From Desulfosporosinus acidiphilus SJ4 (GTDB lineage Bacteria > Bacillota > Desulfitobacteriia > Desulfitobacteriales > Desulfitobacteriaceae), in contig NC_018068.1 in the NCBI RefSeq assembly GCF_000255115.2, positions 2,451,977 through 2,515,976 of the forward strand: a stretch of 64,000 nucleotides of DNA. Direction: 5' to 3'. A model generated the notes under the pieces. It made no database searches. It had not been told where the DNA came from and saw only the letters and a program-made list of their open reading frames with translations. Each line of letters begins with the position of its first letter. Position 1 is the stretch's first letter. Both the position numbers and the translations under genes were made by a program. Positions 1 through 64,000 of this stretch are shown here, in pieces.

Positions 1-1034
1 TCAAGCAAGCAGTGAGCAACCACCCCAACAAAACCACGGAAAACTCATTTTGGATGCCACATGCACCCCGGCCGATGTGAAATATCCCACGGATTTTTCT
101 CTACTAAATGACGCACGGGAAAAGTTAGAGGCCATGGTGGACACCTTGCATGAGAATCAAATAGGGAAAGAGCTCAAGCCAAGAACCTATCGACAAAAGG
201 CACGTAAACTCTATCTGAAGTTAGAAAAGAATCGGAAACCCAGAAGTCGTGAAATCCGCAAGGCCATTCGGAAACAGCTGAGCTTCGTTACAAGAGACCT
301 TCAGATCGTCTTGAAACTATCAGCCAAGTACCCAGAAGGACTCAGTAAACGGCAGCAAAAAGACTTAGAAACCATACAAACACTCTTTGAACAGCAAAAA
401 ACCATGTATGACAAACGAGTCCACACTATAGAAGAGCGTATCGTGAGCATTAGCCAACCGCATGTTCGCCCGATTGTGAGGGGTAAAAAAACAGCAGCCA
501 CAGAATTTGGAGCGAAAGTTGCCATAAGTATCGTCAACGGATTTGCTTGGATCGAGAAGTTGAGTTGGGAAGCCTTTAATGAGGGCACCACCCTGATTGA
601 TTCGGTAGAAACCTATAAGGAGCGCCATGGAAACTATCCTGAATCCGTGATTGCCGATAAAATATATCGGAACCGAGACAACCTGCAGTACTGCAAGTTA
701 CATGGCATTCGGCTTAACGGGCCCAAACTAGGTCGACCCTCGAAGGATAAAAAAGAGCATTTAGAACAAAGGCGGCTAGAGAAACAAGAGGCAGGCCTAA
801 GAAATGCAGTCGAGGCGAAATTCGGTGAAGGAAAACGTCGTTATGGACTAGGTCGAATAATGGTACGTCTCAAAGAAACGAGTGAGACGGTCATTGGCTT
901 ACAGTTCATCATCATGAACCTGGGGAAGCGCCTCCGGGATCTTTTGTACCTTTTTTGGGAAACGCCTTTTTTCGAGTTGGGAGATTTTGTTTGTTGCCTA
1001 GAAACTAAAAATATGGGGACTGTTCAGTAATCCC
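1..1034 (+). mobile_element. IS5-superfamily insertion sequence, right part only (cut by window edge)
   Basis: This is the 3' part of an insertion sequence that continues beyond position 1. Its sequence matches the complete copy at 3441-5075, which lies in the opposite orientation. The outer end carries the 12-bp terminal repeat TTCAGTAATCCC at 1023-1034. The transposase stop codon lies inside that terminal repeat. The flank then reads TAAATAG, whereas the other copy is followed by TAATTAG, so the two copies sit in different target sites. Confidence 0.9.
2..1030 (+). CDS. IS5-superfamily transposase, C-terminal part (truncated by window start)
   Basis: The reading frame is open from the first bases of the window. 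It gives the last 342 or so residues of the 516-residue transposase encoded complete at 3445-4995, and the shared part appears identical. It contains the DATCTPADVK segment with the first catalytic Asp, a long basic coiled insertion, and the ADKIYRNRDN segment with the second Asp. No start codon belongs at position 50; the gene begins outside the window. The identity of the two copies points to recent transposition and an intact enzyme. Confidence 0.9.
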   Translation, partial: QASSEQPPQQNHGKLILDATCTPADVKYPTDFSLLNDAREKLEAMVDTLHENQIGKELKPRTYRQKARKLYLKLEKNRKPRSREIRKAIRKQLSFVTRDLQIVLKLSAKYPEGLSKRQQKDLETIQTLFEQQKTMYDKRVHTIEERIVSISQPHVRPIVRGKKTAATEFGAKVAISIVNGFAWIEKLSWEAFNEGTTLIDSVETYKERHGNYPESVIADKIYRNRDNLQYCKLHGIRLNGPKLGRPSKDKKEHLEQRRLEKQEAGLRNAVEAKFGEGKRRYGLGRIMVRLKETSETVIGLQFIIMNLGKRLRDLLYLFWETPFFELGDFVCCLETKNMGTVQ

Positions 1035-1126
1035 TAAATAGCAGAAGAGTTTTATTGTATAACTCGAATGCTTGAACAACATACTAAAGGATAATGCCGA
1101 AAAGGTGTAAAAGGGAGGATGAATTA

Positions 1127-1396
1127 ATGGAAACTTTCGATGTTACAGTTAACGGATCCGGTTTTGATCCGGAATATAACTTTAACAACTACGCTTTAAC
1201 ACTCATCTTCCATAATGGCGGAAACGAAAAGACCGTAAGGGCCAATTTGCGCTATTATCCTGCAAATGATCAATGGGACCTTAATCCTATCTTTTATGAG
1301 TATTCAGAGGATGAGAAGAGAGAATTAATTACCCAAATTGTTGAAAATGACAATTTTAAAACTGTTTTCGAAGATCCTACGAACGTGTTAATGTAA
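1127..1396 (+). CDS. Small acidic protein of unknown function (89 aa)
   Basis: I do not recognise a family. The start at 1127 is chosen because a strong GGGAGG ribosome site lies at 1113-1118; an in-frame ATG at 1094 has none. The product is soluble and acidic, begins METFDVTVNGSG, and has alternating hydrophobic and polar stretches that suggest a beta-rich fold, with an Asp/Glu-rich C-terminal half. It has no signal peptide, membrane segment or Cys motif. It lies between two inverted IS copies, 224 bp upstream of the LTA-synthase-like gene, and is followed by a hairpin at 1418-1448, so it is probably monocistronic. It could be cargo of a composite element or a resident gene. Confidence 0.7.
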   Translation: METFDVTVNGSGFDPEYNFNNYALTLIFHNGGNEKTVRANLRYYPANDQWDLNPIFYEYSEDEKRELITQIVENDNFKTVFEDPTNVLM

Positions 1397-1417
1397 CTGA
1401 TTTTAACGTCATATGGG

Positions 1418-1448
1418 GAAGGAGGATGTGCCTGGCACTAACTCCTTC
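1418..1448 (+). terminator. Hairpin after the 89-aa gene, possible terminator
   Basis: GAAGGAG (1418-1424) pairs with CTCCTTC (1442-1448). An inner GTGCC/GGCAC stem lies at 1428-1438. The tract that follows is AAATTTT rather than a clean T-run, so termination is likely but not certain. Confidence 0.5.
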
Positions 1449-1620
1449 AAATTTTAATGTATGGACTTTTCTGACTCCTTGAAGTATGCTATATGCAAAA
1501 TATTTAGCAGAGGACTGATTAATCCTGTCGCAAAATGATGAACGGGTTGCTTATAGTTCCCCAAAGTTAAATTCGACACAAGGTATAGGAAAATTAGCAA
1601 ACCCGAAAAAAATTGAACTG

Positions 1621-3432
1621 ATGCAATTTGTAAAAAATAATATAATCTTAGTGTTCATGGTTCTTTCAATTTTAGCTAAGTTTATCTTATTTCTAGGCTT
1701 AGTTAATAATGATAATTCTTCTAAATTCAATTTTATGAAGGCATTTTATAGTTTTAGTTCGCCTCCGCCGCTTATTGTTTATATTTCCATGATTCTCATA
1801 CCACTGAGCTTTAGCTTCTTATTTCGAGGGCATTTGCGATTTTGGTTCATGATGCTCTGCAATATTTTAATGACTTCATTAGTTCTTGCTGACTTAATGT
1901 ATTATAGGGGTTTCAATAGTTTTATTTCTCCCTATATCCTTAGTCAAACAACGAATCTTGATAATTTATCAAGCAGTATCATTTCAATGCTGCGGCCGAT
2001 TGATGTTTTAATGTTCGCAGATCTTTTAGTATATGCTGCCCTTTGGTTTTTCAGGAAATCATTTTTTCAGCAAACACCCAGATACCGAATCGCCTTTTTG
2101 CTGACCTTTCTTTTGCCTATAACTTGTATTTACTATGAACATCTTCAATTGGATTTAAGCGGAAACCCTAATACTATGTTGTTCAGAGTTTCTTGGTCTC
2201 CTAATCAAACGATGTCTAACCTTTCTCCTTTGGGTTATCATATCTTTGATCTTTATAATTTTTATAAAAATAAGCATGTACAGCCAATTACGCCTCAGCA
2301 AACAGCGGAAATTCAAAATTGGTTTGAGCAAAAACAAGAAAACATGCCTACCAATCATTTTACAGGCATGTTTGCAGGTCAGAACCTTTTGGTGATTCAA
2401 GTTGAATCCCTTGAGAATTTTGTCATAAACCAGAAAATCAATGGCCAGGAAATCACGCCGAACCTCAATAAATTGCTGGCTAACAGTTTGTATTTTTCTA
2501 ATTTCTATGAACAAGTTAATAATGGGACAAGTTCTGATGCTGATCTAATGACGAATACTTCCGTTTACCCCATTCGCACCGGTGCTACCTTTTTCCGTTT
2601 CCCGGATAATACGTACAATTCACTGCCTAAAATGCTGGCGCAGAAAGGGTATTCAACGCTGGCCATTCATCCCGATAAAGGCGCTTATTGGAATTGGATG
2701 CCCGCTTTAAGGGCCATAGGTTTTGAAAAAACCTATGATGTCACTCATTTTGACGAGACAGAAAAAATTGGTTTAGGGATCAGTGATGGTTCTTACTTAA
2801 AGCAGATACCACCTATTATAGAAAAAGAGAAGCTGCCTTTCTATAATTTTATTGTCACTTTGACTAGTCACAATCCTTTTGACTTACCGGCGCAATATCG
2901 TACGCTCAAACTAAGCGATGAATTAAACCAATCTAAACTGGGTGGCTATTTTCAAAGCATCCATTATACGGATGAACAGATCGGTCACTTTCTCGATACT
3001 CTTGACCAAAGCGGAGTATTGAATAATACAGTTGTCGTGATTTACGGTGATCATACGGGAGTGCACAAGTATTATGATGATGAGGTAAAACAAGTACAGC
3101 CTCAGCAAAGCTGGTGGCTTGATGACAGCAAACGGATTCCTCTGATCATTTTTCACAAAGGAATGAAAGGGGAAGAGCTAAAAATTACCGGGGGACAAAT
3201 TGATACGATGCCAACAATTGCTTCCTTAATGGGAATCAACGAAAAACTCTATGCCAATACCGCTTTTGGCAGAAATCTCTTAAATACAAAAAAGAATTTT
3301 GCTGTTTTAGCCAATAAACAATATATAGGACAAGCGCCCACAAAAGATGACGAAGATCAAGCGATCATGGGCATTGATATGGCAGACCTTGTCATTGAGA
3401 AAAATTATTTTAAAACTCAGGGATATAAATAA
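1621..3432 (+). CDS. LTA-synthase family membrane sulfatase-fold phosphoglycerol transferase
   Basis: This resembles lipoteichoic acid synthases, which polymerise glycerol phosphate from phosphatidylglycerol on the outer membrane face. Residues 1-180 hold about five membrane segments. The extracellular sulfatase-fold domain starts near 250. Metal-site residues known from the family are visible: Glu262 in QVESLE, Asp477-His478 in YGDHTG and His417 in TSHNPF. The nucleophile motif reads NGTSSDAD, so Ser304 aligns with the usual catalytic Thr. The length (603 aa) fits the family (about 600-650). The ATG at 1621 has no good ribosome site, so the start is uncertain. An IS begins 8 bp after the stop codon, and the probable terminator now lies beyond it. 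The substrate cannot be read from sequence. Confidence 0.85.
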   Translation: MQFVKNNIILVFMVLSILAKFILFLGLVNNDNSSKFNFMKAFYSFSSPPPLIVYISMILIPLSFSFLFRGHLRFWFMMLCNILMTSLVLADLMYYRGFNSFISPYILSQTTNLDNLSSSIISMLRPIDVLMFADLLVYAALWFFRKSFFQQTPRYRIAFLLTFLLPITCIYYEHLQLDLSGNPNTMLFRVSWSPNQTMSNLSPLGYHIFDLYNFYKNKHVQPITPQQTAEIQNWFEQKQENMPTNHFTGMFAGQNLLVIQVESLENFVINQKINGQEITPNLNKLLANSLYFSNFYEQVNNGTSSDADLMTNTSVYPIRTGATFFRFPDNTYNSLPKMLAQKGYSTLAIHPDKGAYWNWMPALRAIGFEKTYDVTHFDETEKIGLGISDGSYLKQIPPIIEKEKLPFYNFIVTLTSHNPFDLPAQYRTLKLSDELNQSKLGGYFQSIHYTDEQIGHFLDTLDQSGVLNNTVVVIYGDHTGVHKYYDDEVKQVQPQQSWWLDDSKRIPLIIFHKGMKGEELKITGGQIDTMPTIASLMGINEKLYANTAFGRNLLNTKKNFAVLANKQYIGQAPTKDDEDQAIMGIDMADLVIEKNYFKTQGYK

Positions 3433-3440
3433 CTTAATTA

Positions 3441-5075
3441 GGGATTACTGAACAGTCCCCATATTTTTAGTTTCTAGGCAACAAACAAAATCTCCCAACT
3501 CGAAAAAAGGCGTTTCCCAAAAAAGGTACAAAAGATCCCGGAGGCGCTTCCCCAGGTTCATGATGATGAACTGTAAGCCAATGACCGTCTCACTCGTTTC
3601 TTTGAGACGTACCATTATTCGACCTAGTCCATAACGACGTTTTCCTTCACCGAATTTCGCCTCGACTGCATTTCTTAGGCCTGCCTCTTGTTTCTCTAGC
3701 CGCCTTTGTTCTAAATGCTCTTTTTTATCCTTCGAGGGTCGACCTAGTTTGGGCCCGTTAAGCCGAATGCCATGTAACTTGCAGTACTGCAGGTTGTCTC
3801 GGTTCCGATATATTTTATCGGCAATCACGGATTCAGGATAGTTTCCATGGCGCTCCTTATAGGTTTCTACCGAATCAATCAGGGTGGTGCCCTCATTAAA
3901 GGCTTCCCAACTCAACTTCTCGATCCAAGCAAATCCGTTGACGATACTTATGGCAACTTTCGCTCCAAATTCTGTGGCTGCTGTTTTTTTACCCCTCACA
4001 ATCGGGCGAACATGCGGTTGGCTAATGCTCACGATACGCTCTTCTATAGTGTGGACTCGTTTGTCATACATGGTTTTTTGCTGTTCAAAGAGTGTTTGTA
4101 TGGTTTCTAAGTCTTTTTGCTGCCGTTTACTGAGTCCTTCTGGGTACTTGGCTGATAGTTTCAAGACGATCTGAAGGTCTCTTGTAACGAAGCTCAGCTG
4201 TTTCCGAATGGCCTTGCGGATTTCACGACTTCTGGGTTTCCGATTCTTTTCTAACTTCAGATAGAGTTTACGTGCCTTTTGTCGATAGGTTCTTGGCTTG
4301 AGCTCTTTCCCTATTTGATTCTCATGCAAGGTGTCCACCATGGCCTCTAACTTTTCCCGTGCGTCATTTAGTAGAGAAAAATCCGTGGGATATTTCACAT
4401 CGGCCGGGGTGCATGTGGCATCCAAAATGAGTTTTCCGTGGTTTTGTTGGGGTGGTTGCTCACTGCTTGCTTGATCTTCACGACGATTGTCGTCTGTACA
4501 ACCTGAACTTGGTGGGGGAGTGTTTTGATCTTTATGATCTTCAGTTTCCGTCTTTGTTTCTCCCTTACATAAGGCTTCGTTCAGTTCAGCAATTACCTTA
4601 GCGTCGAGGCGTTTCCGAAAATGGACCATACTCGATGAATCGAACGGTGGAGTGGTTTGAAATTCCTCCAGCCCGATGAAGTATTGCAAATAGGGGTTTT
4701 CCATGATTTGTTGGACGGTTTCTTCGTCGGAAAATCCACACTTTTCTTTGATGATGAGGGCACCCAATGCGACACGAACTGGTTTCGCAACATTTCCAGT
4801 ATGCTTTGGGAAATGAGAAGCATATCGCTCTTCAACAACGTTCCAGGGAATCAAATCGGCCATCTTGACCCAACGGTTATTCGCATCAAGTTTGCCGCCT
4901 GCAAAAAATCTGAAGTCTTCGAGTAAGCTAATTTGACCTGTAGGTTTTCGGTACATTTTCGTCCCCCATCTGCAAGGTTTTTCGACCATATTCATCCTTT
5001 ATCTTGCTTTATTATACCACGAAAATGGCCTTAGTTCCTACTCCCATGCAGGTTTCGAGGTTATTCAGTAATCCC
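3441..5075 (-). mobile_element. Complete IS5-superfamily insertion sequence (1635 bp)
   Basis: It is bounded by perfect 12-bp inverted repeats: GGGATTACTGAA at 3441-3452 and its complement at 5064-5075. TAATTA occurs on both sides (3435-3440 and 5076-5081). Because that word is itself palindromic, it may be a 6-bp target duplication, a TA duplication or an extension of the inverted repeat. The element is in inverted orientation to the partial copy at 1-1034. Confidence 0.9.
3445..4995 (-). CDS. IS5-superfamily DDE transposase (DUF772-type N-terminus)
   Basis: This is a full-length 516-aa transposase. The N-terminal region, roughly residues 20-140, is the DNA-binding DUF772-like domain (LEDFRFFAGGKLDANN...WNVVEERYASHF). 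A low-complexity linker rich in Glu, Gln and Pro spans about residues 145-190. The catalytic domain follows with DATCTPADVK, ADKIYRNRDN and the C-terminal ETVIGLQFIIMNL helix. A long Lys/Arg-rich insertion, likely coiled coil, separates the catalytic segments. The stop codon lies within the terminal inverted repeat. A second in-frame ATG two codons downstream could be the real start. The frame is intact, so the element may be active. Confidence 0.9.
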   Translation of the reverse strand: MNMVEKPCRWGTKMYRKPTGQISLLEDFRFFAGGKLDANNRWVKMADLIPWNVVEERYASHFPKHTGNVAKPVRVALGALIIKEKCGFSDEETVQQIMENPYLQYFIGLEEFQTTPPFDSSSMVHFRKRLDAKVIAELNEALCKGETKTETEDHKDQNTPPPSSGCTDDNRREDQASSEQPPQQNHGKLILDATCTPADVKYPTDFSLLNDAREKLEAMVDTLHENQIGKELKPRTYRQKARKLYLKLEKNRKPRSREIRKAIRKQLSFVTRDLQIVLKLSAKYPEGLSKRQQKDLETIQTLFEQQKTMYDKRVHTIEERIVSISQPHVRPIVRGKKTAATEFGAKVAISIVNGFAWIEKLSWEAFNEGTTLIDSVETYKERHGNYPESVIADKIYRNRDNLQYCKLHGIRLNGPKLGRPSKDKKEHLEQRRLEKQEAGLRNAVEAKFGEGKRRYGLGRIMVRLKETSETVIGLQFIIMNLGKRLRDLLYLFWETPFFELGDFVCCLETKNMGTVQ

Positions 5076-5096
5076 TAATTAGCTTGAATGCTGCAT

Positions 5097-5140
5097 ACCT
5101 AAGTAAGTTTACGAAACCGCAGACTTACTTAGGTTTCTTT
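5097..5140 (+). terminator. Strong intrinsic terminator, probably of the LTA-synthase-like gene
   Basis: ACCTAAGTAAGT (5097-5108) pairs perfectly with ACTTACTTAGGT (5123-5134), followed by TTCTTT. No gene on the plus strand lies between it and the IS. Removing the IS would place it about 30 bp behind the stop codon at 3432, the normal spacing for that gene's own terminator. Confidence 0.75.
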
Positions 5141-5157
5141 AATTCCTGCCCCCTAAG

Positions 5158-5241
5158 CCGCTGGCCAAGACGATAAGCGGACGAGCTTATTGCCGCACTG
5201 CGACTCATTACGCATGCTCCAGCAGTGTGGGTTTGCCGAGT
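5158..5241. repeat. 84-bp hairpin-forming intergenic element, copy 1
   Basis: This block matches 30044-30127 over exactly 84 bp with no gap needed (about 65 identical positions by eye). Conserved parts are CCGCTG, GACGATAAGCGGACGA and GCCGAGT. Two hairpins are visible: ATAAGC/GCTTAT around a GGACGA loop, and CCGCACTGC pairing with GCAGTGTGG. Differences between copies concentrate in the loop of the second hairpin, and one stem pair changes between A-U and G-U. It lies directly behind the terminator at 5097-5140. Confidence 0.7.
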
Positions 5242-5274
5242 GTCTTAAAATATTCTTAACCTATTCTAAGTGTA

Positions 5275-5303
5275 TTGACGGATTTATTTGTAATTAGTAT
5301 AAT
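5275..5303 (+). promoter_or_regulatory. Sigma-A-type promoter for cydAB
   Basis: TTGACG at 5275-5280 and TATAAT at 5298-5303 are separated by 17 bp. This predicts a leader of roughly 170 nt before the cydA start at 5484. No clear Rex-type palindrome was seen in the leader. Confidence 0.75.
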
Positions 5304-5483
5304 ATTAATCAAAGAAATAATATATATATTTTGACTAATCGATCTATTGTTCTATGTAATTCTATTCAGTAAACCAATTATTAGCGCAATGTATTCAAAT
5401 AAAAAAGAAGTGGGGGGATCAATTGTAACAAATCCAACTGAACGTGGTGTAGTTCGGGTTACTATGAAAGTGGAGGTGCGTCG

Positions 5484-6869
5484 ATGACTCAACTTATTTT
5501 ATCAAGATTACAGTTTGCAGTGACAACATCGTATCATTTTTTGTTTGTACCATTGACCCTGGGTCTTGGTATTTTAGTTGCCTTAATGGAGACTTTTTAT
5601 GTAAAGACAGGTAATGAGACCTATAAAACGATGACTAAATTTTGGGGTAAACTCTTTCTGATTAATTTTGCTATGGGCGTAGTAACAGGTTTAGTTCAAG
5701 AATTTCAATTTGGCATGAACTGGTCTGAATATTCACGTTTTGTCGGAGATATTTTCGGAGCTCCTTTAGCAGTTGAAGCTTTACTGGCCTTTTTCTTAGA
5801 ATCAACATTCTTAGGAGTTTGGGTTTTTGGTTGGGATAGATTGTCCAAAAAAGTACATCTACTTAGTATTTGGCTAGTTGCGATATCTTCCAATCTTTCG
5901 GCCTTATGGATTTTAATTGCTAACTCTTTTATGCAAGAACCCGTTGGCTTTACTCTGCGTAATGGCCGGGCTGAAATGACTGATTTTTTTGCTTTAGTAA
6001 CGAACCCCCATGTATTTTATCAGTTTCCCCATACGGTGCTCAGCGGATTTGTCACAGCAGCATTTTTCGTTATGGGAATTAGCGCCTATCATCTAATAAA
6101 GAAGAACCATTCGGACGTTTTTCGTCGTTCATTTCATATAGCTGTCGTATTTGGTATCATTAGTACTTTCGGAGTTACTGGAATTGGGCATTTGCAAGGT
6201 ATGTATCTTGTTAAAACACAGCCTATGAAAATGGCGGCTGCTGAAGCACATTGGAATACTGAAAATCCGGCAGGTTTATTGTTAGTCGCCTCTATTGATC
6301 AACAAAAGGAAAAAAATAATGCCCAAATTGAAATCCCCGGTTTGTTAAGTTTTCTTTCCTATGATAGCTTTACTGGAGAAGTTAAAGGAATCAAAGAACT
6401 TCAAGCAGCCGATATCAAGCAATATGGACCAGGTAACTATATACCTCCAGTAACCTCGTTGTTCTGGAGTTTTCGAATCATGCTTGCCGCAGGACTCTGG
6501 CTGGTGTTAATGGTTCTTCTAGGGTTGTATTTCTACAAAACAAAGCGCTTAGAACAGAAGACGTGGTTTTTAAAGCTCTTATTATTTACAATTCCAGTTC
6601 CATATATCGCGAATACTGCAGGTTGGTATTTGACAGAAGTCGGTCGTCAGCCCTGGATTGTCTATGGACTGCAAAAAGTCGAGGCGGGCGTTTCTACCTC
6701 CGTATCAGCTGTTTCCATGCTCATTGCTTTGACCGGTTTTGCCTTCATCTATGCAATTTTAGCTATTGCGGATGTTTACCTCTTAGTTAAATTCATTAAG
6801 AAGGGTCCTGAAGAGGCAAGCCCGGAAATAATGGATCATGAAATGAAGGGGGCGTCATTATGGACTTAA
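5484..6869 (+). CDS. cydA: Cytochrome bd quinol oxidase subunit I
   Basis: This is the membrane subunit that oxidises quinol and carries the three hemes of cytochrome bd, a high-affinity terminal oxidase. Visible family residues are His18 (heme ligand in SYHFLF), Glu99 and Glu106 (EALLAFFLEST), His183 (FPHTVLSG), Arg331 and Met333 (FWSFRIM), the quinol-loop QPMKMAAAEAHW stretch and GRQPW at 387-391. At 461 aa it is the short-Q-loop type common in Firmicutes. GGAGG lies just upstream of the ATG. It overlaps cydB by 10 bp, so the two are co-translated. In a strict anaerobe the usual inferred role is oxygen scavenging. Confidence 0.97.
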   Translation: MTQLILSRLQFAVTTSYHFLFVPLTLGLGILVALMETFYVKTGNETYKTMTKFWGKLFLINFAMGVVTGLVQEFQFGMNWSEYSRFVGDIFGAPLAVEALLAFFLESTFLGVWVFGWDRLSKKVHLLSIWLVAISSNLSALWILIANSFMQEPVGFTLRNGRAEMTDFFALVTNPHVFYQFPHTVLSGFVTAAFFVMGISAYHLIKKNHSDVFRRSFHIAVVFGIISTFGVTGIGHLQGMYLVKTQPMKMAAAEAHWNTENPAGLLLVASIDQQKEKNNAQIEIPGLLSFLSYDSFTGEVKGIKELQAADIKQYGPGNYIPPVTSLFWSFRIMLAAGLWLVLMVLLGLYFYKTKRLEQKTWFLKLLLFTIPVPYIANTAGWYLTEVGRQPWIVYGLQKVEAGVSTSVSAVSMLIALTGFAFIYAILAIADVYLLVKFIKKGPEEASPEIMDHEMKGASLWT

Positions 6870-7864
6870 ATATTCTTTGGTTTATCTTGATTGCGGTCTT
6901 GTTTGTGGGCTTCTTTTTCCTGGAAGGATTTGATTTTGGAGTAGGAATATTACTGCCTATCCTCGGTAAAAATGATGTGGAACGTCGAATGATTATTAAT
7001 ACCATCGGCCCCCATTGGGATGGCAATGAAGTCTGGATGATTACAGCAGGCGGTGCCATATTTGCCGCTTTTCCCAATTGGTATGCGACCTTGTTCAGCG
7101 GTTTCTTTCTGGCGTTGTTTTTCGTTTTGGTAGCCCTGATTATAAGAGGTGTGGCCTTCGAATTCAGAAGCAGTCATTCAGCCTCCGGTTGGCGAAACAC
7201 TTGGGATTGGGCAATTTTTACCGGCAGTTTATTATCAGCGATTCTCTGGGGAGTTGCTGTGGCAAACTTAATCAAGGGAGTACCCATCGATGCTAAGATG
7301 CAATACGTCGGGACTTTCTTTACTCTGCTTTCTCCTTATACAATTGTAGGCGGGCTAACGACTCTCTTTGTCTTCGCCTTCCATGGCGCCTTGTTCCTTA
7401 GTCTCAAAACCACAGGAGAAATGGCTGATCGATCGAGGAAAACAGCTCGCGGTCTGGGCTTAGGAGCTATTTTGATCGTACTGATTATGGCGGGGTTAAC
7501 GTACGTTCAGACGGATCTCTTCTCGCACACAGGGGCCGGAATCCTCTTGCTGTCATCCGGCATAGCTCTTATCTTGGCCAACGTCCTGCTGCGTTCACAA
7601 AAAGCAAAAGCTTCCTTTATCCTTAATGGCGTGACCATTCTTTTATTTACCCTGGCGATGTTTTGGGGACTTTTCCCACGCGTTATGGTTTCGAGTCTTA
7701 ACCCAAATTGGAGTTTGACAATTTATAATGCTTCTTCTAGTCCCTATACTTTAAAAATCATGACCATTGTTGCTCTCACCATGGTTCCTATTGTTTTACT
7801 TTATCAAGGCTGGACTTACTGGGTATTTCGCAAGCGTGTTACCGAAAAAGACTTACATTATTAA
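6860..7864 (+). CDS. cydB: Cytochrome bd quinol oxidase subunit II
   Basis: This is the second membrane subunit of the bd oxidase (334 aa, the usual length). It has about eight to nine membrane segments and the family signatures FFFLEGFDFGVGILLP near the N-terminus and NTIGPHWDGNEVW. The start at 6860 follows a GGGGG-containing ribosome site inside the end of cydA. A hairpin terminator follows at 7885-7955, so cydAB forms its own transcription unit, with cydDC starting 128 bp later. Confidence 0.97.
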   Translation: MDLNILWFILIAVLFVGFFFLEGFDFGVGILLPILGKNDVERRMIINTIGPHWDGNEVWMITAGGAIFAAFPNWYATLFSGFFLALFFVLVALIIRGVAFEFRSSHSASGWRNTWDWAIFTGSLLSAILWGVAVANLIKGVPIDAKMQYVGTFFTLLSPYTIVGGLTTLFVFAFHGALFLSLKTTGEMADRSRKTARGLGLGAILIVLIMAGLTYVQTDLFSHTGAGILLLSSGIALILANVLLRSQKAKASFILNGVTILLFTLAMFWGLFPRVMVSSLNPNWSLTIYNASSSPYTLKIMTIVALTMVPIVLLYQGWTYWVFRKRVTEKDLHY

Positions 7865-7884
7865 GTCTCAAATATTAAAATAGT

Positions 7885-7955
7885 ATGAGGGCCTGTTCTT
7901 AAAGCATTCCTTCGATTTAAATCTAGAATGCCAAAGGGAAAAGCCCTCATTTTTA
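7885..7955 (+). terminator. Branched hairpin terminator after cydB
   Basis: ATGAGGGC (7885-7892) pairs with GCCCTCAT (7943-7950), followed by TTTTAT. An inner GCATTC/GAATGC stem makes the structure branched. Read-through into cydDC remains possible, as no separate strong promoter for cydD was seen. Confidence 0.75.
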
Positions 7956-7991
7956 TGTGAATTCACCGTTAAAACTTAGGAGATGAATTAA

Positions 7992-9734
7992 TTGTTTGAT
8001 CGGCGTCTGGTTAAAGAAGCGAATCATGTCAGGGGATTCCTCTTTCTCTCGCTAAGTTTAGGCTGTGGGATTGCCTTATTGGCCGTGGCTCAAGCTTGGT
8101 TTTTCTCCCAAACGGTAGCCAATGTTTTCCTGAAAGGCCTTTCTTTAAAAAACGTTGGCGTTGCCCTTGGTATAATACTGGGTATTATTTTAACGAGAGC
8201 ACTTTTTCAATGGGGAAGTGAAGTCTTTGCCCAAGAAGCAGCCTTACGGGTCAAAAGCAATTTGCGGCAGCGCTTGATCGATCGTTTGTTTACCTTAGGT
8301 CCACTCTATATCCGAAAAGAAAAAAGCGGTGAGTTAATCTCTACTCTTGTCAGTGGAACTGATTCACTGGTTGATTATTTTGCCAAATATATTCCTCAAC
8401 TTCTTTTGGCAGTCATGATACCTATAATCATCCTATCCTTCGTATTTCCACAAGATTGGAAATCCGGAAGTATTCTTCTTTTGACCGGACCTCTAATCCC
8501 CATCTTTATGATCTTGATCGGGAAATTAGCTGAGAAGAAGTCCTTGCAGCAGTGGCAGAGTCTTAGCTGGATGAACGGGCATTTCTTAGATATCTTGCGG
8601 GGAATTACCACTCTAAAAGTCTTCGGGCGATCTAAAGATCAAATCAGAGTCATCGCCAGAGTCAGCAATTCTTTTCGAGAATCAACCCTCAGTGTTTTAC
8701 GGATCGCCTTTTTATCAGCCCTGATGCTCGAATTTTTCGCAACAATGAGTACAGCTCTGGTAGCTGTTGCCATTGGCTTAAGACTTGTCTATGGCACTCT
8801 ATCTTTTTCCACCGGGTTATTTCTACTGTTGCTTGCTCCTGAATTTTACACTCCGCTAAGAACTCTTGGCCTAAATTTCCATGCCGGATTATCCGGGGTA
8901 AATGCGGCAGTGAGAATCTATGAGATCCTTGATGCGCCTCTGCCAACGATGGCGAAGTCCGGCATTGATCACTGTACCATAGATATACTTGCGGAAACTT
9001 ATCAGATTACCTTTGAGCACGTTTCATTGACTTACGACCAGGATGAAACTCCTGCCTTACAAAATATCAATATATCTCTAAGCAGCGGAGAAAGCATTGC
9101 TCTTGTGGGTCCCAGCGGGGCAGGAAAAACTTCCTTGGTTCAACTGTTAATGGGTTTCGTTGAACCCACGTCCGGACAAATTTATGTTAATGGTAAATTG
9201 CTAGAGACTATCTCCATGGACAATTGGCGGGAACAAATAGGTTATATTTCTCAAAACCCTTATCTATTTGCCGGCAGTATTTTAGAAAACATCCTTCTCG
9301 GAAGGCCTCAGGCGGAGATGAGAGAAGTAATCAATGCTGCCGAGTCTGCCAATGCTCATGGTTTTATTATGTCATTTCCTCAGGGATATGACACAATCCT
9401 GGGGGAAGGCGGATATCGCTTAAGCGGGGGACAAGCTCAAAGAATTGCAATGGCCAGAATCTTTTTAAAAGATGCTCCGCTGCTCATTTTTGATGAACCA
9501 ACTTCTTCTTTAGATCTAGAGAGTGAAGATGCTATTCAGAACGCCCTGAATAATTTAACTCAAGGCAAGACCTCCATAATCATTGCTCATCGGCTCAATA
9601 CGATTCAGCACACAAATCGTATACTTGTTATGGATCAGGGGCGGATTGTTGAAGAAGGAAATCATGAGGTTTTGTTGGAAAAACAAGGGCTTTACTATGA
9701 CCTGGTCAGGAAAGCAAGAGGGAGCTCTTTATGA
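7992..9734 (+). CDS. cydD: Heterodimeric ABC exporter CydD (cytochrome bd assembly)
   Basis: CydDC exports thiols (cysteine/glutathione in E. coli) and is needed to assemble cytochrome bd. The 580-aa product has an N-terminal six-helix exporter domain, Walker A GPSGAGKTS near residue 371, signature LSGGQAQR near 477 and Walker B LLIFDEPTSS near 500. The start is a TTG at 7992, chosen because AGGAGA lies 8 nt upstream and the nearby ATG at 7983 runs into a stop. The stop overlaps the cydC start as ATGA, so the pair is translationally coupled. Position behind cydAB supports the assignment over a generic exporter. Confidence 0.93.
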   Translation: MFDRRLVKEANHVRGFLFLSLSLGCGIALLAVAQAWFFSQTVANVFLKGLSLKNVGVALGIILGIILTRALFQWGSEVFAQEAALRVKSNLRQRLIDRLFTLGPLYIRKEKSGELISTLVSGTDSLVDYFAKYIPQLLLAVMIPIIILSFVFPQDWKSGSILLLTGPLIPIFMILIGKLAEKKSLQQWQSLSWMNGHFLDILRGITTLKVFGRSKDQIRVIARVSNSFRESTLSVLRIAFLSALMLEFFATMSTALVAVAIGLRLVYGTLSFSTGLFLLLLAPEFYTPLRTLGLNFHAGLSGVNAAVRIYEILDAPLPTMAKSGIDHCTIDILAETYQITFEHVSLTYDQDETPALQNINISLSSGESIALVGPSGAGKTSLVQLLMGFVEPTSGQIYVNGKLLETISMDNWREQIGYISQNPYLFAGSILENILLGRPQAEMREVINAAESANAHGFIMSFPQGYDTILGEGGYRLSGGQAQRIAMARIFLKDAPLLIFDEPTSSLDLESEDAIQNALNNLTQGKTSIIIAHRLNTIQHTNRILVMDQGRIVEEGNHEVLLEKQGLYYDLVRKARGSSL

Positions 9735-11563
9735 AAAGTATAGGCTGGTTAACCCGTTTGATGCTGGCTTATTGGCCAAGAATTCTCTTGGCACTCTTTC
9801 TAAGTGTACTAACCATTACGAGCCATATTGGTCTAATGGCTGCTTCGGCCTATTTGCTTGCTCGAGCAGCTCTTCACCCGCCAATTCTTGATTTAATGGT
9901 GACCATCGTAGGTGTCCGTTTCTTTGGACTTTCCCGCGCAGTATTTCGCTACCTGGAACGCTACCTATCTCATGATGTCACATTTCGGGTCTTAAGTCAG
10001 ATACGGGTCAAGTTCTACGAGCAAATAGAACCTCTTGCTCCAGCTCGTTTAGGCGGCTTGCGCAGTGAAGATTTATTGAGCCGCATTGTGGCGGACGTGG
10101 AGACACAACAGAACTTTTATCTTCGGGTTTTCGCACCACCTATAGCGGCTTTTTTCGTTCTTATTGGCTATGGAATATTTTTAGCGAATTATGATATTCG
10201 ACTTTCGTATATCCTTGCCGCCTGTTTTGTCATAGCGGGGGTCATAGTTCCTTGGCTGGTTAAAAGATTGGGACAGGGTATCGGGGCTCAGATTATCTTC
10301 CTTAAGGCGCATTTGAATACCCAAGTCGCTGACGGACTTTTGGGCATGACGGAGCTGTTGTCATATCATCAGGTCGGGGATCACCTGATCAAATTCCGAG
10401 AAACCAACGATGAGTTGATTGAGTGCGAACGAAAGATAACAAAATTAGCGGCTTTTTCCGCAGCCCTGACAGGGTTGATCGCTAATCTGGGAATGTGGCT
10501 TATCCTGGTCTTAGGAATTCTGCTTGTGGAAAAGGGAAGACTGAATGGAGTTAATTTAGGGATGTTAGCCCTTGGAACGTTAAGCAGTTTTGAAGCCGTC
10601 TTTCCTTTAGCCCTTGTTCCTCACCACTTAGAACAGAACCTTGTTTCGGCGGATCGACTCTTAGACCTAATGAAGCCGGAAGAGACAAAAGATGGCAGAG
10701 ATAGAAAGAAACATGATTATAATAGGGAAAACGATAAGATAAGACATGAAGATTCAAGAGAACATGAAGATTCAAGTAAAAACGAAGATTCAAGAGAGAA
10801 CCCAGGAAAGCTTATCCCCAGAGCAGACAACTTGAAACTTAGTTTTCAAGAAGTAAGCTTTCGATATGAAAAGACAGAACCTTGGGTTTTGAAGGATGTT
10901 TCGTTTACCATCCCTCAAGGCAGCAAAGTCGCCATCGTCGGCTCAAGCGGAGTTGGGAAAACAAGCATTATTAACCTCATCCTGAGATTTTGGGACTGTG
11001 AAAAAGGTGAGATCTCCTTAGGGGATCATAGTCTACCAGAGTATGACATAGAGGAGTTAAGGAGGATAATCGGAGTCGTAACTCAAAAGACTTATCTTTT
11101 TAATGCAACTATCAAAGAAAATCTTCTCTTAGCAAAACCCTCTGCAACGAATCAGGAACTCATGGATACGGCACGTCAGGCTAAGCTCCATGAATTCATT
11201 ACTTCTTTACCCAATGGCTATGACAGTTACATTGGTGAAGGCGGTTTTAAGCTCTCAGGAGGACAAAGACAACGTTTAGCCATTGCCCGCGTCTTATTAA
11301 AGAATGCACCGATTTTAATTTTGGATGAAGCAGCAGCAGGTCTTGATTCGATTACTGAAAGTGAGGTACTAAACGAGGTTTACCGACTTATGGAGGGTCG
11401 AACAACTATTTTAATAACCCATAATTTCTCGGGATTGGAAATAATGGACGAGATTTTGTTGCTGAAGGAAGGCAGGATTATCGAGAGAGGAACTCATGCC
11501 GAACTTTTACAGCACGAAGGGGCATATTGGGAGTTATGGAAAAGAGATCGATTCATTAATTAA
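9731..11563 (+). CDS. cydC: Heterodimeric ABC exporter CydC (cytochrome bd assembly)
   Basis: This is the partner half-transporter of CydD, 610 aa. It has six membrane helices in residues 1-300, Walker A GSSGVGKTS near residue 405, signature LSGGQRQR near 508 and Walker B ILILDEAAAG near 531. The linker between the membrane and ATPase domains, roughly residues 315-365, is unusual: a very hydrophilic Lys/Arg/Asp/Glu-rich stretch containing three copies of an 18-bp repeat encoding HEDSRE-type hexapeptides. That explains why it is longer than CydD. The frame is kept, so the protein is probably functional. Confidence 0.93.
   Translation: MKSIGWLTRLMLAYWPRILLALFLSVLTITSHIGLMAASAYLLARAALHPPILDLMVTIVGVRFFGLSRAVFRYLERYLSHDVTFRVLSQIRVKFYEQIEPLAPARLGGLRSEDLLSRIVADVETQQNFYLRVFAPPIAAFFVLIGYGIFLANYDIRLSYILAACFVIAGVIVPWLVKRLGQGIGAQIIFLKAHLNTQVADGLLGMTELLSYHQVGDHLIKFRETNDELIECERKITKLAAFSAALTGLIANLGMWLILVLGILLVEKGRLNGVNLGMLALGTLSSFEAVFPLALVPHHLEQNLVSADRLLDLMKPEETKDGRDRKKHDYNRENDKIRHEDSREHEDSSKNEDSRENPGKLIPRADNLKLSFQEVSFRYEKTEPWVLKDVSFTIPQGSKVAIVGSSGVGKTSIINLILRFWDCEKGEISLGDHSLPEYDIEELRRIIGVVTQKTYLFNATIKENLLLAKPSATNQELMDTARQAKLHEFITSLPNGYDSYIGEGGFKLSGGQRQRLAIARVLLKNAPILILDEAAAGLDSITESEVLNEVYRLMEGRTTILITHNFSGLEIMDEILLLKEGRIIERGTHAELLQHEGAYWELWKRDRFIN
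10745..10798 (+). repeat. Three tandem 18-bp repeats inside cydC
   Basis: Units at 10745-10762, 10763-10780 and 10781-10798 share the core GAAGATTCAAG. They encode HEDSRE, HEDSSK and NEDSRE (residues 339-356). The repeat length is a multiple of three, so copy number can change without a frameshift. Confidence 0.9.
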
Positions 11564-11662
11564 GATCTAAATGATCAACTTAGGTGAAATCAGAATAATC
11601 TTTAGCTTAATCTAAGTTTAGTACAGAATAATTAACGCAATATTAAGGGTGCCCAAAATAAT

Positions 11663-11696
11663 GAGCTGTCAAATTCAAATAAGGATTTGGCAGCTC
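11663..11696 (-). terminator. Terminator between convergent cydC and rmuC
   Basis: GAGCTGTCAAAT (11663-11674) pairs with ATTTGGCAGCTC (11685-11696). On the minus strand the hairpin is followed by ATTATTTT, which suits rmuC. On the plus strand the following tract is T-poor, so it may still act weakly for cydDC. Confidence 0.65.
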
Positions 11697-11710
11697 TGCT
11701 CATGATTTTC

Positions 11711-13048
11711 CTATTCTTCAATCTCGGCATTGTCAGATTCGGTTTGTCTTAATAACAGGTCCGTTTCGTTCACGGGCAGAGATTGAACAGTTTTTAGTTT
11801 GCGTACGATGGTTCGGGATTTTCGAGTTGCGGTGTCAATGGTATTGCTTGCTTCTTGAAGTTTTCTTTGCGTTTTTTCGAGAATTTCAACAAACTTGCCA
11901 AATTCCGTTTTTACGGCACCCAGCAGATTCCAAACTTCACTTGACCGTTTTTCAATGGCAAGGGTTCGAAATCCCATTTGTAAACTGTTAAGTAAGGCGG
12001 CAAGTGTTGTTGGCCCGGTAATGATGACCTTATATTCTCGCTGAAGAATTTCACATAAACCGGGACGCCGCAAAACTTCGGCATATAAACCTTCCACAGG
12101 CAAAAATAGGATGCCAAAATCTGTCGTGTGGGGAGGAGCGATATATTTATCATGGATACTTTTGCCTTCCGATTTTAGGCGAGCTTCCAGAGATTTTCCG
12201 AACTCTTCAATGTGTGGGATATCCACTTGGTCTTGTGCTTCCATTAATCGTTCATAGTCCTCTAAGGGGAATTTGGCATCAATGGGAAGCCAAAGAATAC
12301 TGTCCTGACCATCGCGGGCCGGCAGTTTAACTGCAAATTCAACGCGGTCATTGCTGCCAGGCTTCGTCGCCACATTTGTAGCATATTGCTCCGGCGTAAG
12401 TACTTGCTCAAGCAAATTACCCAGTTGAATCTCGCCCATGATTCCTCGGGTTTTTACATTGGATAAGACTTTCTTTAAATCCCCGACACCGGAGGCTAAG
12501 GTCTGCATTTCGCCCAACCCTTTGTATACAGCTTCGAGCCGTTCACTGACCAATTTAAAGGATTCCCCTAAGCGTTGTTCAAGAGTGGCGCTGAGTTTTT
12601 CATCGACAGTGGCGCGCATTTGATCTAACTTCTGTGCGTTATCTTGTTGAATCCGCGAAAGTCGTTCTTCTACAGTTTGACGCAGTCGTTCCATTTTTAA
12701 ATCTGTGGTTTTGGTAAGAGAATTTAACTGTTCGGAAAAGATATCCAATTGATTGCGCTGGAGAGAAGCTATTTCTGCCATACGTGCTAAAACAGAATTA
12801 TTAAAGGTATGCACCGTTTGGCTAAGTTCTTCACGCACTTGACGGGAATTGAGCATAGATTCTTCTCGGTTTTTGGAAATTTCCCCCTGAACCAACCGCT
12901 CGCTGCGTTCGAGGCTTTTCTCCAACAGCTCAAATTTGCCGGTAATAGGAGTCAAGGAATTTTTAGAGGTGCGCAGCAACAAGAGAATTAACAAAAGGAT
13001 TGAAATAGATACAAGAACGATTAGGGTTATAAGCATTGGGTCGACCAT
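11711..13048 (-). CDS. rmuC: RmuC-family protein (DNA recombination/rearrangement-limiting)
   Basis: RmuC proteins limit inversion of short repeats in E. coli and have a nuclease-like core. The product (445 aa) starts with a single membrane segment at about residues 4-24, then a long coiled coil to about 190. The RmuC core follows, with recognisable GIMGEIQLGNLLEQVL, LPIDAKFPLEDYERL and GILFLPVEGLYAEVLRRPGL stretches. The start at 13048 is preferred over a TTG one codon upstream because AGGAGG lies 7 nt before it. It is transcribed towards cydDC as a single gene, with no sign of truncation. Confidence 0.9.
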   Translation of the reverse strand: MVDPMLITLIVLVSISILLLILLLLRTSKNSLTPITGKFELLEKSLERSERLVQGEISKNREESMLNSRQVREELSQTVHTFNNSVLARMAEIASLQRNQLDIFSEQLNSLTKTTDLKMERLRQTVEERLSRIQQDNAQKLDQMRATVDEKLSATLEQRLGESFKLVSERLEAVYKGLGEMQTLASGVGDLKKVLSNVKTRGIMGEIQLGNLLEQVLTPEQYATNVATKPGSNDRVEFAVKLPARDGQDSILWLPIDAKFPLEDYERLMEAQDQVDIPHIEEFGKSLEARLKSEGKSIHDKYIAPPHTTDFGILFLPVEGLYAEVLRRPGLCEILQREYKVIITGPTTLAALLNSLQMGFRTLAIEKRSSEVWNLLGAVKTEFGKFVEILEKTQRKLQEASNTIDTATRKSRTIVRKLKTVQSLPVNETDLLLRQTESDNAEIEE

Positions 13049-13253
13049 CAAAATGCCTCCTGTAGTTTAAGTCTTAATATTACATTAGCACATTTGACGG
13101 ACATTTTTCGTAAAATTTTCGTGAAGTCGTTAGATTTCAAAATCAAAGGATAACAAATTGAAAGATTTGTACTTGCTTAAACCGAGTGTACATCGTTGAA
13201 AACAAATTCGCTATTAAGTCTATTCTGTTTCAAAGGGCGTCAGTCATTAAGTG

Positions 13254-13282
13254 TTGACTTTGAAATTTGACCATGTTAGATT
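13254..13282 (+). promoter_or_regulatory. Promoter of the thiamin operon
   Basis: TTGACT (13254-13259) and TAGATT (13277-13282) are 17 bp apart, placing the transcript start just ahead of the TPP riboswitch. Confidence 0.65.
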
Positions 13283-13302
13283 AAGGAAAAGTGGATAAAT
13301 TT

Positions 13303-13403
13303 GAAAGCGGGGGAGCTGGAGAGGCCGGCTGAGATTGAGACCCTAAAAAGTCTGAGACCCTAAAACCTGATCTGGATAATGCCAGCGTAGGTAAGCAGTT
13401 ACT
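13303..13403 (+). ncRNA. TPP riboswitch (THI element)
   Basis: Conserved THI-box parts are present in order: a GGGGGAGC start, GGCTGAGA, ACCC, ACCTGATCTGG and ATAATGCCAGCGTAGG. It senses thiamin pyrophosphate, and the genes behind it (thiD, thiM, thiE) agree. The P3 region is extended by a 17-nt tandem duplication that repeats GAGACCCTAAAA at 13337-13348 and 13354-13365. An intrinsic terminator follows, so control is by transcription attenuation. Confidence 0.95.
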
Positions 13404-13420
13404 CTTTTTATGAAAATATT

Positions 13421-13458
13421 AAGAGCTCAGATCCTAGGCAGGGTTTGAGCTCTTTTTC
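13421..13458 (+). terminator. Riboswitch-controlled intrinsic terminator
   Basis: AAGAGCTCA (13421-13429) pairs with TGAGCTCTT (13446-13454), followed by a T-run. Upstream ACTCTTTTTA at 13401-13410 can pair with TTAAGAG at 13420-13426, giving a plausible antiterminator that sequesters the 5' arm. Confidence 0.85.
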
Positions 13459-13491
13459 TCTGGCAAATAGTAATCCTAAGGGAGGAAAATC

Positions 13492-14295
13492 ATGAAAAAG
13501 GCATTAACTATAGCCGGCTCCGACAGCAGCGGAGGGGCAGGGATTCAAGCAGACTTAAAAACTTTTTCTGCCCATGGCATTTTTGGGATGAGTGTTATTA
13601 CGGCTGTAACTGCTCAAAACACCCAAGGCGTCTTTGCGGTACAAGATATTTCAAGAGAGGTGATCGCTGCACAAATTAAGGCGATTTTTGAAGACATTGA
13701 AGTTGATGGATTAAAGGTCGGTATGGTTTCACAAATATCGACCATTGAGATTATAGCAGAATTATTGAAAGTTTATGCGCCGAAGAATATTGTTATAGAT
13801 CCGGTTATGGTATCAAAAAGCGGCTACCATCTGCTAAACCCTCAAGCAGAGCTAACTTTAATTCGTGAACTTTTGCCTTTAGCAACTGTCGTAACCCCTA
13901 ATATTCCAGAGGCTGAGGTTATGACAAAAATGACCATTCAGAACCTTACCCAGATGGAGAGTGCAGCAAAATACATATATCAGATGGGGGCTAAAAATGT
14001 TCTTCTCAAAGGCGGGCATCTCGAAAACGATTCAACGGATATTCTTTACGATGGTCGGAACTTTAAGTATTATACTTCACAGCGTGTAAAGACAAAGAAC
14101 ACTCATGGAACTGGCTGTACTTTGTCTTCTGCCATAACATCCAATCTTGCTTTGGGCTATCCGTTAAGCGAAGCTGTCTCGCTGGCTAAAGATTACATTA
14201 TAGAAGCGATTGAACATTCTTTGGATATTGGGAAAGGTGTTGGACCTACTCATCACTTTTATTCACTTTACCAAAAAGCGGGATTTAATAATTAA
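13492..14295 (+). CDS. thiD: Hydroxymethylpyrimidine/phosphomethylpyrimidine kinase
   Basis: It phosphorylates HMP and HMP-P to the pyrimidine diphosphate needed for thiamin synthesis. The 267-aa product has ribokinase-fold signatures: AGSDSSGGAGIQADLKTF at the N-terminus, DPVMVSKSG in the middle and the anion-hole THGTGCTLSSA motif near residue 202. GGAGG lies 9 nt before the ATG. It is the first gene of the riboswitch-controlled operon. A stand-alone pyridoxal kinase role is less likely given the context. Confidence 0.95.
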   Translation: MKKALTIAGSDSSGGAGIQADLKTFSAHGIFGMSVITAVTAQNTQGVFAVQDISREVIAAQIKAIFEDIEVDGLKVGMVSQISTIEIIAELLKVYAPKNIVIDPVMVSKSGYHLLNPQAELTLIRELLPLATVVTPNIPEAEVMTKMTIQNLTQMESAAKYIYQMGAKNVLLKGGHLENDSTDILYDGRNFKYYTSQRVKTKNTHGTGCTLSSAITSNLALGYPLSEAVSLAKDYIIEAIEHSLDIGKGVGPTHHFYSLYQKAGFNN

Positions 14296-14333
14296 TACTG
14301 CGAAACGTATGTAAGGAAAGAGGAGCGATAAAA

Positions 14334-15146
14334 ATGGAACTGCGTGAAAGAATCATGACCAATTTTAAATTGATTAAGGAAAATAAACCTTTAATACATC
14401 ACATAACTAACTATGTGACGGTAAACGATTGTGCGAATATTGTCCTTGCCTTGGGGGGCTCCCCGGTTATGGCAGATGATCAGGCGGAAGTTGCAGAAAT
14501 GGTCGGGATTGCTTCATCATTAGTTCTCAATATCGGGACGTTGAACTCCAGGACCATCGACAGCATGCTGCTTGCCGGAACGCGAGCCAAAGAGTTGGGG
14601 GTTCCCATTATCTTAGATCCGGTTGGTGTTGGAGCAACAAAGCTGAGAACGCAAACTGCTCAAAAATTGATTGAAGTCCTTACCCCAGAAGTTATAAGGG
14701 GAAATATGTCCGAAATCAGCGTCATAGCAGGCCAAGAAGTTGCTATCAAAGGCGTAGATTCGTTGGCTGATGAAAATAACAGCAGTGTTGTTGCTAAAAA
14801 ACTCGCCTTCACTCTCAACTGTGTTATTGCTATCACAGGAAAAACCGATGTTGTGTCTGATGGACAACAAGTGTGTAAATTGAACAACGGTCACCGGATA
14901 TTGGCTGATGTTACCGGGACCGGCTGCATGACAACTTCCTTAATCGGAACCTTCTGCGGCGTGACAAAGGATTATTTTGCTGCGACAATTGCGGGAATCA
15001 CCTGTATGGGATTAGCGGGGGAAATTGCTCATGCCTCTCTCCACCACGGAGAAGGAATTGGAACGTTCCGGGCCCGTTTGTTTGACAGCATCTATAATCT
15101 GACTCCTGAATTACTTGCCCAAGAAAGTAAGATCAGTTATGAGTAA
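14334..15146 (+). CDS. thiM: Hydroxyethylthiazole kinase
   Basis: It salvages the thiazole moiety by phosphorylating hydroxyethylthiazole. At 270 aa it has the usual length, and the diagnostic N-terminal segment PLIHHITNYVTVNDCAN is present. Further motifs are ILDPVGVGATKLRT, IRGNMSEI and the catalytic VTGTGCMTTSL loop. AGGAG precedes the start. It lies 38 bp after thiD and overlaps thiE by 8 bp. Having thiD, thiM and thiE without thiC or thiG here makes this a salvage-type operon; de novo genes may be elsewhere. Confidence 0.95.
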   Translation: MELRERIMTNFKLIKENKPLIHHITNYVTVNDCANIVLALGGSPVMADDQAEVAEMVGIASSLVLNIGTLNSRTIDSMLLAGTRAKELGVPIILDPVGVGATKLRTQTAQKLIEVLTPEVIRGNMSEISVIAGQEVAIKGVDSLADENNSSVVAKKLAFTLNCVIAITGKTDVVSDGQQVCKLNNGHRILADVTGTGCMTTSLIGTFCGVTKDYFAATIAGITCMGLAGEIAHASLHHGEGIGTFRARLFDSIYNLTPELLAQESKISYE

Positions 15147-15768
15147 AATGAAGGCGGATTATAGTTTATATCTAGTTACGGATAGGGTGCTCTTAGGCAG
15201 TCGAGATTTAATTCAAAGTGTTGAACTTGCCATCCAAGGCGGAGTTACCATGGTTCAGCTTCGGGAAAAATCAGTATCTACCGGAGAGTTTCTTAACATA
15301 GCTTATGAGTTAAAAGACCTAACATCACGCTATAAAATACCGTTGATCATCAATGATCGTTTAGATATAGCACTGGCAGTCAATGCCGAAGGATTGCACG
15401 TTGGTCAAGATGACCTTCCCATGAGTAAAGCAAAAGAACTATTTCCCGATAAAATAATAGGGGTCTCTGTCAGCTGCTTAGCCGAAGCTCTTCTGGCTGA
15501 AGAACAAGGGGCAGACTATCTTGGAGCTGGAGCCATATACAGCACTTCAACAAAAGCCGATGCTAAACTTGTCAGTCTTCATGAGCTTGAGCTTATTAAA
15601 AAGTCTGTGAAAATCCCGGTGGTTGCCATTGGCGGAATCAACCAGCAAACTATTCGGCAAGTGATGTTTGCTAAGATAGACGGTGTTGCCATTGTATCAG
15701 CTATTCTGGCTCAAGATGATATTTACCAAGCGGCTCATGATTTTCGCAAACTTCTTGCAAGTTCATAA
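15139..15768 (+). CDS. thiE: Thiamin-phosphate synthase
   Basis: It joins HMP-PP and thiazole phosphate to thiamin phosphate. The TIM-barrel product (209 aa) shows VQLREKS, INDRLDIALAVNAEGLHVGQDD, GAGAIYSTSTKADA and VVAIGGIN, all typical of ThiE. I place the start at 15139 (MSKMKADYS), where the ATG overlaps the thiM stop. A longer frame from 15115 would begin with non-ThiE sequence, and ATG 15148 is an alternative. No strong terminator was seen directly after it. Confidence 0.93.
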   Translation: MSKMKADYSLYLVTDRVLLGSRDLIQSVELAIQGGVTMVQLREKSVSTGEFLNIAYELKDLTSRYKIPLIINDRLDIALAVNAEGLHVGQDDLPMSKAKELFPDKIIGVSVSCLAEALLAEEQGADYLGAGAIYSTSTKADAKLVSLHELELIKKSVKIPVVAIGGINQQTIRQVMFAKIDGVAIVSAILAQDDIYQAAHDFRKLLASS

Positions 15769-15990
15769 AGCCTAGTTTTCATTCTAGTTAAGAAATTTCG
15801 GGGACACTATATAATATTAACTCGAAAAACCAAAAGCGGGTGCAAATAGCCAAAGTCGTTGCCACTTTACTACCTAGTCTCTTGGGAATTAAGCTTGTGG
15901 AGTTTTAAAGTGTGCGATATACTTGAAAACAATATACATTATAACAATGAATCAAGAAACATATCAGTAGTATAATAAGGAGGATTTCAT

Positions 15991-16728
15991 ATGCTCAAAG
16001 GGAATGTGGCTCTAATTACTGGTGGTGGCACCGGTATCGGAAGAGCCATCGCTCTGATACTTGCTAAAGCCGGAGTTAATATTGCAATTAATTATTCCCG
16101 CTCGGAAGCGGATGCTTTAAAAACGAAGGCTGAGGCAGAAAGCTTGGGTGTTCGTTGTTCTACTTACCGTGCAGATGTAGCGAATGATCAGGAAGTTAGA
16201 ATCATGGTCAAGAAAGTCATCAATGATTTTGGGAAATTAGATATTCTTATCAATAATGCCGGTATGACGCACTTTGTAGATCATGTTGACCTTGAAGGGT
16301 TAAAAGACGAGTATTGGGATGACATCATGGGAGTTAATGTCAAAGGAACGTTTTTTTGCTCCCGCGCAGCGGCCCCTGAACTAAAAAAAACCCGGGGATG
16401 TATTATTAATATGGCATCAATTGCCGGTCTTACGGGGTTAGGCAGTTCTATTGCATATTCCGCATCGAAAGCAGCCGTTATCAGCGTAAACAAATCTTTA
16501 GCACGTGTATTAGCCCCTGAAGTAAGGGTTAATGCGGTTGCCCCGGGAATCGTGCAGACCCGGTGGGTAGAGGGAAAGGATGAACATATTGCGCACCTGG
16601 CCGCAGGCACTCCTCTTGGCCGAGTAGCTGCGCCGGAGGACATTGCTGAAGTTGTTTATGCTCTTATCGCTCATGCCGGTTTTGTAACAGGGCAGACGAT
16701 TGTCGTTGATGGAGGGAATTTTATTTAA
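15991..16728 (+). CDS. Short-chain dehydrogenase/reductase (FabG-like)
   Basis: This is an NAD(P)-dependent oxidoreductase of the classical SDR family, 245 aa. It shows the cofactor motif TGGGTGIG (residues 10-17), NNAG (88-91), Asn116 and the catalytic Ser143, Tyr156 and Lys160 in SSIAYSASK. The C-terminal VTGQTIVVDGGNF motif is typical of FabG-like enzymes. AGGAGG precedes the start. It stands alone between thiE and a long gene-free stretch, so context does not identify the substrate. A fatty-acid ketoacyl reductase or a catabolic alcohol dehydrogenase are both possible. Confidence 0.85.
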   Translation: MLKGNVALITGGGTGIGRAIALILAKAGVNIAINYSRSEADALKTKAEAESLGVRCSTYRADVANDQEVRIMVKKVINDFGKLDILINNAGMTHFVDHVDLEGLKDEYWDDIMGVNVKGTFFCSRAAAPELKKTRGCIINMASIAGLTGLGSSIAYSASKAAVISVNKSLARVLAPEVRVNAVAPGIVQTRWVEGKDEHIAHLAAGTPLGRVAAPEDIAEVVYALIAHAGFVTGQTIVVDGGNFI

Positions 16729-16889
16729 CTAAATGCTCTTGACAAGAGAATAAAACTGATTATAATAGAATTATAAACAGTAAATAAAACGATTCGGTTA
16801 AATTCTTGTTAGGGCATTGCTAGGTAACGTTTCGATTCCTCGGAAGTTTCAGCATTGCGGTATTACAGATGCTGAATTCGATGGATGGT

Positions 16890-16915
16890 AAACTACCTAT
16901 GCAGGTAGTTTCTTT
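16890..16915 (+). terminator. Short perfect hairpin with T-rich tail
   Basis: AAACTACCT (16890-16898) pairs with AGGTAGTTT (16903-16911) around a 4-nt loop, followed by TCTTT. It is about 160 bp behind the SDR stop and could be that gene's terminator. Confidence 0.5.
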
Positions 16916-16933
16916 CAGTTTTATGAAAGCTTT

Positions 16934-17196
16934 CCCGCAAAGTTCCTCCGTGTTACTCTGTTTTCGTAAGTCCGCGTGAATTTTCTTTGGTAATCAGTTA
17001 ATCATTGATTCAGCTTAGAAATTTAGTCGAGATTTCAGAGGATTGTACCCGGAACACAATTAATCAGAAGTAGTGGAGGATTTGTCGAGATTAGTTTGCT
17101 AACCTAACTTAATTTGGTTTATAGTCTGTATGGTTTGAGAATGTTAAAAATTAATCCAGAGCCGTTTATCCATTAATTCTAGGGGAACTTTGCGGG
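16934..17196. repeat. 263-bp element with 13-bp terminal inverted repeats, MITE-like
   Basis: CCCGCAAAGTTCC (16934-16946) and its exact complement (17184-17196) bound a non-coding stretch. The interior has no convincing ORF. No clear target duplication is visible. Size and ends fit a miniature inverted-repeat element or the remains of a deleted IS; only one copy is seen here. Confidence 0.5.
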
Positions 17197-17209
17197 ATTA
17201 TTTACTATG

Positions 17210-17238
17210 AAAAAGGCCACTATAAAGTGGCCTTTTTT
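17210..17238 (+). terminator. Intrinsic terminator hairpin
   Basis: AAAAAGGCCAC (17210-17220) pairs with GTGGCCTTTTT (17227-17237) around a 6-nt loop, with a T-run. It is symmetrical enough to act on both strands. No gene lies immediately upstream. Confidence 0.7.
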
Positions 17239-17246
17239 ACCTGTTA

Positions 17247-17275
17247 GAAAGTATAACTTCCAGTTGTATACTGCC
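17247..17275. repeat. Dispersed palindromic repeat, copy R1
   Basis: GTATAAC-TTCCA-GTTGTATAC forms a hairpin with one bulged G, followed by TGC. The same pattern is at 24096-24119, and looser versions are at 40293-40317 and 41236-41265. It begins directly after the terminator at 17210-17238. Confidence 0.6.
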
Positions 17276-17333
17276 ATAGTTCCCTAATCTTACCACGAGG
17301 CAAACCCCTTCTCAATATTGTATAATGTAGTCG

Positions 17334-17405
17334 TAAGGACAACTGTCCTTAAGTCTTTTTCATGTATATCCTCTTTGTCCCTCCGGGACAGCATAATCGG
17401 AGGGA
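17334..17405 (+). other. Two small hairpins in the gene-free stretch
   Basis: TAAGGAC/GTCCTTA (17334-17340 and 17345-17351) is followed by AGTCTTTTT and looks like a terminator. TCCCTCCG/CGGAGGGA (17378-17385 and 17398-17405) follows. No gene on either strand explains them. Confidence 0.45.
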
Positions 17406-17498
17406 ACCTTTTAAAATTAACGATTGTGCAAATGCAGATGTTCTACTAACAGTCTCTAAGAGGATATTCTGAAAAAATTTAATTTGGATGATGTCCAA

Positions 17499-17544
17499 AT
17501 GACTGCAAATAAGCCTGCCCCTTGGCAGGCTTATTTGCAGTCAT
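17499..17544. terminator. 21-bp perfect hairpin, bidirectional terminator-like
   Basis: The arms 17499-17519 and 17524-17544 are perfect complements around a 4-nt loop; the core is AAGCCTGCC/GGCAGGCTT. It is much longer than usual terminator stems. It is followed by ATTATA on the plus strand, not a strong T-run. Confidence 0.6.
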
Positions 17545-17590
17545 ATTATACTTCCCAATTATGTTAAATCTGAATAATAGCTTTATAAAG

Positions 17591-17620
17591 TGGACAGATC
17601 ATAAATGGATCAGGTAAAAT
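17591..17620 (+). promoter_or_regulatory. Candidate promoter cut off from deoD by an IS
   Basis: TGGACA (17591-17596) and TAAAAT (17615-17620) are 18 bp apart. They end just before the IS1634-family element starts at 17624. Without the IS they would lie about 50 bp in front of deoD. Confidence 0.45.
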
Positions 17621-17623
17621 AAG

Positions 17624-19650
17624 TTAAACTATATCCCGAGTTTGGCGACATATATTTCCAATCCCTTGCGGCGCAAGGGATTCAGGCCTCACCTCTAAAT
17701 ATGTAGTCCTAAATAATTAGCAAAATAAATCAAAAATATACCTAATTATAGGTATTTGTGATATAATATTTGTAGTCCTAATATATTGCTCTTGGAGGCT
17801 ACAAATGTTTCTAAAGAAAGTTACCATTAAAAAAGAAGGCAAAACCTACAGTTACTACAAAATTGTTGCTTCTTATCGAGATAAAGATGGAAAACCCAAG
17901 CACCGTCTCATTCAAAACCTTGGTGTTTTATCCGACGAGGATGCCACAAGGATGAAAATGATTCTTCAGGTTCAGCAGGATGCTGATCTTTCCCTTACTA
18001 AGAGTTCCGATATCGTAGTCACAAAGCATTGGATGTTTCTACCCATCCTTCTATTACATTCGCTGTGGGAGAAATTCAACTTGCATCGCTTTTTCTCTAA
18101 TGGCTTGCTTACAGAAGCGATGGTCCTCAATCGTTGTATAGAACCTCGAAGTAAAATCCATGTCATGGAGTGGGTTCAAGATACGGTTTTACCAGCAATA
18201 CACCGTAGTTCAGCCAAACCTTCTGATTTTGCTGTTTATCGTGAATTAGATGATCTGAACAAGCGGGAATCTGCCTTACAGGCTCATCTCTATCAGCAAC
18301 TTCTGCAGTTTGATCCTTCAGTCGGGGAAGGCTTTTTCTATGACATTACTTCAACTTATTTGGAAGGTAGCAAATGTGTTATTGCCAAGCTGGGTTATTC
18401 GAGAGATCACCGCCCCGACTTGCAACAAATTGTAATCGCATTAATGGTTACTCCTCTTGGTTCTCCTTTCTATTGGAAGGTGCTTGAAGGTAACACTCAG
18501 GACGTCACCACGCTGCCTGACGTGGTCAAAGAATTGAAAAAACGATTTGGTTTGACTCGATGTCATCTTGTATTTGATCGAGGCATGGTGTCCGATGATC
18601 ATTTAAACCTTCTTGAACGGCAAGAACTCACCTATTTGTCGGCAATGGACAAGGATGAGATGGCTAGCCACTCGCTATTCAACGAATTCATGCCAGAGCC
18701 TGCTTCAAAAGATGATTATGAGCAGATACTAGCACTTCATGAATTTCAGCCAACGGATGAAAATCAGTTTTTTTATACACGTGAGGGGCAAATTGATCAG
18801 CGCCGATTCATTTTCTCTTTTGATGTTACTCGATTTTATGAGGACATTGAATCAAGAGAAAAGCGAGTAGCTCAGGCCATGGCTTGGATCACGGAGAAAA
18901 ATGACAGTCTGGCGGTTGCCAAAAAGTCGCGTAATAAGGAAACGATTGAGCGAGATATCAAGACAATGATTGCTAAACGAAAACTCAAATCGGTACTTCT
19001 CGTGACTGTTACGCCTATTGAACTGACAGTAACTAAAAGTGATAAGACGACACGAATTGTACAATCTTTCCGATTATCGGCCGAGATTGATAAGAACAAG
19101 GAACAGCAGAAAAGGCGATTGGACGGAATAACCTGTTTTATTACGAACGATTTGAACATACCACAAAGGGATGTGATTCAAAAGTATCGAGAGAAAAATA
19201 AGATTGAAGAAGCTTTCCGCGAGATGAAATCACAGCTTGCTCTACGCCCTATCTATTTGACACGGCCAGAACGTGTAAAAGCCCATGTGAGCATATGCAT
19301 TATAGCTTACTTGCTGATAAACTCAATCGAGATAATCCTCAGGAATTCAGGAATCGCACTATCATCTGAAGAGCTACTAAGGCAGGTAAGCAGTTGTCAA
19401 TTAAATCAGGTTGGCTTAAAAAGCTCTACCCAACGTTCTCTAACTATTACGGAGATGACGGAACAGCAGGAACAATGGGTCAAATTGTTTCATTGCGAAA
19501 AAATGATGAAACCAAAAGTGATCAACCAATTTGATGATTTCTTACTGAAAAACACGTTGTAGTGACAAAAATTAATTTACACATGGTCTAAAGCCTTGCT
19601 ACGTCCAGTACTGGTAAAAAATGTCGCCAAACTCGGGCTATATAGTTTAA
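17624..19650 (+). mobile_element. IS1634-family insertion sequence (about 2.03 kb)
   Basis: The ends are long inverted repeats: 17624-17651 and the complement at 19621-19650. They differ by a 2-nt insertion and share TTAAACTATAT and CCCGAGTTTGGCGACAT. TTAA at the outer ends is palindromic, so it could be target duplication or part of the repeat. An 11-bp stem-loop (17660-17682) and duplicated TGTAGTCCTAA words (near 17702 and 17771) lie between the left end and the transposase gene. The right end stops 2-3 bp before the deoD ribosome site. Confidence 0.85.
17805..19562 (+). CDS. IS1634-family transposase
   Basis: This 585-aa DDE transposase begins MFLKKVTIKKEGKTYSYYKIVASYRDKDG, typical of the IS1634 family. 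Catalytic-domain stretches include GEGFFYDITSTYLEG with the first Asp, CHLVFDRGMVSDDHL with the second, and KIEEAFREMKSQLALRPIY with the Glu. GGAGG lies 8 nt before the ATG, and a TATAAT-like box is present upstream at 17762. The frame is complete, so the element may be functional. Confidence 0.93.
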   Translation: MFLKKVTIKKEGKTYSYYKIVASYRDKDGKPKHRLIQNLGVLSDEDATRMKMILQVQQDADLSLTKSSDIVVTKHWMFLPILLLHSLWEKFNLHRFFSNGLLTEAMVLNRCIEPRSKIHVMEWVQDTVLPAIHRSSAKPSDFAVYRELDDLNKRESALQAHLYQQLLQFDPSVGEGFFYDITSTYLEGSKCVIAKLGYSRDHRPDLQQIVIALMVTPLGSPFYWKVLEGNTQDVTTLPDVVKELKKRFGLTRCHLVFDRGMVSDDHLNLLERQELTYLSAMDKDEMASHSLFNEFMPEPASKDDYEQILALHEFQPTDENQFFYTREGQIDQRRFIFSFDVTRFYEDIESREKRVAQAMAWITEKNDSLAVAKKSRNKETIERDIKTMIAKRKLKSVLLVTVTPIELTVTKSDKTTRIVQSFRLSAEIDKNKEQQKRRLDGITCFITNDLNIPQRDVIQKYREKNKIEEAFREMKSQLALRPIYLTRPERVKAHVSICIIAYLLINSIEIILRNSGIALSSEELLRQVSSCQLNQVGLKSSTQRSLTITEMTEQQEQWVKLFHCEKMMKPKVINQFDDFLLKNTL

Positions 19651-19667
19651 TTAGGAAGGTGAATTTC

Positions 19668-20381
19668 ATGAGTATACATATTGGTGCTAAACAAGGTGAG
19701 ATTGCAAGTACTGTTCTTTTGCCAGGCGATCCATTGCGGGCAAAGTTCATTGCGGAAACGTTCCTCAAAGATGTTGTTTGTTATAATGAAGTCAGAGGAA
19801 TGTATGGATTTACAGGAACCTATCAAGGAAAACGTATCTCTGTGCAAGGAACAGGTATGGGGATGCCTTCAATATCAATTTATGTCAACGAACTTATTAC
19901 TGAATATAAGGTTCAGAATTTAATTCGCATTGGAACTTGCGGTGCCATGCAGGACGATATTCACCTAAAAGATGTCATTTTGGCCATGAGTGTATCTACG
20001 GATTCCAGCATGAACAAGCTTAGATTTAATAACATGGACTATGCTCCAACGGCTGATTTTTCCTTGCTTATGAAAGCTTATAATAATGCGCAAAAATTGG
20101 GAGTCCAGGTTCGGGTGGGAAATATATTAAGTACCGATACGTTTTACGGCGATGACCCTGATGAATGGAAACACTGGGCTAAGTTTGGAGTTTTGGCAGT
20201 GGAAATGGAAGCAGCAGCCTTATATACGTTGGCGGCTAAGTTTAAGGTAAAAGCACTTGGGATTATGACCGTAAGTGATAGTCTTATTACCCACGAAATC
20301 ACAACCTCCGAAGAGCGGCAGAAAACTTTCCGCAACATGATCGAGATCGCTCTGCAAACGACCTTAGAACTGGATGTTTAA
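19668..20381 (+). CDS. deoD: Purine-nucleoside phosphorylase (DeoD type)
   Basis: It cleaves purine (deoxy)nucleosides with phosphate in salvage. The start at 19668 ([14 protein letters not shown]) has AGGAAGG 8 nt upstream and gives 237 aa, close to the hexameric E. coli enzyme (239). An upstream extension would begin inside an IS and is rejected. Motifs are [14 protein letters not shown], the phosphate-site RIGTCGAMQ and [13 protein letters not shown]. The IS1634 element ends just before the ribosome site, so the native promoter appears displaced by 2 kb. Expression would depend on read-through from the IS or a promoter in its end. Confidence 0.95.
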
Positions 20382-20446
20382 TCAATAGGATGATTAATTG
20401 CAAATTTCTTTGATCTTGTTGTATGTTTCAAAGGGGGTTAAATTCA

Positions 20447-21274
20447 ATGCCCTTGGATAATCCTTTAGAAGTATATAAGTTACTCCCAAAATCAAATTGC
20501 AAACTTTGTGGCTTGGCTTCTTGTCTGGCCTTTGCATCTGCCATAATCAAGGGAGAAAAACACCTTACAGAATGTCCTCATTTAGATAGGAAATTCATCG
20601 AGGAAATTGAAGGGAAAATCGTTCGGCAATTGACCCAGGAAGAGCAACTTAAAAATGTCCTTGAACCATTAAAAAAGGAAATTAGCAGAGTAGATTTTTC
20701 TAAATCAGCAGAACGATTAGGAGCCGGTCTTTCAGGAAAAAAACTGAGTATTAGGTGCTTGGGAAAGGATTTCACAGTTGATTCTGAAGGTAATGTAATA
20801 TCTGACTGCCATCTCAACGTTTGGGTTATAACACCGCTACTCAATTATATCATTCAAGGAGCGGGCAATGATCCGACCGGAAAATGGGTTCCCTTCAGGG
20901 AATTAAGCAAGGAGACAGTATGGAATAGTTTCTTTCATCAAAGGTTTGAAAAGCCTTTAAAATTGCTTCTAGATGCCCATCCGGATTTGATCGAAGATAT
21001 GATATATATTTTTAGCGGAAAACCAGTTAAAGCTCACTTTGATTCAGATATTTCCCTCGCCTTGTATCCATTACCTAAAGTGCCTATTCTAATATGCTAT
21101 ACTAAACTAACTGAAGACCTTGAGTCAAAAATCAATGTATTTTTTGATGAAACTGCAGGAACAAATCTTCATATAGATTCCATTTATCGACTATGCATGG
21201 GCCTTTTAGTGATGTTTCGAAAAATTTCCTTACGACACTTAGGCTCTCCAAGAGACGGAGTTAGTGTAATTTAG
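20447..21274 (+). CDS. DUF3786 protein with N-terminal Fe-S cluster motif
   Basis: The N-terminal 45 residues carry Cys18, Cys21, Cys26 and Cys43 (CxxCGxxxCxxFA...C). This is the four-Cys [4Fe-4S] motif of the kind in corrinoid Fe-S proteins and Rnf/CODH-associated proteins. The rest (about residues 90-275) fits the DUF3786 family seen in anaerobes. The start at 20447 has AAGGGGG upstream. It has no membrane segment and is cytoplasmic. It follows deoD by 65 bp and could be co-transcribed, though no functional link is obvious. The specific role is unknown; methyl/corrinoid or redox chemistry is only a family-based guess. Confidence 0.75.
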   Translation: MPLDNPLEVYKLLPKSNCKLCGLASCLAFASAIIKGEKHLTECPHLDRKFIEEIEGKIVRQLTQEEQLKNVLEPLKKEISRVDFSKSAERLGAGLSGKKLSIRCLGKDFTVDSEGNVISDCHLNVWVITPLLNYIIQGAGNDPTGKWVPFRELSKETVWNSFFHQRFEKPLKLLLDAHPDLIEDMIYIFSGKPVKAHFDSDISLALYPLPKVPILICYTKLTEDLESKINVFFDETAGTNLHIDSIYRLCMGLLVMFRKISLRHLGSPRDGVSVI

Positions 21275-21418
21275 CATAGCTGATCAATTATTTTATTAAT
21301 ATGAAGGTTTTAAGTTTCAACGCCATCTATGGAAGGGCGGTATGTTACCTCATACTTGGGAATTGTACCGCTGTGCGCTACGAATAATGTTGTTAATTAC
21401 AGTCTAGGAGGGGGAAAT

Positions 21419-21664
21419 ATGCCAAAATTGTCCAAAGTTCTTTGGTCTATCGCAATTTTTGGGGTGGTAATCACCATGGCAGCCTTCACCTTCGGAATCA
21501 TCTTAATAGGAGTTATCATGGTAGGAGCAATCGGGATTTTGCGCTTATATTGGAGAAGAAAATATTCCGGACTGTTTCACAAACCTTCGAAACACTTTTC
21601 CACGGGTGAAGTTATTGATATTACTCCTGAATATAGATCAGACAATTTAAGATTGAAACCATAA
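21419..21664 (+). CDS. Small membrane protein (81 aa), unknown
   Basis: The ATG at 21419 follows a very strong AGGAGGGGG site; an upstream extension to 21329 lacks one. Residues 9-45 form two closely spaced membrane helices (LWSIAIFGVVITMAAFTF and IILIGVIMVGAIGIL). A basic patch RLYWRRKYSG follows, then a polar tail. A strong terminator follows at 21668. I do not recognise the family. Confidence 0.75.
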   Translation: MPKLSKVLWSIAIFGVVITMAAFTFGIILIGVIMVGAIGILRLYWRRKYSGLFHKPSKHFSTGEVIDITPEYRSDNLRLKP

Positions 21665-21667
21665 CAT

Positions 21668-21704
21668 AAACAGCCGCCTCCTTTCATGAGGCGGCTGTTT
21701 ATAT
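21668..21704 (+). terminator. Strong intrinsic terminator
   Basis: AAACAGCCGCCTC (21668-21680) pairs perfectly with GAGGCGGCTGTTT (21688-21700) around a 7-nt loop. A-rich and T-rich flanks mean it can serve both the 81-aa gene and the opposing small gene at 21736-21945. Confidence 0.85.
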
Positions 21705-21735
21705 GAACATGAGCTTGCGAAATTGATAGACAAGA

Positions 21736-21945
21736 TTAACGAACTCTTCTGAATGGCATTCGAGGAGCGTATTGTACCCTGTTTGAAAAGTCATCATAGG
21801 AACTAATACCCTTTTTCGCTAGGAAACGCTGCATGCCGTTTGGCATGGGTCGATTTACTTGATTTAAAAATTCAGTATTTTCCCCTGCATCCGTACTGCC
21901 GAGTTCTCCTCCTTGATTCAAGACGCGATTTCTTCCAAGAAACAT
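21736..21945 (-). CDS. Small unknown protein (69 aa)
   Basis: The ATG at 21945 is preceded on the minus strand by a textbook GGAGGTG site. The product starts MFLGRNRVLNQGGELG and ends with an Arg-rich tail (MPFRRVR). It contains PNGMQRFLAKKGISSYDDFSN, which looks like a short amphipathic helix. It has no Cys, signal or membrane segment. No family is recognised; a role as a small sporulation-type protein is possible but unsupported. Confidence 0.7.
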   Translation of the reverse strand: MFLGRNRVLNQGGELGSTDAGENTEFLNQVNRPMPNGMQRFLAKKGISSYDDFSNRVQYAPRMPFRRVR

Positions 21946-22035
21946 CTTTTGGCACCTCCTTATTAACCAATATATGCCAATATCCTGGGTTTGTTTTATT
22001 CAAGCAAAAAATAACTGGAAAACATTTAAGGACAA

Positions 22036-22095
22036 ATTAGTTGCAATAACAACTAATCTGCTTTATAATCTAAAAAGGTTGCTATTGCAACTAAT
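22036..22095 (+). promoter_or_regulatory. Promoter with two MarR-type operators
   Basis: TTGCAA (22041-22046) and TATAAT (22064-22069) are 17 bp apart. A palindrome, ATTAGTTG/CAACTAAT (22036-22057), overlaps the -35. A second site, GGTTGC-TATT-GCAACTAAT (22077-22095), lies over the predicted start of transcription. The shared half-site GTTGC/GCAAC and the position suggest autorepression by the MarR regulator that follows. Confidence 0.75.
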
Positions 22096-22137
22096 CTAAA
22101 ACTAATCATGGGTCAATGATTTAAGGTGGGGGTAAGT

Positions 22138-22602
22138 TTGAAAAATGAGTATTTAATCGGCCGATACATTTCTACCCTTTATCGTTATGGTCAGTCCTAT
22201 TCAACAAAAAGGTTAGAAACTTTAAATATTGGCAGTGGATATGGGTTGATGATGAGACTTTATCGCCAAGATGGTCAAAGTCAGGAAGAGTTATCTAATT
22301 TCTTAAAAATTGATAAAGGAACAACTGCAAAAACTCTTAAGCGGCTTGAAGATGAAGGCTATTTACTAAGAAAAATTGACGAAAAGGATAGGCGTGCTTA
22401 TAAAGTTTTCCTAACGCCTAAGGGTTACAGCGTTATTCCCGAAATCCAAAGTGTAATTATGGATTGGGAAAACCTTATCACTTCTGGTTTTAATGACGAG
22501 GAAATTCGTAAGGTTGAAGCGATTTTACGTAGAATGGCTGAAAACGCAGCAAATTACAAAATAGAACTTGAAGAGAAAGAGCGTGAGAAAAGTGGATTAT
22601 AA
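22138..22602 (+). CDS. MarR-family transcriptional regulator
   Basis: This 154-aa winged-helix repressor has the recognition region SQEELSNFLKIDKGTTAKTLKRLEDEGYL and the wing DEKDRRAYKVFLTPKG, diagnostic for MarR. The start is taken as TTG 22138, with AAGGTGGGGG just upstream; a GTG at 22126 lies within that ribosome site. It overlaps the downstream MFS gene and is preceded by two palindromic operators. It most likely represses its own promoter and the efflux pump until a ligand binds. Confidence 0.9.
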   Translation: MKNEYLIGRYISTLYRYGQSYSTKRLETLNIGSGYGLMMRLYRQDGQSQEELSNFLKIDKGTTAKTLKRLEDEGYLLRKIDEKDRRAYKVFLTPKGYSVIPEIQSVIMDWENLITSGFNDEEIRKVEAILRRMAENAANYKIELEEKEREKSGL

Positions 22603-24019
22603 ATGGAAAGCCTTGTCATGTACTTCCCTTGGAGCCTTGCTTTCTGTGTTGAGCAGCAATACGCTAATTATTGCCCTGCCTGATATCATGAAAGAATTGC
22701 ATGCCAGTATGAACTCCATCATTTGGACTGTCATGATCTATATGTTAGTTATAACTATTCTCGTTCCCTCCATCGGTAGAATTGCTGATATGATAGGACG
22801 AAAAAAACTCTTTGTCAGTGGATTCGTTATTTTTACCATTGGTTCCCTGCTTTGCGGGTTTTCCCAAACTGCTTGGCAGCTTATTCTTTTTAGACTAATA
22901 CAATCTATCGGCGGGGCGTTACTTTTAGCTGTGAGTACTCCTATTGTTGCAGATGCTTTTTCCCGGGGGGAACTTGGCAAGGCCCTGGGGATAAACGGTA
23001 TGATTATCAGCGTTGGTTCAGTTATTGGTCCGATCTTAGGAGGGGCATTTGTTACTATTGGCTGGAGATGGATCTTCTATATTAATCTCCCCATAGGGAT
23101 CATAGGAAGCATTTGGGCATGGTCACAGATAAAAGAAGTTGAGCGGCTTCCTCAAAAACAATCCTTTGACTGGTTAGGAACTATATTCTTTACCATTGGC
23201 ATGCTAGCTTTATTAGTTGCTCTAACTTTAGGCGGATTTAAAGGTTGGTTGAATCTCTCAACATTAGTCCTCTTTGCGTTGGCTCTTATTTTTATGGTTG
23301 CGTTTGTTCAAATTGAAAATAAAATTAAAGAACCCATGCTGGATTTAAGTCTCTTCAAAACAAGGATCTTAGCGTTTGCTCTAACAAGCAATCTGTTAAA
23401 TGGGATAGCGCGAGGAGCTGTTACCTTCTTGCTGGTATTTTACTTTCAAGGAATTAAAGCTATAGATCCGGTGATGGCTGGGATTCTCTTGTCGCCTTTT
23501 GCTGTATCCATGATGATAATGGCTCCGATCAGCGGAAAACTCTCTGATCGTTATGGTTCGAGGGTTCTCAGTTCTCTGGGCTTACTCATCTCAGCTTTAG
23601 GACTTATCGGTATGGTGGAAATCAAAGAATCCACGTCGATTCTCGAATTAGCCATTTGGATGTTTATTGCCGGACTTGGTTCAGGGATGTTTTTCTCACC
23701 TAACACCAGTGCCATTATGGGAGCGGTAGCTCCACAAAGAAGAGGCATCGCAGGTGGAGTAAGAACGATGATGAATAATGCAGGTAGTGTAATCAGCATG
23801 GCTCTTTCAATGGCAATTATATCTTCAAGCATAACCCCGGAGGCACTGCAGGGCCTTTTTGCCGGCACCCAAGTTGGCTCGCAAGGGATTGCCGTAGCTC
23901 AGTTCATTGGGGGATTAAGAACTGCATTTGCTATTTCTTTTGGCATGAGTCTACTGGCCGCCATTATTTCCTATATGCGCGGCAGTGAATCTTCGACGTT
24001 GGTTTCGGAAAATATGTAA
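22583..24019 (+). CDS. MFS drug-efflux transporter, 14-TM DHA2 type
   Basis: This is a proton-driven multidrug exporter of the EmrB/QacA type (about 478 aa). It shows the first-helix ALPDIMKELHASMNSIIWTVMIYML pattern, the loop motif GRIADMIGRKKLF and the helix-5 antiporter motif SVGSVIGPILGGAF. The start is uncertain: GTG 22583 has an AG-rich stretch upstream, while TTG 22568 and GTG 22592 are alternatives. All overlap the end of the MarR gene, so translation is coupled. The substrate is unknown; control by the adjacent MarR suggests a toxic compound or antibiotic. Confidence 0.9.
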   Translation: MRKVDYKWKALSCTSLGALLSVLSSNTLIIALPDIMKELHASMNSIIWTVMIYMLVITILVPSIGRIADMIGRKKLFVSGFVIFTIGSLLCGFSQTAWQLILFRLIQSIGGALLLAVSTPIVADAFSRGELGKALGINGMIISVGSVIGPILGGAFVTIGWRWIFYINLPIGIIGSIWAWSQIKEVERLPQKQSFDWLGTIFFTIGMLALLVALTLGGFKGWLNLSTLVLFALALIFMVAFVQIENKIKEPMLDLSLFKTRILAFALTSNLLNGIARGAVTFLLVFYFQGIKAIDPVMAGILLSPFAVSMMIMAPISGKLSDRYGSRVLSSLGLLISALGLIGMVEIKESTSILELAIWMFIAGLGSGMFFSPNTSAIMGAVAPQRRGIAGGVRTMMNNAGSVISMALSMAIISSSITPEALQGLFAGTQVGSQGIAVAQFIGGLRTAFAISFGMSLLAAIISYMRGSESSTLVSENM

Positions 24020-24043
24020 TAACTATTAACGAACGTTACAGCA

Positions 24044-24085
24044 AATAACTCCGCCTGATTGATTTTTCAGGCGGAGTTATTTTTA
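24044..24085 (+). terminator. Intrinsic terminator after the MFS gene
   Basis: AATAACTCCGCCTGA (24044-24058) pairs with TCAGGCGGAGTTATT (24067-24081), followed by TTTT. Confidence 0.88.
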
Positions 24086-24090
24086 CGGTA

Positions 24091-24180
24091 AGGAAGTATA
24101 ACTTTCGGTTGTATACTGCAAGAAGAGTCAATACGTGCGAAGACATTGACTTCATCTTCTAGCCTAGGTCAACGAGGAAG
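24091..24180. repeat. Dispersed palindromic repeat, copy R2
   Basis: GTATAAC-TTTCG-GTTGTATAC forms the hairpin at 24096-24116. The following TGCAAGAAGAGTCAATACG matches 41256-41280 with two changes in 24 bases, and GCGAAGAC recurs at 30227-30234. It starts straight after a terminator T-run. The remaining bases up to 24238 include a further AGGCCAGATGGCCA hairpin. Confidence 0.6.
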
Positions 24181-24238
24181 CCGCAGGCCAGATGGCCAAG
24201 TGTCGAGGGAGCAGGTAAGGATTTCTTTATCACTGTTT

Positions 24239-24721
24239 TTACTGATTCAGACTTAGTCTGCAGCCCATTCCATTGCCGCCTCCCATGCCGAAACCATTTC
24301 CTCCGCGCCCCATACCTTGACCGCGATGGAGACCTGAACCATTGCCAAGTCCCAGCCCGTAGGTTTTTCCGAGAGCATTGCCTGTTCCATCACATACAGC
24401 CTGATTGTTTTTAAGTGCTGTATAGATTTGATCAGCCTGCTGTTGTGTTAATTGACCGTCCTGAACTTTTTGATCCAGGATAGCTTTTTTTTGTTCTAAC
24501 ATTTGAGCCTGGAATTCTTCCAGTTTTCCTGCGTCTTTGGCTATTGTTCCGTAAGTTTTGCCTGAAGCCCTTTCTTGGACTACGTCGGACACTGATTTGC
24601 CGGTTACACTGGCGGCTATGTCGGCAGGTGTCTTAGTGATGACGGCTGCATAGGCTGTTCCGGCACCCCCTAACATCACTGCCATTGTTGCTGCAACTAG
24701 AATTTTTTTAAAGGTTTTCAT
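24239..24721 (-). CDS. Exported DUF2680 (YckD-like) protein with Gly-rich tail
   Basis: This 160-aa precursor starts MKTFKKILVAATMAVMLG and has a signal peptide with likely cleavage after AYA (residue 25). The mature part has a DUF2680-type helical domain (about 30-105), including LTQQQADQIYTALKNNQ, then a Gly/Met-rich tail with Cys110 and Cys154. The start at 24721 is the only ATG giving a clean signal peptide. It is transcribed divergently from a two-component system, whose sensor has a similar Gly-rich segment outside the membrane. The role is unknown; an envelope-stress or metal-related accessory protein is inferred from location only. Confidence 0.8.
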   Translation of the reverse strand: MKTFKKILVAATMAVMLGGAGTAYAAVITKTPADIAASVTGKSVSDVVQERASGKTYGTIAKDAGKLEEFQAQMLEQKKAILDQKVQDGQLTQQQADQIYTALKNNQAVCDGTGNALGKTYGLGLGNGSGLHRGQGMGRGGNGFGMGGGNGMGCRLSLNQ

Positions 24722-24782
24722 TGTTCTGCACACCCTTTCAATTATATTTACAGTGATAAGATACAAATAAAATGTGGCAAAA

Positions 24783-24863
24783 TTATGACAAAAGTTTGAA
24801 CCTCTTATGACATGAAAGGTGCCACAAATATGTCACAATCAAACGGTTAAATAATGGTAAAAT
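24783..24863. promoter_or_regulatory. Divergent control region with direct repeats, two-component promoter
   Basis: TTATGACA occurs at 24783-24790 and 24805-24812, 22 bp apart (two helical turns). That is the arrangement expected for an OmpR-type regulator. ATGTCACA at 24830-24837 may be a further half site. A TAAAAT -10 lies at 24858-24863 for the response-regulator gene, with only a weak -35. Confidence 0.55.
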
Positions 24864-24886
24864 AGACTTGGAGTAGGGGGACGAAT

Positions 24887-25579
24887 ATGAACAAGTTTCT
24901 TTTAATTGCTGACGATAATGAGAGTATTGTCGATATATTAAAAAGTTACGTAAGTAAAGAAGGTTATTATCCAATTGTGGCGCGTGATGGGGAGGAAACT
25001 CTTTCTAAGTTTGCCGAGTACCGGCCGCTGCTTATCTTATTAGACGTTCTGATGCCTAAAAAGGATGGTTTTACAGTTTGTCGGGAAATACGCCAAAACT
25101 CAAGTGTGCCAATTATCATGATAACTTCGAAAGGTGAAGACGGAGATCGAATTATGGGGTTAGACATTGGGGCAGACGATTACATAGTAAAGCCTTTTAG
25201 TCCCGGTGAAGTTATGGCCCGAATCCGTGCAGTTCTAAGAAGGCTCGACATTTCAGAAGAACTAAACAACGAAATTATTGAGTATCCTGGTCTTGTTATA
25301 AAACTTTCAGATTACGAAGTTCTAATTGAGGGAAAGCCCATTTCTTTAACTAAGAAAGAACTCGAAGTTCTATGGATCTTGGCTTCAAACCCGGGAAAAG
25401 TTTTTTCCAGAGATAATCTCCTGAACAGTGTTTGGGGATACGAATATTTTGGCGATGCTCGTACCGTGGATACTCACATTAAACGCTTAAGAGCTAAAAT
25501 GAATGTTCCTGCGGGTCTTCCTTGGGATATCAGGACAATATGGGGAGTCGGCTATAAATTTGAGGTTAAGCATGATTAA
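24887..25579 (+). CDS. OmpR-family response regulator
   Basis: This 230-aa product has a receiver domain with acidic pocket ADDN, phospho-acceptor Asp53 (LLDVLMP), Thr/Ser switch and Lys102 (VKPF). A C-terminal winged helix follows (LTKKELEVLWILASNPGKVFSRDNLLNSVWG... RTVDTHIKRLRAKM). GGAGTAGGGGG precedes the ATG. It overlaps the histidine kinase gene by 8 bp, so they form an operon. It likely binds the TTATGACA repeats in the divergent region and may control the exported Gly-rich protein. Confidence 0.93.
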   Translation: MNKFLLIADDNESIVDILKSYVSKEGYYPIVARDGEETLSKFAEYRPLLILLDVLMPKKDGFTVCREIRQNSSVPIIMITSKGEDGDRIMGLDIGADDYIVKPFSPGEVMARIRAVLRRLDISEELNNEIIEYPGLVIKLSDYEVLIEGKPISLTKKELEVLWILASNPGKVFSRDNLLNSVWGYEYFGDARTVDTHIKRLRAKMNVPAGLPWDIRTIWGVGYKFEVKHD

Positions 25580-27473
25580 AAATAAAATAGTTATCAAATT
25601 AACCATTAGTTTGGTTCTAATAGTTACTATCTGTATGATTGCCATTGGCGTATTATTTATGCAGCTTTTTAAACAATATGCCTTTGCCAGTCGGGAAAAG
25701 GCAATGCTCACCAGTGCGCGCAGCGTTGCGTCTGTGGCAGCTGAAGTAATTGGAGACTCTAAGGATAAGTCAATAGGCCCTAACAACCCTCTGAGGGGTT
25801 ATGGCGCCTATCTACGTTCTCTTGATATTATAACTGACTCTCAGGTTTGGATCACTGATAATACTGGCCTGCCTGTTGTAATCTCCGGTAATATCCCAGG
25901 GCAGGGAATGGGTCAAGGCAGAGGATTTGGATATGGGGCTAGACAGGGAAACAATAAAGGGAGTGGTTTGGGTCAAGGTTTCCTAACGAATACTGAACCG
26001 CTTCCCCAAGAGGCCGAAAATGTGATCCGAAATGTCCTAAAAGGCCAAGAATCCATCAGTGAAAGCTTCAGCAGCATCTATAGGGAAGCGACCATTACGA
26101 TTGGTGTTCCCATTTTCGATGATCATAATTTGGTGATAGGTACAGTCCTTTTACATACTCCGGTAACAGGAATAACCAGTGTCCTTAATAAAGCCACCGG
26201 TATATTAGGCGTCAGTTTATTGGGGGCATTTTTACTCGCTGTAGCCTTGGGCGTATTTTATTCAATCCTCTTTACCCGTCCTTTAAAAGCCATGAACCAA
26301 ACCGCTGTTGAAATCACAAACGGCAATTATAATGCCAGAACGGGAGTGGAGAGAAGTGATGAGGTCGGACAACTCGGGAAGTCTCTTGATCTTATGGCCC
26401 AAGAACTTGGTTTAACCATTGACGAACTATTCCAGGAAAAGCAAAAACTTAATGATATCTTGTCCAGTATTTCCGAAGGAATTGCGGCATTCAACTACAA
26501 CTTCGAACCGGTAAGTACTAACGCAGCCCTTGCGGGAATCCTTAACCGGATCTTACCTTACTCTGTTGAAGATGTTGACAAAGACTTTAAAGCTTTAGGA
26601 ATCAAACCTGAAATCGCTCAAGTGTTCGAGAAGAAGCAAACCATTCAGATTCTTAAAAACTGGTCAGATAAGATACTTCAATTTACTATTTCCCCCATCG
26701 TCGATAAGCAAGATGCCGTAACCGGGTGTGTTGCCTTAGTTCATGATATCAGTGAAAGTGAGCGGCTTGAACAATTGCGTCGTGATTTTGTAGCGAATGT
26801 TTCCCATGAATTTCGTACTCCCCTGACCGTAATCCGGGGGTACCTTGAAGCAATAAACGATGGAAACATCGAGACTTGGGAAGATATACAAAATGTTCAC
26901 CGAAAGATACTTTCAGAAACCCATAGTTTAGAACGATTGGTAAAGGATCTTTTGGAACTTTCTTACCTGCAATCCGGTAAAGCTGCCATCCATCGAGAGT
27001 GCATTCATTTTACAAGCCTTTTAAGCGATACCTTAAAGAGCCTGCAAAGTCTGGCTGATACCAAAACAATAAAATTAGCCTATTCAATTAAAGAAGAAGT
27101 GCCTCCTTTTCTAGGGGATTATGACCGGTTACGTCAGCTCATGATTATTTTCTTGGATAACGCTATTACCCATTCACCCAATAATACTTCTATTTTCGTC
27201 GAAATCTCTCTGCTGGCTAAACAGGAGCTGATCATCATAATTGATGACGAGGGATATGGTATAACTGCAGATCAATTACCGCATATTTGGGAGCGTTTTT
27301 ATAAGGGAGACGGATCTCGAACCAGCAAAGGGACTGGGCTCGGCTTAGCAATTGCTAAAGCGTTGATAGATCTCCAAAACGGAAGGATAGAAATCCAAAG
27401 CGAGCCGAAGAAAGGCACGAGGATCACAATTTGTCTGCCAATTGAACTTCCTTCTGATTTTAATGTTGACTAG
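25572..27473 (+). CDS. Membrane sensor histidine kinase with Gly-rich extracytoplasmic segment
   Basis: This is a 633-aa kinase. Two membrane helices (about 9-31 and 213-235) frame an extracytoplasmic sensor containing an odd Gly-rich stretch at about residues 107-138 (GQGMGQGRGFGYG...). HAMP follows at about 236-290, a PAS-like domain at about 295-400, phospho-acceptor His412 in VSHEFRTPL, then the ATPase domain with DNAITHSP, DDEGYGI and GTGLGLAIAK. The start at 25572 (MIKNKIVIK) is chosen because it overlaps the regulator stop and directly precedes the first helix. Signal unknown. Confidence 0.92.
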   Translation: MIKNKIVIKLTISLVLIVTICMIAIGVLFMQLFKQYAFASREKAMLTSARSVASVAAEVIGDSKDKSIGPNNPLRGYGAYLRSLDIITDSQVWITDNTGLPVVISGNIPGQGMGQGRGFGYGARQGNNKGSGLGQGFLTNTEPLPQEAENVIRNVLKGQESISESFSSIYREATITIGVPIFDDHNLVIGTVLLHTPVTGITSVLNKATGILGVSLLGAFLLAVALGVFYSILFTRPLKAMNQTAVEITNGNYNARTGVERSDEVGQLGKSLDLMAQELGLTIDELFQEKQKLNDILSSISEGIAAFNYNFEPVSTNAALAGILNRILPYSVEDVDKDFKALGIKPEIAQVFEKKQTIQILKNWSDKILQFTISPIVDKQDAVTGCVALVHDISESERLEQLRRDFVANVSHEFRTPLTVIRGYLEAINDGNIETWEDIQNVHRKILSETHSLERLVKDLLELSYLQSGKAAIHRECIHFTSLLSDTLKSLQSLADTKTIKLAYSIKEEVPPFLGDYDRLRQLMIIFLDNAITHSPNNTSIFVEISLLAKQELIIIIDDEGYGITADQLPHIWERFYKGDGSRTSKGTGLGLAIAKALIDLQNGRIEIQSEPKKGTRITICLPIELPSDFNVD

Positions 27474-27552
27474 CTGTAGAATATTTCTGTCACGAAGCGC
27501 AGAGGCTAGCTCAGTATTATGAAAATCTATTAGAAAGTTCAGAGGTGGATTC

Positions 27553-27906
27553 ATGGGAAAAGTGATTATTGTTGAAGGAAAAACTGATAAACAGCGTCTC
27601 CAGCAAATTTTAGACGAACCCGTAGAAATAGCATGTACCTATGGAACGATAGGTGAGGATAAACTAGACGAATTGATCTCCGAATATAGCGAGGATGAAG
27701 TCTATGTTCTTTTAGATGCTGATTATGCGGGCGACAAAGTTAGACGCCTATTCAAGCAAGACTTTCCTAATGTTCGCCATTTATATACTCACAGAATGTA
27801 TCGTGAAGTAGCAACAACTCCTTTTCACGTATTGACCCAGATCCTTGAAGGGGCTCACTTCATAGTCAAACTTCCGGAAGAGGCGGACTGCAGCAACGAA
27901 TGTTAA
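27553..27906 (+). CDS. Small Toprim-domain protein
   Basis: This 117-aa protein is essentially a single Toprim fold. It shows the N-terminal acidic motif VIIVEGKTDKQRL (Glu8) and the DADYAG motif, the metal-binding pair of nucleases and primases of this fold. It resembles small stand-alone Toprim proteins of Firmicutes (Bacillus YusF type). AGAGGTGG precedes the ATG. It sits 79 bp behind the kinase gene and may be co-transcribed. The substrate is unknown; it is too short for RNase M5 (about 180 aa). Confidence 0.8.
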   Translation: MGKVIIVEGKTDKQRLQQILDEPVEIACTYGTIGEDKLDELISEYSEDEVYVLLDADYAGDKVRRLFKQDFPNVRHLYTHRMYREVATTPFHVLTQILEGAHFIVKLPEEADCSNEC

Positions 27907-28086
27907 AAAAGATGGGGGATAGGAGCGAATGGAGGCATAATTAAATAGACTTATACTTATTGATTGGGCGGCCAACTTAGCCATATTGACTTTCTAAACA
28001 GAAAAATGTGCTTCTTTGATGGTGTTTTGATTAACTGCTTTGAAGTTAAGGCATTTTAAAGTCACATCATTACAGTACTCCTTCCA

Positions 28087-28115
28087 TTGTAAATATAATC
28101 CAAATATCCTATACA
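28087..28115 (+). promoter_or_regulatory. Candidate promoter of the sigma-54 activator gene
   Basis: TTGTAA (28087-28092) and TATACA (28110-28115) are 17 bp apart, about 110 bp before the start codon. The rest of the stretch 27907-28223 is AT-rich, with no gene or strong hairpin seen. Confidence 0.45.
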
Positions 28116-28223
28116 ATATAATTACATATTTTCTTTTTAAGTACCGTATTGCAAGCTTAATTAATATCTGATAATTTAGAATAGTAGATTAATTATTCTC
28201 TTATTAAACACTAAGGGGAGTTT

Positions 28224-29864
28224 ATGAGTAAAGTTATCGTAACTTCAGCTTATCCGGAACTTACGGGATTAGTCTTAGATTCAGCCGCAAAGTTAAAAAT
28301 GAAGGTCATCGTTGTAGAGGCTGTTTTAGAAGAGGCTCTTGAAAAAGTCTCGCATCTTAATGAATTATATACCGTAGATGCTATCATCAGCAGAGGAGCA
28401 ACGGCGGAATTATTAAAACAAACATTCTCTCTGCCGGTTTTGTCATTAGCTCCTAGTGAAGCAGACGTTCTTCTGGCCTTAGCTGCTGCTAAAAATTACA
28501 GTCCTCAGATCGGATATTTCAGTTATCCTAACCTTATGGACCAGGAGTTTTTAATTAAAGTTCGAAAAATCCTGCAAATAGAAATAAAACATTATTCCTT
28601 TCGAAACATCCGTGAACTAACCGCTCAGATGGAACAGGCTCATCATGATGGCTGTGAAGTTACTGTTGGCGGCGGGCAACGGGGAGCGCTTCTGGCGAGA
28701 GCCTTTGGTATGGAAAGTTTCTTGATTTTTTCGAGCCTTAGTACGATAGTCTCTGCCTTGGAGGGGGCTCGAGAAATTGTATCCCATCGACAAAAGAAGA
28801 GAGACGAAGAGGAGCGTCAACAACGTTATATCCTTGAAAAAGGTCTAGTGGCCCATTACACGTTCAACGATTTAGTTGGACCAACTCTTCAGGCAACGAT
28901 CACTAAAGCTATACAATTCAGCAAATCTGAGGGTACGGTCATTATAAGGGGAGAAAGCGGAACCGGTAAGGAACTTTTTGCTCAAAGCATTCATAATGAA
29001 AGCCCTCGCAAAAACGGTCCCTTTGTTGCTGTCAATTGTGCCTCGCTGCCAGACAATCTTTTAGAGAGCGAATTGTTCGGTTATGAAGAGGGAGCCTTTA
29101 CAGGAGCGAAAAAAGGTGGTAAAGTCGGTCTCTTTGCCCTTGCTGATGGAGGCACAATATTTCTGGATGAGATAGGAAAGATGTCTCAAGATTTACAAGC
29201 CCGTCTTTTACGAGTTATTCAGACAAGAGAACTGCGCAAACTTGGAGGAGAAAAAAATATTCCGCTGAATGTCCGGTTAATTGCTGCCAGTAATGAGGAT
29301 TTATACGCCGCTGTAGCCGAGGGAACGTTTCGCAAAGATTTGTACTACCGGCTTAATGTATTAAATCTCCATTTACTTCCGCTTAGGGAAAGAAAAGAAG
29401 ATATTATGGACTTGGTGGACCATTATCTCACTCGTTATGAACATACTCATGGCTCTAAACCAAATCTTTCACCTGAGTTTGAATCAGCTCTTCAGAACCA
29501 TGATTATCCTGGCAATATAAGAGAGTTAGAGAATATCCTCGAACGTTATCTAGTCTTAGCAGGAAACAACAAGCCCTTAAGTGAAGGTGAGCTCTTTTCC
29601 TTTTTCCCTGAGCTCTGCTCAGAAGTAAGCATAAAAAAAGATTTAGGTCAATCAAGTTTAAATAAAGATAACCCCGTAAAACCAAACGAAGAATTCCCAT
29701 TGTCGGTTTATCCAGGAACTTTAGAGGATATGGAAACTCAGTTAATTAAAGCGTTATTACTGCGCTATGAGGGTAACAAAACGCAGCTTGCCGAAAAATT
29801 AAACATCAGCAGAACAACTCTCTGGAAGAAACTTAATTCAAATGCATTGTTAAATAAAAAATGA
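28224..29864 (+). CDS. Sigma-54-dependent activator with PrpR-type sensor domain
   Basis: This 546-aa enhancer-binding protein has an N-terminal PrpR-like ligand domain (about residues 1-190). The AAA+ domain follows, with Walker A GESGTGKE near 243, the sigma-54 contact loop GAFTGA near 290 and Walker B GGTIFLDEIGKM. A C-terminal Fis-type helix-turn-helix (GNKTQLAEKLNISRTTLWKKL) ends it. PrpR domains usually sense small organic acids or their CoA-pathway intermediates. A -24/-12 promoter lies 430 bp downstream in front of a flavoprotein relic and sucCD, the likely target. Confidence 0.93.
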   Translation: MSKVIVTSAYPELTGLVLDSAAKLKMKVIVVEAVLEEALEKVSHLNELYTVDAIISRGATAELLKQTFSLPVLSLAPSEADVLLALAAAKNYSPQIGYFSYPNLMDQEFLIKVRKILQIEIKHYSFRNIRELTAQMEQAHHDGCEVTVGGGQRGALLARAFGMESFLIFSSLSTIVSALEGAREIVSHRQKKRDEEERQQRYILEKGLVAHYTFNDLVGPTLQATITKAIQFSKSEGTVIIRGESGTGKELFAQSIHNESPRKNGPFVAVNCASLPDNLLESELFGYEEGAFTGAKKGGKVGLFALADGGTIFLDEIGKMSQDLQARLLRVIQTRELRKLGGEKNIPLNVRLIAASNEDLYAAVAEGTFRKDLYYRLNVLNLHLLPLRERKEDIMDLVDHYLTRYEHTHGSKPNLSPEFESALQNHDYPGNIRELENILERYLVLAGNNKPLSEGELFSFFPELCSEVSIKKDLGQSSLNKDNPVKPNEEFPLSVYPGTLEDMETQLIKALLLRYEGNKTQLAEKLNISRTTLWKKLNSNALLNKK

Positions 29865-29909
29865 ACGTTTAGGATGTTCATAAAGTGATTACTGTTCATT
29901 TTATGAACA
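29861..29909. promoter_or_regulatory. Palindromic sites, likely enhancer (UAS) for the sigma-54 activator
   Basis: TGTTCATTTTATGAACA (29893-29909) is a perfect 7-3-7 palindrome. Another TGTTCAT at 29875-29881 and ATGAAC at 29861-29866 supply two more half sites. The cluster begins at the stop codon of the activator and lies about 390 bp before the sigma-54 promoter, a workable enhancer distance. Confidence 0.6.
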
Positions 29910-29958
29910 CTATGATGCGCTGAGCGTTAAGTGTTAAGTGAATTATTATTACCCCTCT

Positions 29959-29987
29959 AAAAGGCCGTACTTATGCGGCCTTTTTTT
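29959..29987 (+). terminator. Terminator of the activator gene
   Basis: AAAAGGCCG (29959-29967) pairs with CGGCCTTTT (29976-29984), with seven Ts following the stem. Confidence 0.85.
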
Positions 29988-30043
29988 ATGAAAAAGTCCA
30001 CGGACATTTCCGTGCCGAACCTCAGGGCAGGTCCTGAGGTGAA

Positions 30044-30127
30044 CCGCTGACCCTGACGATAAGCGGACGATCTTATGGCCACACTGCAACCGGTAACAAA
30101 GAATCCTGCAGTGTGGATTGGCCGAGT
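30044..30127. repeat. 84-bp hairpin-forming intergenic element, copy 2
   Basis: Partner of 5158-5241. Here the second hairpin is CCACACTGCA/TGCAGTGTGG and the first is ATAAG/CTTAT. It is preceded by CACGGA/TCCGTG and CCTCAGG/CCTGAGG hairpins (29999-30039) and followed to about 30255 by more foldable sequence, including GAAGAC-TGT-GTCTTC. The whole structured stretch starts right after the terminator at 29959-29987. Confidence 0.7.
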
Positions 30128-30293
30128 TCACTCTTGTGGTCGAAGCCACCTCCTATGAGGTCTGAAGTGTTCGGGCAGTTTTTGCAGAGTAGCCACCCCA
30201 TGCTGTCTGCGCCAGAGGTTAACAAGTGCGAAGACTGTGTCTTCGAGGGTCAGCTAAGTTTTAAACAGTTTTTAAGAACCTAACTTTAATAAT

Positions 30294-30309
30294 TGGCATG
30301 AATATTGCT
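30294..30309 (+). promoter_or_regulatory. Sigma-54 (-24/-12) promoter
   Basis: TGGCATG-AATA-TTGCT matches the consensus TGGCAYG-N4-TTGCW, with the GG and GC doublets separated by exactly 10 bp. It lies about 50 bp before a ribosome site and the flavoprotein relic, then sucCD. Confidence 0.85.
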
Positions 30310-30350
30310 AAAATTCCAATAATATAAAGTTCTCATAAGGAGGAAAGGGC

Positions 30351-30464
30351 TTGGACATTGTTCGAATCAAAACTCATATACTTATCGTCGGCGGTGGGTT
30401 AGCCGGGTTAAGTCCTGCCATCAGGGCTGGACCTGGATTAGATGTTGCCATGCGGAAAACTTAA
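30351..30464 (+). pseudogene. Relic of an FAD-binding flavoprotein gene (37 codons left)
   Basis: After GGAGG, a TTG start opens a frame that reads DIVRIKTHILIVGGGLAGLSPAIRAG and stops at 30462. The GGGLAGLxxAIRA pattern is the N-terminal dinucleotide-binding motif of succinate dehydrogenase/fumarate reductase-type flavoproteins. Those proteins run to about 550-600 aa, and nothing of the rest is visible before sucC. The simplest reading is a large internal deletion that left the start of the first gene of the sigma-54 operon. Confidence 0.7.
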
Positions 30465-30571
30465 TCGAGCCACAACGATCCAGAGCATCTTGGGCTGGTT
30501 GGGAAAGTAAACTCGTTCAGCTAAAACTGAGATACAAATCTAACTTTGTAAGAAAAGAAAGCGGGGTAAAT

Positions 30572-31798
30572 ATGGGGAAACTATTAGAAAACCACAGTAA
30601 AAACCTTCTGAGGGAAGCAGGAGTTCTTGTGCCAAAACACGTGGTTGCCCGTTCACCGGAGGAAGCAGCTGAAAAAGCTGCCGAACTGGGCTTTCCTGTG
30701 GTATTGAAAGCCTTAGTACCTGTGGGAAAGCGTGGTAAAGCAGGGGCCGTCAAATTTGCTCAAAATGCCCAAGAAGCTTTTGAGCTGACGAGAGAATTAT
30801 TGGCCATGACGGTAAGGCATTTTCCGGTAGAGAAAGTCCTAATTGAAGAAAAAATCGCAATTGCTCAGGAATGGTACTTAGCAATTACGATTGATAAGAA
30901 AGCACAGACTCCCTTAATTATTGCCAGCTTAAAAGGAGGAGTTGATGTTGAGGAGTTGAGTCAAAGTGCACCGGAACAAATAATGACGAAATCTATCGAT
31001 CCAATTCTTGGGTTTGCCGAATTTCAAGCAAAAGAATTATGGTCTGAGCTTGGTTTGACTGGAAAACCTTTGACGTTAGCAACCCAAGCTTTAACATGCT
31101 TAGTTAAGATATTTCTTGCTAAAGATGCAACTCTTTTAGAAATCAACCCTTTAGTGCTTACCGAAAATGGAGACGTGGCAGCGGCTGCTTCAGTCATGAG
31201 TGTTGATGACAGCGCAATGTACAGACACCCTGAATTAGCAGCGATGGTTCAATTAGGGAGCGAAAGAACTTGGCGGCCTTTGACCGATTTAGAGAAAAGA
31301 ATGGTAGAAGTCAATGAATTAGATCCTTATCGGGGGACGGCCCGCTATACAGAAATGGATGGAGGAGAGATTGGATTTTTATGCGGCGGGGGAGGAGGAA
31401 GCCTTCTTTCTTTTGATGCTCTCGTTTCCTTCGGGGGAAGACCTGCCAATTACAGCGAGGTGGGGGGGAACCCGCCTGAACGAAAAGTTTTGGGGATCAC
31501 TAAAGGGATCTTAGCGAAACCGGGAGTCAAAGGGTTATTCGTTGCTCATAATATTACAAATAATACTCAGGTCGATGTTCTTGCTCAGGGAGTCGTTCAA
31601 GCTTTAAAGGAAATGGGAAAAGATCCAAAAATCTTTCCTGTGGTCGTGAGAGAGGCCGGTGTCAATGACGAAGCTGCAAGAGAAATATTCACTAAAACCG
31701 GAGTTGAATACTACGGGGACAATGCCACTATTACGGAAGCGGCTCAAAGAATGGTCGAGCGAATTAAAGCCTTAGAAATATCAGGGGAGGGGATTTAA
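30572..31798 (+). CDS. sucC: Succinyl-CoA ligase-type beta subunit (ATP-grasp)
   Basis: It works with the next gene to interconvert acyl-CoA and acid plus ATP. The 408-aa product has an N-terminal ATP-grasp domain with PVVLKALVPVGKRGKAGAVKFAQ and LEINPLVLTENGDV. A C-terminal CoA-ligase part includes EIGFLCGGGGGSLLSFDALVSFGGRPANYSEVGGNP. The Gly-rich segment departs slightly from the E. coli VNGAGLAM pattern, so the acid need not be succinate. A GGGG-containing ribosome site precedes the ATG. sucD begins 2 bp after the stop. The operon has a sigma-54 promoter and PrpR-type activator, which suggests use in organic-acid catabolism rather than a housekeeping cycle. Confidence 0.88.
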   Translation: MGKLLENHSKNLLREAGVLVPKHVVARSPEEAAEKAAELGFPVVLKALVPVGKRGKAGAVKFAQNAQEAFELTRELLAMTVRHFPVEKVLIEEKIAIAQEWYLAITIDKKAQTPLIIASLKGGVDVEELSQSAPEQIMTKSIDPILGFAEFQAKELWSELGLTGKPLTLATQALTCLVKIFLAKDATLLEINPLVLTENGDVAAAASVMSVDDSAMYRHPELAAMVQLGSERTWRPLTDLEKRMVEVNELDPYRGTARYTEMDGGEIGFLCGGGGGSLLSFDALVSFGGRPANYSEVGGNPPERKVLGITKGILAKPGVKGLFVAHNITNNTQVDVLAQGVVQALKEMGKDPKIFPVVVREAGVNDEAAREIFTKTGVEYYGDNATITEAAQRMVERIKALEISGEGI

Positions 31799-31800
31799 TT

Positions 31801-32697
31801 ATGTCTATCCTCTTAGATAAAAATTCTAGAATTGCAATTCAAGGAATTACCGGCAGAGAAGCGGCCATGGTCACAAAACACAGTCTTGATTATGGAACTA
31901 AACTATTGGCCGGTGTTACTCCCGGAAAATCCGGGCAAGAAGTCCATGGGGTACCTGTTTATGACACCTTAAAAAAAGCAGTGGCGATTCATGGCATAAA
32001 CACGTCAGTAATCTATGTACCTCCGGCTTTTGTCTATGATGCAGTTTTAGAGGCCATATCTGCGGGAGTAACCTTAATCCTTATTGCTACAGAAAATGTT
32101 CCGCAAATGGATGCTATGAAATTTTTAGCCTCTGCTAAAAAAAATGGCGTACGTGTGATTGGTCCTAATTCTGTGGGAATTATTACCCCTAAAGATCGAG
32201 TCAAAGTAGGTGCTATAGGGGGAGATAATGTTGAACGCTGTTTTGTTCCCGGCGGGATCGGCGTTATTTCCCGCAGCGGAGGCATGACCGCAGAAAGTTC
32301 TTGGCTGGTTAAACGGGCAGGCTATGGCGTAAGTACCTCAGTCAGTATCGGTGGGGATGCTCTGATTGGTACTTCCATCAAAGATCTGCTCTTGCTTTAT
32401 CAAAAGGATCCGAAAACTGAAGCCGTTGTAACATTTTCTGAACCGGGAACACATTTTGAGGAAGAAGCGGCTGAATTTATGATGGAAGGGGGATTCACAA
32501 AGCCTTTATTCAGTTTTGTGGCAGGCCGATTTACTGAAACTATGCCTGAAGGGACAGTCTTCGGCCATGCTGGTGCTATGATCTCCGGTGGTACAGGTAA
32601 ACCGACTCAAAAAATGGCCCTGCTGCGGAGCGCAGGTGCCCATGTCTTGGAACGGTTTGATGATTTAATCCCACTATTAAAACAGGTTCTTAATTAA
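31801..32697 (+). CDS. sucD: Succinyl-CoA ligase-type alpha subunit
   Basis: This 298-aa subunit binds CoA and carries the phosphorylated His. The Rossmann-type CoA domain begins IAIQGITGREAAMVTKHSLDYGTKLLAGVTPGKSG. GPNSVGIITP and GVISRSGGMTAE follow, and the active-site loop FGHAGAMISGGTGK contains His256. Length and motifs match SucD. It follows sucC directly and ends before a terminator at 32741, so sucCD are the only intact genes of the sigma-54 unit. Confidence 0.9.
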   Translation: MSILLDKNSRIAIQGITGREAAMVTKHSLDYGTKLLAGVTPGKSGQEVHGVPVYDTLKKAVAIHGINTSVIYVPPAFVYDAVLEAISAGVTLILIATENVPQMDAMKFLASAKKNGVRVIGPNSVGIITPKDRVKVGAIGGDNVERCFVPGGIGVISRSGGMTAESSWLVKRAGYGVSTSVSIGGDALIGTSIKDLLLLYQKDPKTEAVVTFSEPGTHFEEEAAEFMMEGGFTKPLFSFVAGRFTETMPEGTVFGHAGAMISGGTGKPTQKMALLRSAGAHVLERFDDLIPLLKQVLN

Positions 32698-32740
32698 TTA
32701 CTTTTCAATTAATCTTGGTTAATTCATCGGAATTCAGAAA

Positions 32741-32773
32741 GGTACTCGCCCAAAAGTTTGGGGAGTGCCTTTT
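32741..32773 (+). terminator. Terminator after sucD
   Basis: GGTACTC (32741-32747) pairs with GAGTGCC (32763-32769), with CCC/GGG inside, followed by TTTTA. From here to 33010 the DNA is AT-rich and I see no gene. Confidence 0.75.
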
Positions 32774-33028
32774 ATATTATTCGTTAGGGTTTTAACCATT
32801 GGAATATCATCAATCTACTTGTGGATTAGATATTTTTAAAACGGAATAGGAACCGAATTCTAACTATAGATAAATGTATCGTGTTCACTCGCATGAAAAT
32901 CACTTATTTATCGAAAGTTGTTGTATTTTCTTAAGAATCATTGATCCAAGATTCTATTAAATAGTAGGAATATTCGAATATATAGAGAATAACTTAAGGA
33001 GGTACTTGTAAAGAGTAGGAGGTATTTT

Positions 33029-33475
33029 ATGGACGACATGGCAATGGAGGCTCGTTCACGAGCTGGAAACAAATTTAAGGAAGGCCTAAATTGTTCAGAG
33101 TCAATTCTGCAAACGTTTAATGAATTACTCAAAAATCCCCTGAATAGTGAAAGCTTAAAAATGGCATCGGGGTTTGGGGGAGGATTAGGGCATGCCGGCT
33201 GTATGTGCGGGGCTTTAACCAGTTCAGTCATGATTTTAGGACTTTACCAAGGTCGTACCACTCCCCAGATAGATCGGGAACCTGTTTACAACCTCGCCCA
33301 TGAATTCCATGATCGCTTTTCTGATCAATTTGGAGGGACTTGTTGCCGGGTTTTAAATCCTCATGAATTTGATACTCCGGAGCATTTAAGACATTGTCTG
33401 AAACTAACAGGGGGAACCGCCAAACTTCTGATGGAATATATCTTGGAAAAAGGGCTTTCCTTACCAAATAAATAA
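33029..33475 (+). CDS. C_GCAxxG_C_C family redox protein
   Basis: This family of small, Cys-rich proteins occurs in anaerobes and is thought to be redox-active. The 148-aa product has Cys22 (LNCSES), the core GFGGGLGHAGCMCGAL with Cys58 and Cys60, and later Cys residues in GGTCCRVL and RHCLKL. TAGGAGGT precedes the ATG. It is a single gene with hairpins on both sides. It has no signal peptide, so it is cytoplasmic. Partner and reaction are unknown. Confidence 0.88.
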   Translation: MDDMAMEARSRAGNKFKEGLNCSESILQTFNELLKNPLNSESLKMASGFGGGLGHAGCMCGALTSSVMILGLYQGRTTPQIDREPVYNLAHEFHDRFSDQFGGTCCRVLNPHEFDTPEHLRHCLKLTGGTAKLLMEYILEKGLSLPNK

Positions 33476-33493
33476 GCATGGGGTTCTTATAAA

Positions 33494-33556
33494 GCAATAT
33501 TTTAGCACAATCCTAGCAGCAGATTTTCTGCTCAAAGGGTTGTGCTAAAATATTGC
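33494..33556 (+). terminator. Very long nested hairpin after the C_GCAxxG gene
   Basis: A 20-bp stem (33494-33513 with 33537-33556, one G-U pair) encloses a second small hairpin, AGCAGA/TCTGCT. It is not followed by a clear T-run, so termination is probable but a processing or attenuation role is possible. Confidence 0.6.
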
Positions 33557-33790
33557 CATTTAATGGGTTTTTAAATCCAGTGATCTGAATGATTTATAAT
33601 CGATAAGTGATTTATATTTTCAAATTGTAGAGATTATCATTAGAGTCGAGAAAACCATTAACTAGTATTAATGCATAGACTAAAATTAATATAAATAAGT
33701 ATTGATTACGGATTGATAAAGCGCTATAATAATACCAGAACAATTAGTAAATAGTATTAATTCTATTTTATGGATAAGCTTACAGTATTT

Positions 33791-33820
33791 TTACATTGAA
33801 AATCATTTTCAACTTATGAT
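33791..33820 (+). promoter_or_regulatory. Fur-like box within a promoter
   Basis: TTGAAAATCATTTTCAA (33796-33812) is a perfect palindrome. Its core differs from the 7-1-7 Fur consensus TGATAATNATTATCA at two symmetrical positions. It lies between TTACAT (33791-33796) and TATGAT (33815-33820), 18 bp apart, about 60 bp before the DoxX-like gene. The stretch from 33557 to 33790 is AT-rich with no gene seen. Confidence 0.6.
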
Positions 33821-33880
33821 AAGATAATCAAGCTCTATTTTAATTAAATTCGATTTTAAAAAAACAGGAGGTAGAAAGAC

Positions 33881-34414
33881 ATGAACTCATATTTTGATGC
33901 TGTCAAATCAGAATTAAAGGATTGGAAAAAGGCTCTCGTAGTTATAATTTTCACAGTAGCAAGAATCATTTATGGTTATGCCTGGGTTGAGGCAGGTTGG
34001 GAAAAAGCAACTTCAGGTTGGCTTAACTTGGCTGGAGGTCATGCTAAAGGACTCATAGCAGGAATGGTTGCCAACATGCTCCCGCCTAAAGCGCATGGAT
34101 TTGACCCTCTCTATATCAATAAATTATGGGCTTGGATTGCCGTTCATATCTTTAACGGTATGCCCGGTATAACAGATTTCTTAGTTCCCATTTGCGAGAT
34201 TGCGGTTGGTATAGGAATGATCATCGGTTTCAGACTCTTATGGGTTGCTTTACTTGGTCTCTTCCTGAATGTGCAGTTTATAACTGCCGGATCTGGAAAC
34301 AACTTTGGCTATATCTGGACGAACATCATTGTTATGAATTTCGCAAAATATTTCGAATTAATCGGTGTTAGTGGATATTTAAGGTTTAAAAAAGGTCAAA
34401 AAGTTCTTAACTAA
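33881..34414 (+). CDS. DoxX/DoxD-like membrane protein
   Basis: This 177-aa membrane protein has about four helices. It resembles the DoxX family, which includes the small subunit of thiosulfate:quinone oxidoreductase. Landmarks are TVARIIYGYAWVEAGWEKATSGWL near the N-terminus, DFLVPICEIAVGIGMIIGFRL and GSGNNFGYIWTNIIVMNFAKYFEL near the end. GGAGG precedes the ATG. The Fur-like box in its promoter suggests repression by iron or another metal. The function of most DoxX proteins is unsettled, and thiosulfate oxidation is not implied here. Confidence 0.8.
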   Translation: MNSYFDAVKSELKDWKKALVVIIFTVARIIYGYAWVEAGWEKATSGWLNLAGGHAKGLIAGMVANMLPPKAHGFDPLYINKLWAWIAVHIFNGMPGITDFLVPICEIAVGIGMIIGFRLLWVALLGLFLNVQFITAGSGNNFGYIWTNIIVMNFAKYFELIGVSGYLRFKKGQKVLN

Positions 34415-34467
34415 AAAATTAAAAATTTAACATTTAACATTAAAAATATTGAACAGGTAGTTGGTAG

Positions 34468-34509
34468 AGAAGCATTGTTTTACTTTATGTAACGATGCTT
34501 CTTTTTTTT
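34468..34509 (+). terminator. Strong terminator after the DoxX-like gene
   Basis: AGAAGCATTGTT (34468-34479) pairs with AACGATGCTTCT (34491-34502, one G-U), followed by eight Ts. Confidence 0.9.
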
Positions 34510-34673
34510 GTTCATTAATTAAACAGCTTGTCGGACGAACATTCCTAAGATTTTAGTGTAATGCAGTTAGGAATCCCATCAGCGGATAAGTGTAGGTTTA
34601 TATTCACATAAATGTTAGTATCTTGCAGCGTAATTTAATAGTTAAAGCAGATTAAATAATTTTTAGTTTATAC

Positions 34674-34713
34674 CAATACAATAAAATGTAAGATATAATT
34701 GTATTGATATAAT
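34674..34713 (+). promoter_or_regulatory. Inverted repeat and -10 box before the aminotransferase gene
   Basis: CAATACAAT (34674-34682) and ATTGTATTG (34698-34706) are perfect complements 15 bp apart, directly before TATAAT (34708-34713). The position fits an operator. The -35 is not clear, which would suit an activated or repressed promoter. Confidence 0.5.
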
Positions 34714-34777
34714 CTAGAATGAAAGTAAAGAGTCAAAGAAGAGATATTAAGGAAATGAACAGAAAAAGGAGTCGCTT

Positions 34778-35950
34778 ATGAACTGCAACTTTGACAAACT
34801 TCATGACCGGCGCCGGACCGGCTCTCTAAAATGGGATTTTAACCAAAAGATTTTTGGGCGTGAGGATATTTTACCACTTTGGGTAGCGGACATGGATTTT
34901 CAGGCACCCCAGGCAGTGGTAGAAGCCTTGGTTAAGAGGGCCCAACACGGTATTTATGGATATACTGACGGTATGGACCAATACTATGAATCCGTCATTG
35001 CCTGGATGGAAGAGCGACATGGCTGGCAAATTCAACGTGATTGGATCGTATATAGTCCTGGGATTGTTCCGGCTCTGAACGAATTGGTGAGGGCTTTTGC
35101 AAAACCCGGAGATAAAATTCTTCTGCAGTCTCCCGTGTACCATCCTTTTTTTCAAGCTATTAAGAATCATGGCTGCGAGGTTGTCAATAACCAACTAGGT
35201 TTGAGAGATGGCAGATATACAATTAATTTTGACGACCTGGAGAAAAAGTTTGCCGACGGTGTTAAATTCATGATTTTCTGCAGTCCCCACAACCCGGTAG
35301 GGCGTGTGTGGGAAAGAGAAGAATTAGAGCTTTTAGGCAAACTTTGCTTAACCTATGATGTCTTATTGATTTCCGATGAAATTCATGGTGATCTCATTTA
35401 TGATGGATATCGACATCTACCTTTTGGTTCACTATCATTAGAATTAGCTCAACATTCCATCGTCTGCACGGCTCCAAGCAAGACATTTAATCTTGCAGGT
35501 CTGCAAACTTCAAATATAATTATTCCCAATGAGAAATATCGGGAAATTTATAAATCCTCAGTAAACTTGACTGGCATCCATCTTCCAAATGTCTTCGGCG
35601 CGACGGCCATGGAGGCGGCTTATCGAGAAGGAAGAGCGTGGCTGGATCAGTTAATGGTATATCTACAGGGTAATTTAGACTATCTCTTGTTGCGTGTTTC
35701 TCAAGAATTGCCTCAAATTAAAGTGATAAAGCCGGAAGGAACATATCTTGTCTGGCTTGACTTCCGTGCTTTAGGGTTAGATCCTAAAGCATTACAGGAA
35801 TTTTTAGTTCATAAAGCTGGGGTCGGGTTAAATGCGGGTTATGGGTTTGGCCCAGGAGGCGAAGGCTTTGAAAGGATAAATATTGGATGCCCGCGTTCAT
35901 TATTAGAAGAGGGATTGGGAAGAATTATCAGGGCTGTTAAAGACCTTTAA
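34778..35950 (+). CDS. PLP-dependent C-S lyase / aminotransferase, MalY-PatB type
   Basis: This is a fold-type I PLP enzyme of 390 aa. The N-terminus (DRRRTGSLKWDFNQKIFGREDILPLWVADMDF) is diagnostic for the MalY/PatB group, many of which cleave cystathionine or cysteine conjugates. Also visible are the CSPHNPVGRVW loop, SDEIHGDLIYDG with the cofactor Asp, the Schiff-base Lys235 in APSKTFNLAGLQ, and a C-terminal INIGCPRS with the carboxylate-binding Arg. AAAGGAG precedes the ATG. It is a single gene behind a possible operator. The exact substrate is not determined. Confidence 0.9.
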   Translation: MNCNFDKLHDRRRTGSLKWDFNQKIFGREDILPLWVADMDFQAPQAVVEALVKRAQHGIYGYTDGMDQYYESVIAWMEERHGWQIQRDWIVYSPGIVPALNELVRAFAKPGDKILLQSPVYHPFFQAIKNHGCEVVNNQLGLRDGRYTINFDDLEKKFADGVKFMIFCSPHNPVGRVWEREELELLGKLCLTYDVLLISDEIHGDLIYDGYRHLPFGSLSLELAQHSIVCTAPSKTFNLAGLQTSNIIIPNEKYREIYKSSVNLTGIHLPNVFGATAMEAAYREGRAWLDQLMVYLQGNLDYLLLRVSQELPQIKVIKPEGTYLVWLDFRALGLDPKALQEFLVHKAGVGLNAGYGFGPGGEGFERINIGCPRSLLEEGLGRIIRAVKDL

Positions 35951-36071
35951 CGTGCGTCACACTTTTCTTAAAGTTTGCACTTCAAGTAGTGGCTTTTATT
36001 TCTTTTTGAATCATGGTATTATGCAAACATAGAGAAAACGGACAACCTATAGTTTAAAGTAACTGGCAACG

Positions 36072-36097
36072 AGGTCATAGACAAAGCGCTATGACCT
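36072..36097 (+). other. Hairpin in the purL leader
   Basis: AGGTCATAG (36072-36080) pairs with CTATGACCT (36089-36097) 115 bp before purL. It has no T-run and no recognised riboswitch core, so it is a structured leader at most. Confidence 0.4.
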
Positions 36098-36211
36098 TAA
36101 ACATATTTTGGCTTATATTGCCGATCAAGAATATTCCCCAGAGAAAAGCCTGTTTATTAACCGAATGGAGATCAAATTATATTTAAGGCAAATAGATAAT
36201 GGAGGTAACTC

Positions 36212-39200
36212 ATGGAATCACAAACAGTCAAGAGGATTTATGTTGAAAAAAGGCCAGGATACGATATCGAGGCTCAAGGATTATTGAGCGATCTGCGTGA
36301 AAACTTAGGGATCAATTCTTTGTTAGGCTTACGAATTATTAACCGCTATGATATTTCCGGAATAACAGATGAAGAATACCAACAATCGCGCTCAATCATT
36401 TTTGCTGAACCGCCTCTTGATTATATGTATGATGAACGTCTTGATGTCCCGGCAGAAGACAGAGTTTTTGCCATGGAATATCTCCCTGGTCAATATGACC
36501 AGCGAGCAGATTCAGCTGCCCAATGTCTCCAAATTCTTACTCAAAAAGAGCGGCCGCTTATTGCTTCTGCTAAAGTAATTGCTCTCAAGGGTTCTTTAAC
36601 AGAAGATGATTTCCAAGTTATTAAACAATATTGTATAAATCCGGTGGAATCTAGGGAAGCTTCTTTAGAAAAGCCTAAATCTCTGGAATTTGAATCTGTC
36701 ATCCCCCCCCATGTAGAGGTAATCTCGAATTTTATTGCTAAATCCGCGGAAGAACTTAAAGTATTTTTTCACGAATCTGGCTTAGCAATGAGTTTTGAGG
36801 ATTTAATGTTTTGCCAAACCTATTTCCGTGACTCAGAGAAGCGGAATCCGACAATTACTGAAATTCGAGTCATTGACACCTATTGGTCGGATCACTGCCG
36901 TCACACTACATTCAATACAAGAATTGAAGAAGTAACGATTCCCTCTGGAGACTTTTCCTCACAGTTACTGGAATCCTATCAAGAATATCTTGCCTCTCGA
37001 AACTTTGTCTATGCGGAAAAAATAAATGACAGAGATATTTGTCTGATGGACCTGGCTGTCATAGGAATGAAAGAATTAAAAAAGAGAGGATACCTAAATG
37101 ACCTCGATGAATCTGAAGAGATAAACGCCTGCAGTATTGTTGTTAATGCAGAATTAAATGGCCAATCTGAAGAGTGGCTTGTCATGTTTAAAAATGAGAC
37201 TCATAATCATCCCACCGAGATTGAACCCTTCGGAGGCGCTGCTACCTGCCTGGGCGGAGCCATACGTGATCCCTTGTCAGGAAGAACTTATGTCTACCAG
37301 GCCATGCGTGTAACAGGAAGCGGAGATCCCAGAGGTAAACTGGAAGCAACCTTAGCCGGAAAATTGCCTCAGCGCAAAATCACTCAAGGAGCCGCAGCAG
37401 GTTATAGCTCTTATGGAAATCAAATAGGTCTGGCAACGGGACAAGTTACTGAAGTCTATGATGAAGGTTTTATAGCTAAGCGTATGGAAATCGGGGCTGT
37501 CATCGCAGCAGCTCCTCGCAAAAATGTTGTGCGTGAAACACCTCAAGCTGGAGACATAGTCGTATTAGTCGGTGGAAGAACAGGACGGGACGGATGTGGA
37601 GGTGCAACTGGCTCGTCAAAAGAACATACCTCAGAGTCTTTGTTAACCTGTGGAGCAGAGGTTCAAAAAGGAAATCCGCCCACGGAACGCAAGATTCAGC
37701 GCTTGTTCCGAAAATCGGAAGTCAGCACCATGATTAAACGCTGCAACGATTTTGGAGCAGGCGGTGTTTCCGTAGCCATCGGTGAATTAACAGAAGGACT
37801 GGAGATCAATCTTGATGTTGTTCCCAAAAAATATGAAGGGTTGGATGGCACAGAGCTGGCTATTTCCGAATCACAGGAACGTATGGCAGTAGTTATTAGT
37901 TCGGGAAATTTGGAGCCTTTCATTAAGTTTGCCCATGAGGAGAATTTAGAAGCTACTCCGGTTGCTCAGGTAACTTCCAGCCCCAGGCTTAAAATGACCT
38001 GGAGAGGTCAGACTATTGTTGATTTAAGCCGGGAGTTTCTAAATACGAATGGTATTAAACAAACTGCAAAGGTTCAAGTGAATTTACCGGATTTTCAAAA
38101 CAACTACTTTAAAGAATTATCTGCGGCTCTCCATTCTTTCACAACGGAACCTTTAGAGTCCTCTGTTTTTGCTAAAGCATGGCTTGCTAACTTACAGGAC
38201 CTAAATGTATGCAGCCAGAAAGGCCTTGTCGAAAGGTTTGACAGCAGCATTGGCATGTCCACAGTTTTAATGCCTCTGGGAGGGAAATATCAAGCGACTC
38301 CCGCCGAAGGGATGATAGCCAAACTCCCAATTTTAAGCGGAGATTCACCGGTTGCCACGGTAATGACCTATGGTTATAATCCGCAGCTGGCAAAATGGAG
38401 CCCCTTCCATGGTGCTCTCTATGCAGTCGTTGATGCCGTGAGTAAAATTGTTGCTCTCGGCGGAGATTATCGCAAGGTTCGTCTAACTCTTCAAGAGTAT
38501 TTTGAAAAACTCGGTACGGATCCGGAAAAGTGGGGTAAACCTTTTAGCGCCTTGTTAGGAGCTTTTTATGCTCAGAAAAAGCTCGGAATACCAGCTATCG
38601 GCGGAAAAGATAGTATGTCAGGTACCTTTATGAATTTAAATGTACCGCCAACCTTAGTAGCTTTTGCCGTCAATGTCCTTAACGTGGACAAGGTGGTTTC
38701 CCAGGAGTTCAAAAAAGCCGGAAGTCAAGTGGTCTTAATAAGTTCGCAGCGGAACAGCCAGGAAATTCCTGACTTTGAACAACTGATGAAAAACTACCGC
38801 AAGGTCTATGAATTAATCCAAGCCGGATATGTTTTAGCTTCTCATACTATTCCCATGGGAGGTCTGGCGGCGGCTGTCAGTAAGATGTCATTTGGAAATA
38901 GGATTGGTTTAACAATCAAAGAACCTATGGACGTTCAGCAGCTTTATGCCGCCAATTACGGCTCAATCCTGTTAGAAATTGAAGAATCAGTCTCCTTAGA
39001 TGATGTTTTTGGCGAGGTTCACTATAAACTGCTGGGTACGACTCAAAACACCCCAGAGCTGACAGTCAACGGAGTTTCTATCGGTATTGAATTGGCTTTA
39101 AAAGCTTGGGAACAACCCTTAGAAAAAGTCTTCCCTACCTGTACTGAAGATATGATTGAGCCAAGAACTGTAAGCTATAAATTACGCAATATACAAAAGC

Positions 39201-40018
39201 CAGCGTTGAAAATTGCCAGACCTAAAGTTTTTATCCCTGTTTTTCCGGGAACTAATTGTGAATATGATTCTGCAAGGGCTTTTGAAAAAGTAGGCGCTTC
39301 TGTTGAAACGCTAATTATTCGCAACTTAACTCCTGCAGACGTGGAAGAATCAATTCAGGAGATGGCCAAGAAAATTGCCCAAGCCCAAATCGTCATGTTA
39401 GCCGGTGGTTTCAGCGCCGGAGATGAACCTGACGGTTCCGGAAAGTTTATTGCAGCTATGTTCAGGAACCCTCGGATCAAGGAGGCTGTTGCAGAACTCT
39501 TAAACAAACGTGACGGACTTATGTTAGGAATTTGCAATGGCTTTCAGGCATTGATTAAACTAGGTTTAGTGCCCTATGGAGAAATTTTGGATTTGACGGA
39601 AGAAGCCCCGACCTTGACTTATAACAAGATTGGGCGCCATGTATCCTGTATGGTTCAAACAAAGATAGTCTCTGTTTTATCACCTTGGTTTAGCGGAGTC
39701 AAGCTGGGGGACATTCATACGATTCCTGTATCTCATGGAGAAGGACGTTTTGTTGCCAGTCGAAACATTATAGAAACCCTGGAAGCCAATGGGCAAATTG
39801 CCACCCAGTATGTTGATTTTTCTGGTAATCCTAGTAATCGTATCGAGTTTAATCCAAATGGCTCTTATGAGGCCATCGAAGGTATTACCAGTCCGGATGG
39901 ACGAATTTTAGGCAAGATGGCTCATTCTGAACGGACGGGCCATGGAGTGGCATGCAATATCCCCGGAGAAAAATATCAGCCGATTTTTGCCGGCGGTGTT
40001 AATTATTTCAGGGATTAA
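36212..40018 (+). CDS. purL: Phosphoribosylformylglycinamidine synthase, single-chain
   Basis: It converts FGAR, glutamine and ATP to FGAM in purine synthesis. At 1268 aa it is the large form with all parts fused: an N-terminal PurS-like region, two tandem PurM-like synthetase halves (conserved DTYWSDHCRHTTF, KNETHNHPTEIEPFGGAATCLGG and GGKDSMSG) and a C-terminal glutaminase from about residue 1010. The catalytic Cys lies in GICNGFQ near 1108, with a His in HGEGRF and HSERTG near the end. GGAGG precedes the ATG. It stands alone here, outside any visible pur operon. No frame damage is seen. Confidence 0.96.
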   Translation: MESQTVKRIYVEKRPGYDIEAQGLLSDLRENLGINSLLGLRIINRYDISGITDEEYQQSRSIIFAEPPLDYMYDERLDVPAEDRVFAMEYLPGQYDQRADSAAQCLQILTQKERPLIASAKVIALKGSLTEDDFQVIKQYCINPVESREASLEKPKSLEFESVIPPHVEVISNFIAKSAEELKVFFHESGLAMSFEDLMFCQTYFRDSEKRNPTITEIRVIDTYWSDHCRHTTFNTRIEEVTIPSGDFSSQLLESYQEYLASRNFVYAEKINDRDICLMDLAVIGMKELKKRGYLNDLDESEEINACSIVVNAELNGQSEEWLVMFKNETHNHPTEIEPFGGAATCLGGAIRDPLSGRTYVYQAMRVTGSGDPRGKLEATLAGKLPQRKITQGAAAGYSSYGNQIGLATGQVTEVYDEGFIAKRMEIGAVIAAAPRKNVVRETPQAGDIVVLVGGRTGRDGCGGATGSSKEHTSESLLTCGAEVQKGNPPTERKIQRLFRKSEVSTMIKRCNDFGAGGVSVAIGELTEGLEINLDVVPKKYEGLDGTELAISESQERMAVVISSGNLEPFIKFAHEENLEATPVAQVTSSPRLKMTWRGQTIVDLSREFLNTNGIKQTAKVQVNLPDFQNNYFKELSAALHSFTTEPLESSVFAKAWLANLQDLNVCSQKGLVERFDSSIGMSTVLMPLGGKYQATPAEGMIAKLPILSGDSPVATVMTYGYNPQLAKWSPFHGALYAVVDAVSKIVALGGDYRKVRLTLQEYFEKLGTDPEKWGKPFSALLGAFYAQKKLGIPAIGGKDSMSGTFMNLNVPPTLVAFAVNVLNVDKVVSQEFKKAGSQVVLISSQRNSQEIPDFEQLMKNYRKVYELIQAGYVLASHTIPMGGLAAAVSKMSFGNRIGLTIKEPMDVQQLYAANYGSILLEIEESVSLDDVFGEVHYKLLGTTQNTPELTVNGVSIGIELALKAWEQPLEKVFPTCTEDMIEPRTVSYKLRNIQKPALKIARPKVFIPVFPGTNCEYDSARAFEKVGASVETLIIRNLTPADVEESIQEMAKKIAQAQIVMLAGGFSAGDEPDGSGKFIAAMFRNPRIKEAVAELLNKRDGLMLGICNGFQALIKLGLVPYGEILDLTEEAPTLTYNKIGRHVSCMVQTKIVSVLSPWFSGVKLGDIHTIPVSHGEGRFVASRNIIETLEANGQIATQYVDFSGNPSNRIEFNPNGSYEAIEGITSPDGRILGKMAHSERTGHGVACNIPGEKYQPIFAGGVNYFRD

Positions 40019-40037
40019 CAGTGACGAAAGTGTCCTG

Positions 40038-40062
40038 TGGGCGGTTTCGACGAAAACGCCCA
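40038..40062. other. Hairpin behind purL in a gene-free stretch
   Basis: TGGGCG (40038-40043) pairs with CGCCCA (40057-40062), extended by GTTT/AAAC. It lies within the 367-bp non-coding stretch 40019-40385 and may be the purL terminator, although no T-run follows. Confidence 0.45.
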
Positions 40063-40270
40063 GCCAATAACTAATGTTATGCCCAGAAGATGAACTCTAC
40101 CCCTCCGAAACAAAGAACGGAGAGCACTTCCACATAAGGGAAACGGGAGTCTCCGATTGGAGGTAAATAAGTATACGCAAGAGGAGTTAGAGTAATATCT
40201 TGGTAATCCCTTTGCAGGGTTTGAGAATTGTTTGTCGAAGACATACTCTGGGGCATTTTATATTAGGAGA

Positions 40271-40348
40271 GGTTATTTTCCGAGTACTGTTAGAAGTATA
40301 GATTTCGGGTGCATACTTTCGAGATGGCGAGAAGAGAGGAAAATAACC
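40271..40348. repeat. 78-bp element with 11-bp inverted repeats, contains repeat copy R3
   Basis: GGTTATTTTCC (40271-40281) and GGAAAATAACC (40338-40348) are perfect complements. Between them GAAGTATAGATTTCGGGTGCATACTTTC (given here in two parts: GAAGTATAG at 40293 and GTGCATACTTTC ending at 40320) resembles the R1/R2 palindrome. No gene overlaps it. Confidence 0.5.
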
Positions 40349-40385
40349 AAGGATTTGATCACAAAAGAATTAGGAGATGAACTAT

Positions 40386-40697
40386 ATGGAATCTAAATTT
40401 GAAGCAGCTGTCGTTACAGTACAAGACAAAAATGTTGCGGTGATTTCGGTAAACCGCAATATCTTTCATGACTCAGATAATGCTATTATGATTATTAAAG
40501 CGATGCTTCCGGTCTTTCCTGGGATGCCTGTTATTCTCATGACAATTGATCCCCAAGGAAATCCGGCTTATTTTGGCAGGTCAGATCTAATACTGTTACT
40601 GGAAACGCTCAATATTAAAGAAGCATCATGGAAAGAGATTACAGCTGAAATCGACCTGAGCAAAACTTGCCCAACCAAAGAGGCAGGGGATATGTAG
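40386..40697 (+). CDS. Small protein of unknown function (103 aa)
   Basis: The start is taken at 40386 (MESKFEAAVVTVQDKNVAVISVN), 9 nt after TAGGAG; ATG 40377 overlaps that site. The product is soluble with alternating beta-strand-like segments and helices (NAIMIIKAMLPVFPGMPVILMT) and one Cys near the end. It lies 46 bp before the DsrE-like gene and is probably co-transcribed, so it may take part in the same sulfur or thiol chemistry. I do not recognise its family. Confidence 0.7.
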   Translation: MESKFEAAVVTVQDKNVAVISVNRNIFHDSDNAIMIIKAMLPVFPGMPVILMTIDPQGNPAYFGRSDLILLLETLNIKEASWKEITAEIDLSKTCPTKEAGDM

Positions 40698-40743
40698 GTT
40701 TATTTCGATCTTCCTATCCCCAAAAGTAAAGGAGGAATTAGCT

Positions 40744-41100
40744 ATGGAAAAATTTCTATTTGTGCTAAGCCGTGGACTTGAGGACCCTGTACGGGCCACT
40801 AGGGCTTTTCAACTGGCGAAGGTAGCCAAAGAAAAAGGGCATGAAGTAAATATTTTCTTAGTTGATGATGCGGTTTCTTACGCGATTTTGGGATTGGCAG
40901 ATGGAGTTATGGCACCCACAGGGGATAATGCCAAGCAATACCTTGACTATCTGATAAGTCAAGATGTCTCGTTTTACGTTTGCACTCCCTGTGCGCGTAC
41001 TAGACTTTTTGGAGAAGATCAATTTATTAAAGGCGCAAAATTATCGACAGCGGGTCATCTGATTGATATGGCAGCGGAATCTAAAGTATTTACATTTTAA
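40744..41100 (+). CDS. DsrE/DsrF-like sulfur-relay family protein
   Basis: This 118-aa protein has the DsrE fold, seen in sulfur-transfer and peroxiredoxin-like proteins. It starts KFLFVLSRGLEDPVRATRAFQLAKVAKEKGHEVNIFLVDDAV, typical of the family, and has a CTPC motif with Cys80 and Cys83. GGAGG precedes the ATG. Cys80 is the likely sulfur-carrying residue by analogy to the family. It forms a pair with the preceding 103-aa gene. In sulfate reducers DsrE homologues often occur away from dsrAB, so no pathway can be fixed from context. Confidence 0.82.
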   Translation: MEKFLFVLSRGLEDPVRATRAFQLAKVAKEKGHEVNIFLVDDAVSYAILGLADGVMAPTGDNAKQYLDYLISQDVSFYVCTPCARTRLFGEDQFIKGAKLSTAGHLIDMAAESKVFTF

Positions 41101-41196
41101 CCATTCTTGCCAAAAAGTACTTCGATCATGAGATGGCATTTCATACAAATAGTCCATCATTTTAAGACTAAAACCTAATTATCATAAGCAAGACAG

Positions 41197-41227
41197 CAGG
41201 TTTCCTTTAAGGAGACCTGTTTTTTTT
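41197..41227 (+). terminator. Intrinsic terminator after the DsrE-like gene
   Basis: CAGGTTTCC (41197-41205) pairs with GGAGACCTG (41211-41219, one G-U), followed by eight Ts. Confidence 0.88.
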
Positions 41228-41235
41228 ATGCTATC

Positions 41236-41330
41236 CGAAAGCAAAACTTGTGGTCGTATACTGCAAGAAAAGTTAATACGAGTGAAAACGGTGTCTTCGT
41301 CCTCCGGCATAAGTGCAACTTGGCAGTCAC
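41236..41330. repeat. Dispersed repeat, copy R4
   Basis: GTATACTGCAAGAAAAGTTAATACG is given in parts: GTATACTGCAAGAA at 41256 and AATACG ending at 41280. It matches copy R2 at 24111-24135. The downstream GTGTCTTCG at 41291-41299 matches 30237-30245. The 5' half of the palindrome is degenerate here. It starts within 10 bp of a terminator T-run. Confidence 0.55.
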
Positions 41331-41443
41331 CAACCAAGTTTTCTGGATAGTATCTGAATGTATAACCTGTGGGGTAGATTAAGCCGGGGCTTCTTTGGGT
41401 TAAACTGGGTATAGAAAGCATTTAGAATAAGGAGAGAATTTTT

Positions 41444-42196
41444 ATGAAACGGAAATCTTCTTACATAGTTTTAGTCCTGTTTAATCTCGCAATCCTTCTG
41501 AACGGTTGCCATCAATCGTCACTTCCTCAGCCCGTTACCCCCTCAGTTGACCAAAATTCTCAAGTGCAACAAACATCAGCAATGCCCGTCTATCAACGCA
41601 AGGAGATGATAACTTCTCCGGCAGAAGCACTGCAACTTCTTTTGAATGGTAACCAACGCTTCAAATCGGGAAAGGTCTTAAATAAAGATTTTAGTGCCGA
41701 CAAGCGTTCTGACTTATTGCAGAAGGGGCAGCATCCTTTTGCGGCGATTATTAGCTGCTCAGATTCACGCGTACCGCCGGAATTGTTATTTGACCAAGCT
41801 CTAGGCGATCTATTTGTCATTCGCGTCGCGGGGAATGTCATAACTCCCGCTGAATTAGGGAGTGTGGAGTATGCCGTTGATCATCTAAAGGTGCCTTTAG
41901 TCTTAGTACTTGGCCATGAAGGCTGCGGGGCTGTCACTGCTGCCGTAGAAGGAGGAGAAGCGAAAGGCAGCCTATCTGCTGTAATTGATAAAATAACACC
42001 CTCTGTCCATACAGCAACGTCTTATGGTCTAAAGGGAAACATATTCCTTGAGACATGTGTTGACTTGAATATCCATAATTCAGTTCTTGATATTCAAAAG
42101 AGTCCTGTGATTAAAGAGTATTTAAATACAAAACAGATACAAATTGTTGGCGCTAAATATGATTTAGACCAAGGAAAGGTGTCAATTCTTAACTAA
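41444..42196 (+). CDS. Beta-class carbonic anhydrase, predicted lipoprotein
   Basis: It interconverts CO2 and bicarbonate. The 250-aa product has a lipoprotein signal ending in LLNG-Cys22, then a low-complexity linker and a beta-class catalytic domain. The zinc ligands Cys105 (SCSDSR, with Asp107 and Arg109), His158 and Cys161 (GHEGCGAV) are all present. The lipid anchor places it outside the membrane, where it would balance CO2/bicarbonate at the surface. Most bacterial beta enzymes are cytoplasmic. AAGGAGAG precedes the ATG. It is a single gene. Confidence 0.92.
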   Translation: MKRKSSYIVLVLFNLAILLNGCHQSSLPQPVTPSVDQNSQVQQTSAMPVYQRKEMITSPAEALQLLLNGNQRFKSGKVLNKDFSADKRSDLLQKGQHPFAAIISCSDSRVPPELLFDQALGDLFVIRVAGNVITPAELGSVEYAVDHLKVPLVLVLGHEGCGAVTAAVEGGEAKGSLSAVIDKITPSVHTATSYGLKGNIFLETCVDLNIHNSVLDIQKSPVIKEYLNTKQIQIVGAKYDLDQGKVSILN

Positions 42197-42404
42197 AGTA
42201 CGATTTATGTAAGTTTATGTCGATAAATTCTTAGTCGGAAAACCTGCTAATTAAACGTCTATATTTTATAATAGGAAATAGATTAAAGAACATGCTTTTA
42301 AACAGAGGAAGACATCATAGTATGCGATCTATATCATTTAAGACAAAAGTAAGGAGGGATAGGTACGCTAAAAATTTAAAGAAAATAGAGAGGAAGGGAA
42401 AAGA

Positions 42405-44633
42405 GTGAACAATAAATATCGAAAAACAATGGCAAGCCTTATATCTATGGCATTTTTTCTGCAAATAACAGCTTCACCGGTTCTCGCTGCTGAACAGGCT
42501 TCAGGGACAACGATACCGGTTGTTGTTTCCCCAGTAATGTCATTGCCGACAATTTCTTTAGAAAAGGCCATCGAGATTGTTAAACATAATTTTGACATAC
42601 CGAGTGATCTAACGAATTTTACCTCAAATTTCAGTACCAGTGATGACCGGCAAGCCTGGTCCCTGCATTGGAATAATACTGATAAACCCGGGGATTTCAT
42701 GGCTGAGGTAAATGCCGTCAATGGTGATATTATTAGTATTAACAACTGGAAAGATGAAACCTCAACGACAAGTTCGAGCATCTCTGTTGTAACGAAAGAA
42801 GATGCTCGGAAAATTTGTGATACGCTTTTGAACCGGCTCCTGGGGCAACGGGCTCAAAATATGAAATTGCTGAATAATGATCAACAGATTGTACCAATCA
42901 ATACCTATGGACCGGTTACTTACAACTTTCAGTATCAGCGGCTCGTCAATGATATTCCTTTTACAGCGAATGGTGCTAATGTCCAGGTCTCAGGCAGTGA
43001 TGGACACATTATCTCCTACAATCTCAACTGGAGTGATGTTAAGTTTCCAGACAGTAAAGATGTAATCAGTGAAACTCAGGCTAAAGAAGCCTTTACTGCA
43101 TCACCTTTCTTTAAACTACAATATTGGACACCGGAACCTTACCGAATCTTGAGTGCCGGTCAAAAACTAAATGCCAAACTTGTTTATCAATTAGTCAGCC
43201 CAAGCGGGGGAGCAATCGATGCCTTGACCGGTGAACCGCTTACGCTAAATTCCGGAGATTGGCTTGCTGAGACATCTATGAGCGGCGGTATGGGCGGCAA
43301 AGGTGACGCGGCCGGTTCGGCTTCGAGTGCCGCTCAAAATTTAACTCCTCAGGAACAGCGTGAGGTGGCTAATACAGCCAAGCTTCTGAAACAAGATGAA
43401 GCTATTGCGGCAGTGAAACGCTGGATTAGTATTCCCGATGAATTAACACTGCGCAGCGCCAACTTGAGTACAGACTGGCGAAGCGCGGATAATCGTGTCT
43501 GGAGTTTTGATTGGTTCAACGCGAATCGGGATAACTCAGAAGGCCAAGCTCAATATATGAGTGCCAGAATTGATGCGTCAACGGGAGAATTACTGGGATT
43601 CAACCGCTCCTATCAATCTACGGCTAAAAGTGATTCGAAACTGGACAAAACAGCAATGCAAAAAATAGCAGAAAATTTTTTGCAAAAAGTTCAGCCTAAT
43701 AAGTTCAGCCAAGTAACGTTGGATACAGCAGACAGCCCTGAGCAGATGAAAATAGCTGAACCTGTCGGTACAGGAAGTTTCATCTATCATCGCGTGGTAA
43801 ACGGGATTGACTTTCCGAATAATATAATGGCGATTCGTGTAGAACCTTCTGACGGAACCATTACCAACTACGATTTAAACTGGTCTAATCTTGATTTTCC
43901 GAACTCCTCCGGAATATTAACTAAAGATCAGGCAGTTGAAGCCTTTCTAAAGAATCGCCCGATGACTTTGACCTATGTTCGAATTTTTTCAAATGGTATT
44001 CCCGGAGATGTGCGTTTAGTTTATCTTCCTAAGGCAAAAGATCAAAGCAATCAATCGTTTAATATTCTTGATGCCATGAGCGGTGAATTGCTGAATTTTC
44101 AAGGGGAAACGGTTGACCAAGGGCCACAGCCATACGAATTTTCCGATATCACAGGAGTTGTAGGTGAGCAAGAGATATCAGCTCTTGGAGAAGCAGGATT
44201 ATTTGGGGATTTTGGCAGTAGTTTTAAACCTAATGAGAAAATGACTCTTGGTTCTCTCTTAAGAGCTATGTATCTCAGCCGTTACGGCGTTTGGCAATAT
44301 GCATCTTTATCCGACTCAGAGATAATCACCCGGGCTAAAGATCAAGGTTGGCTAAAGGAAAACCTGCAACCAAAGGATCAAGTCAGCCGCGACTTATTAT
44401 GCAAGATACTTCTGCGTTTTCTGCAGCTTAATAAATTAGCTGAATTGAAGAATATTTATCAGGTTAATTTCCAAGATAGTTCGGATATTCCGACGGCTGA
44501 TTTAGGGTACGTTGCCGTGGCAACTGGCACAGGGATTGTACAAGTCAAAGGTCAAAGCTTTGCTCCCAACGAAGTTGTGGATCGTGCTGAAGCTGCGGGG
44601 GATTTATTCAGAGCACTGACTTGGCGCAGTTAA
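42405..44633 (+). CDS. Exported YcdB/PepSY-repeat protein with SLH-like C-terminus
   Basis: This 742-aa exoprotein has a signal peptide at about 1-28 (ending SPVLA). It carries two long repeats of the YcdB/YcdC type, related to PepSY (about 45-290 and 320-570), each with KAIEIVK.../AIAAVKR... helices followed by W-rich strands and a VNAVNGDIISINNW-like end. The C-terminal 170 residues resemble two to three S-layer-homology motifs (FSDITGVVGEQEISALGEAGLF, FKPNEKMTLGSLLRAM and FAPNEVVDRAEAAGDLF). It probably attaches to the cell wall. The GTG start follows GAGGAAGGG. Function unknown; a regulator of cell-wall enzymes is possible. Confidence 0.82.
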   Translation: MNNKYRKTMASLISMAFFLQITASPVLAAEQASGTTIPVVVSPVMSLPTISLEKAIEIVKHNFDIPSDLTNFTSNFSTSDDRQAWSLHWNNTDKPGDFMAEVNAVNGDIISINNWKDETSTTSSSISVVTKEDARKICDTLLNRLLGQRAQNMKLLNNDQQIVPINTYGPVTYNFQYQRLVNDIPFTANGANVQVSGSDGHIISYNLNWSDVKFPDSKDVISETQAKEAFTASPFFKLQYWTPEPYRILSAGQKLNAKLVYQLVSPSGGAIDALTGEPLTLNSGDWLAETSMSGGMGGKGDAAGSASSAAQNLTPQEQREVANTAKLLKQDEAIAAVKRWISIPDELTLRSANLSTDWRSADNRVWSFDWFNANRDNSEGQAQYMSARIDASTGELLGFNRSYQSTAKSDSKLDKTAMQKIAENFLQKVQPNKFSQVTLDTADSPEQMKIAEPVGTGSFIYHRVVNGIDFPNNIMAIRVEPSDGTITNYDLNWSNLDFPNSSGILTKDQAVEAFLKNRPMTLTYVRIFSNGIPGDVRLVYLPKAKDQSNQSFNILDAMSGELLNFQGETVDQGPQPYEFSDITGVVGEQEISALGEAGLFGDFGSSFKPNEKMTLGSLLRAMYLSRYGVWQYASLSDSEIITRAKDQGWLKENLQPKDQVSRDLLCKILLRFLQLNKLAELKNIYQVNFQDSSDIPTADLGYVAVATGTGIVQVKGQSFAPNEVVDRAEAAGDLFRALTWRS

Positions 44634-44670
44634 TTTTAACGAACATCACTCATTTACTAGTTATTCTCTG

Positions 44671-44710
44671 GAGAGTTTTGTCTTGAACGACAAGACTCTC
44701 TTTTCTTTTC
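44671..44710 (+). terminator. Intrinsic terminator after the SLH-like gene
   Basis: GAGAGTTTTGTC (44671-44682) pairs with GACAAGACTCTC (44689-44700), one G-U pair, followed by TTTTCTTTTC. Confidence 0.88.
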
Positions 44711-44928
44711 GAAGGTGTTGTATTCATAGATGATTTATCCGATTTTTAAGAGGGGTTGTACCAAAACTTGTTGGCAGCCTCATTGAGTCCCCACTTTCAC
44801 TTGCATAATCATTATATAGAGGCATTCTCAGTCCACTATACTAGTTAAGGGAGAACGCCTTGGTTATTTGCTACCCACTTCGGACTTTTTGAATTAACAT
44901 TTTACACAGCCCCTGGGTCCTTCGTAAA

Positions 44929-45005
44929 CTTCAAGTGGGGTAGAGATCCCATCTGAAGCCCCGATGTTCAGTTTTAGCTGAACGAGTTCACTGGAGTATA
45001 GGGCG
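44929..45005. other. Structured intergenic stretch before the peptidase gene
   Basis: CTTCAAGTGGG pairs partly with CCCATCTGAAG (44929-44958). GTTCAG/CTGAAC forms a second hairpin (44966-44983), and GCCCC near 44958 can pair with GGGC at 45000-45003 to close them. No riboswitch class is recognised. The rest of 44711-45110 has no gene that I can see. Confidence 0.45.
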
Positions 45006-45124
45006 GACAACTAAAATACCGGCAGGAATTGAGCTGGAATTGTTGAATAATAGATTATTAGAGTAAATACACTAGTTCAATAGTGAACCATTCAACAAAT
45101 CTATTAAAGAGAGGGAAATGTCTA

Positions 45125-46270
45125 ATGCCCAATCGCAAGCGATTGATAGCAGAATTCTTGGAACTGGTTAAAATTGATTCCCCAGGGCGTCAGGAGAGAC
45201 AAATTGCCGATCTTCTTAAAGAACGTTTGGTGCAGTTTGGCATGGAGGTTTATGAAGATCAGGCGGGGAAAGCAATCGGCGGTAACTGCGGCAATGTTTT
45301 TGGCTATTTGCGAGGTAATCTCCCCGAAGCGCCCGTCTTATTATTATCGGCACATATGGATACGGTAGAACCCAGTCAAAATATAGAACCCCTTCAGACA
45401 GAAGGGATCATCAGCTCTGCCGGGGCGACGATCTTAGGGGCAGATGATAAGTCCGGCATTGTACCTATTTTAGAGGCTTTGCGAGTTATCAAGGAACAGA
45501 ATATTCCTCACGGGGATATCCAAGTAGTTTTTAGTATTGCCGAAGAAGGAGGTCTTAATGGCTCCAAAAACCTCGATTCAACAAAATTAAAAGCAAATTT
45601 AGGTTTTGTGCTGGATTCCAGCGGGGCACCGGGAAGAATTATTCTGGAAGCTCCGGGGCAGGACAGAATTAATGTGTCCATTAAAGGCAGGGCATCTCAT
45701 GCAGGAATTGTTCCCGAAGAAGGGATTAATGCCATTGTGGCTGCGTCTAAGGCGATCGCCAACGTCCCCTGTGGTCGTCTTGATGAAGAGACAACAGCTA
45801 ATGTCGGCACTATACGAGGCGGTTTAGCAACAAATATTGTAGCGGAAAATGTAGAGATTGCTTGTGAATCGAGAAGTCGGGATTTAAATAAACTCGAGAA
45901 ATTAACTGAAGAGATCTGTAAAATCTTTCAAAATTCAGCGGAAGAAATGGGCGCTTCGGCAGAGATCAAGGTTCAGAGATTATATTCCCCGTTTAAACTA
46001 AGCCAAGAATCACAAATTGCTGTTTTAGCTGCAAATGCGGCAAAGGCTGCAGGACTAACTCCTGAATTTATCGCTACCGGTGGTGGTAGTGACGCTAATA
46101 ATTACAATAGTTACGGAGTTCCCAGCCTTGTTTTGTCTACAGGCATGGGAAAGATTCATACAACGGATGAATACATCCTTGAAGAGGATCTGGTTAGGAC
46201 CACTCAATTCGTCATCGAAATTATAAAAGCTGTGAGTTCACAGACTAAAGATTTCGCGATGATAAAATAG
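45125..46270 (+). CDS. PepT-like M20 metallopeptidase
   Basis: This zinc-dependent aminopeptidase-type enzyme of the M20 family has 381 aa. Metal and catalytic residues are visible: His and Asp in LSAHMDTVEP, Asp in ILGADDKSG, the catalytic Glu pair in SIAEEGGLNGS, Asp in FVLDSSGAPG and the late His in GKIHTTDEY. The dimerisation domain lies between about 185 and 295. It is closer to the PepT-like group than to true tripeptidase T. The start at 45125 has GAGAGGG upstream; an extension to 45083 lacks support. Its likely role is intracellular peptide breakdown. Confidence 0.88.
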   Translation: MPNRKRLIAEFLELVKIDSPGRQERQIADLLKERLVQFGMEVYEDQAGKAIGGNCGNVFGYLRGNLPEAPVLLLSAHMDTVEPSQNIEPLQTEGIISSAGATILGADDKSGIVPILEALRVIKEQNIPHGDIQVVFSIAEEGGLNGSKNLDSTKLKANLGFVLDSSGAPGRIILEAPGQDRINVSIKGRASHAGIVPEEGINAIVAASKAIANVPCGRLDEETTANVGTIRGGLATNIVAENVEIACESRSRDLNKLEKLTEEICKIFQNSAEEMGASAEIKVQRLYSPFKLSQESQIAVLAANAAKAAGLTPEFIATGGGSDANNYNSYGVPSLVLSTGMGKIHTTDEYILEEDLVRTTQFVIEIIKAVSSQTKDFAMIK

Positions 46271-46348
46271 AAGACTATTAATTGACAATAGACCAGATTT
46301 TAGATAAAACCTAAAAAAACATAAAGTATTGAGGAGTGTCAGGAAAAG

Positions 46349-47332
46349 ATGAGAAAAAACAGTATTTGGTTTAAAGTAATACCTTTAATCCTAGGATTAG
46401 CATTAGTACTGTCCGGGTGCGGCACCTCAACATCAACGACTGCGAAACAAACATCAGCTCAAACCAGTGCCCCCGTGAAAATCGGTGTTCTGCCCATTGA
46501 GGACAATCTTCCTTTCTATGTTGCTGAAAAAGACGGGCTCTTTGCTAAAGAAGGAGTTCAAGTTCAATTGGTGAGCTTTTCTAGTGCTGTGGAACGTGAC
46601 ACAGCTTTACAGGCCGGTCAAATCGATGGTGAAGTTGCCGATTTAGTGGCTGTTGCACTGTTAAAGAAAATTGGAACAGATGTAAAAATTGCAACCATCG
46701 GTCTTGGTGCCACTCCTCAGGAAGGTCGCTTCGCCATTCTATCATCACCGAAGTCCAACATTCGAAATCTCAAGGAACTAAAAGGTGCTAAATTAGGAAT
46801 ATCCGAGAACTCCATTATTGACTATGTCAGTGACCAGATGCTCAGTGACAAAGGGGTTCAGTTAAGCGATGTTCAAAAGGTGTCTATCCCTAAGATGCCC
46901 GTACGTTTGGACATGCTCCTTTCAGACCAAATCAATGCTGCTTGTTTGCCGGACCCTTTAGCATCGTTAGCCCAAGCGAAAGGGGCCCATTTAGTCGCAG
47001 ACGATACTTATCGTAATATCTCACAAACAGTACTCTTGTTCAGAACGAAAAGCATTCAAGATAATCCGACAGGCGTTAAAGCCGCGGTTCAAGTTTATGG
47101 TTTAGCAGGACAAGCCTTAAGTACCCATCCTGAACAATATCGAAGTTTATTTTTAGAAAAAGCTCAAGTGCCTGCCCCTATTCAACAAAGCTACAAAACT
47201 CCAACCTTTTCAAAACTTCAATTACCTACTCAAGAGGAAGTTAACAGCGTTATGAAATGGATGGTAAATAAAAAGCTTATTCCCCAAGCATATAGTTACC
47301 AAGATTTAGTAGACAAAAGCCTTTTGCCCTAA
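46349..47332 (+). CDS. ABC substrate-binding lipoprotein, NitT/TauT type
   Basis: This 327-aa solute-binding protein has a lipoprotein signal ending in LVLSG-Cys (about residue 24). The mature part begins VKIGVLPIEDNLPFYVAEKDGLFAKEGVQVQLVSF, the pattern of the NMT1/SsuA-like group that binds sulfonates, nitrate, thiamin precursors or similar. It heads a three-gene importer operon (ATPase and permease follow). The ligand cannot be told from sequence. The bacilliredoxin-like gene at the end of the operon hints at a thiol or sulfur-containing substrate. Confidence 0.88.
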   Translation: MRKNSIWFKVIPLILGLALVLSGCGTSTSTTAKQTSAQTSAPVKIGVLPIEDNLPFYVAEKDGLFAKEGVQVQLVSFSSAVERDTALQAGQIDGEVADLVAVALLKKIGTDVKIATIGLGATPQEGRFAILSSPKSNIRNLKELKGAKLGISENSIIDYVSDQMLSDKGVQLSDVQKVSIPKMPVRLDMLLSDQINAACLPDPLASLAQAKGAHLVADDTYRNISQTVLLFRTKSIQDNPTGVKAAVQVYGLAGQALSTHPEQYRSLFLEKAQVPAPIQQSYKTPTFSKLQLPTQEEVNSVMKWMVNKKLIPQAYSYQDLVDKSLLP

Positions 47333-47377
47333 TCAGAAATTTAACAGAGGTATGGATAATAAGGAGAAACATAACCT

Positions 47378-48133
47378 GTGATTGAAGTGATGAATTGTAA
47401 TCTTGCCTATGTTCAAGGAACAACAATGGTCAAGATCTATACAGATTTTAATTTAAAAATTGAGCCGGGTGAAAGCCTTGTACTCATTGGCCCCTCCGGA
47501 TGCGGAAAAAGCACGCTTCTTTATCTGCTTGCAGGATTATTAATCCCCTCCGGGGGAGAAATTAAAATCTGGGGAGAGCCTTTAAAGAAAACCCGCCAAA
47601 AGACAGCCATCATCCTTCAAGAATATGGACTCTTTCCTTGGCTTAATGTTGAGCAAAACGTTCGGCTAGGCTTGAAGGTGCGGCATCAACCTAAAAGAAT
47701 CTATCAAAACATTGTCTCTGAAATAATTCACAAAATGGGCCTGTCCGAAGTCCGTCATCATTTTCCCAGTCAATTAAGCGGTGGTCAAAAACAGCGGGTG
47801 GCTTTGGCAAGGGCCTTAACTCTCAAGCCAGATTTGCTTTTGATGGATGAACCTTTGTCGGCTCTCGACGCTCTTACACGTGAGCGTTTGCAGGAACTAT
47901 TGTTGGGAATTTGGCAAGAGGAAAAACTGACAACGGTTCTAGTGACACACAGTATCGAGGAGGCTGTTTTTCTGGGAAGCCGTATTTTAGTTCTCAAAAA
48001 TGGACGCCCCACCGAAATTGTAGGAGAAATTCTAAATCCTCTTGTGGGACAAAAGAGTTACAGGCAAACCCCTGAGTTTTTTGAAAAGGCAACCTACATT
48101 CGTTCTCTTTTAGAAGGGGGAGCGGCAGAATGA
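47378..48133 (+). CDS. ABC importer ATPase, NitT/TauT type
   Basis: This 251-aa nucleotide-binding protein has Walker A GPSGCGKST, Q-loop ILQEYGLFPWLNV, signature LSGGQKQRVALARAL, Walker B LLLMDEPLSALD and a switch His in VTHSIEEAV. The start is a GTG with AAGGAGA upstream. It overlaps the permease gene by 4 bp. It belongs to the importer with its neighbours on both sides. Confidence 0.93.
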   Translation: MIEVMNCNLAYVQGTTMVKIYTDFNLKIEPGESLVLIGPSGCGKSTLLYLLAGLLIPSGGEIKIWGEPLKKTRQKTAIILQEYGLFPWLNVEQNVRLGLKVRHQPKRIYQNIVSEIIHKMGLSEVRHHFPSQLSGGQKQRVALARALTLKPDLLLMDEPLSALDALTRERLQELLLGIWQEEKLTTVLVTHSIEEAVFLGSRILVLKNGRPTEIVGEILNPLVGQKSYRQTPEFFEKATYIRSLLEGGAAE

Positions 48134-48906
48134 AGCAGGGCCGGAGAACCTTTCAAAATCAGCTCCTGGGTTACTTAGGAGCCGGGATATTTCTGCTGGC
48201 TCTTTGGCAGTATGGTGCCTGGATTCTAAAGTCACCTCTCTTGCCGACACCCGAAGCAGCTTTCAGAGCAACACAACGCTTATTGCAGGGGAATCTTGGA
48301 ACTCACCTTTGGATTAGTACCTATCGAGTTTTGGCTTCAACTTTAATTTCTTTGTTTCTAGGGCTTCCCTTAGGACTCATCATGGGATTTGAAAGCAAAA
48401 TAGACCGTTTTTTAGCTCCGTTGATTTATCTTCTTTATCCAATCCCAAAAATAGTCTTTCTGCCTTTAATTCTTTTATTTCTTGGCTTGGGTGATCAATC
48501 TAAGATATTTCTGATTACCTTGATCGTCTTTTTTCAGATTCTGGTTACTACCCGGGATTCGGTCCGCAAAATCCCGTCTGAAACAATTTCCTCACTGCGT
48601 TCTCTAGGAGGCAGCCGAGGACAGATCTATCGCTATGTTTTGCTGCCTGCAAGTTTGCCTGATGTACTGACTTCCCTGCGTCTCAGTATGGGAACAGCTA
48701 TTGCCGTTTTATTCTTTGCCGAATCCTTTGCAACCACAAAAGGTCTGGGTTATTTCATCATGGACGCATGGAGCCGGGCGGCACCGGATGAAATGTTTGC
48801 AGGAATCATTATGATGGCTGTCTTGGGAGTCGGACTATTCATCATCGTCGATTTGCTTGAGATGGTTTTATGCCGCTGGCAGCATGTCAATAAGAACCCT
48901 AATTAA
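48130..48906 (+). CDS. ABC importer permease, NitT/TauT type
   Basis: This 258-aa membrane protein has about six helices. The EAA-type coupling loop is visible as ETISSLRSLGGSRGQIYRYVLLPASLPDVLTSL. It shares the operon with the ATPase and binding protein, and the ATGA overlap with the ATPase gene implies coupled translation. Confidence 0.93.
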   Translation: MKQGRRTFQNQLLGYLGAGIFLLALWQYGAWILKSPLLPTPEAAFRATQRLLQGNLGTHLWISTYRVLASTLISLFLGLPLGLIMGFESKIDRFLAPLIYLLYPIPKIVFLPLILLFLGLGDQSKIFLITLIVFFQILVTTRDSVRKIPSETISSLRSLGGSRGQIYRYVLLPASLPDVLTSLRLSMGTAIAVLFFAESFATTKGLGYFIMDAWSRAAPDEMFAGIIMMAVLGVGLFIIVDLLEMVLCRWQHVNKNPN

Positions 48907-48918
48907 GGAGCTGAGACT

Positions 48919-49266
48919 ATGACTGAAATAAGAGAATTGTCATCGCTTCAAGAATTTGAAGCCGTTTTAAATGAATCTTATCAGCAAGAAGTTCTCCTGT
49001 TTAAGCACAGCACTCAATGTCCGATAAGTGCTCGTGCTTGGCAAGAGATCCAAAAATTCGCCCGGCAAGCCCCGGAGCAAGTTCAAGTAGCTGTCATTAA
49101 AGTAATTGAATCACGGTCGGTTTCCAATCAAGCGGAAAGGGACTTAGGAATCAAGCATGAATCTCCTCAAATACTTCTAATTAGAAATAAGAAAGTTGTT
49201 TGGCACACTTCGCATCAAGCAGTCACCTTAGAAAATATACTTCGGGCCCTGCAAGAAAACGCATAA
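48919..49266 (+). CDS. YtxJ/BrxC-like monothiol bacilliredoxin
   Basis: This thioredoxin-fold protein (115 aa) has the diagnostic LLFKHSTQCPISARAW motif with a single active-site Cys34, as in YtxJ (BrxC), which removes bacillithiol from proteins. The cis-Pro region SPQILLIRNKKVVWHTSH is also typical. GGAG precedes the ATG, 12 bp after the permease gene, so it belongs to the importer operon. Whether this host makes bacillithiol cannot be seen here. Confidence 0.88.
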   Translation: MTEIRELSSLQEFEAVLNESYQQEVLLFKHSTQCPISARAWQEIQKFARQAPEQVQVAVIKVIESRSVSNQAERDLGIKHESPQILLIRNKKVVWHTSHQAVTLENILRALQENA

Positions 49267-49373
49267 CTAAATTAATTCTAAGGTTATATCCAAACGCAAA
49301 ACAAAAATAATATGAATAGGAAGTTAAAGATGGGCTGTTGCAAAATGCCTAAGCGCCCTCAATAAAGAAAACC

Positions 49374-49418
49374 CTGCATAAAAGCGGCTTAATAATCCAC
49401 TTATATGCAGTTTTTTTT
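49374..49418 (+). terminator. Terminator after the importer operon
   Basis: CTGCATA (49374-49380) pairs with TATGCAG (49404-49410), extended inside by AAGCGG/CCACTT with one mismatch, followed by eight Ts. The rest of 49267-49680 is AT-rich, with a possible TATAAT box near 49527 and no other gene. Confidence 0.85.
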
Positions 49419-49682
49419 ATAGAAACGTATAATTACTCATTGGACAATGGACCATCTCTATTATAGTTAATACCTTAAATTTTACGTTTAATAAAATATT
49501 TGAGGAACATACAATCATCGTTATGGTATAATTTTAGAGCATTCGTTAGCATTTTTAGATATCGTACTGCGCGTAGGTTCACTCATATTGTGACATAGGT
49601 CAAGCGGATGAGTGTGTACGTATTGGGTTTAAATCCCTTTAATAAATTCTCCGAAACAAATTGTAATACGAGAGGAGATAGT

Positions 49683-51437
49683 ATGCTTCTTTTTAAAGAC
49701 CTGATGTGGTTTTTTAAGTTAGAGAAAAAAAGCTACATAACAGGGATTATTGTACTGGTTCTTGTCGCCTTTCTTAATTTATTCCCACCCTATGTTGTTC
49801 GGGTTATTGTCGATGAAGTTACCCGCGGAGTTCTAACGCCGAGATCGCTGCTTCAATGGACATTGTTGCTAATAGGGAACGGTGTGGCCGTCTATGCTTT
49901 ACGTTTCACCTGGCGACTTATGATTTTTGGTGCTGCTAGCCGGTTGAGCAAAGTACTTAGAAAACGGCTTTTTGATCACTTCACCCTTATGTCCCCGCAA
50001 TTTTATCAAAAGTATCGTACCGGGGATTTAATGGCTCATGCAACTAATGACATTCAAGCCATTGAAATGACAGCGGGTATGGGGGTATTGACCTTTGTGG
50101 ACTCCCTGACAACCGGCGGATTAGTGATTATCTCGATGGCTGTCTTTATCAGTTGGAAACTCACCTTAATAACGCTGCTGCCTATGCCCATAATGGCTTG
50201 GGCTACCAGCCGCTACGGGACGATGCTTCATAAACGATTTCACCGGGCCCAGGCAGCTTTTTCCGACCTTAATGATAAAGTTCTGGAGAATATTAACGGA
50301 GTGAGAGTGGTAAAAGCCTTCGGAGAAGAAAAGGCTGAATTGGAAGCTTTTCGCAAGTTGTCCGAAGATGTCGTAGAGAAGAATCTTGAGGTTGCCAAAG
50401 TTGATGCCCTCTTTGATCCTACAATCCAACTAATTATCGGGATTTCTTTTTTTCTCGCTCTTATTTTTGGCTCAATCGATGTAATTAACGACAGATTGAC
50501 CTTTGGACAGCTTACTCAGTTCACGATTTATTTAGGTCAATTTATCTGGCCTATGCTGGCTTTCGGCTGGCTGTTTAATATTCTCGAACGGGGCAGAGCG
50601 TCATATGACCGGGTTGATACGTTATTGAAGATCGATCAGAAAATCATGGAAAAGGAGAACGCTCTCTCTCGATTCAACAATGGTGATGTCATTTTTGAAA
50701 AGGCATCCTTTAGTTATCCCGGAGTTAGTACTTCGGTGCTGCGAAACATATCAGTCCGGGTACGGCAGGGGCAAACTCTGGGGATTGTCGGTAAAACAGG
50801 AAGCGGGAAGACTACGTTTTTACGTCTTCTTTTGCGTGAATTTGATCTTAGCGGTGGTGCTCTTCAAATCGGAGGAATTTCTGTCTATGATGTAACTCTC
50901 GAATCATTACGCGGTAAAATTGGCTATGTACCCCAAGATCATTTCCTATTCTCAACGTCTATTGCTGAAAATATTGCTTTAGGTAAACCTGCGGCATCTT
51001 TAGAGGAAATTCATGATGCGGCGGCAATTGCCGATATCCATAATGATGTTCTCAGTTTTCCTGAAGGGTATGACACCTTGGTTGGGGACAGAGGGGTGAC
51101 ACTTTCCGGTGGACAAAAACAAAGAATATCAATTGCCAGGGCACTTTTATTGGAACCGGAAATTCTCATCTTAGATGATTCGTTATCCGCAGTCGATGCC
51201 AAAACGGAAAAATCCATTTTGCAAAGTCTGCGCAAAATGAGAGTTCAAAAAACCACGTTTATATCGTCACATCGTCTAAGTGCTGTCGAAGAGGCGGATC
51301 TGATTATCGTTCTTAAAGACGGTCAAATCAGCGAAGAGGGTTCCCATTCGGAATTGATGGCCCTTAACGGTTGGTATGCCTCCACTTATCGAAGTCAACA
51401 ACTTGAATCGTTGATTGAAGAAGGGGGGGAGCTTTAA
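49683..51437 (+). CDS. Heterodimeric ABC exporter, subunit with degenerate ATPase site
   Basis: This 584-aa half-transporter has six helices (about 15-310), Walker A GKTGSGKTT near 370, signature LSGGQKQR and Walker B ILILDDSLSAVD near 497. The residue after the Walker B Asp is Asp, not the catalytic Glu, the hallmark of the inactive-site subunit in heterodimeric exporters such as TM287/288 and BmrCD. The start at 49683 (MLLFKDLMWFF) has GAGGAG upstream; the 25-residue extension is rejected. The partner gene starts directly after the stop. The pair resembles YheIH-type multidrug exporters. Substrate unknown. Confidence 0.9.
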   Translation: MLLFKDLMWFFKLEKKSYITGIIVLVLVAFLNLFPPYVVRVIVDEVTRGVLTPRSLLQWTLLLIGNGVAVYALRFTWRLMIFGAASRLSKVLRKRLFDHFTLMSPQFYQKYRTGDLMAHATNDIQAIEMTAGMGVLTFVDSLTTGGLVIISMAVFISWKLTLITLLPMPIMAWATSRYGTMLHKRFHRAQAAFSDLNDKVLENINGVRVVKAFGEEKAELEAFRKLSEDVVEKNLEVAKVDALFDPTIQLIIGISFFLALIFGSIDVINDRLTFGQLTQFTIYLGQFIWPMLAFGWLFNILERGRASYDRVDTLLKIDQKIMEKENALSRFNNGDVIFEKASFSYPGVSTSVLRNISVRVRQGQTLGIVGKTGSGKTTFLRLLLREFDLSGGALQIGGISVYDVTLESLRGKIGYVPQDHFLFSTSIAENIALGKPAASLEEIHDAAAIADIHNDVLSFPEGYDTLVGDRGVTLSGGQKQRISIARALLLEPEILILDDSLSAVDAKTEKSILQSLRKMRVQKTTFISSHRLSAVEEADLIIVLKDGQISEEGSHSELMALNGWYASTYRSQQLESLIEEGGEL

Positions 51438-51438
51438 A

Positions 51439-53181
51439 ATGGTGATTCGACGCCTGATGGGTTATCTTGCTCCCCATAAAAAGTCTTTGACCTTATCATC
51501 CATAATTCTCATCCTAGCTACCTTTTCTGATGTTATCGGGCCGGTTCTTGTGAAGATTTTTCTTGATCAGCATTTGGTACCGCGTTCCTTTGATCGTGGG
51601 GCACTATTAATTCTGGCAATCAGCTATGTAGGCTTGAACATACTGTCGGCACTATTTCACTATCGTCAATTAGTCAGTTTTAACCAAATAGCTTTAAAAA
51701 TAGTTCAACAACTGCGAATTGATGTTTTCAACCATGTACAGAACCTGGAATTTAAAGTCTTTGATAAAACCCCTGCCGGTGCCTTAATATCTCGTATCAC
51801 CAATGATACGGAAGCCATTAAAGAGTTGTTTGTGGGAGTTTTGGCTGCTTTCGTGCAGAATGTGGTGTTCATGCTTGGCGTTTTTGTGGCCATGTTTTAT
51901 TTGGATGTGCGCTTAGCTTCATTTTGTCTGATTTTACTTCCCATTATTTTTATCCTCATGGTTGGCTATCGTAAAGTAAGTACCAAGGTGTACCGTAAAT
52001 TACGCAAAGAACTTAGCCATCTTAATGCCAAACTGAACGAATCTATCCAAGGGATGAATATAATCCAGGCCATGCGCCAAGAGAAACGCTTTCGCCAGGA
52101 ATTGCAGAACATTAACGATGATTACTATCACGCAGCCATGGCTAATATTCGCTTAGAAAGCCTTTTTGTGCGTCCGGCTGTTGACCTGATCTATACCTTT
52201 GCTTTAATCATTATCTTAAATTATTTCGGGCTCCAATCAATAACGGGATCAGTTCAAATTGGGGTTCTTTACGCTTTTATTAACTATATTGATCGATTCT
52301 TTGAACCGGTGAACATGATGATGCAGCGCTTATCTCAATTTCAACAATCGTTAGTTGCTGCGGAACGGGTTTTCGAACTATTGGATGATCAGCGTACAAG
52401 CCGGAAAGTTGATTCCGGCAGTTCTCCTGTCATTGCTAAGGGTAAGATTGAATTTAAAGATGTCAGTTTCTCATATGACAGTGACATTAAGGGGTCAGAG
52501 GTCTTGAAGTCGATCTCATTTACTGCTTATCCGGGGCAAACTGTCGCCTTAGTCGGGCACACCGGCAGCGGCAAAAGTACCATTGCTAATCTTCTCCTGC
52601 GGTTCTATCCGATCACCCAAGGGGAAATTCTCATTGATGGGATATCCGTATCCGAGTACTCTGATCAAGAGCTGCGGTCAAAAGTAGGACTTGTAGCCCA
52701 AGATCCCTTCTTATTTGTGGGAACTATCTCCAGTAATATTTCCCTCGCCCGAACTGAGATTAAGGAAAAAGAAGTTCGAGAGGCTGTTTCTTTTGTTCAG
52801 GCAGAGGATTTTATACGTAGGCTGCCCCAAGGATTTCAGGAGCCCATGGGAGAACGGGGAGCAACTTTATCCAGCGGTCAGCGTCAACTTATCTGTTTTG
52901 CCCGCACCATCGCCGGAAATCCTAAGATTCTAGTTTTGGATGAAGCCACAGCTAATGTGGATACGGAAACAGAGGAAGCCATCCAAAATGCTTTAAAAAG
53001 GATGCGGCAGGGACGAACAACCATCGCCATTGCCCATCGTCTTTCCACAATTCAGGATGCCGACCTGATTTTAGTCCTTCACAATGGTAAAATCGTGGAA
53101 AGGGGAACTCATTCTGAACTTTTGGCTTTAGAAGGGTTATATTACAAGATGTTTTTACTGCAGCACGGCAGCAGAGAATAA
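51439..53181 (+). CDS. Heterodimeric ABC exporter, catalytic partner subunit
   Basis: This 580-aa half-transporter has Walker A GHTGSGKST near 373, signature LSSGQRQL near 476 and canonical Walker B ILVLDEATANVD near 499. Its signature is slightly degenerate (LSSGQ for LSGGQ). That signature would face the degenerate Walker site of the partner, so the two genes together give one active and one inactive ATP site, as known for this exporter class. The start at 51439 lies 1 bp behind the partner stop, with GGGGGAG upstream. A terminator follows at 53213. Confidence 0.92.
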   Translation: MVIRRLMGYLAPHKKSLTLSSIILILATFSDVIGPVLVKIFLDQHLVPRSFDRGALLILAISYVGLNILSALFHYRQLVSFNQIALKIVQQLRIDVFNHVQNLEFKVFDKTPAGALISRITNDTEAIKELFVGVLAAFVQNVVFMLGVFVAMFYLDVRLASFCLILLPIIFILMVGYRKVSTKVYRKLRKELSHLNAKLNESIQGMNIIQAMRQEKRFRQELQNINDDYYHAAMANIRLESLFVRPAVDLIYTFALIIILNYFGLQSITGSVQIGVLYAFINYIDRFFEPVNMMMQRLSQFQQSLVAAERVFELLDDQRTSRKVDSGSSPVIAKGKIEFKDVSFSYDSDIKGSEVLKSISFTAYPGQTVALVGHTGSGKSTIANLLLRFYPITQGEILIDGISVSEYSDQELRSKVGLVAQDPFLFVGTISSNISLARTEIKEKEVREAVSFVQAEDFIRRLPQGFQEPMGERGATLSSGQRQLICFARTIAGNPKILVLDEATANVDTETEEAIQNALKRMRQGRTTIAIAHRLSTIQDADLILVLHNGKIVERGTHSELLALEGLYYKMFLLQHGSRE

Positions 53182-53212
53182 ATCAAACCATCGCGTTAGT
53201 GTTAATGAGTAT

Positions 53213-53249
53213 AAAAATAGCCATGACTTTAAAAGTTGTGGCTATTTTT
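53213..53249 (+). terminator. Terminator between the exporter operon and pspC-like gene
   Basis: A 15-bp stem (53213-53227 with 53235-53249, two G-U pairs) starting AAAAATAGCCA and ending TTTTT can work on both strands, serving the exporter operon and the opposing PspC gene. Confidence 0.85.
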
Positions 53250-53310
53250 GTAATGAAATTTGATATATTTAATCCAATAGTGTTGCCTTTCCAAAGTTCA
53301 TGATGGTTCG

Positions 53311-53508
53311 TTAAAAATCAGATTTTTTTTCGCTTGGTATAATGAGCCAGGCAACAAGATAGGCCAAAAAACCTGTACCACCTACTATGAGAAGAAGTAA
53401 TGCGCCTATTCTAACCAGACTGGGATCTAAATCTAAGTACTCTGCGATTCCGCCGCATACGCCTCCGAGCTGCCGATCTTGGCTTGATCTATACAAACGT
53501 CTCGCCAT
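53311..53508 (-). CDS. PspC-domain membrane protein
   Basis: This small protein (65 aa) is almost entirely a PspC domain: RRLYRSSQDRQLGGVCGGIAEYLDLDPSLVRI, then one or two membrane helices (GALLLLIVGGTGFLAYLVAWLIIP) and a short basic tail. The start at 53508 has AGGAGG upstream on the minus strand; a longer frame to 53643 has none. PspC proteins take part in envelope-stress responses. The IS1182 copy begins 123 bp upstream and may affect its promoter. Confidence 0.88.
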   Translation of the reverse strand: MARRLYRSSQDRQLGGVCGGIAEYLDLDPSLVRIGALLLLIVGGTGFLAYLVAWLIIPSEKKSDF

Positions 53509-53630
53509 TTTTTTGCCTCCTTTAACAGATATAATGGGATAAAAAAATGATCTCTTTCTTAATACGCAGGAAGATACATAAATGTGCCATAATCCTTTAG
53601 GGAACTGTTCTGTTTTATCTAAAATAAAAA

Positions 53631-55512
53631 GGAGGTGTCGCAAAACTACTTTTCTAAAGTAGCAAGCGATGCTCCCTTTTTCTTTTTCCCTTGAAAGATA
53701 TTTATTGGTTTGATTGAAATGCTTAATCTCTACTTTCTTCTTAAATTTGAGTATAACAAAATAAGCCTTCAGGATTAGGCCGTTTTTCTCTCCTTTTTAT
53801 GCGGTTTTTAGTGGATGAAGGGGTTTCCCAATTCGTTCATTTTGTATTTTAGAGTGAAGTTTATTCACGTTATACCCAAAACACAGCAGCATAAATTCAG
53901 TTTTCACACTGTTTTTGCCTCGTGTTAGAAAGCGGTCGAAGTTATAGTCATTTTTGAGGACCCCAAAGGCTCCTTCAACCTGTATGGACCGATTTACTCT
54001 TAGCAGTATTCCTTCTTTGGTTGTGATGTTTCTATACGAGATCTGGCGTTTGGCCACAAACGTTTTGGATACTTGCATTCGTCGATTGCCTTTAGCTTTT
54101 GTACAGCGACTTTTACACGGACAGTCACTGCAGTCTTCACATTCATAGACTGTTATTTCGGACTGGTAACCGGTTGCTGATGTTCGATGAGTGATTCCAA
54201 CGGGTTTGAGTTGTTTTCCATTATGACACGTGTATTCATCGATTTCCGCATTGTAAGCCATGTTTTCTCGCTTACTAATATCTTTTTTGAAGCTCTTCTT
54301 TTTCCATTGTTCATAGGTCTGTGGCTTTATGTAGCAGGTCTGATGTTTTCCTTCGAGATAAAGATAGTTCTCTTCGCTCTCATAACCAGAGTCTGCGGTA
54401 ACATTCTCATAATGCGCCTGTAGTTTTGATTCAAGCATGTTTAAAAAAGGAATTAATGTGGCTATGTCGTTACGATCCTGGAAGATCCCAACCCCTGTTA
54501 CATATTCGCTTTCCACGCCAATCTGGACATTGTAAGCCGGCTTTAACTGAGCATTGCGCATATGATCATCTTTCATATGCATGAACGTTGCATCAGGATC
54601 GGTCTTAGAGTAGCTATTTCTTCCTTCGAAGAATTGGTGATGTGCATTGTACTTTTCTTGCCGGGTATAGAATTCCTTCAGGCTTTCTATAAATTTCTGC
54701 AGCTTTGATTTCCGTTTTCCAATACCGTGAACAAATTCAATCTGCTCTTGCTGACATTTTTCTTCTAGGTAAGAGATAGCAGTCTTAAGATCCTTAAGTA
54801 ACGTCTCTTTGGTTACGTTGAAGTCCTTTAAATAGGTCAAATTGATCTCCTCAAGACAAGACTGAATTTTCAAGAACATCTTTGCCTCATTTTTGTTAAC
54901 GACTTTTTTCCAGACAAAGGTATAACGGTTAGCACTGGCTTCAATTTTTGTTCCATCGACAAAGAGGTTCTTAAACTCTACTTCACCAAGCTCATGTAAA
55001 TGCTTTACCATTTGGAAAAAGAGGTCTTCTATGGCTTCCTTCAGATAGTCTTTTCGGAATCGAGCAATGGTGCTGTGGTCAGGTGCTTTGCATCCTGCCA
55101 ATAACCACATGAAGTTAATGTCTCTTTTACAGGCGACTTCAATTTTTCGGCTGGAGTAAATGTTATTCATATAGGCATAGGTCAATACTTTAAACAGGAT
55201 TTTGGGTTCGACTACCGGTTTTCTTCCAGTGGAAGAGTAGGCCTTATACAACGCTTCGTAATTTAATCCCTCCAAAATGTGGCTTAGTAGTCGAACGGAG
55301 TCATCCTCTGGTATTAACACGTTAAAATTAAATGGCAAAGCTAATTGATAGTGTCCACCTAATTCGTTATAATTCTTAGTGTGTAATTTGGTTTTTAGCA
55401 TAACTTAAATTATACGCTAACTGCGAGTTCTTTGGGACCCGCAGTTTTCTATTTTTAGTAAGAAAAAGGGCCGTTGCTTGCGAACTATTTTAGTTCGTTT
55501 TGCAACGGCCCC
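53631..55512 (-). mobile_element. Complete IS1182-family insertion sequence (about 1.88 kb)
   Basis: The left end is fixed by comparison with the copy at 62472, where identity begins at the same GGAGGTGTCGCAAAAC. The right end, read inwards, is GGGGCCGTTGCAAAAC, an imperfect inverted repeat. Both ends fold into hairpins: CTACTTT/AAAGTAG at the left and GGGCCGTTGC/GCAACGGCCC with GAACTA/TAGTTC at the right. No clear target duplication was found. Confidence 0.88.
53797..55401 (-). CDS. IS1182-family transposase
   Basis: This is a complete 534-aa DDE transposase. The N-terminal DUF772-type region (about 20-130) includes AYMNNIYSSRKIEVACKRDINFMWLLAG and PDHSTIARFR. The first catalytic Asp is in LFVDGTKIEASANRY. 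A long helical insertion follows, then the second Asp in TADSGYESEENYLYL, a four-Cys zinc-ribbon-like CEDCSDCPCKSRC patch, and the Glu region RSIQVEGAFGVLKNDYNFDRF. The frame is intact. Confidence 0.93.
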   Translation of the reverse strand: MLKTKLHTKNYNELGGHYQLALPFNFNVLIPEDDSVRLLSHILEGLNYEALYKAYSSTGRKPVVEPKILFKVLTYAYMNNIYSSRKIEVACKRDINFMWLLAGCKAPDHSTIARFRKDYLKEAIEDLFFQMVKHLHELGEVEFKNLFVDGTKIEASANRYTFVWKKVVNKNEAKMFLKIQSCLEEINLTYLKDFNVTKETLLKDLKTAISYLEEKCQQEQIEFVHGIGKRKSKLQKFIESLKEFYTRQEKYNAHHQFFEGRNSYSKTDPDATFMHMKDDHMRNAQLKPAYNVQIGVESEYVTGVGIFQDRNDIATLIPFLNMLESKLQAHYENVTADSGYESEENYLYLEGKHQTCYIKPQTYEQWKKKSFKKDISKRENMAYNAEIDEYTCHNGKQLKPVGITHRTSATGYQSEITVYECEDCSDCPCKSRCTKAKGNRRMQVSKTFVAKRQISYRNITTKEGILLRVNRSIQVEGAFGVLKNDYNFDRFLTRGKNSVKTEFMLLCFGYNVNKLHSKIQNERIGKPLHPLKTA

Positions 55513-55549
55513 TTATCTTTAGGAAATTATAAGGAGTAGTTAAATGGGA

Positions 55550-55717
55550 TTACTCTGCACGAAAAGTAGCGCAGTCCGTCATATCTGGTGTCGTTGCATT
55601 GGGGGATTGGACTTCAATTTTCTCAGCATGGCAATGATCTCCTGAACCATAATAATGACAGGTGTTAACAACACATTTAATCCCACCATTAGGTTGAGGC
55701 ATTTTCTTAACTGGCAT
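55550..55717 (-). CDS. DUF1540 small Cys-rich protein (55 aa)
   Basis: It begins MPVKKMPQPNGGIKCVVNTC and continues with CHYYGSGDHCHAEKIEV, ending in MTDCATFRAE. The Cys spacing and the DCxTF end match DUF1540, small probably metal-binding proteins common in spore-forming Firmicutes. AGGAGG lies 8 nt before the ATG on the minus strand. The gene is too short for most ORF filters but its signals are good. It starts just inside the interval between the two IS1182 copies. Confidence 0.85.
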   Translation of the reverse strand: MPVKKMPQPNGGIKCVVNTCHYYGSGDHCHAEKIEVQSPNATTPDMTDCATFRAE

Positions 55718-55879
55718 GTGAATTCCTCCTTAATTTTGATTCTTTAATAGATTCTCCAGAATCATTGTTTTCATGAATCCATTTATTTGTAATACCGAAA
55801 TCAGCTTAAATAAGTGGTATAATTTAGTAAAGATTCAACTTAAGATCATAAAACATTTAAGATAAAGGAAGAGATCACT

Positions 55880-56698
55880 TTGAAAAAAATATTAGGAATT
55901 GTAGCTTCTCAGCGCAAACTAGCGAATGGAGAAATTCTTATTAAAGAAGCTGCTGCTTCAGTTGGGGAGGAAGCGGAGTTAGAACTTGTTAAGTTGACAG
56001 ATCTCAAGCTTATGCCCTGTAAAGCATGTTATGCCTGCTTAGGAAAGGATAAGCGCTGTCCTCTGGATGATGATTTGTATTCTTTATTCGACCGGATTAA
56101 AGAAGCTGACGGAGTTATACTCTCCTCGCCGTGCTATGCTTTGGGCCCGGCTGGAATTACAAAAATCTTCGGTGACCGTATTATTGCTCTTGCACAACAG
56201 ATTGATCAAATTTGGGGAAAACCCTGTGTAATTATCGGTACCGCAGGCATCAGGTGCTGGGAAGGATATACCCTTTCTGCCATGATTGCCAATGCTCGTT
56301 TTATGGGGCTGGAGGTAAAAGATGCTCATATGTTTATCGGTGCCTTGCCCGGTGAAACATTGGTTGATCCGGAGGGGAGGGAGAGAATCAAGCTTATCGG
56401 TCAATCTTTATTTGGCATACCTCATCAACCAGAATCAGGACAATGTCCTACTTGCTGGTCTGATTTATGGAAGTTTCCTACACCCAATCATGCGTTGTGT
56501 CCTATCTGCGGCCAAGAAGCAAAGATCTTACCTGCCGATGATGGCAATTCCTTGACTTGGGAATTTGGACCATCTGCAGCTCGCTTTAGCAAAGATCATT
56601 TAAAAGAACATTTTCAAGTTTGGTTAAAAGATCAAGTACAAGAATTTATTAAACGTCGTAAAGAATTGGCTCTGATTCGAAATAAGTATAGGGTTTAA
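55880..56698 (+). CDS. NADPH-dependent FMN reductase-like flavoprotein with C-terminal zinc ribbon
   Basis: The N-terminal half (1-175) is flavodoxin-like: MKKILGIVASQRKLANGEILIKEA, then PCKACYACLGKDKRCPLDDDL with several Cys, and SSPCYALGPAGITKIFGDR as in NADPH-dependent FMN reductases of anaerobes. The C-terminal part has two CxxC pairs (CPTC and CPIC, about 189-213) forming a rubredoxin-like or zinc-ribbon site. A helical tail follows. AAGGAAGAG precedes the ATG. At 272 aa it is longer than simple FMN reductases (about 180-200) because of the ribbon. The partner is unknown; the ribbon could pass electrons or only bind zinc. Confidence 0.82.
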   Translation: MKKILGIVASQRKLANGEILIKEAAASVGEEAELELVKLTDLKLMPCKACYACLGKDKRCPLDDDLYSLFDRIKEADGVILSSPCYALGPAGITKIFGDRIIALAQQIDQIWGKPCVIIGTAGIRCWEGYTLSAMIANARFMGLEVKDAHMFIGALPGETLVDPEGRERIKLIGQSLFGIPHQPESGQCPTCWSDLWKFPTPNHALCPICGQEAKILPADDGNSLTWEFGPSAARFSKDHLKEHFQVWLKDQVQEFIKRRKELALIRNKYRV

Positions 56699-57016
56699 AA
56701 AACCACACCTGCAGAGGCTACCTGCAGTGCTGCTGATGCCTTTTTAGGTACTCAAGTGATGTCTGGGATACCCAATGGGATATGATTATGTCCCTATTAG
56801 GATCAGTAACATCATTAATATTTGTGAGTAAAACCCATGACAAATTTTTAGAAAAATTATCTAAGTATTCAGCCATATTAACTTAATAACTAAACTTCAA
56901 TTCCAAACTAAATTCAAAATTAAGGACTAGACTAATATAATTAGAGTTTGAATGAATAATTCAAAACTATAAGATCTCTAGGAATAATAAATTGATCTAT
57001 AAAAATTTTTCGTTTG

Positions 57017-57072
57017 CGCAATTGACCACACTGGTCAATTGCGTTATACTTAGATTGACCTATGTGGTCAAT
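57017..57072 (+). promoter_or_regulatory. Promoter with two perfect TetR-type operators
   Basis: Operator 1 is CGCAATTGACCA-CAC-TGGTCAATTGCG (57017-57043), operator 2 ATTGACC-TATGT-GGTCAAT (57054-57072). Both share the 7-5-7 core ATTGACC/GGTCAAT. TTGACC (57022-57027) inside operator 1 is the -35; TATACT (57045-57050) is the -10 at 17 bp. Operator 2 covers the transcript start, so repressor binding would block RNA polymerase. The upstream stretch 56699-57016 has no gene that I can see. Confidence 0.85.
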
Positions 57073-57102
57073 GTATTATTACTAAAAAGAAGGAAAGAAT
57101 GA

Positions 57103-57723
57103 ATGTTAAAATTTTTAGAGTTAGATAAACTTAAGCAAGATCGTATTATAAATGCTGCAATGAAAGAATTTGCTTTAAAAGGTTATAAAAATGCTTCAAC
57201 CAACGAAATTGTTAAAGAAGCCGGTATATCGAAAGGTTTATTATTTCACTATTTTACAAATAAAAAAAGCTTATTTTTATATTTATATAATTACTCCCTA
57301 GAGACATTTACCATGGAGTTCTTTGCAAGAATTAATTTGCTAGAGAAAGATATTTTTAAGAGAATCCGTCAGATGGCTTTATTAAAAATCGGCCTAATAA
57401 AAAAATACCCGGAAATATATAATTTTCTTTATACTGCTGTTCTTGAAGAAGCGCAGGAAATTAAAGATGATTTAGAGCAAAAAAACAAGCAAATATTAAA
57501 CGATAATTACGCTAAACTTTTTCGGGATATTGATGTCGATAAATTCAAAGACACTTTTGAAATCGACAAGACAAAAAACATTGTAATTTGGACAATAGAG
57601 GGTTACTCCAACCAAATACTTGCAAAGATTAAATCCCAACATCTCACTGATTTGGATTATGAAGAAATATCAAAGGAATTGGATGTTTATCTAAAGTATT
57701 TGGAAATTGCCTTTTACAAATAA
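57103..57723 (+). CDS. TetR-family transcriptional regulator
   Basis: This 206-aa repressor has an N-terminal HTH typical of TetR: RIINAAMKEFALKGYKNASTNEIVKEAGISKGLLFHYFTNKKSLFLYLY. The helical ligand domain is AT-rich-coded and Lys/Asn-rich. AAGGAAAG precedes the ATG. Two perfect operators lie directly upstream, so autorepression is likely, and the PEP-utilising enzyme gene 20 bp downstream would be co-regulated. Ligand unknown. Confidence 0.92.
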   Translation: MLKFLELDKLKQDRIINAAMKEFALKGYKNASTNEIVKEAGISKGLLFHYFTNKKSLFLYLYNYSLETFTMEFFARINLLEKDIFKRIRQMALLKIGLIKKYPEIYNFLYTAVLEEAQEIKDDLEQKNKQILNDNYAKLFRDIDVDKFKDTFEIDKTKNIVIWTIEGYSNQILAKIKSQHLTDLDYEEISKELDVYLKYLEIAFYK

Positions 57724-57743
57724 ACACTTAAGGAAGTGATTTT

Positions 57744-60104
57744 ATGGGAAATTTCGTGAAGCATTTTAATGAATTAACTCCTGAATTTTATTCTGCTGCC
57801 GGTGGAAAAGGCGCTATGCTTGCACGAATGTTTCAAGGTGTTTATCCGGTACCGGAAGGTTTTGTAATTTTGCCCTCAGCCTTTAACGAACAAGGTCTGG
57901 ATAACAGCGCTTGGCAGGAGATAGAGGCTTACCTCAAGGACATTATTAAGAATTCCGGAGGATCGGCTTTTTTTGCCGTAAGGTCTTCCGGATTGAGCGA
58001 GGATTCGGCTTTAGCTTCTTTTGCAGGGGAATTCGAAACTGTTCTCAATGTTGAAGCAGATAAGGTTCGTGACGCAATTCATACGGTATTTAAGTCTACA
58101 GAGTCTGAGCGTGTCAAAGTATATAGTTCAGTTCATGGGTTCGAGGAAAGGCATAAAATAGCCGTAGTCGTTCAATTAATGGTGCCGTCGGAACTTTCAG
58201 GTGTCTTGTTTACGGCGGACCCCATTACTGGGAGTCATACCAGTATGGCGGGAAACTATGTCCATGGTTTGGGTGAGCAGCTCGTTTCCGGCGAGGCTAA
58301 TGCCAATCCCTTTAGATTAATGAGGCCAAAAGGCAAGTATGATGGTCCAAAGGAATTTAAACAATATGCGGAAGAGCTTTTTAGATATGCCAACAACTTG
58401 GAAAATGATTATAACGGACCGCAGGATATTGAGTGGGCCTTGGCAAAGGACAAATTGTATATCCTTCAATCTCGGCCTGTTACCAGCTTGCGCACCATCA
58501 ATTACGACAGCTACGAAATTAACGAAAGTCTTGATGGGGATTTCTTGTGGACTAACAATAACGTCGGAGAAGCAATACCCGATGTCATGACTCCTTTTAC
58601 CTGGAGTTTGATTCGGGAGCTTGATATAGAATGCCAAAGAATCACCGGATATTATTTATGGTCTGGTAATATTTGCGGCAGGGTTTATACAAATGTCAGT
58701 ATGCTGTTGTCGATTATGCCGCAATTTGGTCTTAGTCTGAATTGGGGTAAACAATTAATAGGAGATGTTTTCGGCAACATCCCCAACGATATCGAGGTAC
58801 CTCTCTATCCTTTTGAGAAAGTCGCCTTAATTAAGGAATTGATACAAAGAGGTAAGAAGAACGTCAAACGGATAAAAGAGGCGCAAAAAAACAAACAATA
58901 TTATCTCGATTTCACCCAGCGATGGTGTAATGAGGTCCTCAAACAGATCGATGATTTCAATTCGCGTCAGCAATTGCTCGATCTTTGGTTAAACGAAATA
59001 AGGCCCTACGTGTCTAAACTTTGGAATGCGTGGCTCGGAGGAGCAAGCAGTACGACACTAGTAACCCTCCGTAAACGACTCATTAAAATGGTAGGCGAGG
59101 AAGAGGCTAATCGTTTGCTTTCAAATGTTCGAGGAGATCATGGTTTAGAAAGCCTGGGGCCTTTAATGGGGATCATGGAAATTACTAAGGGAGAGCTGAG
59201 CCGTGAAGATTATATGGCTCAGTATGGTCACCGCAGCCCGCATGAATTTGAAATGTCAATTCCATATCCGATAGAAGATAAAGAATACCTTGATAAGCAG
59301 ATTACTGAATATAAAAAATCCGGCGTTGATGTCGAAGAACTCTTACAAAAGCAACAAGAGCAGTTTAGACAGGCAAAAGAACGGTTTGATTTGCGTTATC
59401 CGGCAAAACGAAAATGGTTGGAAAAGAATCTTTCTAAAATAAGACTAACAGCACAGGATAGAGAATCGTTGCGTTCCGAGTTTGTTAAAACGTTCCGTGT
59501 GATACGTTGTTTCATGCTCAAACTTGGAGAACTTACGCAAATTGATAATGTCTTCTTCCTATACTGTTTTGAAGTGCCGGATTTACTCAGAGGCGATGAT
59601 TCAATGCTTAGACATTTAGTTGTTCGCCAGCAAAATTACGACCTTTACAAGACTCTCCCTGTTATGCCTCAATTTATCAGAGGGCGATTTGACCCCTTTA
59701 TGTGGGCAAGAGAAGAGGATCGTCGGATCGATTATTTTGGTCCTCGAACGAAACGTTTGCCCTGCGATGAAAACCCACAGGTCATAAAAGGTTTTCCTGG
59801 AGCCGCGGGGAAGATTGAAGGAAATGTTCGTCTACTAGAGAGCTTTGCAGAAACAGAGTCATTTCTGCCAGGAGAAATTCTTGTTACTTCAACAACCAAT
59901 GTAGGTTGGACTCCTCTTTTTCCTAAAGCCGCTGCAATCATAACCGATATAGGAGCTCCTTTGTCACATGCTGCCATTGTTGCACGAGAGCTTGGCATTC
60001 CGGCAGTCGTGGGCTGCGGAACCGCAACCAGTAGGTTGAAAACAGGAGACAGGGTGATAGTAGATGGCGGTCAAGGCTTGATTGAAATCTTGAGTCGTAA
60101 ATAA
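57744..60104 (+). CDS. PEP synthase-like / rifampin-phosphotransferase-like enzyme
   Basis: The 786-aa protein has the three-part layout of pyruvate-phosphate-dikinase relatives. There is an ATP-grasp domain (about 1-255: AAGGKGAMLARMF, FFAVRSSGLSEDS, LSGVLFTADPITG and DIEWALAKDKLYILQSRPV). A large middle domain spans about 265-690 and contains YGHRSPHEFEMS. A swivelling phospho-His domain follows (about 700-786: PGEILVTSTTNVGWTPLF and GAPLSHAAIVARELGIPAVVG, His742). The middle domain resembles rifampin phosphotransferases rather than the PEP/pyruvate barrel of true PpsA. It is somewhat shorter than Listeria Rph (about 867). AAGGAAGTG precedes the ATG. It is co-transcribed with the TetR gene. 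Confidence 0.85.
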   Translation: MGNFVKHFNELTPEFYSAAGGKGAMLARMFQGVYPVPEGFVILPSAFNEQGLDNSAWQEIEAYLKDIIKNSGGSAFFAVRSSGLSEDSALASFAGEFETVLNVEADKVRDAIHTVFKSTESERVKVYSSVHGFEERHKIAVVVQLMVPSELSGVLFTADPITGSHTSMAGNYVHGLGEQLVSGEANANPFRLMRPKGKYDGPKEFKQYAEELFRYANNLENDYNGPQDIEWALAKDKLYILQSRPVTSLRTINYDSYEINESLDGDFLWTNNNVGEAIPDVMTPFTWSLIRELDIECQRITGYYLWSGNICGRVYTNVSMLLSIMPQFGLSLNWGKQLIGDVFGNIPNDIEVPLYPFEKVALIKELIQRGKKNVKRIKEAQKNKQYYLDFTQRWCNEVLKQIDDFNSRQQLLDLWLNEIRPYVSKLWNAWLGGASSTTLVTLRKRLIKMVGEEEANRLLSNVRGDHGLESLGPLMGIMEITKGELSREDYMAQYGHRSPHEFEMSIPYPIEDKEYLDKQITEYKKSGVDVEELLQKQQEQFRQAKERFDLRYPAKRKWLEKNLSKIRLTAQDRESLRSEFVKTFRVIRCFMLKLGELTQIDNVFFLYCFEVPDLLRGDDSMLRHLVVRQQNYDLYKTLPVMPQFIRGRFDPFMWAREEDRRIDYFGPRTKRLPCDENPQVIKGFPGAAGKIEGNVRLLESFAETESFLPGEILVTSTTNVGWTPLFPKAAAIITDIGAPLSHAAIVARELGIPAVVGCGTATSRLKTGDRVIVDGGQGLIEILSRK

Positions 60105-60215
60105 TTCCCAAAGCATAAAGAACTTCAGGTGTTCTCGTATGATTTTTGATCCTAGCAAAGAGTTCTGCTGCTTTAGAAAGAACTAAAACTGGTTTTCATA
60201 AGGCCCTATTTAACA

Positions 60216-60247
60216 AAAGGGAGGCTGAATCATAACAGCCTCCCTTT
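60216..60247 (+). terminator. Terminator after the PEP-utilising enzyme gene
   Basis: AAAGGGAGGCTG (60216-60227) pairs perfectly with CAGCCTCCCTTT (60236-60247) around an 8-nt loop. Confidence 0.85.
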
Positions 60248-60399
60248 CCGTATCTATATTTCTCATGCATAGAATTACAATTATATATTTTACTTATAGT
60301 AGAATATGATTTATTATAATTACAGAAACAAAATAGTAGCCATCGATCAAATGGAGTTTAAAATTTTTCACACAATAGTAAAAGATGGAGGTGTTAAAA

Positions 60400-60495
60400 A
60401 TGAAAAAACAATTGTTAATGTATATTATGGGCTGCCCTGTGTATATTAATGTCAAAGAATCAAATGAAACATTAGTTAACCACGCTGCAAAATAA
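60400..60495 (+). CDS. Candidate 31-aa peptide
   Basis: A strong GGAGGTG site stands 7-8 nt before an ATG that opens MKKQLLMYIMGCPVYINVKE and continues to residue 31 (ending NHAAK). The N-terminal half is hydrophobic, with one Cys in MGCPVY. It matches no family I know. It could be a signal-type peptide, a small membrane peptide or a remnant. The ribosome site is the main support. Confidence 0.4.
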   Translation: MKKQLLMYIMGCPVYINVKESNETLVNHAAK

Positions 60496-60536
60496 TAATG
60501 ATTCACTAAAATAATCTCTAAGAAAGGTCGTGCATT

Positions 60537-60653
60537 ATGATGAAGAAGACTAAAATAGATAATAAAACGGTTGGGGTCGATGTAACCAAAGCAATAAATG
60601 GAGACATTACTCAATCTAAGGAATATTGGTCTACTTTGGCGGTAATTAGCTGA
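60537..60653 (+). CDS. Candidate 38-aa peptide or truncated gene
   Basis: AGAAAGG precedes ATGATG; the frame reads MMKKTKIDNKTVGVDVTKAI and stops after EYWSTLAVIS. Shifting the frame near the stop continues as ADGEVFPLRSLQKIIEYYRP to a stop at 60724, so it may be a frameshifted gene of about 63 residues. A terminator follows at 60704. No family recognised. Confidence 0.35.
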   Translation: MMKKTKIDNKTVGVDVTKAINGDITQSKEYWSTLAVIS

Positions 60654-60703
60654 TGGCGAAGTGTTTCCACTTAGATCATTACAAAAGATTATTGAATACT
60701 ACA

Positions 60704-60744
60704 GGCCCCGATATTTCATCGACTGAGATATTGGGGCTTGTTTT
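60704..60744 (+). terminator. Terminator after the small ORFs
   Basis: GCCCCGATAT (60705-60714) pairs with ATATTGGGGC (60728-60737), one G-U pair, followed by TTGTTTT. Confidence 0.8.
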
Positions 60745-60804
60745 ATGTATTTACGAGAAGATGAGCCTTGTTATAACATTGCTTTATATTTCCACATCCT
60801 GAAA

Positions 60805-61061
60805 ATGGTGCTAAAACGTTTTGCGGTAACCTTTGCAGGACAACTAAAGCAATGGTTAGATACGGCTAAAAATATCGGAGGAAAACCCGGTGCTGTTTTT
60901 GCTACTGCAAAGCATGTAGATGGCGGAGCAGAAGTGGCGGAACTCTCAATGATTGCTGAGATGTTGGTAAAAGGTATGTTGGTCTACTTGATGGTCAACA
61001 AGAACGGGCAAACATATTTGGTGAAAGAATCGCTAGAAAAGCCATAGAGTTGTTTGCTTAA
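60805..61061 (+). pseudogene. Decayed flavodoxin / NADPH-dependent FMN reductase gene
   Basis: One frame (60805-61016) reads FAGQLKQWLDTAKNIGGKPG, AVFATAKHVDGGAEVAELSM and IAEMLVKGMLVY, the middle and C-terminal part of WrbA-like flavodoxin proteins. The expected C-terminal helix FGERIARKAIELFA is present in another frame at 61017-61058, with a stop at 61059. About 30-40 residues between the two parts are missing, as is the N-terminal half with the FMN loop. Deletion plus frameshift explains this. A short ORF from 60745 with an unrelated N-terminus is rejected. Confidence 0.75.
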
Positions 61062-61090
61062 AATCCAAAAGGTGCTAAATCGAAAAAAGT

Positions 61091-61132
61091 AAACCGACGA
61101 AAGGTTTGAAATCCTTAACGGCGGTTTTTTTT
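61091..61132 (+). terminator. Intrinsic terminator
   Basis: AAACCG-A-CG (61091-61099) pairs with CG-G-CGGTTT (61119-61127), one mismatch, with an inner AAGG/CCTT stem, and a run of eight Ts. Confidence 0.8.
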
Positions 61133-61305
61133 GCCAATATAAAAAGTGAATCAGTTTAGACATCGTTAACAAATTATATGTTAAAATAGATTTTGGTTTG
61201 TTTTTCACTGAATTTATAATTTATGATTATATCCTCAAGTAAGAAATCAAACCAAGTAAAATTAAAAACCAGTCGCCCTCAGGTTTTAAAGAAAAGTGGT
61301 TAGAT

Positions 61306-62466
61306 ATGAACAAAGAACATATTAAAGAATTAGACGTCCTAAGAATGATTGGCTTTGCATTTGTTGTTGCCCAGCACATTTTTGGGGCATATGCCTGGCG
61401 GGAAGGGGCAAGTTTTTCGGAATCACTGATTCTAAGTTTGCTCTATGTTATTGCTCAACCCGCTGTACCCATGTTTGTGATGATTACTGCGATCAGTCTA
61501 TTCTATAGTCATACTGAACCAATGAATAAACTAACATTTTATAAAAAACGGATCCTTTATATTTTTCTGCCCTATGTAATTTGGTCTATTATTAATATAA
61601 TCGATGCCAAACAGTACGGACAGTCTTCTTTTGATCATTTCCTAGGGCAATTGGCCGCCGGTACCGGACGGTACCATCTATGGTACATGTCAATGATTTT
61701 AACAATTTACTTGTTCTTTCCGCTGTTATTATGGCTGTCCAAACGGATTATAAAACTGCCTAAATTATATAAAGTGGGTATCCTATTAATTTCTTTTGTG
61801 TTATACATAATACTTCTGAGGAATAATGGAATTACTTTATTAATTGGTAAGATCATTTTTACAACCCCTACAAATAACGAGCAAAAATTTATTGACCGAA
61901 CACCCTTGTTGTACTCAATTTACTTCGTTGTAGGGGCTTATATTATATTCGGATATTCCCGCTTTTTATCGTGGCTCCAACGTTATCGAAAACAAATATT
62001 ATTTTCATATATACTGTTGATGCTCTATATGTATTTCGCTCAAATATCACCTCATCTTCCCGGACATAAGTATATTATGCCTGGATATCTATACTGTTTT
62101 CTAAAAGTTTCATACATGCTTTTTTCTATCCTAATGTCATATTGTTCTGCCTGTTACATTGCAAACCAAAAACCAAAACTATATCGTTTATTCAAAGAAA
62201 CTTCTCCGTACTCCTATTCGGCCTATTTAGCACATGTTATTGTGCTTCAAGCAGTAGCGATGGAATTAAACAAGGTGTATCCCATAAAAGATTTCTTGGC
62301 ATCAAGCTTACTCATCTATATATTAACGATTGCATTAACTGTGAAGTTGGTTCAGTTATTAAGTCTGTTACCATTTTCAAAATACTTTCTTGGTACGAAC
62401 TGTAAGTACCAGCAGAAATACATCAGTAATAGGGATTTTCAATACACCTTCACAGGAAGAGGTTAA
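61306..62466 (+). CDS. Acyltransferase-3 family membrane protein
   Basis: This 386-aa protein has about ten helices. It opens ELDVLRMIGFAFVVAQHIFGAYAW, where the R..G....V..H pattern with the catalytic-site His is typical of acyltransferase family 3 (OatA/exopolysaccharide acyltransferases). KRILYIFLPYVIWSIIN and GTGRYHLWYMSMILTIYLFFPLL also match. It probably acetylates a surface polysaccharide or peptidoglycan from inside the membrane. It is a single gene, more AT-rich than the housekeeping genes here. The IS1182 copy starts 5 bp behind its stop codon, so its own terminator, if any, is beyond the window. Confidence 0.88.
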   Translation: MNKEHIKELDVLRMIGFAFVVAQHIFGAYAWREGASFSESLILSLLYVIAQPAVPMFVMITAISLFYSHTEPMNKLTFYKKRILYIFLPYVIWSIINIIDAKQYGQSSFDHFLGQLAAGTGRYHLWYMSMILTIYLFFPLLLWLSKRIIKLPKLYKVGILLISFVLYIILLRNNGITLLIGKIIFTTPTNNEQKFIDRTPLLYSIYFVVGAYIIFGYSRFLSWLQRYRKQILFSYILLMLYMYFAQISPHLPGHKYIMPGYLYCFLKVSYMLFSILMSYCSACYIANQKPKLYRLFKETSPYSYSAYLAHVIVLQAVAMELNKVYPIKDFLASSLLIYILTIALTVKLVQLLSLLPFSKYFLGTNCKYQQKYISNRDFQYTFTGRG

Positions 62467-62471
62467 AACCT

Positions 62472-64000
62472 GGAGGTGTCGCAAAACTACTTTTCTAAAG
62501 TAGCAAGCGATGCTCCCTTTTTCTTTTTCCCTTGAAAGATATTTATTGGTTTGATTGAAATGCTTAATCTCTACTTTCTTCTTAAATTTGAGTATAACAA
62601 AATAAGCCTTCAGGATTAGGCCGTTTTTCTCTCCTTTTTATGCGGTTTTTAGTGGATGAAGGGGTTTCCCAATTCGTTCATTTTGTATTTTAGAGTGAAG
62701 TTTATTCACGTTATACCCAAAACACAGCAGCATAAATTCAGTTTTCACACTGTTTTTGCCTCGTGTTAGAAAGCGGTTGAAGTTATAGTCATTTTTGAGG
62801 ACCCCAAAGGCTCCTTCAACCTGTATGGACCGATTTACTCTTAGCAGTATTCCTTCTTTGGTTGTGATGTTTCTATACGAGATCTGGCGTTTGGCCACAA
62901 ACGTTTTGGATACTTGCATTCGTCGATTGCCTTTAGCTTTTGTACAGCGACTTTTACACGGACAGTCACTGCAGTCTTCACATTCATAGACTGTTATTTC
63001 GGACTGGTAACCGGTTGCTGATGTTCGATGAGTGATTCCAACGGGTTTGAGTTGTTTTCCATTATGACACGTGTATTCATCGATTTCCGCATTGTAAGCC
63101 ATGTTTTCTCGCTTACTAATATCTTTTTTGAAGCTCTTCTTTTTCCATTGTTCATAGGTCTGTGGCTTTATGTAGCAGGTCTGATGTTTTCCTTCGAGAT
63201 AAAGATAGTTCTCTTCGCTCTCATAACCAGAGTCTGCGGTAACATTCTCATAATGCGCCTGTAGTTTTGATTCAAGCATATTTAAAAAAGGAATTAATGT
63301 GGCTATGTCGTTACGATCCTGGAAGATCCCAACCCCTGTTACATATTCGCTTTCCACGCCAATCTGGACATTGTAAGCCGGCTTTAACTGAGCATTGCGC
63401 ATATGATCATCTTTCATATGCATGAACGTTGCATCAGGATCGGTCTTAGAGTAGCTATTTCTTCCTTCGAAGAATTGGTGATGTGCATTGTACTTTTCTT
63501 GCCGGGTATAGAATTCCTTCAGGCTTTCTATAAATTTCTGCAGCTTTGATTTCCGTTTTCCAATACCGTGAACAAATTCAATCTGCTCTTGCTGACATTT
63601 TTCTTCTAGGTAAGAGATAGCAGTCTTAAGATCCTTAAGTAACGTCTCTTTGGTTACGTTGAAGTCCTTTAAATAGGTCAAATTGATCTCCTCAAGACAA
63701 GACTGAATTTTCAAGAACATCTTTGCCTCATTTTTGTTAACGACTTTTTTCCAGACAAAGGTATAACGGTTAGCACTGGCTTCAATTTTTGTTCCATCGA
63801 CAAAGAGGTTCTTAAACTCTACTTCACCAAGCTCATGTAAATGCTTTACCATTTGGAAAAAGAGGTCTTCTATGGCTTCCTTCAGATAGTCTTTTCGGAA
63901 TCGAGCAATGGTGCTGTGGTCAGGTGCTTTGCATCCTGCCAATAACCACATGAAGTTAATGTCTCTTTTACAGGCGACTTCAATTTTTCGGCTGGAGTAA
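62472..64000 (-). mobile_element. IS1182-family insertion sequence, second copy (cut by window edge)
   Basis: It is nearly identical to 53631-55512 and in the same orientation. By eye only two substitutions were found in the shared 1.53 kb: one changes Asp to Asn in NYNFDRF, the other (near 63280) is silent. It runs off the right end of the window. Confidence 0.92.
62638..64000 (-). CDS. IS1182-family transposase, second copy (start outside window)
   Basis: The C-terminal 453 or so residues match the transposase at 53797-55401. The missing N-terminus lies beyond position 64000. A Met codon at 63951 is internal and not the true start. The single residue change (NYNFNRF) is next to the catalytic Glu segment but does not touch it, so both copies may be active. 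Confidence 0.9.
   Translation of the reverse strand, partial: YSSRKIEVACKRDINFMWLLAGCKAPDHSTIARFRKDYLKEAIEDLFFQMVKHLHELGEVEFKNLFVDGTKIEASANRYTFVWKKVVNKNEAKMFLKIQSCLEEINLTYLKDFNVTKETLLKDLKTAISYLEEKCQQEQIEFVHGIGKRKSKLQKFIESLKEFYTRQEKYNAHHQFFEGRNSYSKTDPDATFMHMKDDHMRNAQLKPAYNVQIGVESEYVTGVGIFQDRNDIATLIPFLNMLESKLQAHYENVTADSGYESEENYLYLEGKHQTCYIKPQTYEQWKKKSFKKDISKRENMAYNAEIDEYTCHNGKQLKPVGITHRTSATGYQSEITVYECEDCSDCPCKSRCTKAKGNRRMQVSKTFVAKRQISYRNITTKEGILLRVNRSIQVEGAFGVLKNDYNFNRFLTRGKNSVKTEFMLLCFGYNVNKLHSKIQNERIGKPLHPLKTA

Follow-up and report, generated by a model that had tools for sequence, protein, structure and literature searches.

Two intergenic stretches of the window, by which we mean the whole 64,000 nucleotides of Desulfosporosinus acidiphilus SJ4 DNA analysed here (NC_018068.1, positions 2,451,977 to 2,515,976, forward strand), resemble each other. 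Positions 5158–5241 and 30044–30127 align without gaps over 84 bp with 65 identities (77.4%), and the match of copy 2 to copy 1 in a genome-wide BLAST search (E = 2.7e-12) excludes chance. Terminator-like hairpins, read by eye, stand 5′ of both copies. The cydA gene (Cyt_bd_oxida_I) lies downstream of copy 1; copy 2 has a sigma-54 context, with an activator gene on its 5′ side and a TGGCATG-N4-TTGCT site at 30294 on its 3′ side (Table 1). A sequence-only reading of the window had described the pair and its setting in these terms, and had noted that the differences concentrate in one loop. Indeed, hairpin 2 has 11 of the 19 in its 20-nt loop; three others are at stem pairs, one is at an unpaired core position and four are in the flanks. 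The same reading had pointed to a stem pair that is G-U in one copy and A-U in the other. This exchange is present, yet copy 2 has two more pairs broken (G-G for G-U and C-U for C-G). Single-sequence folding was modest for the + strands of the two copies (z = −1.27 and −1.63), and the lowest-energy fold of copy 2 lacks hairpin 1.

Table 1. Positions of the two copies and of neighbouring or related features in the window
Feature	Position	Strand	Basis or remark
Terminator-like hairpin with T-rich tail, 5′ of copy 1	5098..5141	+	By eye; a similar one precedes the cydA promoter in L199 and L200
Host hairpin 5′ arm, copy 1 (CCGCTGGCCAAG)	5158..5169	+	Pairs with 5233–5241; core-less hosts elsewhere in the genome
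Core copy 1, 63 nt, two hairpins, ACGA...GGGT	5170..5232	+	Model R1, 84.6 bits, E = 4.3e-18 (genome 2457146–2457208)
Hairpin 1 of copy 1, 8-bp stem, loop GGACGA	5171..5192	+	Family structure count
Hairpin 2 of copy 1, 9-bp stem, variable 20-nt loop	5193..5230	+	Family structure count; loop differences
Host hairpin 3′ arm, copy 1	5233..5241	+	Flank pairing; core-less counterparts
Promoter-like site of cydA, TTGACG...TATAAT, 3′ of copy 1	5275..5303	+	Conserved in L199 and L200
Core-less host hairpin GCAGGCCAGATGGCCAAGTGTC, same type, behind another terminator-like hairpin	24183..24204	+	
Terminator-like hairpin with T run, 5′ of copy 2	29961..29988	+	By eye
Host hairpin 5′ arm, copy 2	30044..30055	+	Core-less hosts elsewhere in the genome
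Core copy 2, ACGA...GGAT, two broken stem pairs	30056..30118	+	Model R1, 73 bits, E = 4.3e-15 (genome 2482032–2482094)
Host hairpin 3′ arm, copy 2	30119..30127	+	Flank pairing
Sigma-54-type site TGGCATGAATATTGCT, 3′ of copy 2	30294..30309	+	Pattern match

The element had not been recognised as a known RNA, and no Rfam family reached its gathering score at either copy. Permissive scans of both copy regions gave sub-threshold matches only, including COG3860 (13.2 bits; cut-off 42.5), which shares 10 bases with the 5′ end of copy 2. Across the whole window the sole match at gathering score was a TPP riboswitch at 13299–13411 (60.5 bits), upstream of the ORF at 13492; at another locus (L183:1846–1950) a pan motif RNA (RF01749) scored 51.2 bits. 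Positions 3445–5081 are an insertion sequence (IS) that encodes a DDE transposase (minus strand), and its end (4700–5081) recurs in at least nine other places of the genome at ∼100% identity. The sequence-only reading had allowed for a transposon end; copy 1 is not part of this IS. Repetition of the IS stops near 5081, 77 bases short of the element, and the IS end was rejected as the element's source. Between copy 2 and the ORF at 30572, the stretch 30352–30560 resembles the start of an FAD-binding flavoprotein and is apparently broken (by eye). Other dispersed intergenic repeats of the window, which also occur at other genome loci, lie at 24092–24190, 41220–41326, 44757–44984 and 40021–40103; the first two lack the core, and each begins after a terminator-like hairpin.

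A search for further copies had been proposed, and many exist, both in this genome and in relatives, so that the description of a two-copy element holds for the window only. Queried with copy 2, BLAST returned 40 genomic matches. A model built from 42 diverse copies (R1, from alignment A2) gave 77 at E ≤ 0.1 and 70 at E ≤ 0.001, two of the latter inside the window; 15 of the 70 lie in truncated 5S rRNA genes and 55 elsewhere. In every context the shared unit spans 63 nt: ACGA, then hairpin 1 (loop GGACGA on an 8-bp stem), hairpin 2 (9-bp stem with a variable loop) and GGAT. These ends are not inverted repeats, and neither the terminal inverted repeats nor the target-site duplication of a classical MITE were found.

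The core is confined to one clade. It occurs in 25 of the 29 genomes of the genus, including all 16 with at least 90% completeness and at most 5% contamination, and in 32 of 82 genomes of the class, all from the family of the window's genome (0 of 37 in other families). In a phylum-wide sample of 398 genomes only five matched, again all from this family, and each of the 46 stretches carrying an exact 21-base pattern was from Desulfosporosinus. No core match was found among plasmids or phages in a distant-mode search, and an exact 24-base pattern was absent from viral contigs; on these null searches, cargo of plasmids, phages or viruses was rejected. In genome G013, 24 identical pairs among 26 core copies sit in different flanks, which suggests recent spread, and the window's genome has no identical pair among 47 core copies. 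Genome-specific clustering was not seen (0.35 within one genome against 0.32 shuffled). Since cores of one genome are no closer to each other, genome-by-genome bursts are not supported.

The positions flanking the core are part of a small host hairpin, which also exists without it. The host loop reads GGCC-ATG-GA-TGGCC in core-less form and GGCC-ATG-[ACGA...GGAT]-TGGCC with the core. In tandem host units one may carry a core next to a unit that does not (e.g. L003, L006, L008, L013, L015 and L017). Among the loci retrieved, we looked for core-less counterparts for 159 copies (203 less 15 at edges or too short, 12 duplicates and 17 head-to-tail), and found them for 83 and none for 76. The intergenic class had counterparts for 54 of 102 copies, with a junction of two bases in 39 (37 GA, 2 AA), one in 12 and three in three; the 5S-flank class had them for 29 of 57, with a junction of two bases in 19, one in seven, none in two and three in one, GG (10) and GA (8) being the commonest two-base junctions. 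The two classes were split by flank pattern, and at least one row counted as intergenic (L081:3111) is 5S-derived; the junction counts are not independent events, because many copies share one core-less counterpart. Where a counterpart was found, the core thus usually replaces two bases, mostly GA or GG, without obvious target duplication. The 76 copies with no counterpart and those with a one-base junction (12 intergenic and seven 5S) weigh against reading the core as a mobile insert. A core-less 5S sequence is a functional gene, and the direction there is therefore insertion. Sequence comparison makes the core-less state certain to be ancestral in two situations only, a 5S rRNA host and a locus at which relatives lack the block; at other sites it may result from precise loss.

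The arms of the host hairpin belong together. For 67 non-5S copies the mean Watson–Crick run between a core's own flanks was 4.03, compared with 3.32 for swapped flanks (maximum 3.60 in 300 trials) and 1.91 for shuffled ones. Own flanks pair better than swapped flanks, and the core therefore sits in loops of hairpins that themselves covary. By eye, and uncounted, the surroundings in G013 are a mosaic of further small hairpin modules in similar loops. Nested inserts are present (by eye), and there are insertions within RNA genes and in other repeats.

Orthologous loci give presence or absence directly. The argG and argH genes were matched in 29 of 29 genomes, and the gap between them holds an R1 core in the window's genome only (absent in 28). 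The gene-side matches are 14–16 nt apart in G008, G014 and G025 vs 139 in the window's genome, where, by eye, an addition of ∼120 nt follows immediately on the terminator, with the terminator and the argH start preserved; the automatic alignment placed the gap elsewhere, which does not affect presence or absence. In L274 a second, weak R1 match (21.8 bits) lies ∼1 kb from argH, outside the gap. Upstream of cydA the core was found at one of 22 loci and was absent in 21 relatives; in L199 and L200 the promoter shared with the window comes immediately after the terminator. The copy-2 locus yielded no clear empty site among orthologues. Addition of a block directly behind terminators that relatives also have would explain why both window copies start behind terminators.

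These comparisons bear on the idea that the element is a conserved cis-acting regulatory RNA, which would control the operons downstream of it as a riboswitch, leader or antiterminator element. Its two hairpins covary across the family, and its copies are intergenic with a strand bias: for the 55 non-5S copies, the flanking genes were both on the strand of the core in 24 cases, both opposite to it in five, convergent in 11, divergent in six and unresolved in three, six copies inside called ORFs of at least 90 aa (one of 569 aa) being left out. A terminator-like hairpin within 290 nt upstream was found by a home-made finder on the same strand for 25 of the 55 and on the opposite strand for nine; downstream the corresponding numbers were three and seven. 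However, the next promoter-like sites, predicted from pattern and conservation, lie 3′ of both window copies. Lying between a terminator and the next promoter-like site, neither copy is an obvious leader for cydA or the sigma-54 operon. The genes neighbouring the copies are unrelated, orthologous conservation is lacking at both loci described above, 15 copies are antisense in 5S pseudogenes and no described Rfam family matched. We therefore rejected a riboswitch or leader, given the downstream promoters, the absence in relatives and the near lack of compensation described below, and regard regulation of the downstream operons as highly improbable. Most likely the window copies are carried inertly, as passengers located after a terminator and ahead of the following promoter, and do not regulate cydA or the sigma-54 operon.

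The covariation needs to be read at two levels. Across the 42 diverse copies, 96.0% of pair cells were standard pairs vs 90.6% after shuffling, and the covariation score was 0.199 vs 0.102 shuffled (0 of 500 as high), structures slid along the alignment reaching 0.054 at most. Helix 1 covaries between subfamilies, changing from U-A to A-U in 12 copies, from A-U to G-C in nine and from G-C to U-A in five; the copies are related, several of them through one ancestry, and these changes are not independent events. The covariation that the sequence-only reading had proposed to test for is present across the family, but there is almost no compensation among the intergenic copies of this genome. For 56 intergenic matches, 88.8% of cells were paired vs 87.7% shuffled (2 of 1000 as high), with 92 one-sided breaks, 50 one-sided G-U changes and only nine compensated Watson–Crick pairs. 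The excess is nil in the younger half and small in the older half (24 of 1000). Such a small excess leaves room for a weak constraint. The 15 copies borne by 5S sequence, on the other hand, showed 96.8% pairing vs 89.6% shuffled. An excess of G-U over A-C, which could favour a role as RNA, was weak in the set of 42 (26:10, p = 0.011) and not significant in larger sets (56:40 and 26:18). The two sides of the stems change nearly independently in the intergenic copies, and the contention that the element is a conserved folded RNA or DNA rather than decaying spacer is not supported for them. A fold that is compensated between subfamilies, together with single intergenic copies that mostly decay, is the pattern expected if the structure serves the mobility of source copies and not a function of every single copy.

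Taken together, the core is dispersed in dozens of copies and present or absent at orthologous places. We consider it likely from these comparisons that the 84-bp match is a 63-nt non-autonomous two-hairpin mobile core in the loop of a small host hairpin, within composite intergenic repeats. Its mobility would be provided in trans, by machinery that recognises the folded single strand and inserts it where another hairpin has its loop. A requirement for movement would preserve helix 1 in source copies; once inserted, copies would decay.

The copies in 5S rRNA sequence form a separate group. All 15 are antisense to the rRNA, and the genome retains intact 5S genes (six among the loci scanned). 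In the three regions read, truncated 5S-like units stand behind an intact 5S gene or farther downstream, with a core at up to three places. Other species show the same arrangement, with cores adjoining or inside one another. The 5S-borne copies probably stem from few events. Two cores of this group in the window's genome (L165:5954–6019 and L164:16367–16432) have hairpin 1 replaced by a longer hairpin, CGATAGTCTCC..GGAGACTATCG, a module that also occurs alone in other host loops. In L068 (NZ_MASS01000098.1), positions 325–627 are a head-to-tail core array with a 60-base period that adjoins 5S-like sequence.

A 5S-borne copy of another genome coincides with a published sequence. The expanded 5S rRNA of Desulfitobacterium dichloroeliminans has been placed at NC_019903.1 2241573–2241816 (Stepanov and Fox, 2021; PMC7812874, Figure 2 legend), and our core match at 2241583–2241645 of that genome (G062, C1) lies inside it; the fetched DNA (L246) is 5S sequence containing the core. 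At least one published expanded 5S rRNA therefore has the core as its insert. The same paper reports 5S remnants in species including Desulfosporosinus orientis and D. youngiae and mentions intergenic motifs that resemble the thermoanaerobacterial segment (PMC7812874). Unlike our reading of a dispersed element, the parts of it covered here treat the inserts as belonging to 5S rRNA or 5S remnants, and those passages give no account of a dispersed intergenic family, host-hairpin sites or two-base replacement. In the literature searched, which covered few subscription papers, the dispersed core family is undescribed and this related 5S work was found.

How the core moves is less clear, and three routes were weighed. 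REPINs are inverted pairs of REP sequences tied to a Y1-type transposase. The core resembles REPs and REPINs as a short, dispersed hairpin repeat without a gene of its own, and a REP/REPIN-like repeat, or one derived from IS200/IS605, mobilised as single-stranded hairpins by a Y1 tyrosine transposase, would share its two hairpins and lack of obvious target duplication. Of the 29 genomes of the genus, 23 have a Y1_Tnp match. The intergenic copies mostly follow the leading strand, as inferred from rRNA direction (30 of 33 below 2.33 Mb and 8 of 11 above 3.38 Mb). The 5S copies do not, so that replication strand alone does not set orientation. We nevertheless think this origin unlikely. The stems of hairpins 1 and 2 are unrelated in sequence and are not inverted copies of one palindrome, neither a GTAG nor a CGTC tag was seen at the core ends, two target bases are replaced and the 15 5S-borne copies run opposite to the rRNA. 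Moreover, PF01797 is missing in four core-bearing genomes (G003 with seven copies, G025 with four, G027 with 12 and G005 with three), one of which is a complete single contig. Our search for this one family, Y1 transposase (PF01797), in the 29 genomes of the genus linked no enzyme to the movement of the core.

The second route leads through RNA, with integration into the loops of structured RNA (5S precursors or post-terminator hairpins), reverse transcription and recombination back into the genome. The insertions in hairpin loops and 5S rRNA are consistent with it, and missing duplications have led to a similar suggestion for the elements of Allomyces, in the part of the source covered here (PMC2800124). 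It too appears doubtful, since a sense-RNA target would not predict copies antisense to the 5S gene, and the strand signature of G-U over A-C is weak and confined to the set of 42. Finally, passive spread by gene conversion or template switching at hairpins would require no dedicated mobility machinery. Such a process fits the tandem arrays, both of cores and of 5S pseudogenes, the mosaic of modules and the short matching bases at the junctions. The junction is, however, usually the same across unrelated sites (two bases replaced, ends ACGA and GGAT), and identical cores occur in different flanks in G013, and we give passive spread a similarly small chance.

The kinds of element closest to the core are other small repeats, which we compared by their descriptions. 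The small dispersed repeats (SDRs) that Elhai and colleagues described in Nostoc in 2008 are reportedly 21–27 nt long, structured, nested, precisely placed and restricted to one clade. The core is likewise very small, structured with compensatory changes, nested, inserted at precise sites and confined to one clade; at 63 nt it is longer than SDRs, and it belongs to a different phylum. The double-hairpin elements of Allomyces mitochondrial DNA are said to have been described by Paquin and colleagues in 2000. According to the passages of a later source covered here, they form tandem hairpins in genes and spacers, lack target duplications and differ in frequency among related species (PMC2800124), all of which recalls the core, which is neither organellar nor fungal. 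Of the SDRs, SDR5 has been inserted precisely in HIP1, as far as the part of the source covered shows (PMC4390886). With repeats of the SDR and double-hairpin type the core shares presence or absence at orthologous places, a fold compensated between subfamilies, and RNA-gene and nested insertions.

A more far-reaching view, which we put forward tentatively and hold to be a possibility somewhat short of even, is that the family is a bacterial counterpart of the mitochondrial double-hairpin elements. It would be an ecosystem of structured 30–60-nt elements that nest in each other's hairpin loops and in 5S rRNA, with fixed two-base replacement and recognition as a folded single strand, and it would be the origin of the family's 5S expansion segments.

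These observations caution that covariation across a dispersed family need not imply a functional RNA at each place. They also point to the core as a source of inserts in 5S rRNA genes that have been treated as ribosomal expansion segments. Mobile elements this small are rare and their mechanism is unsolved; the core family offers clear signatures (fixed ends, two-base replacement and hairpin-loop sites) in culturable anaerobes.
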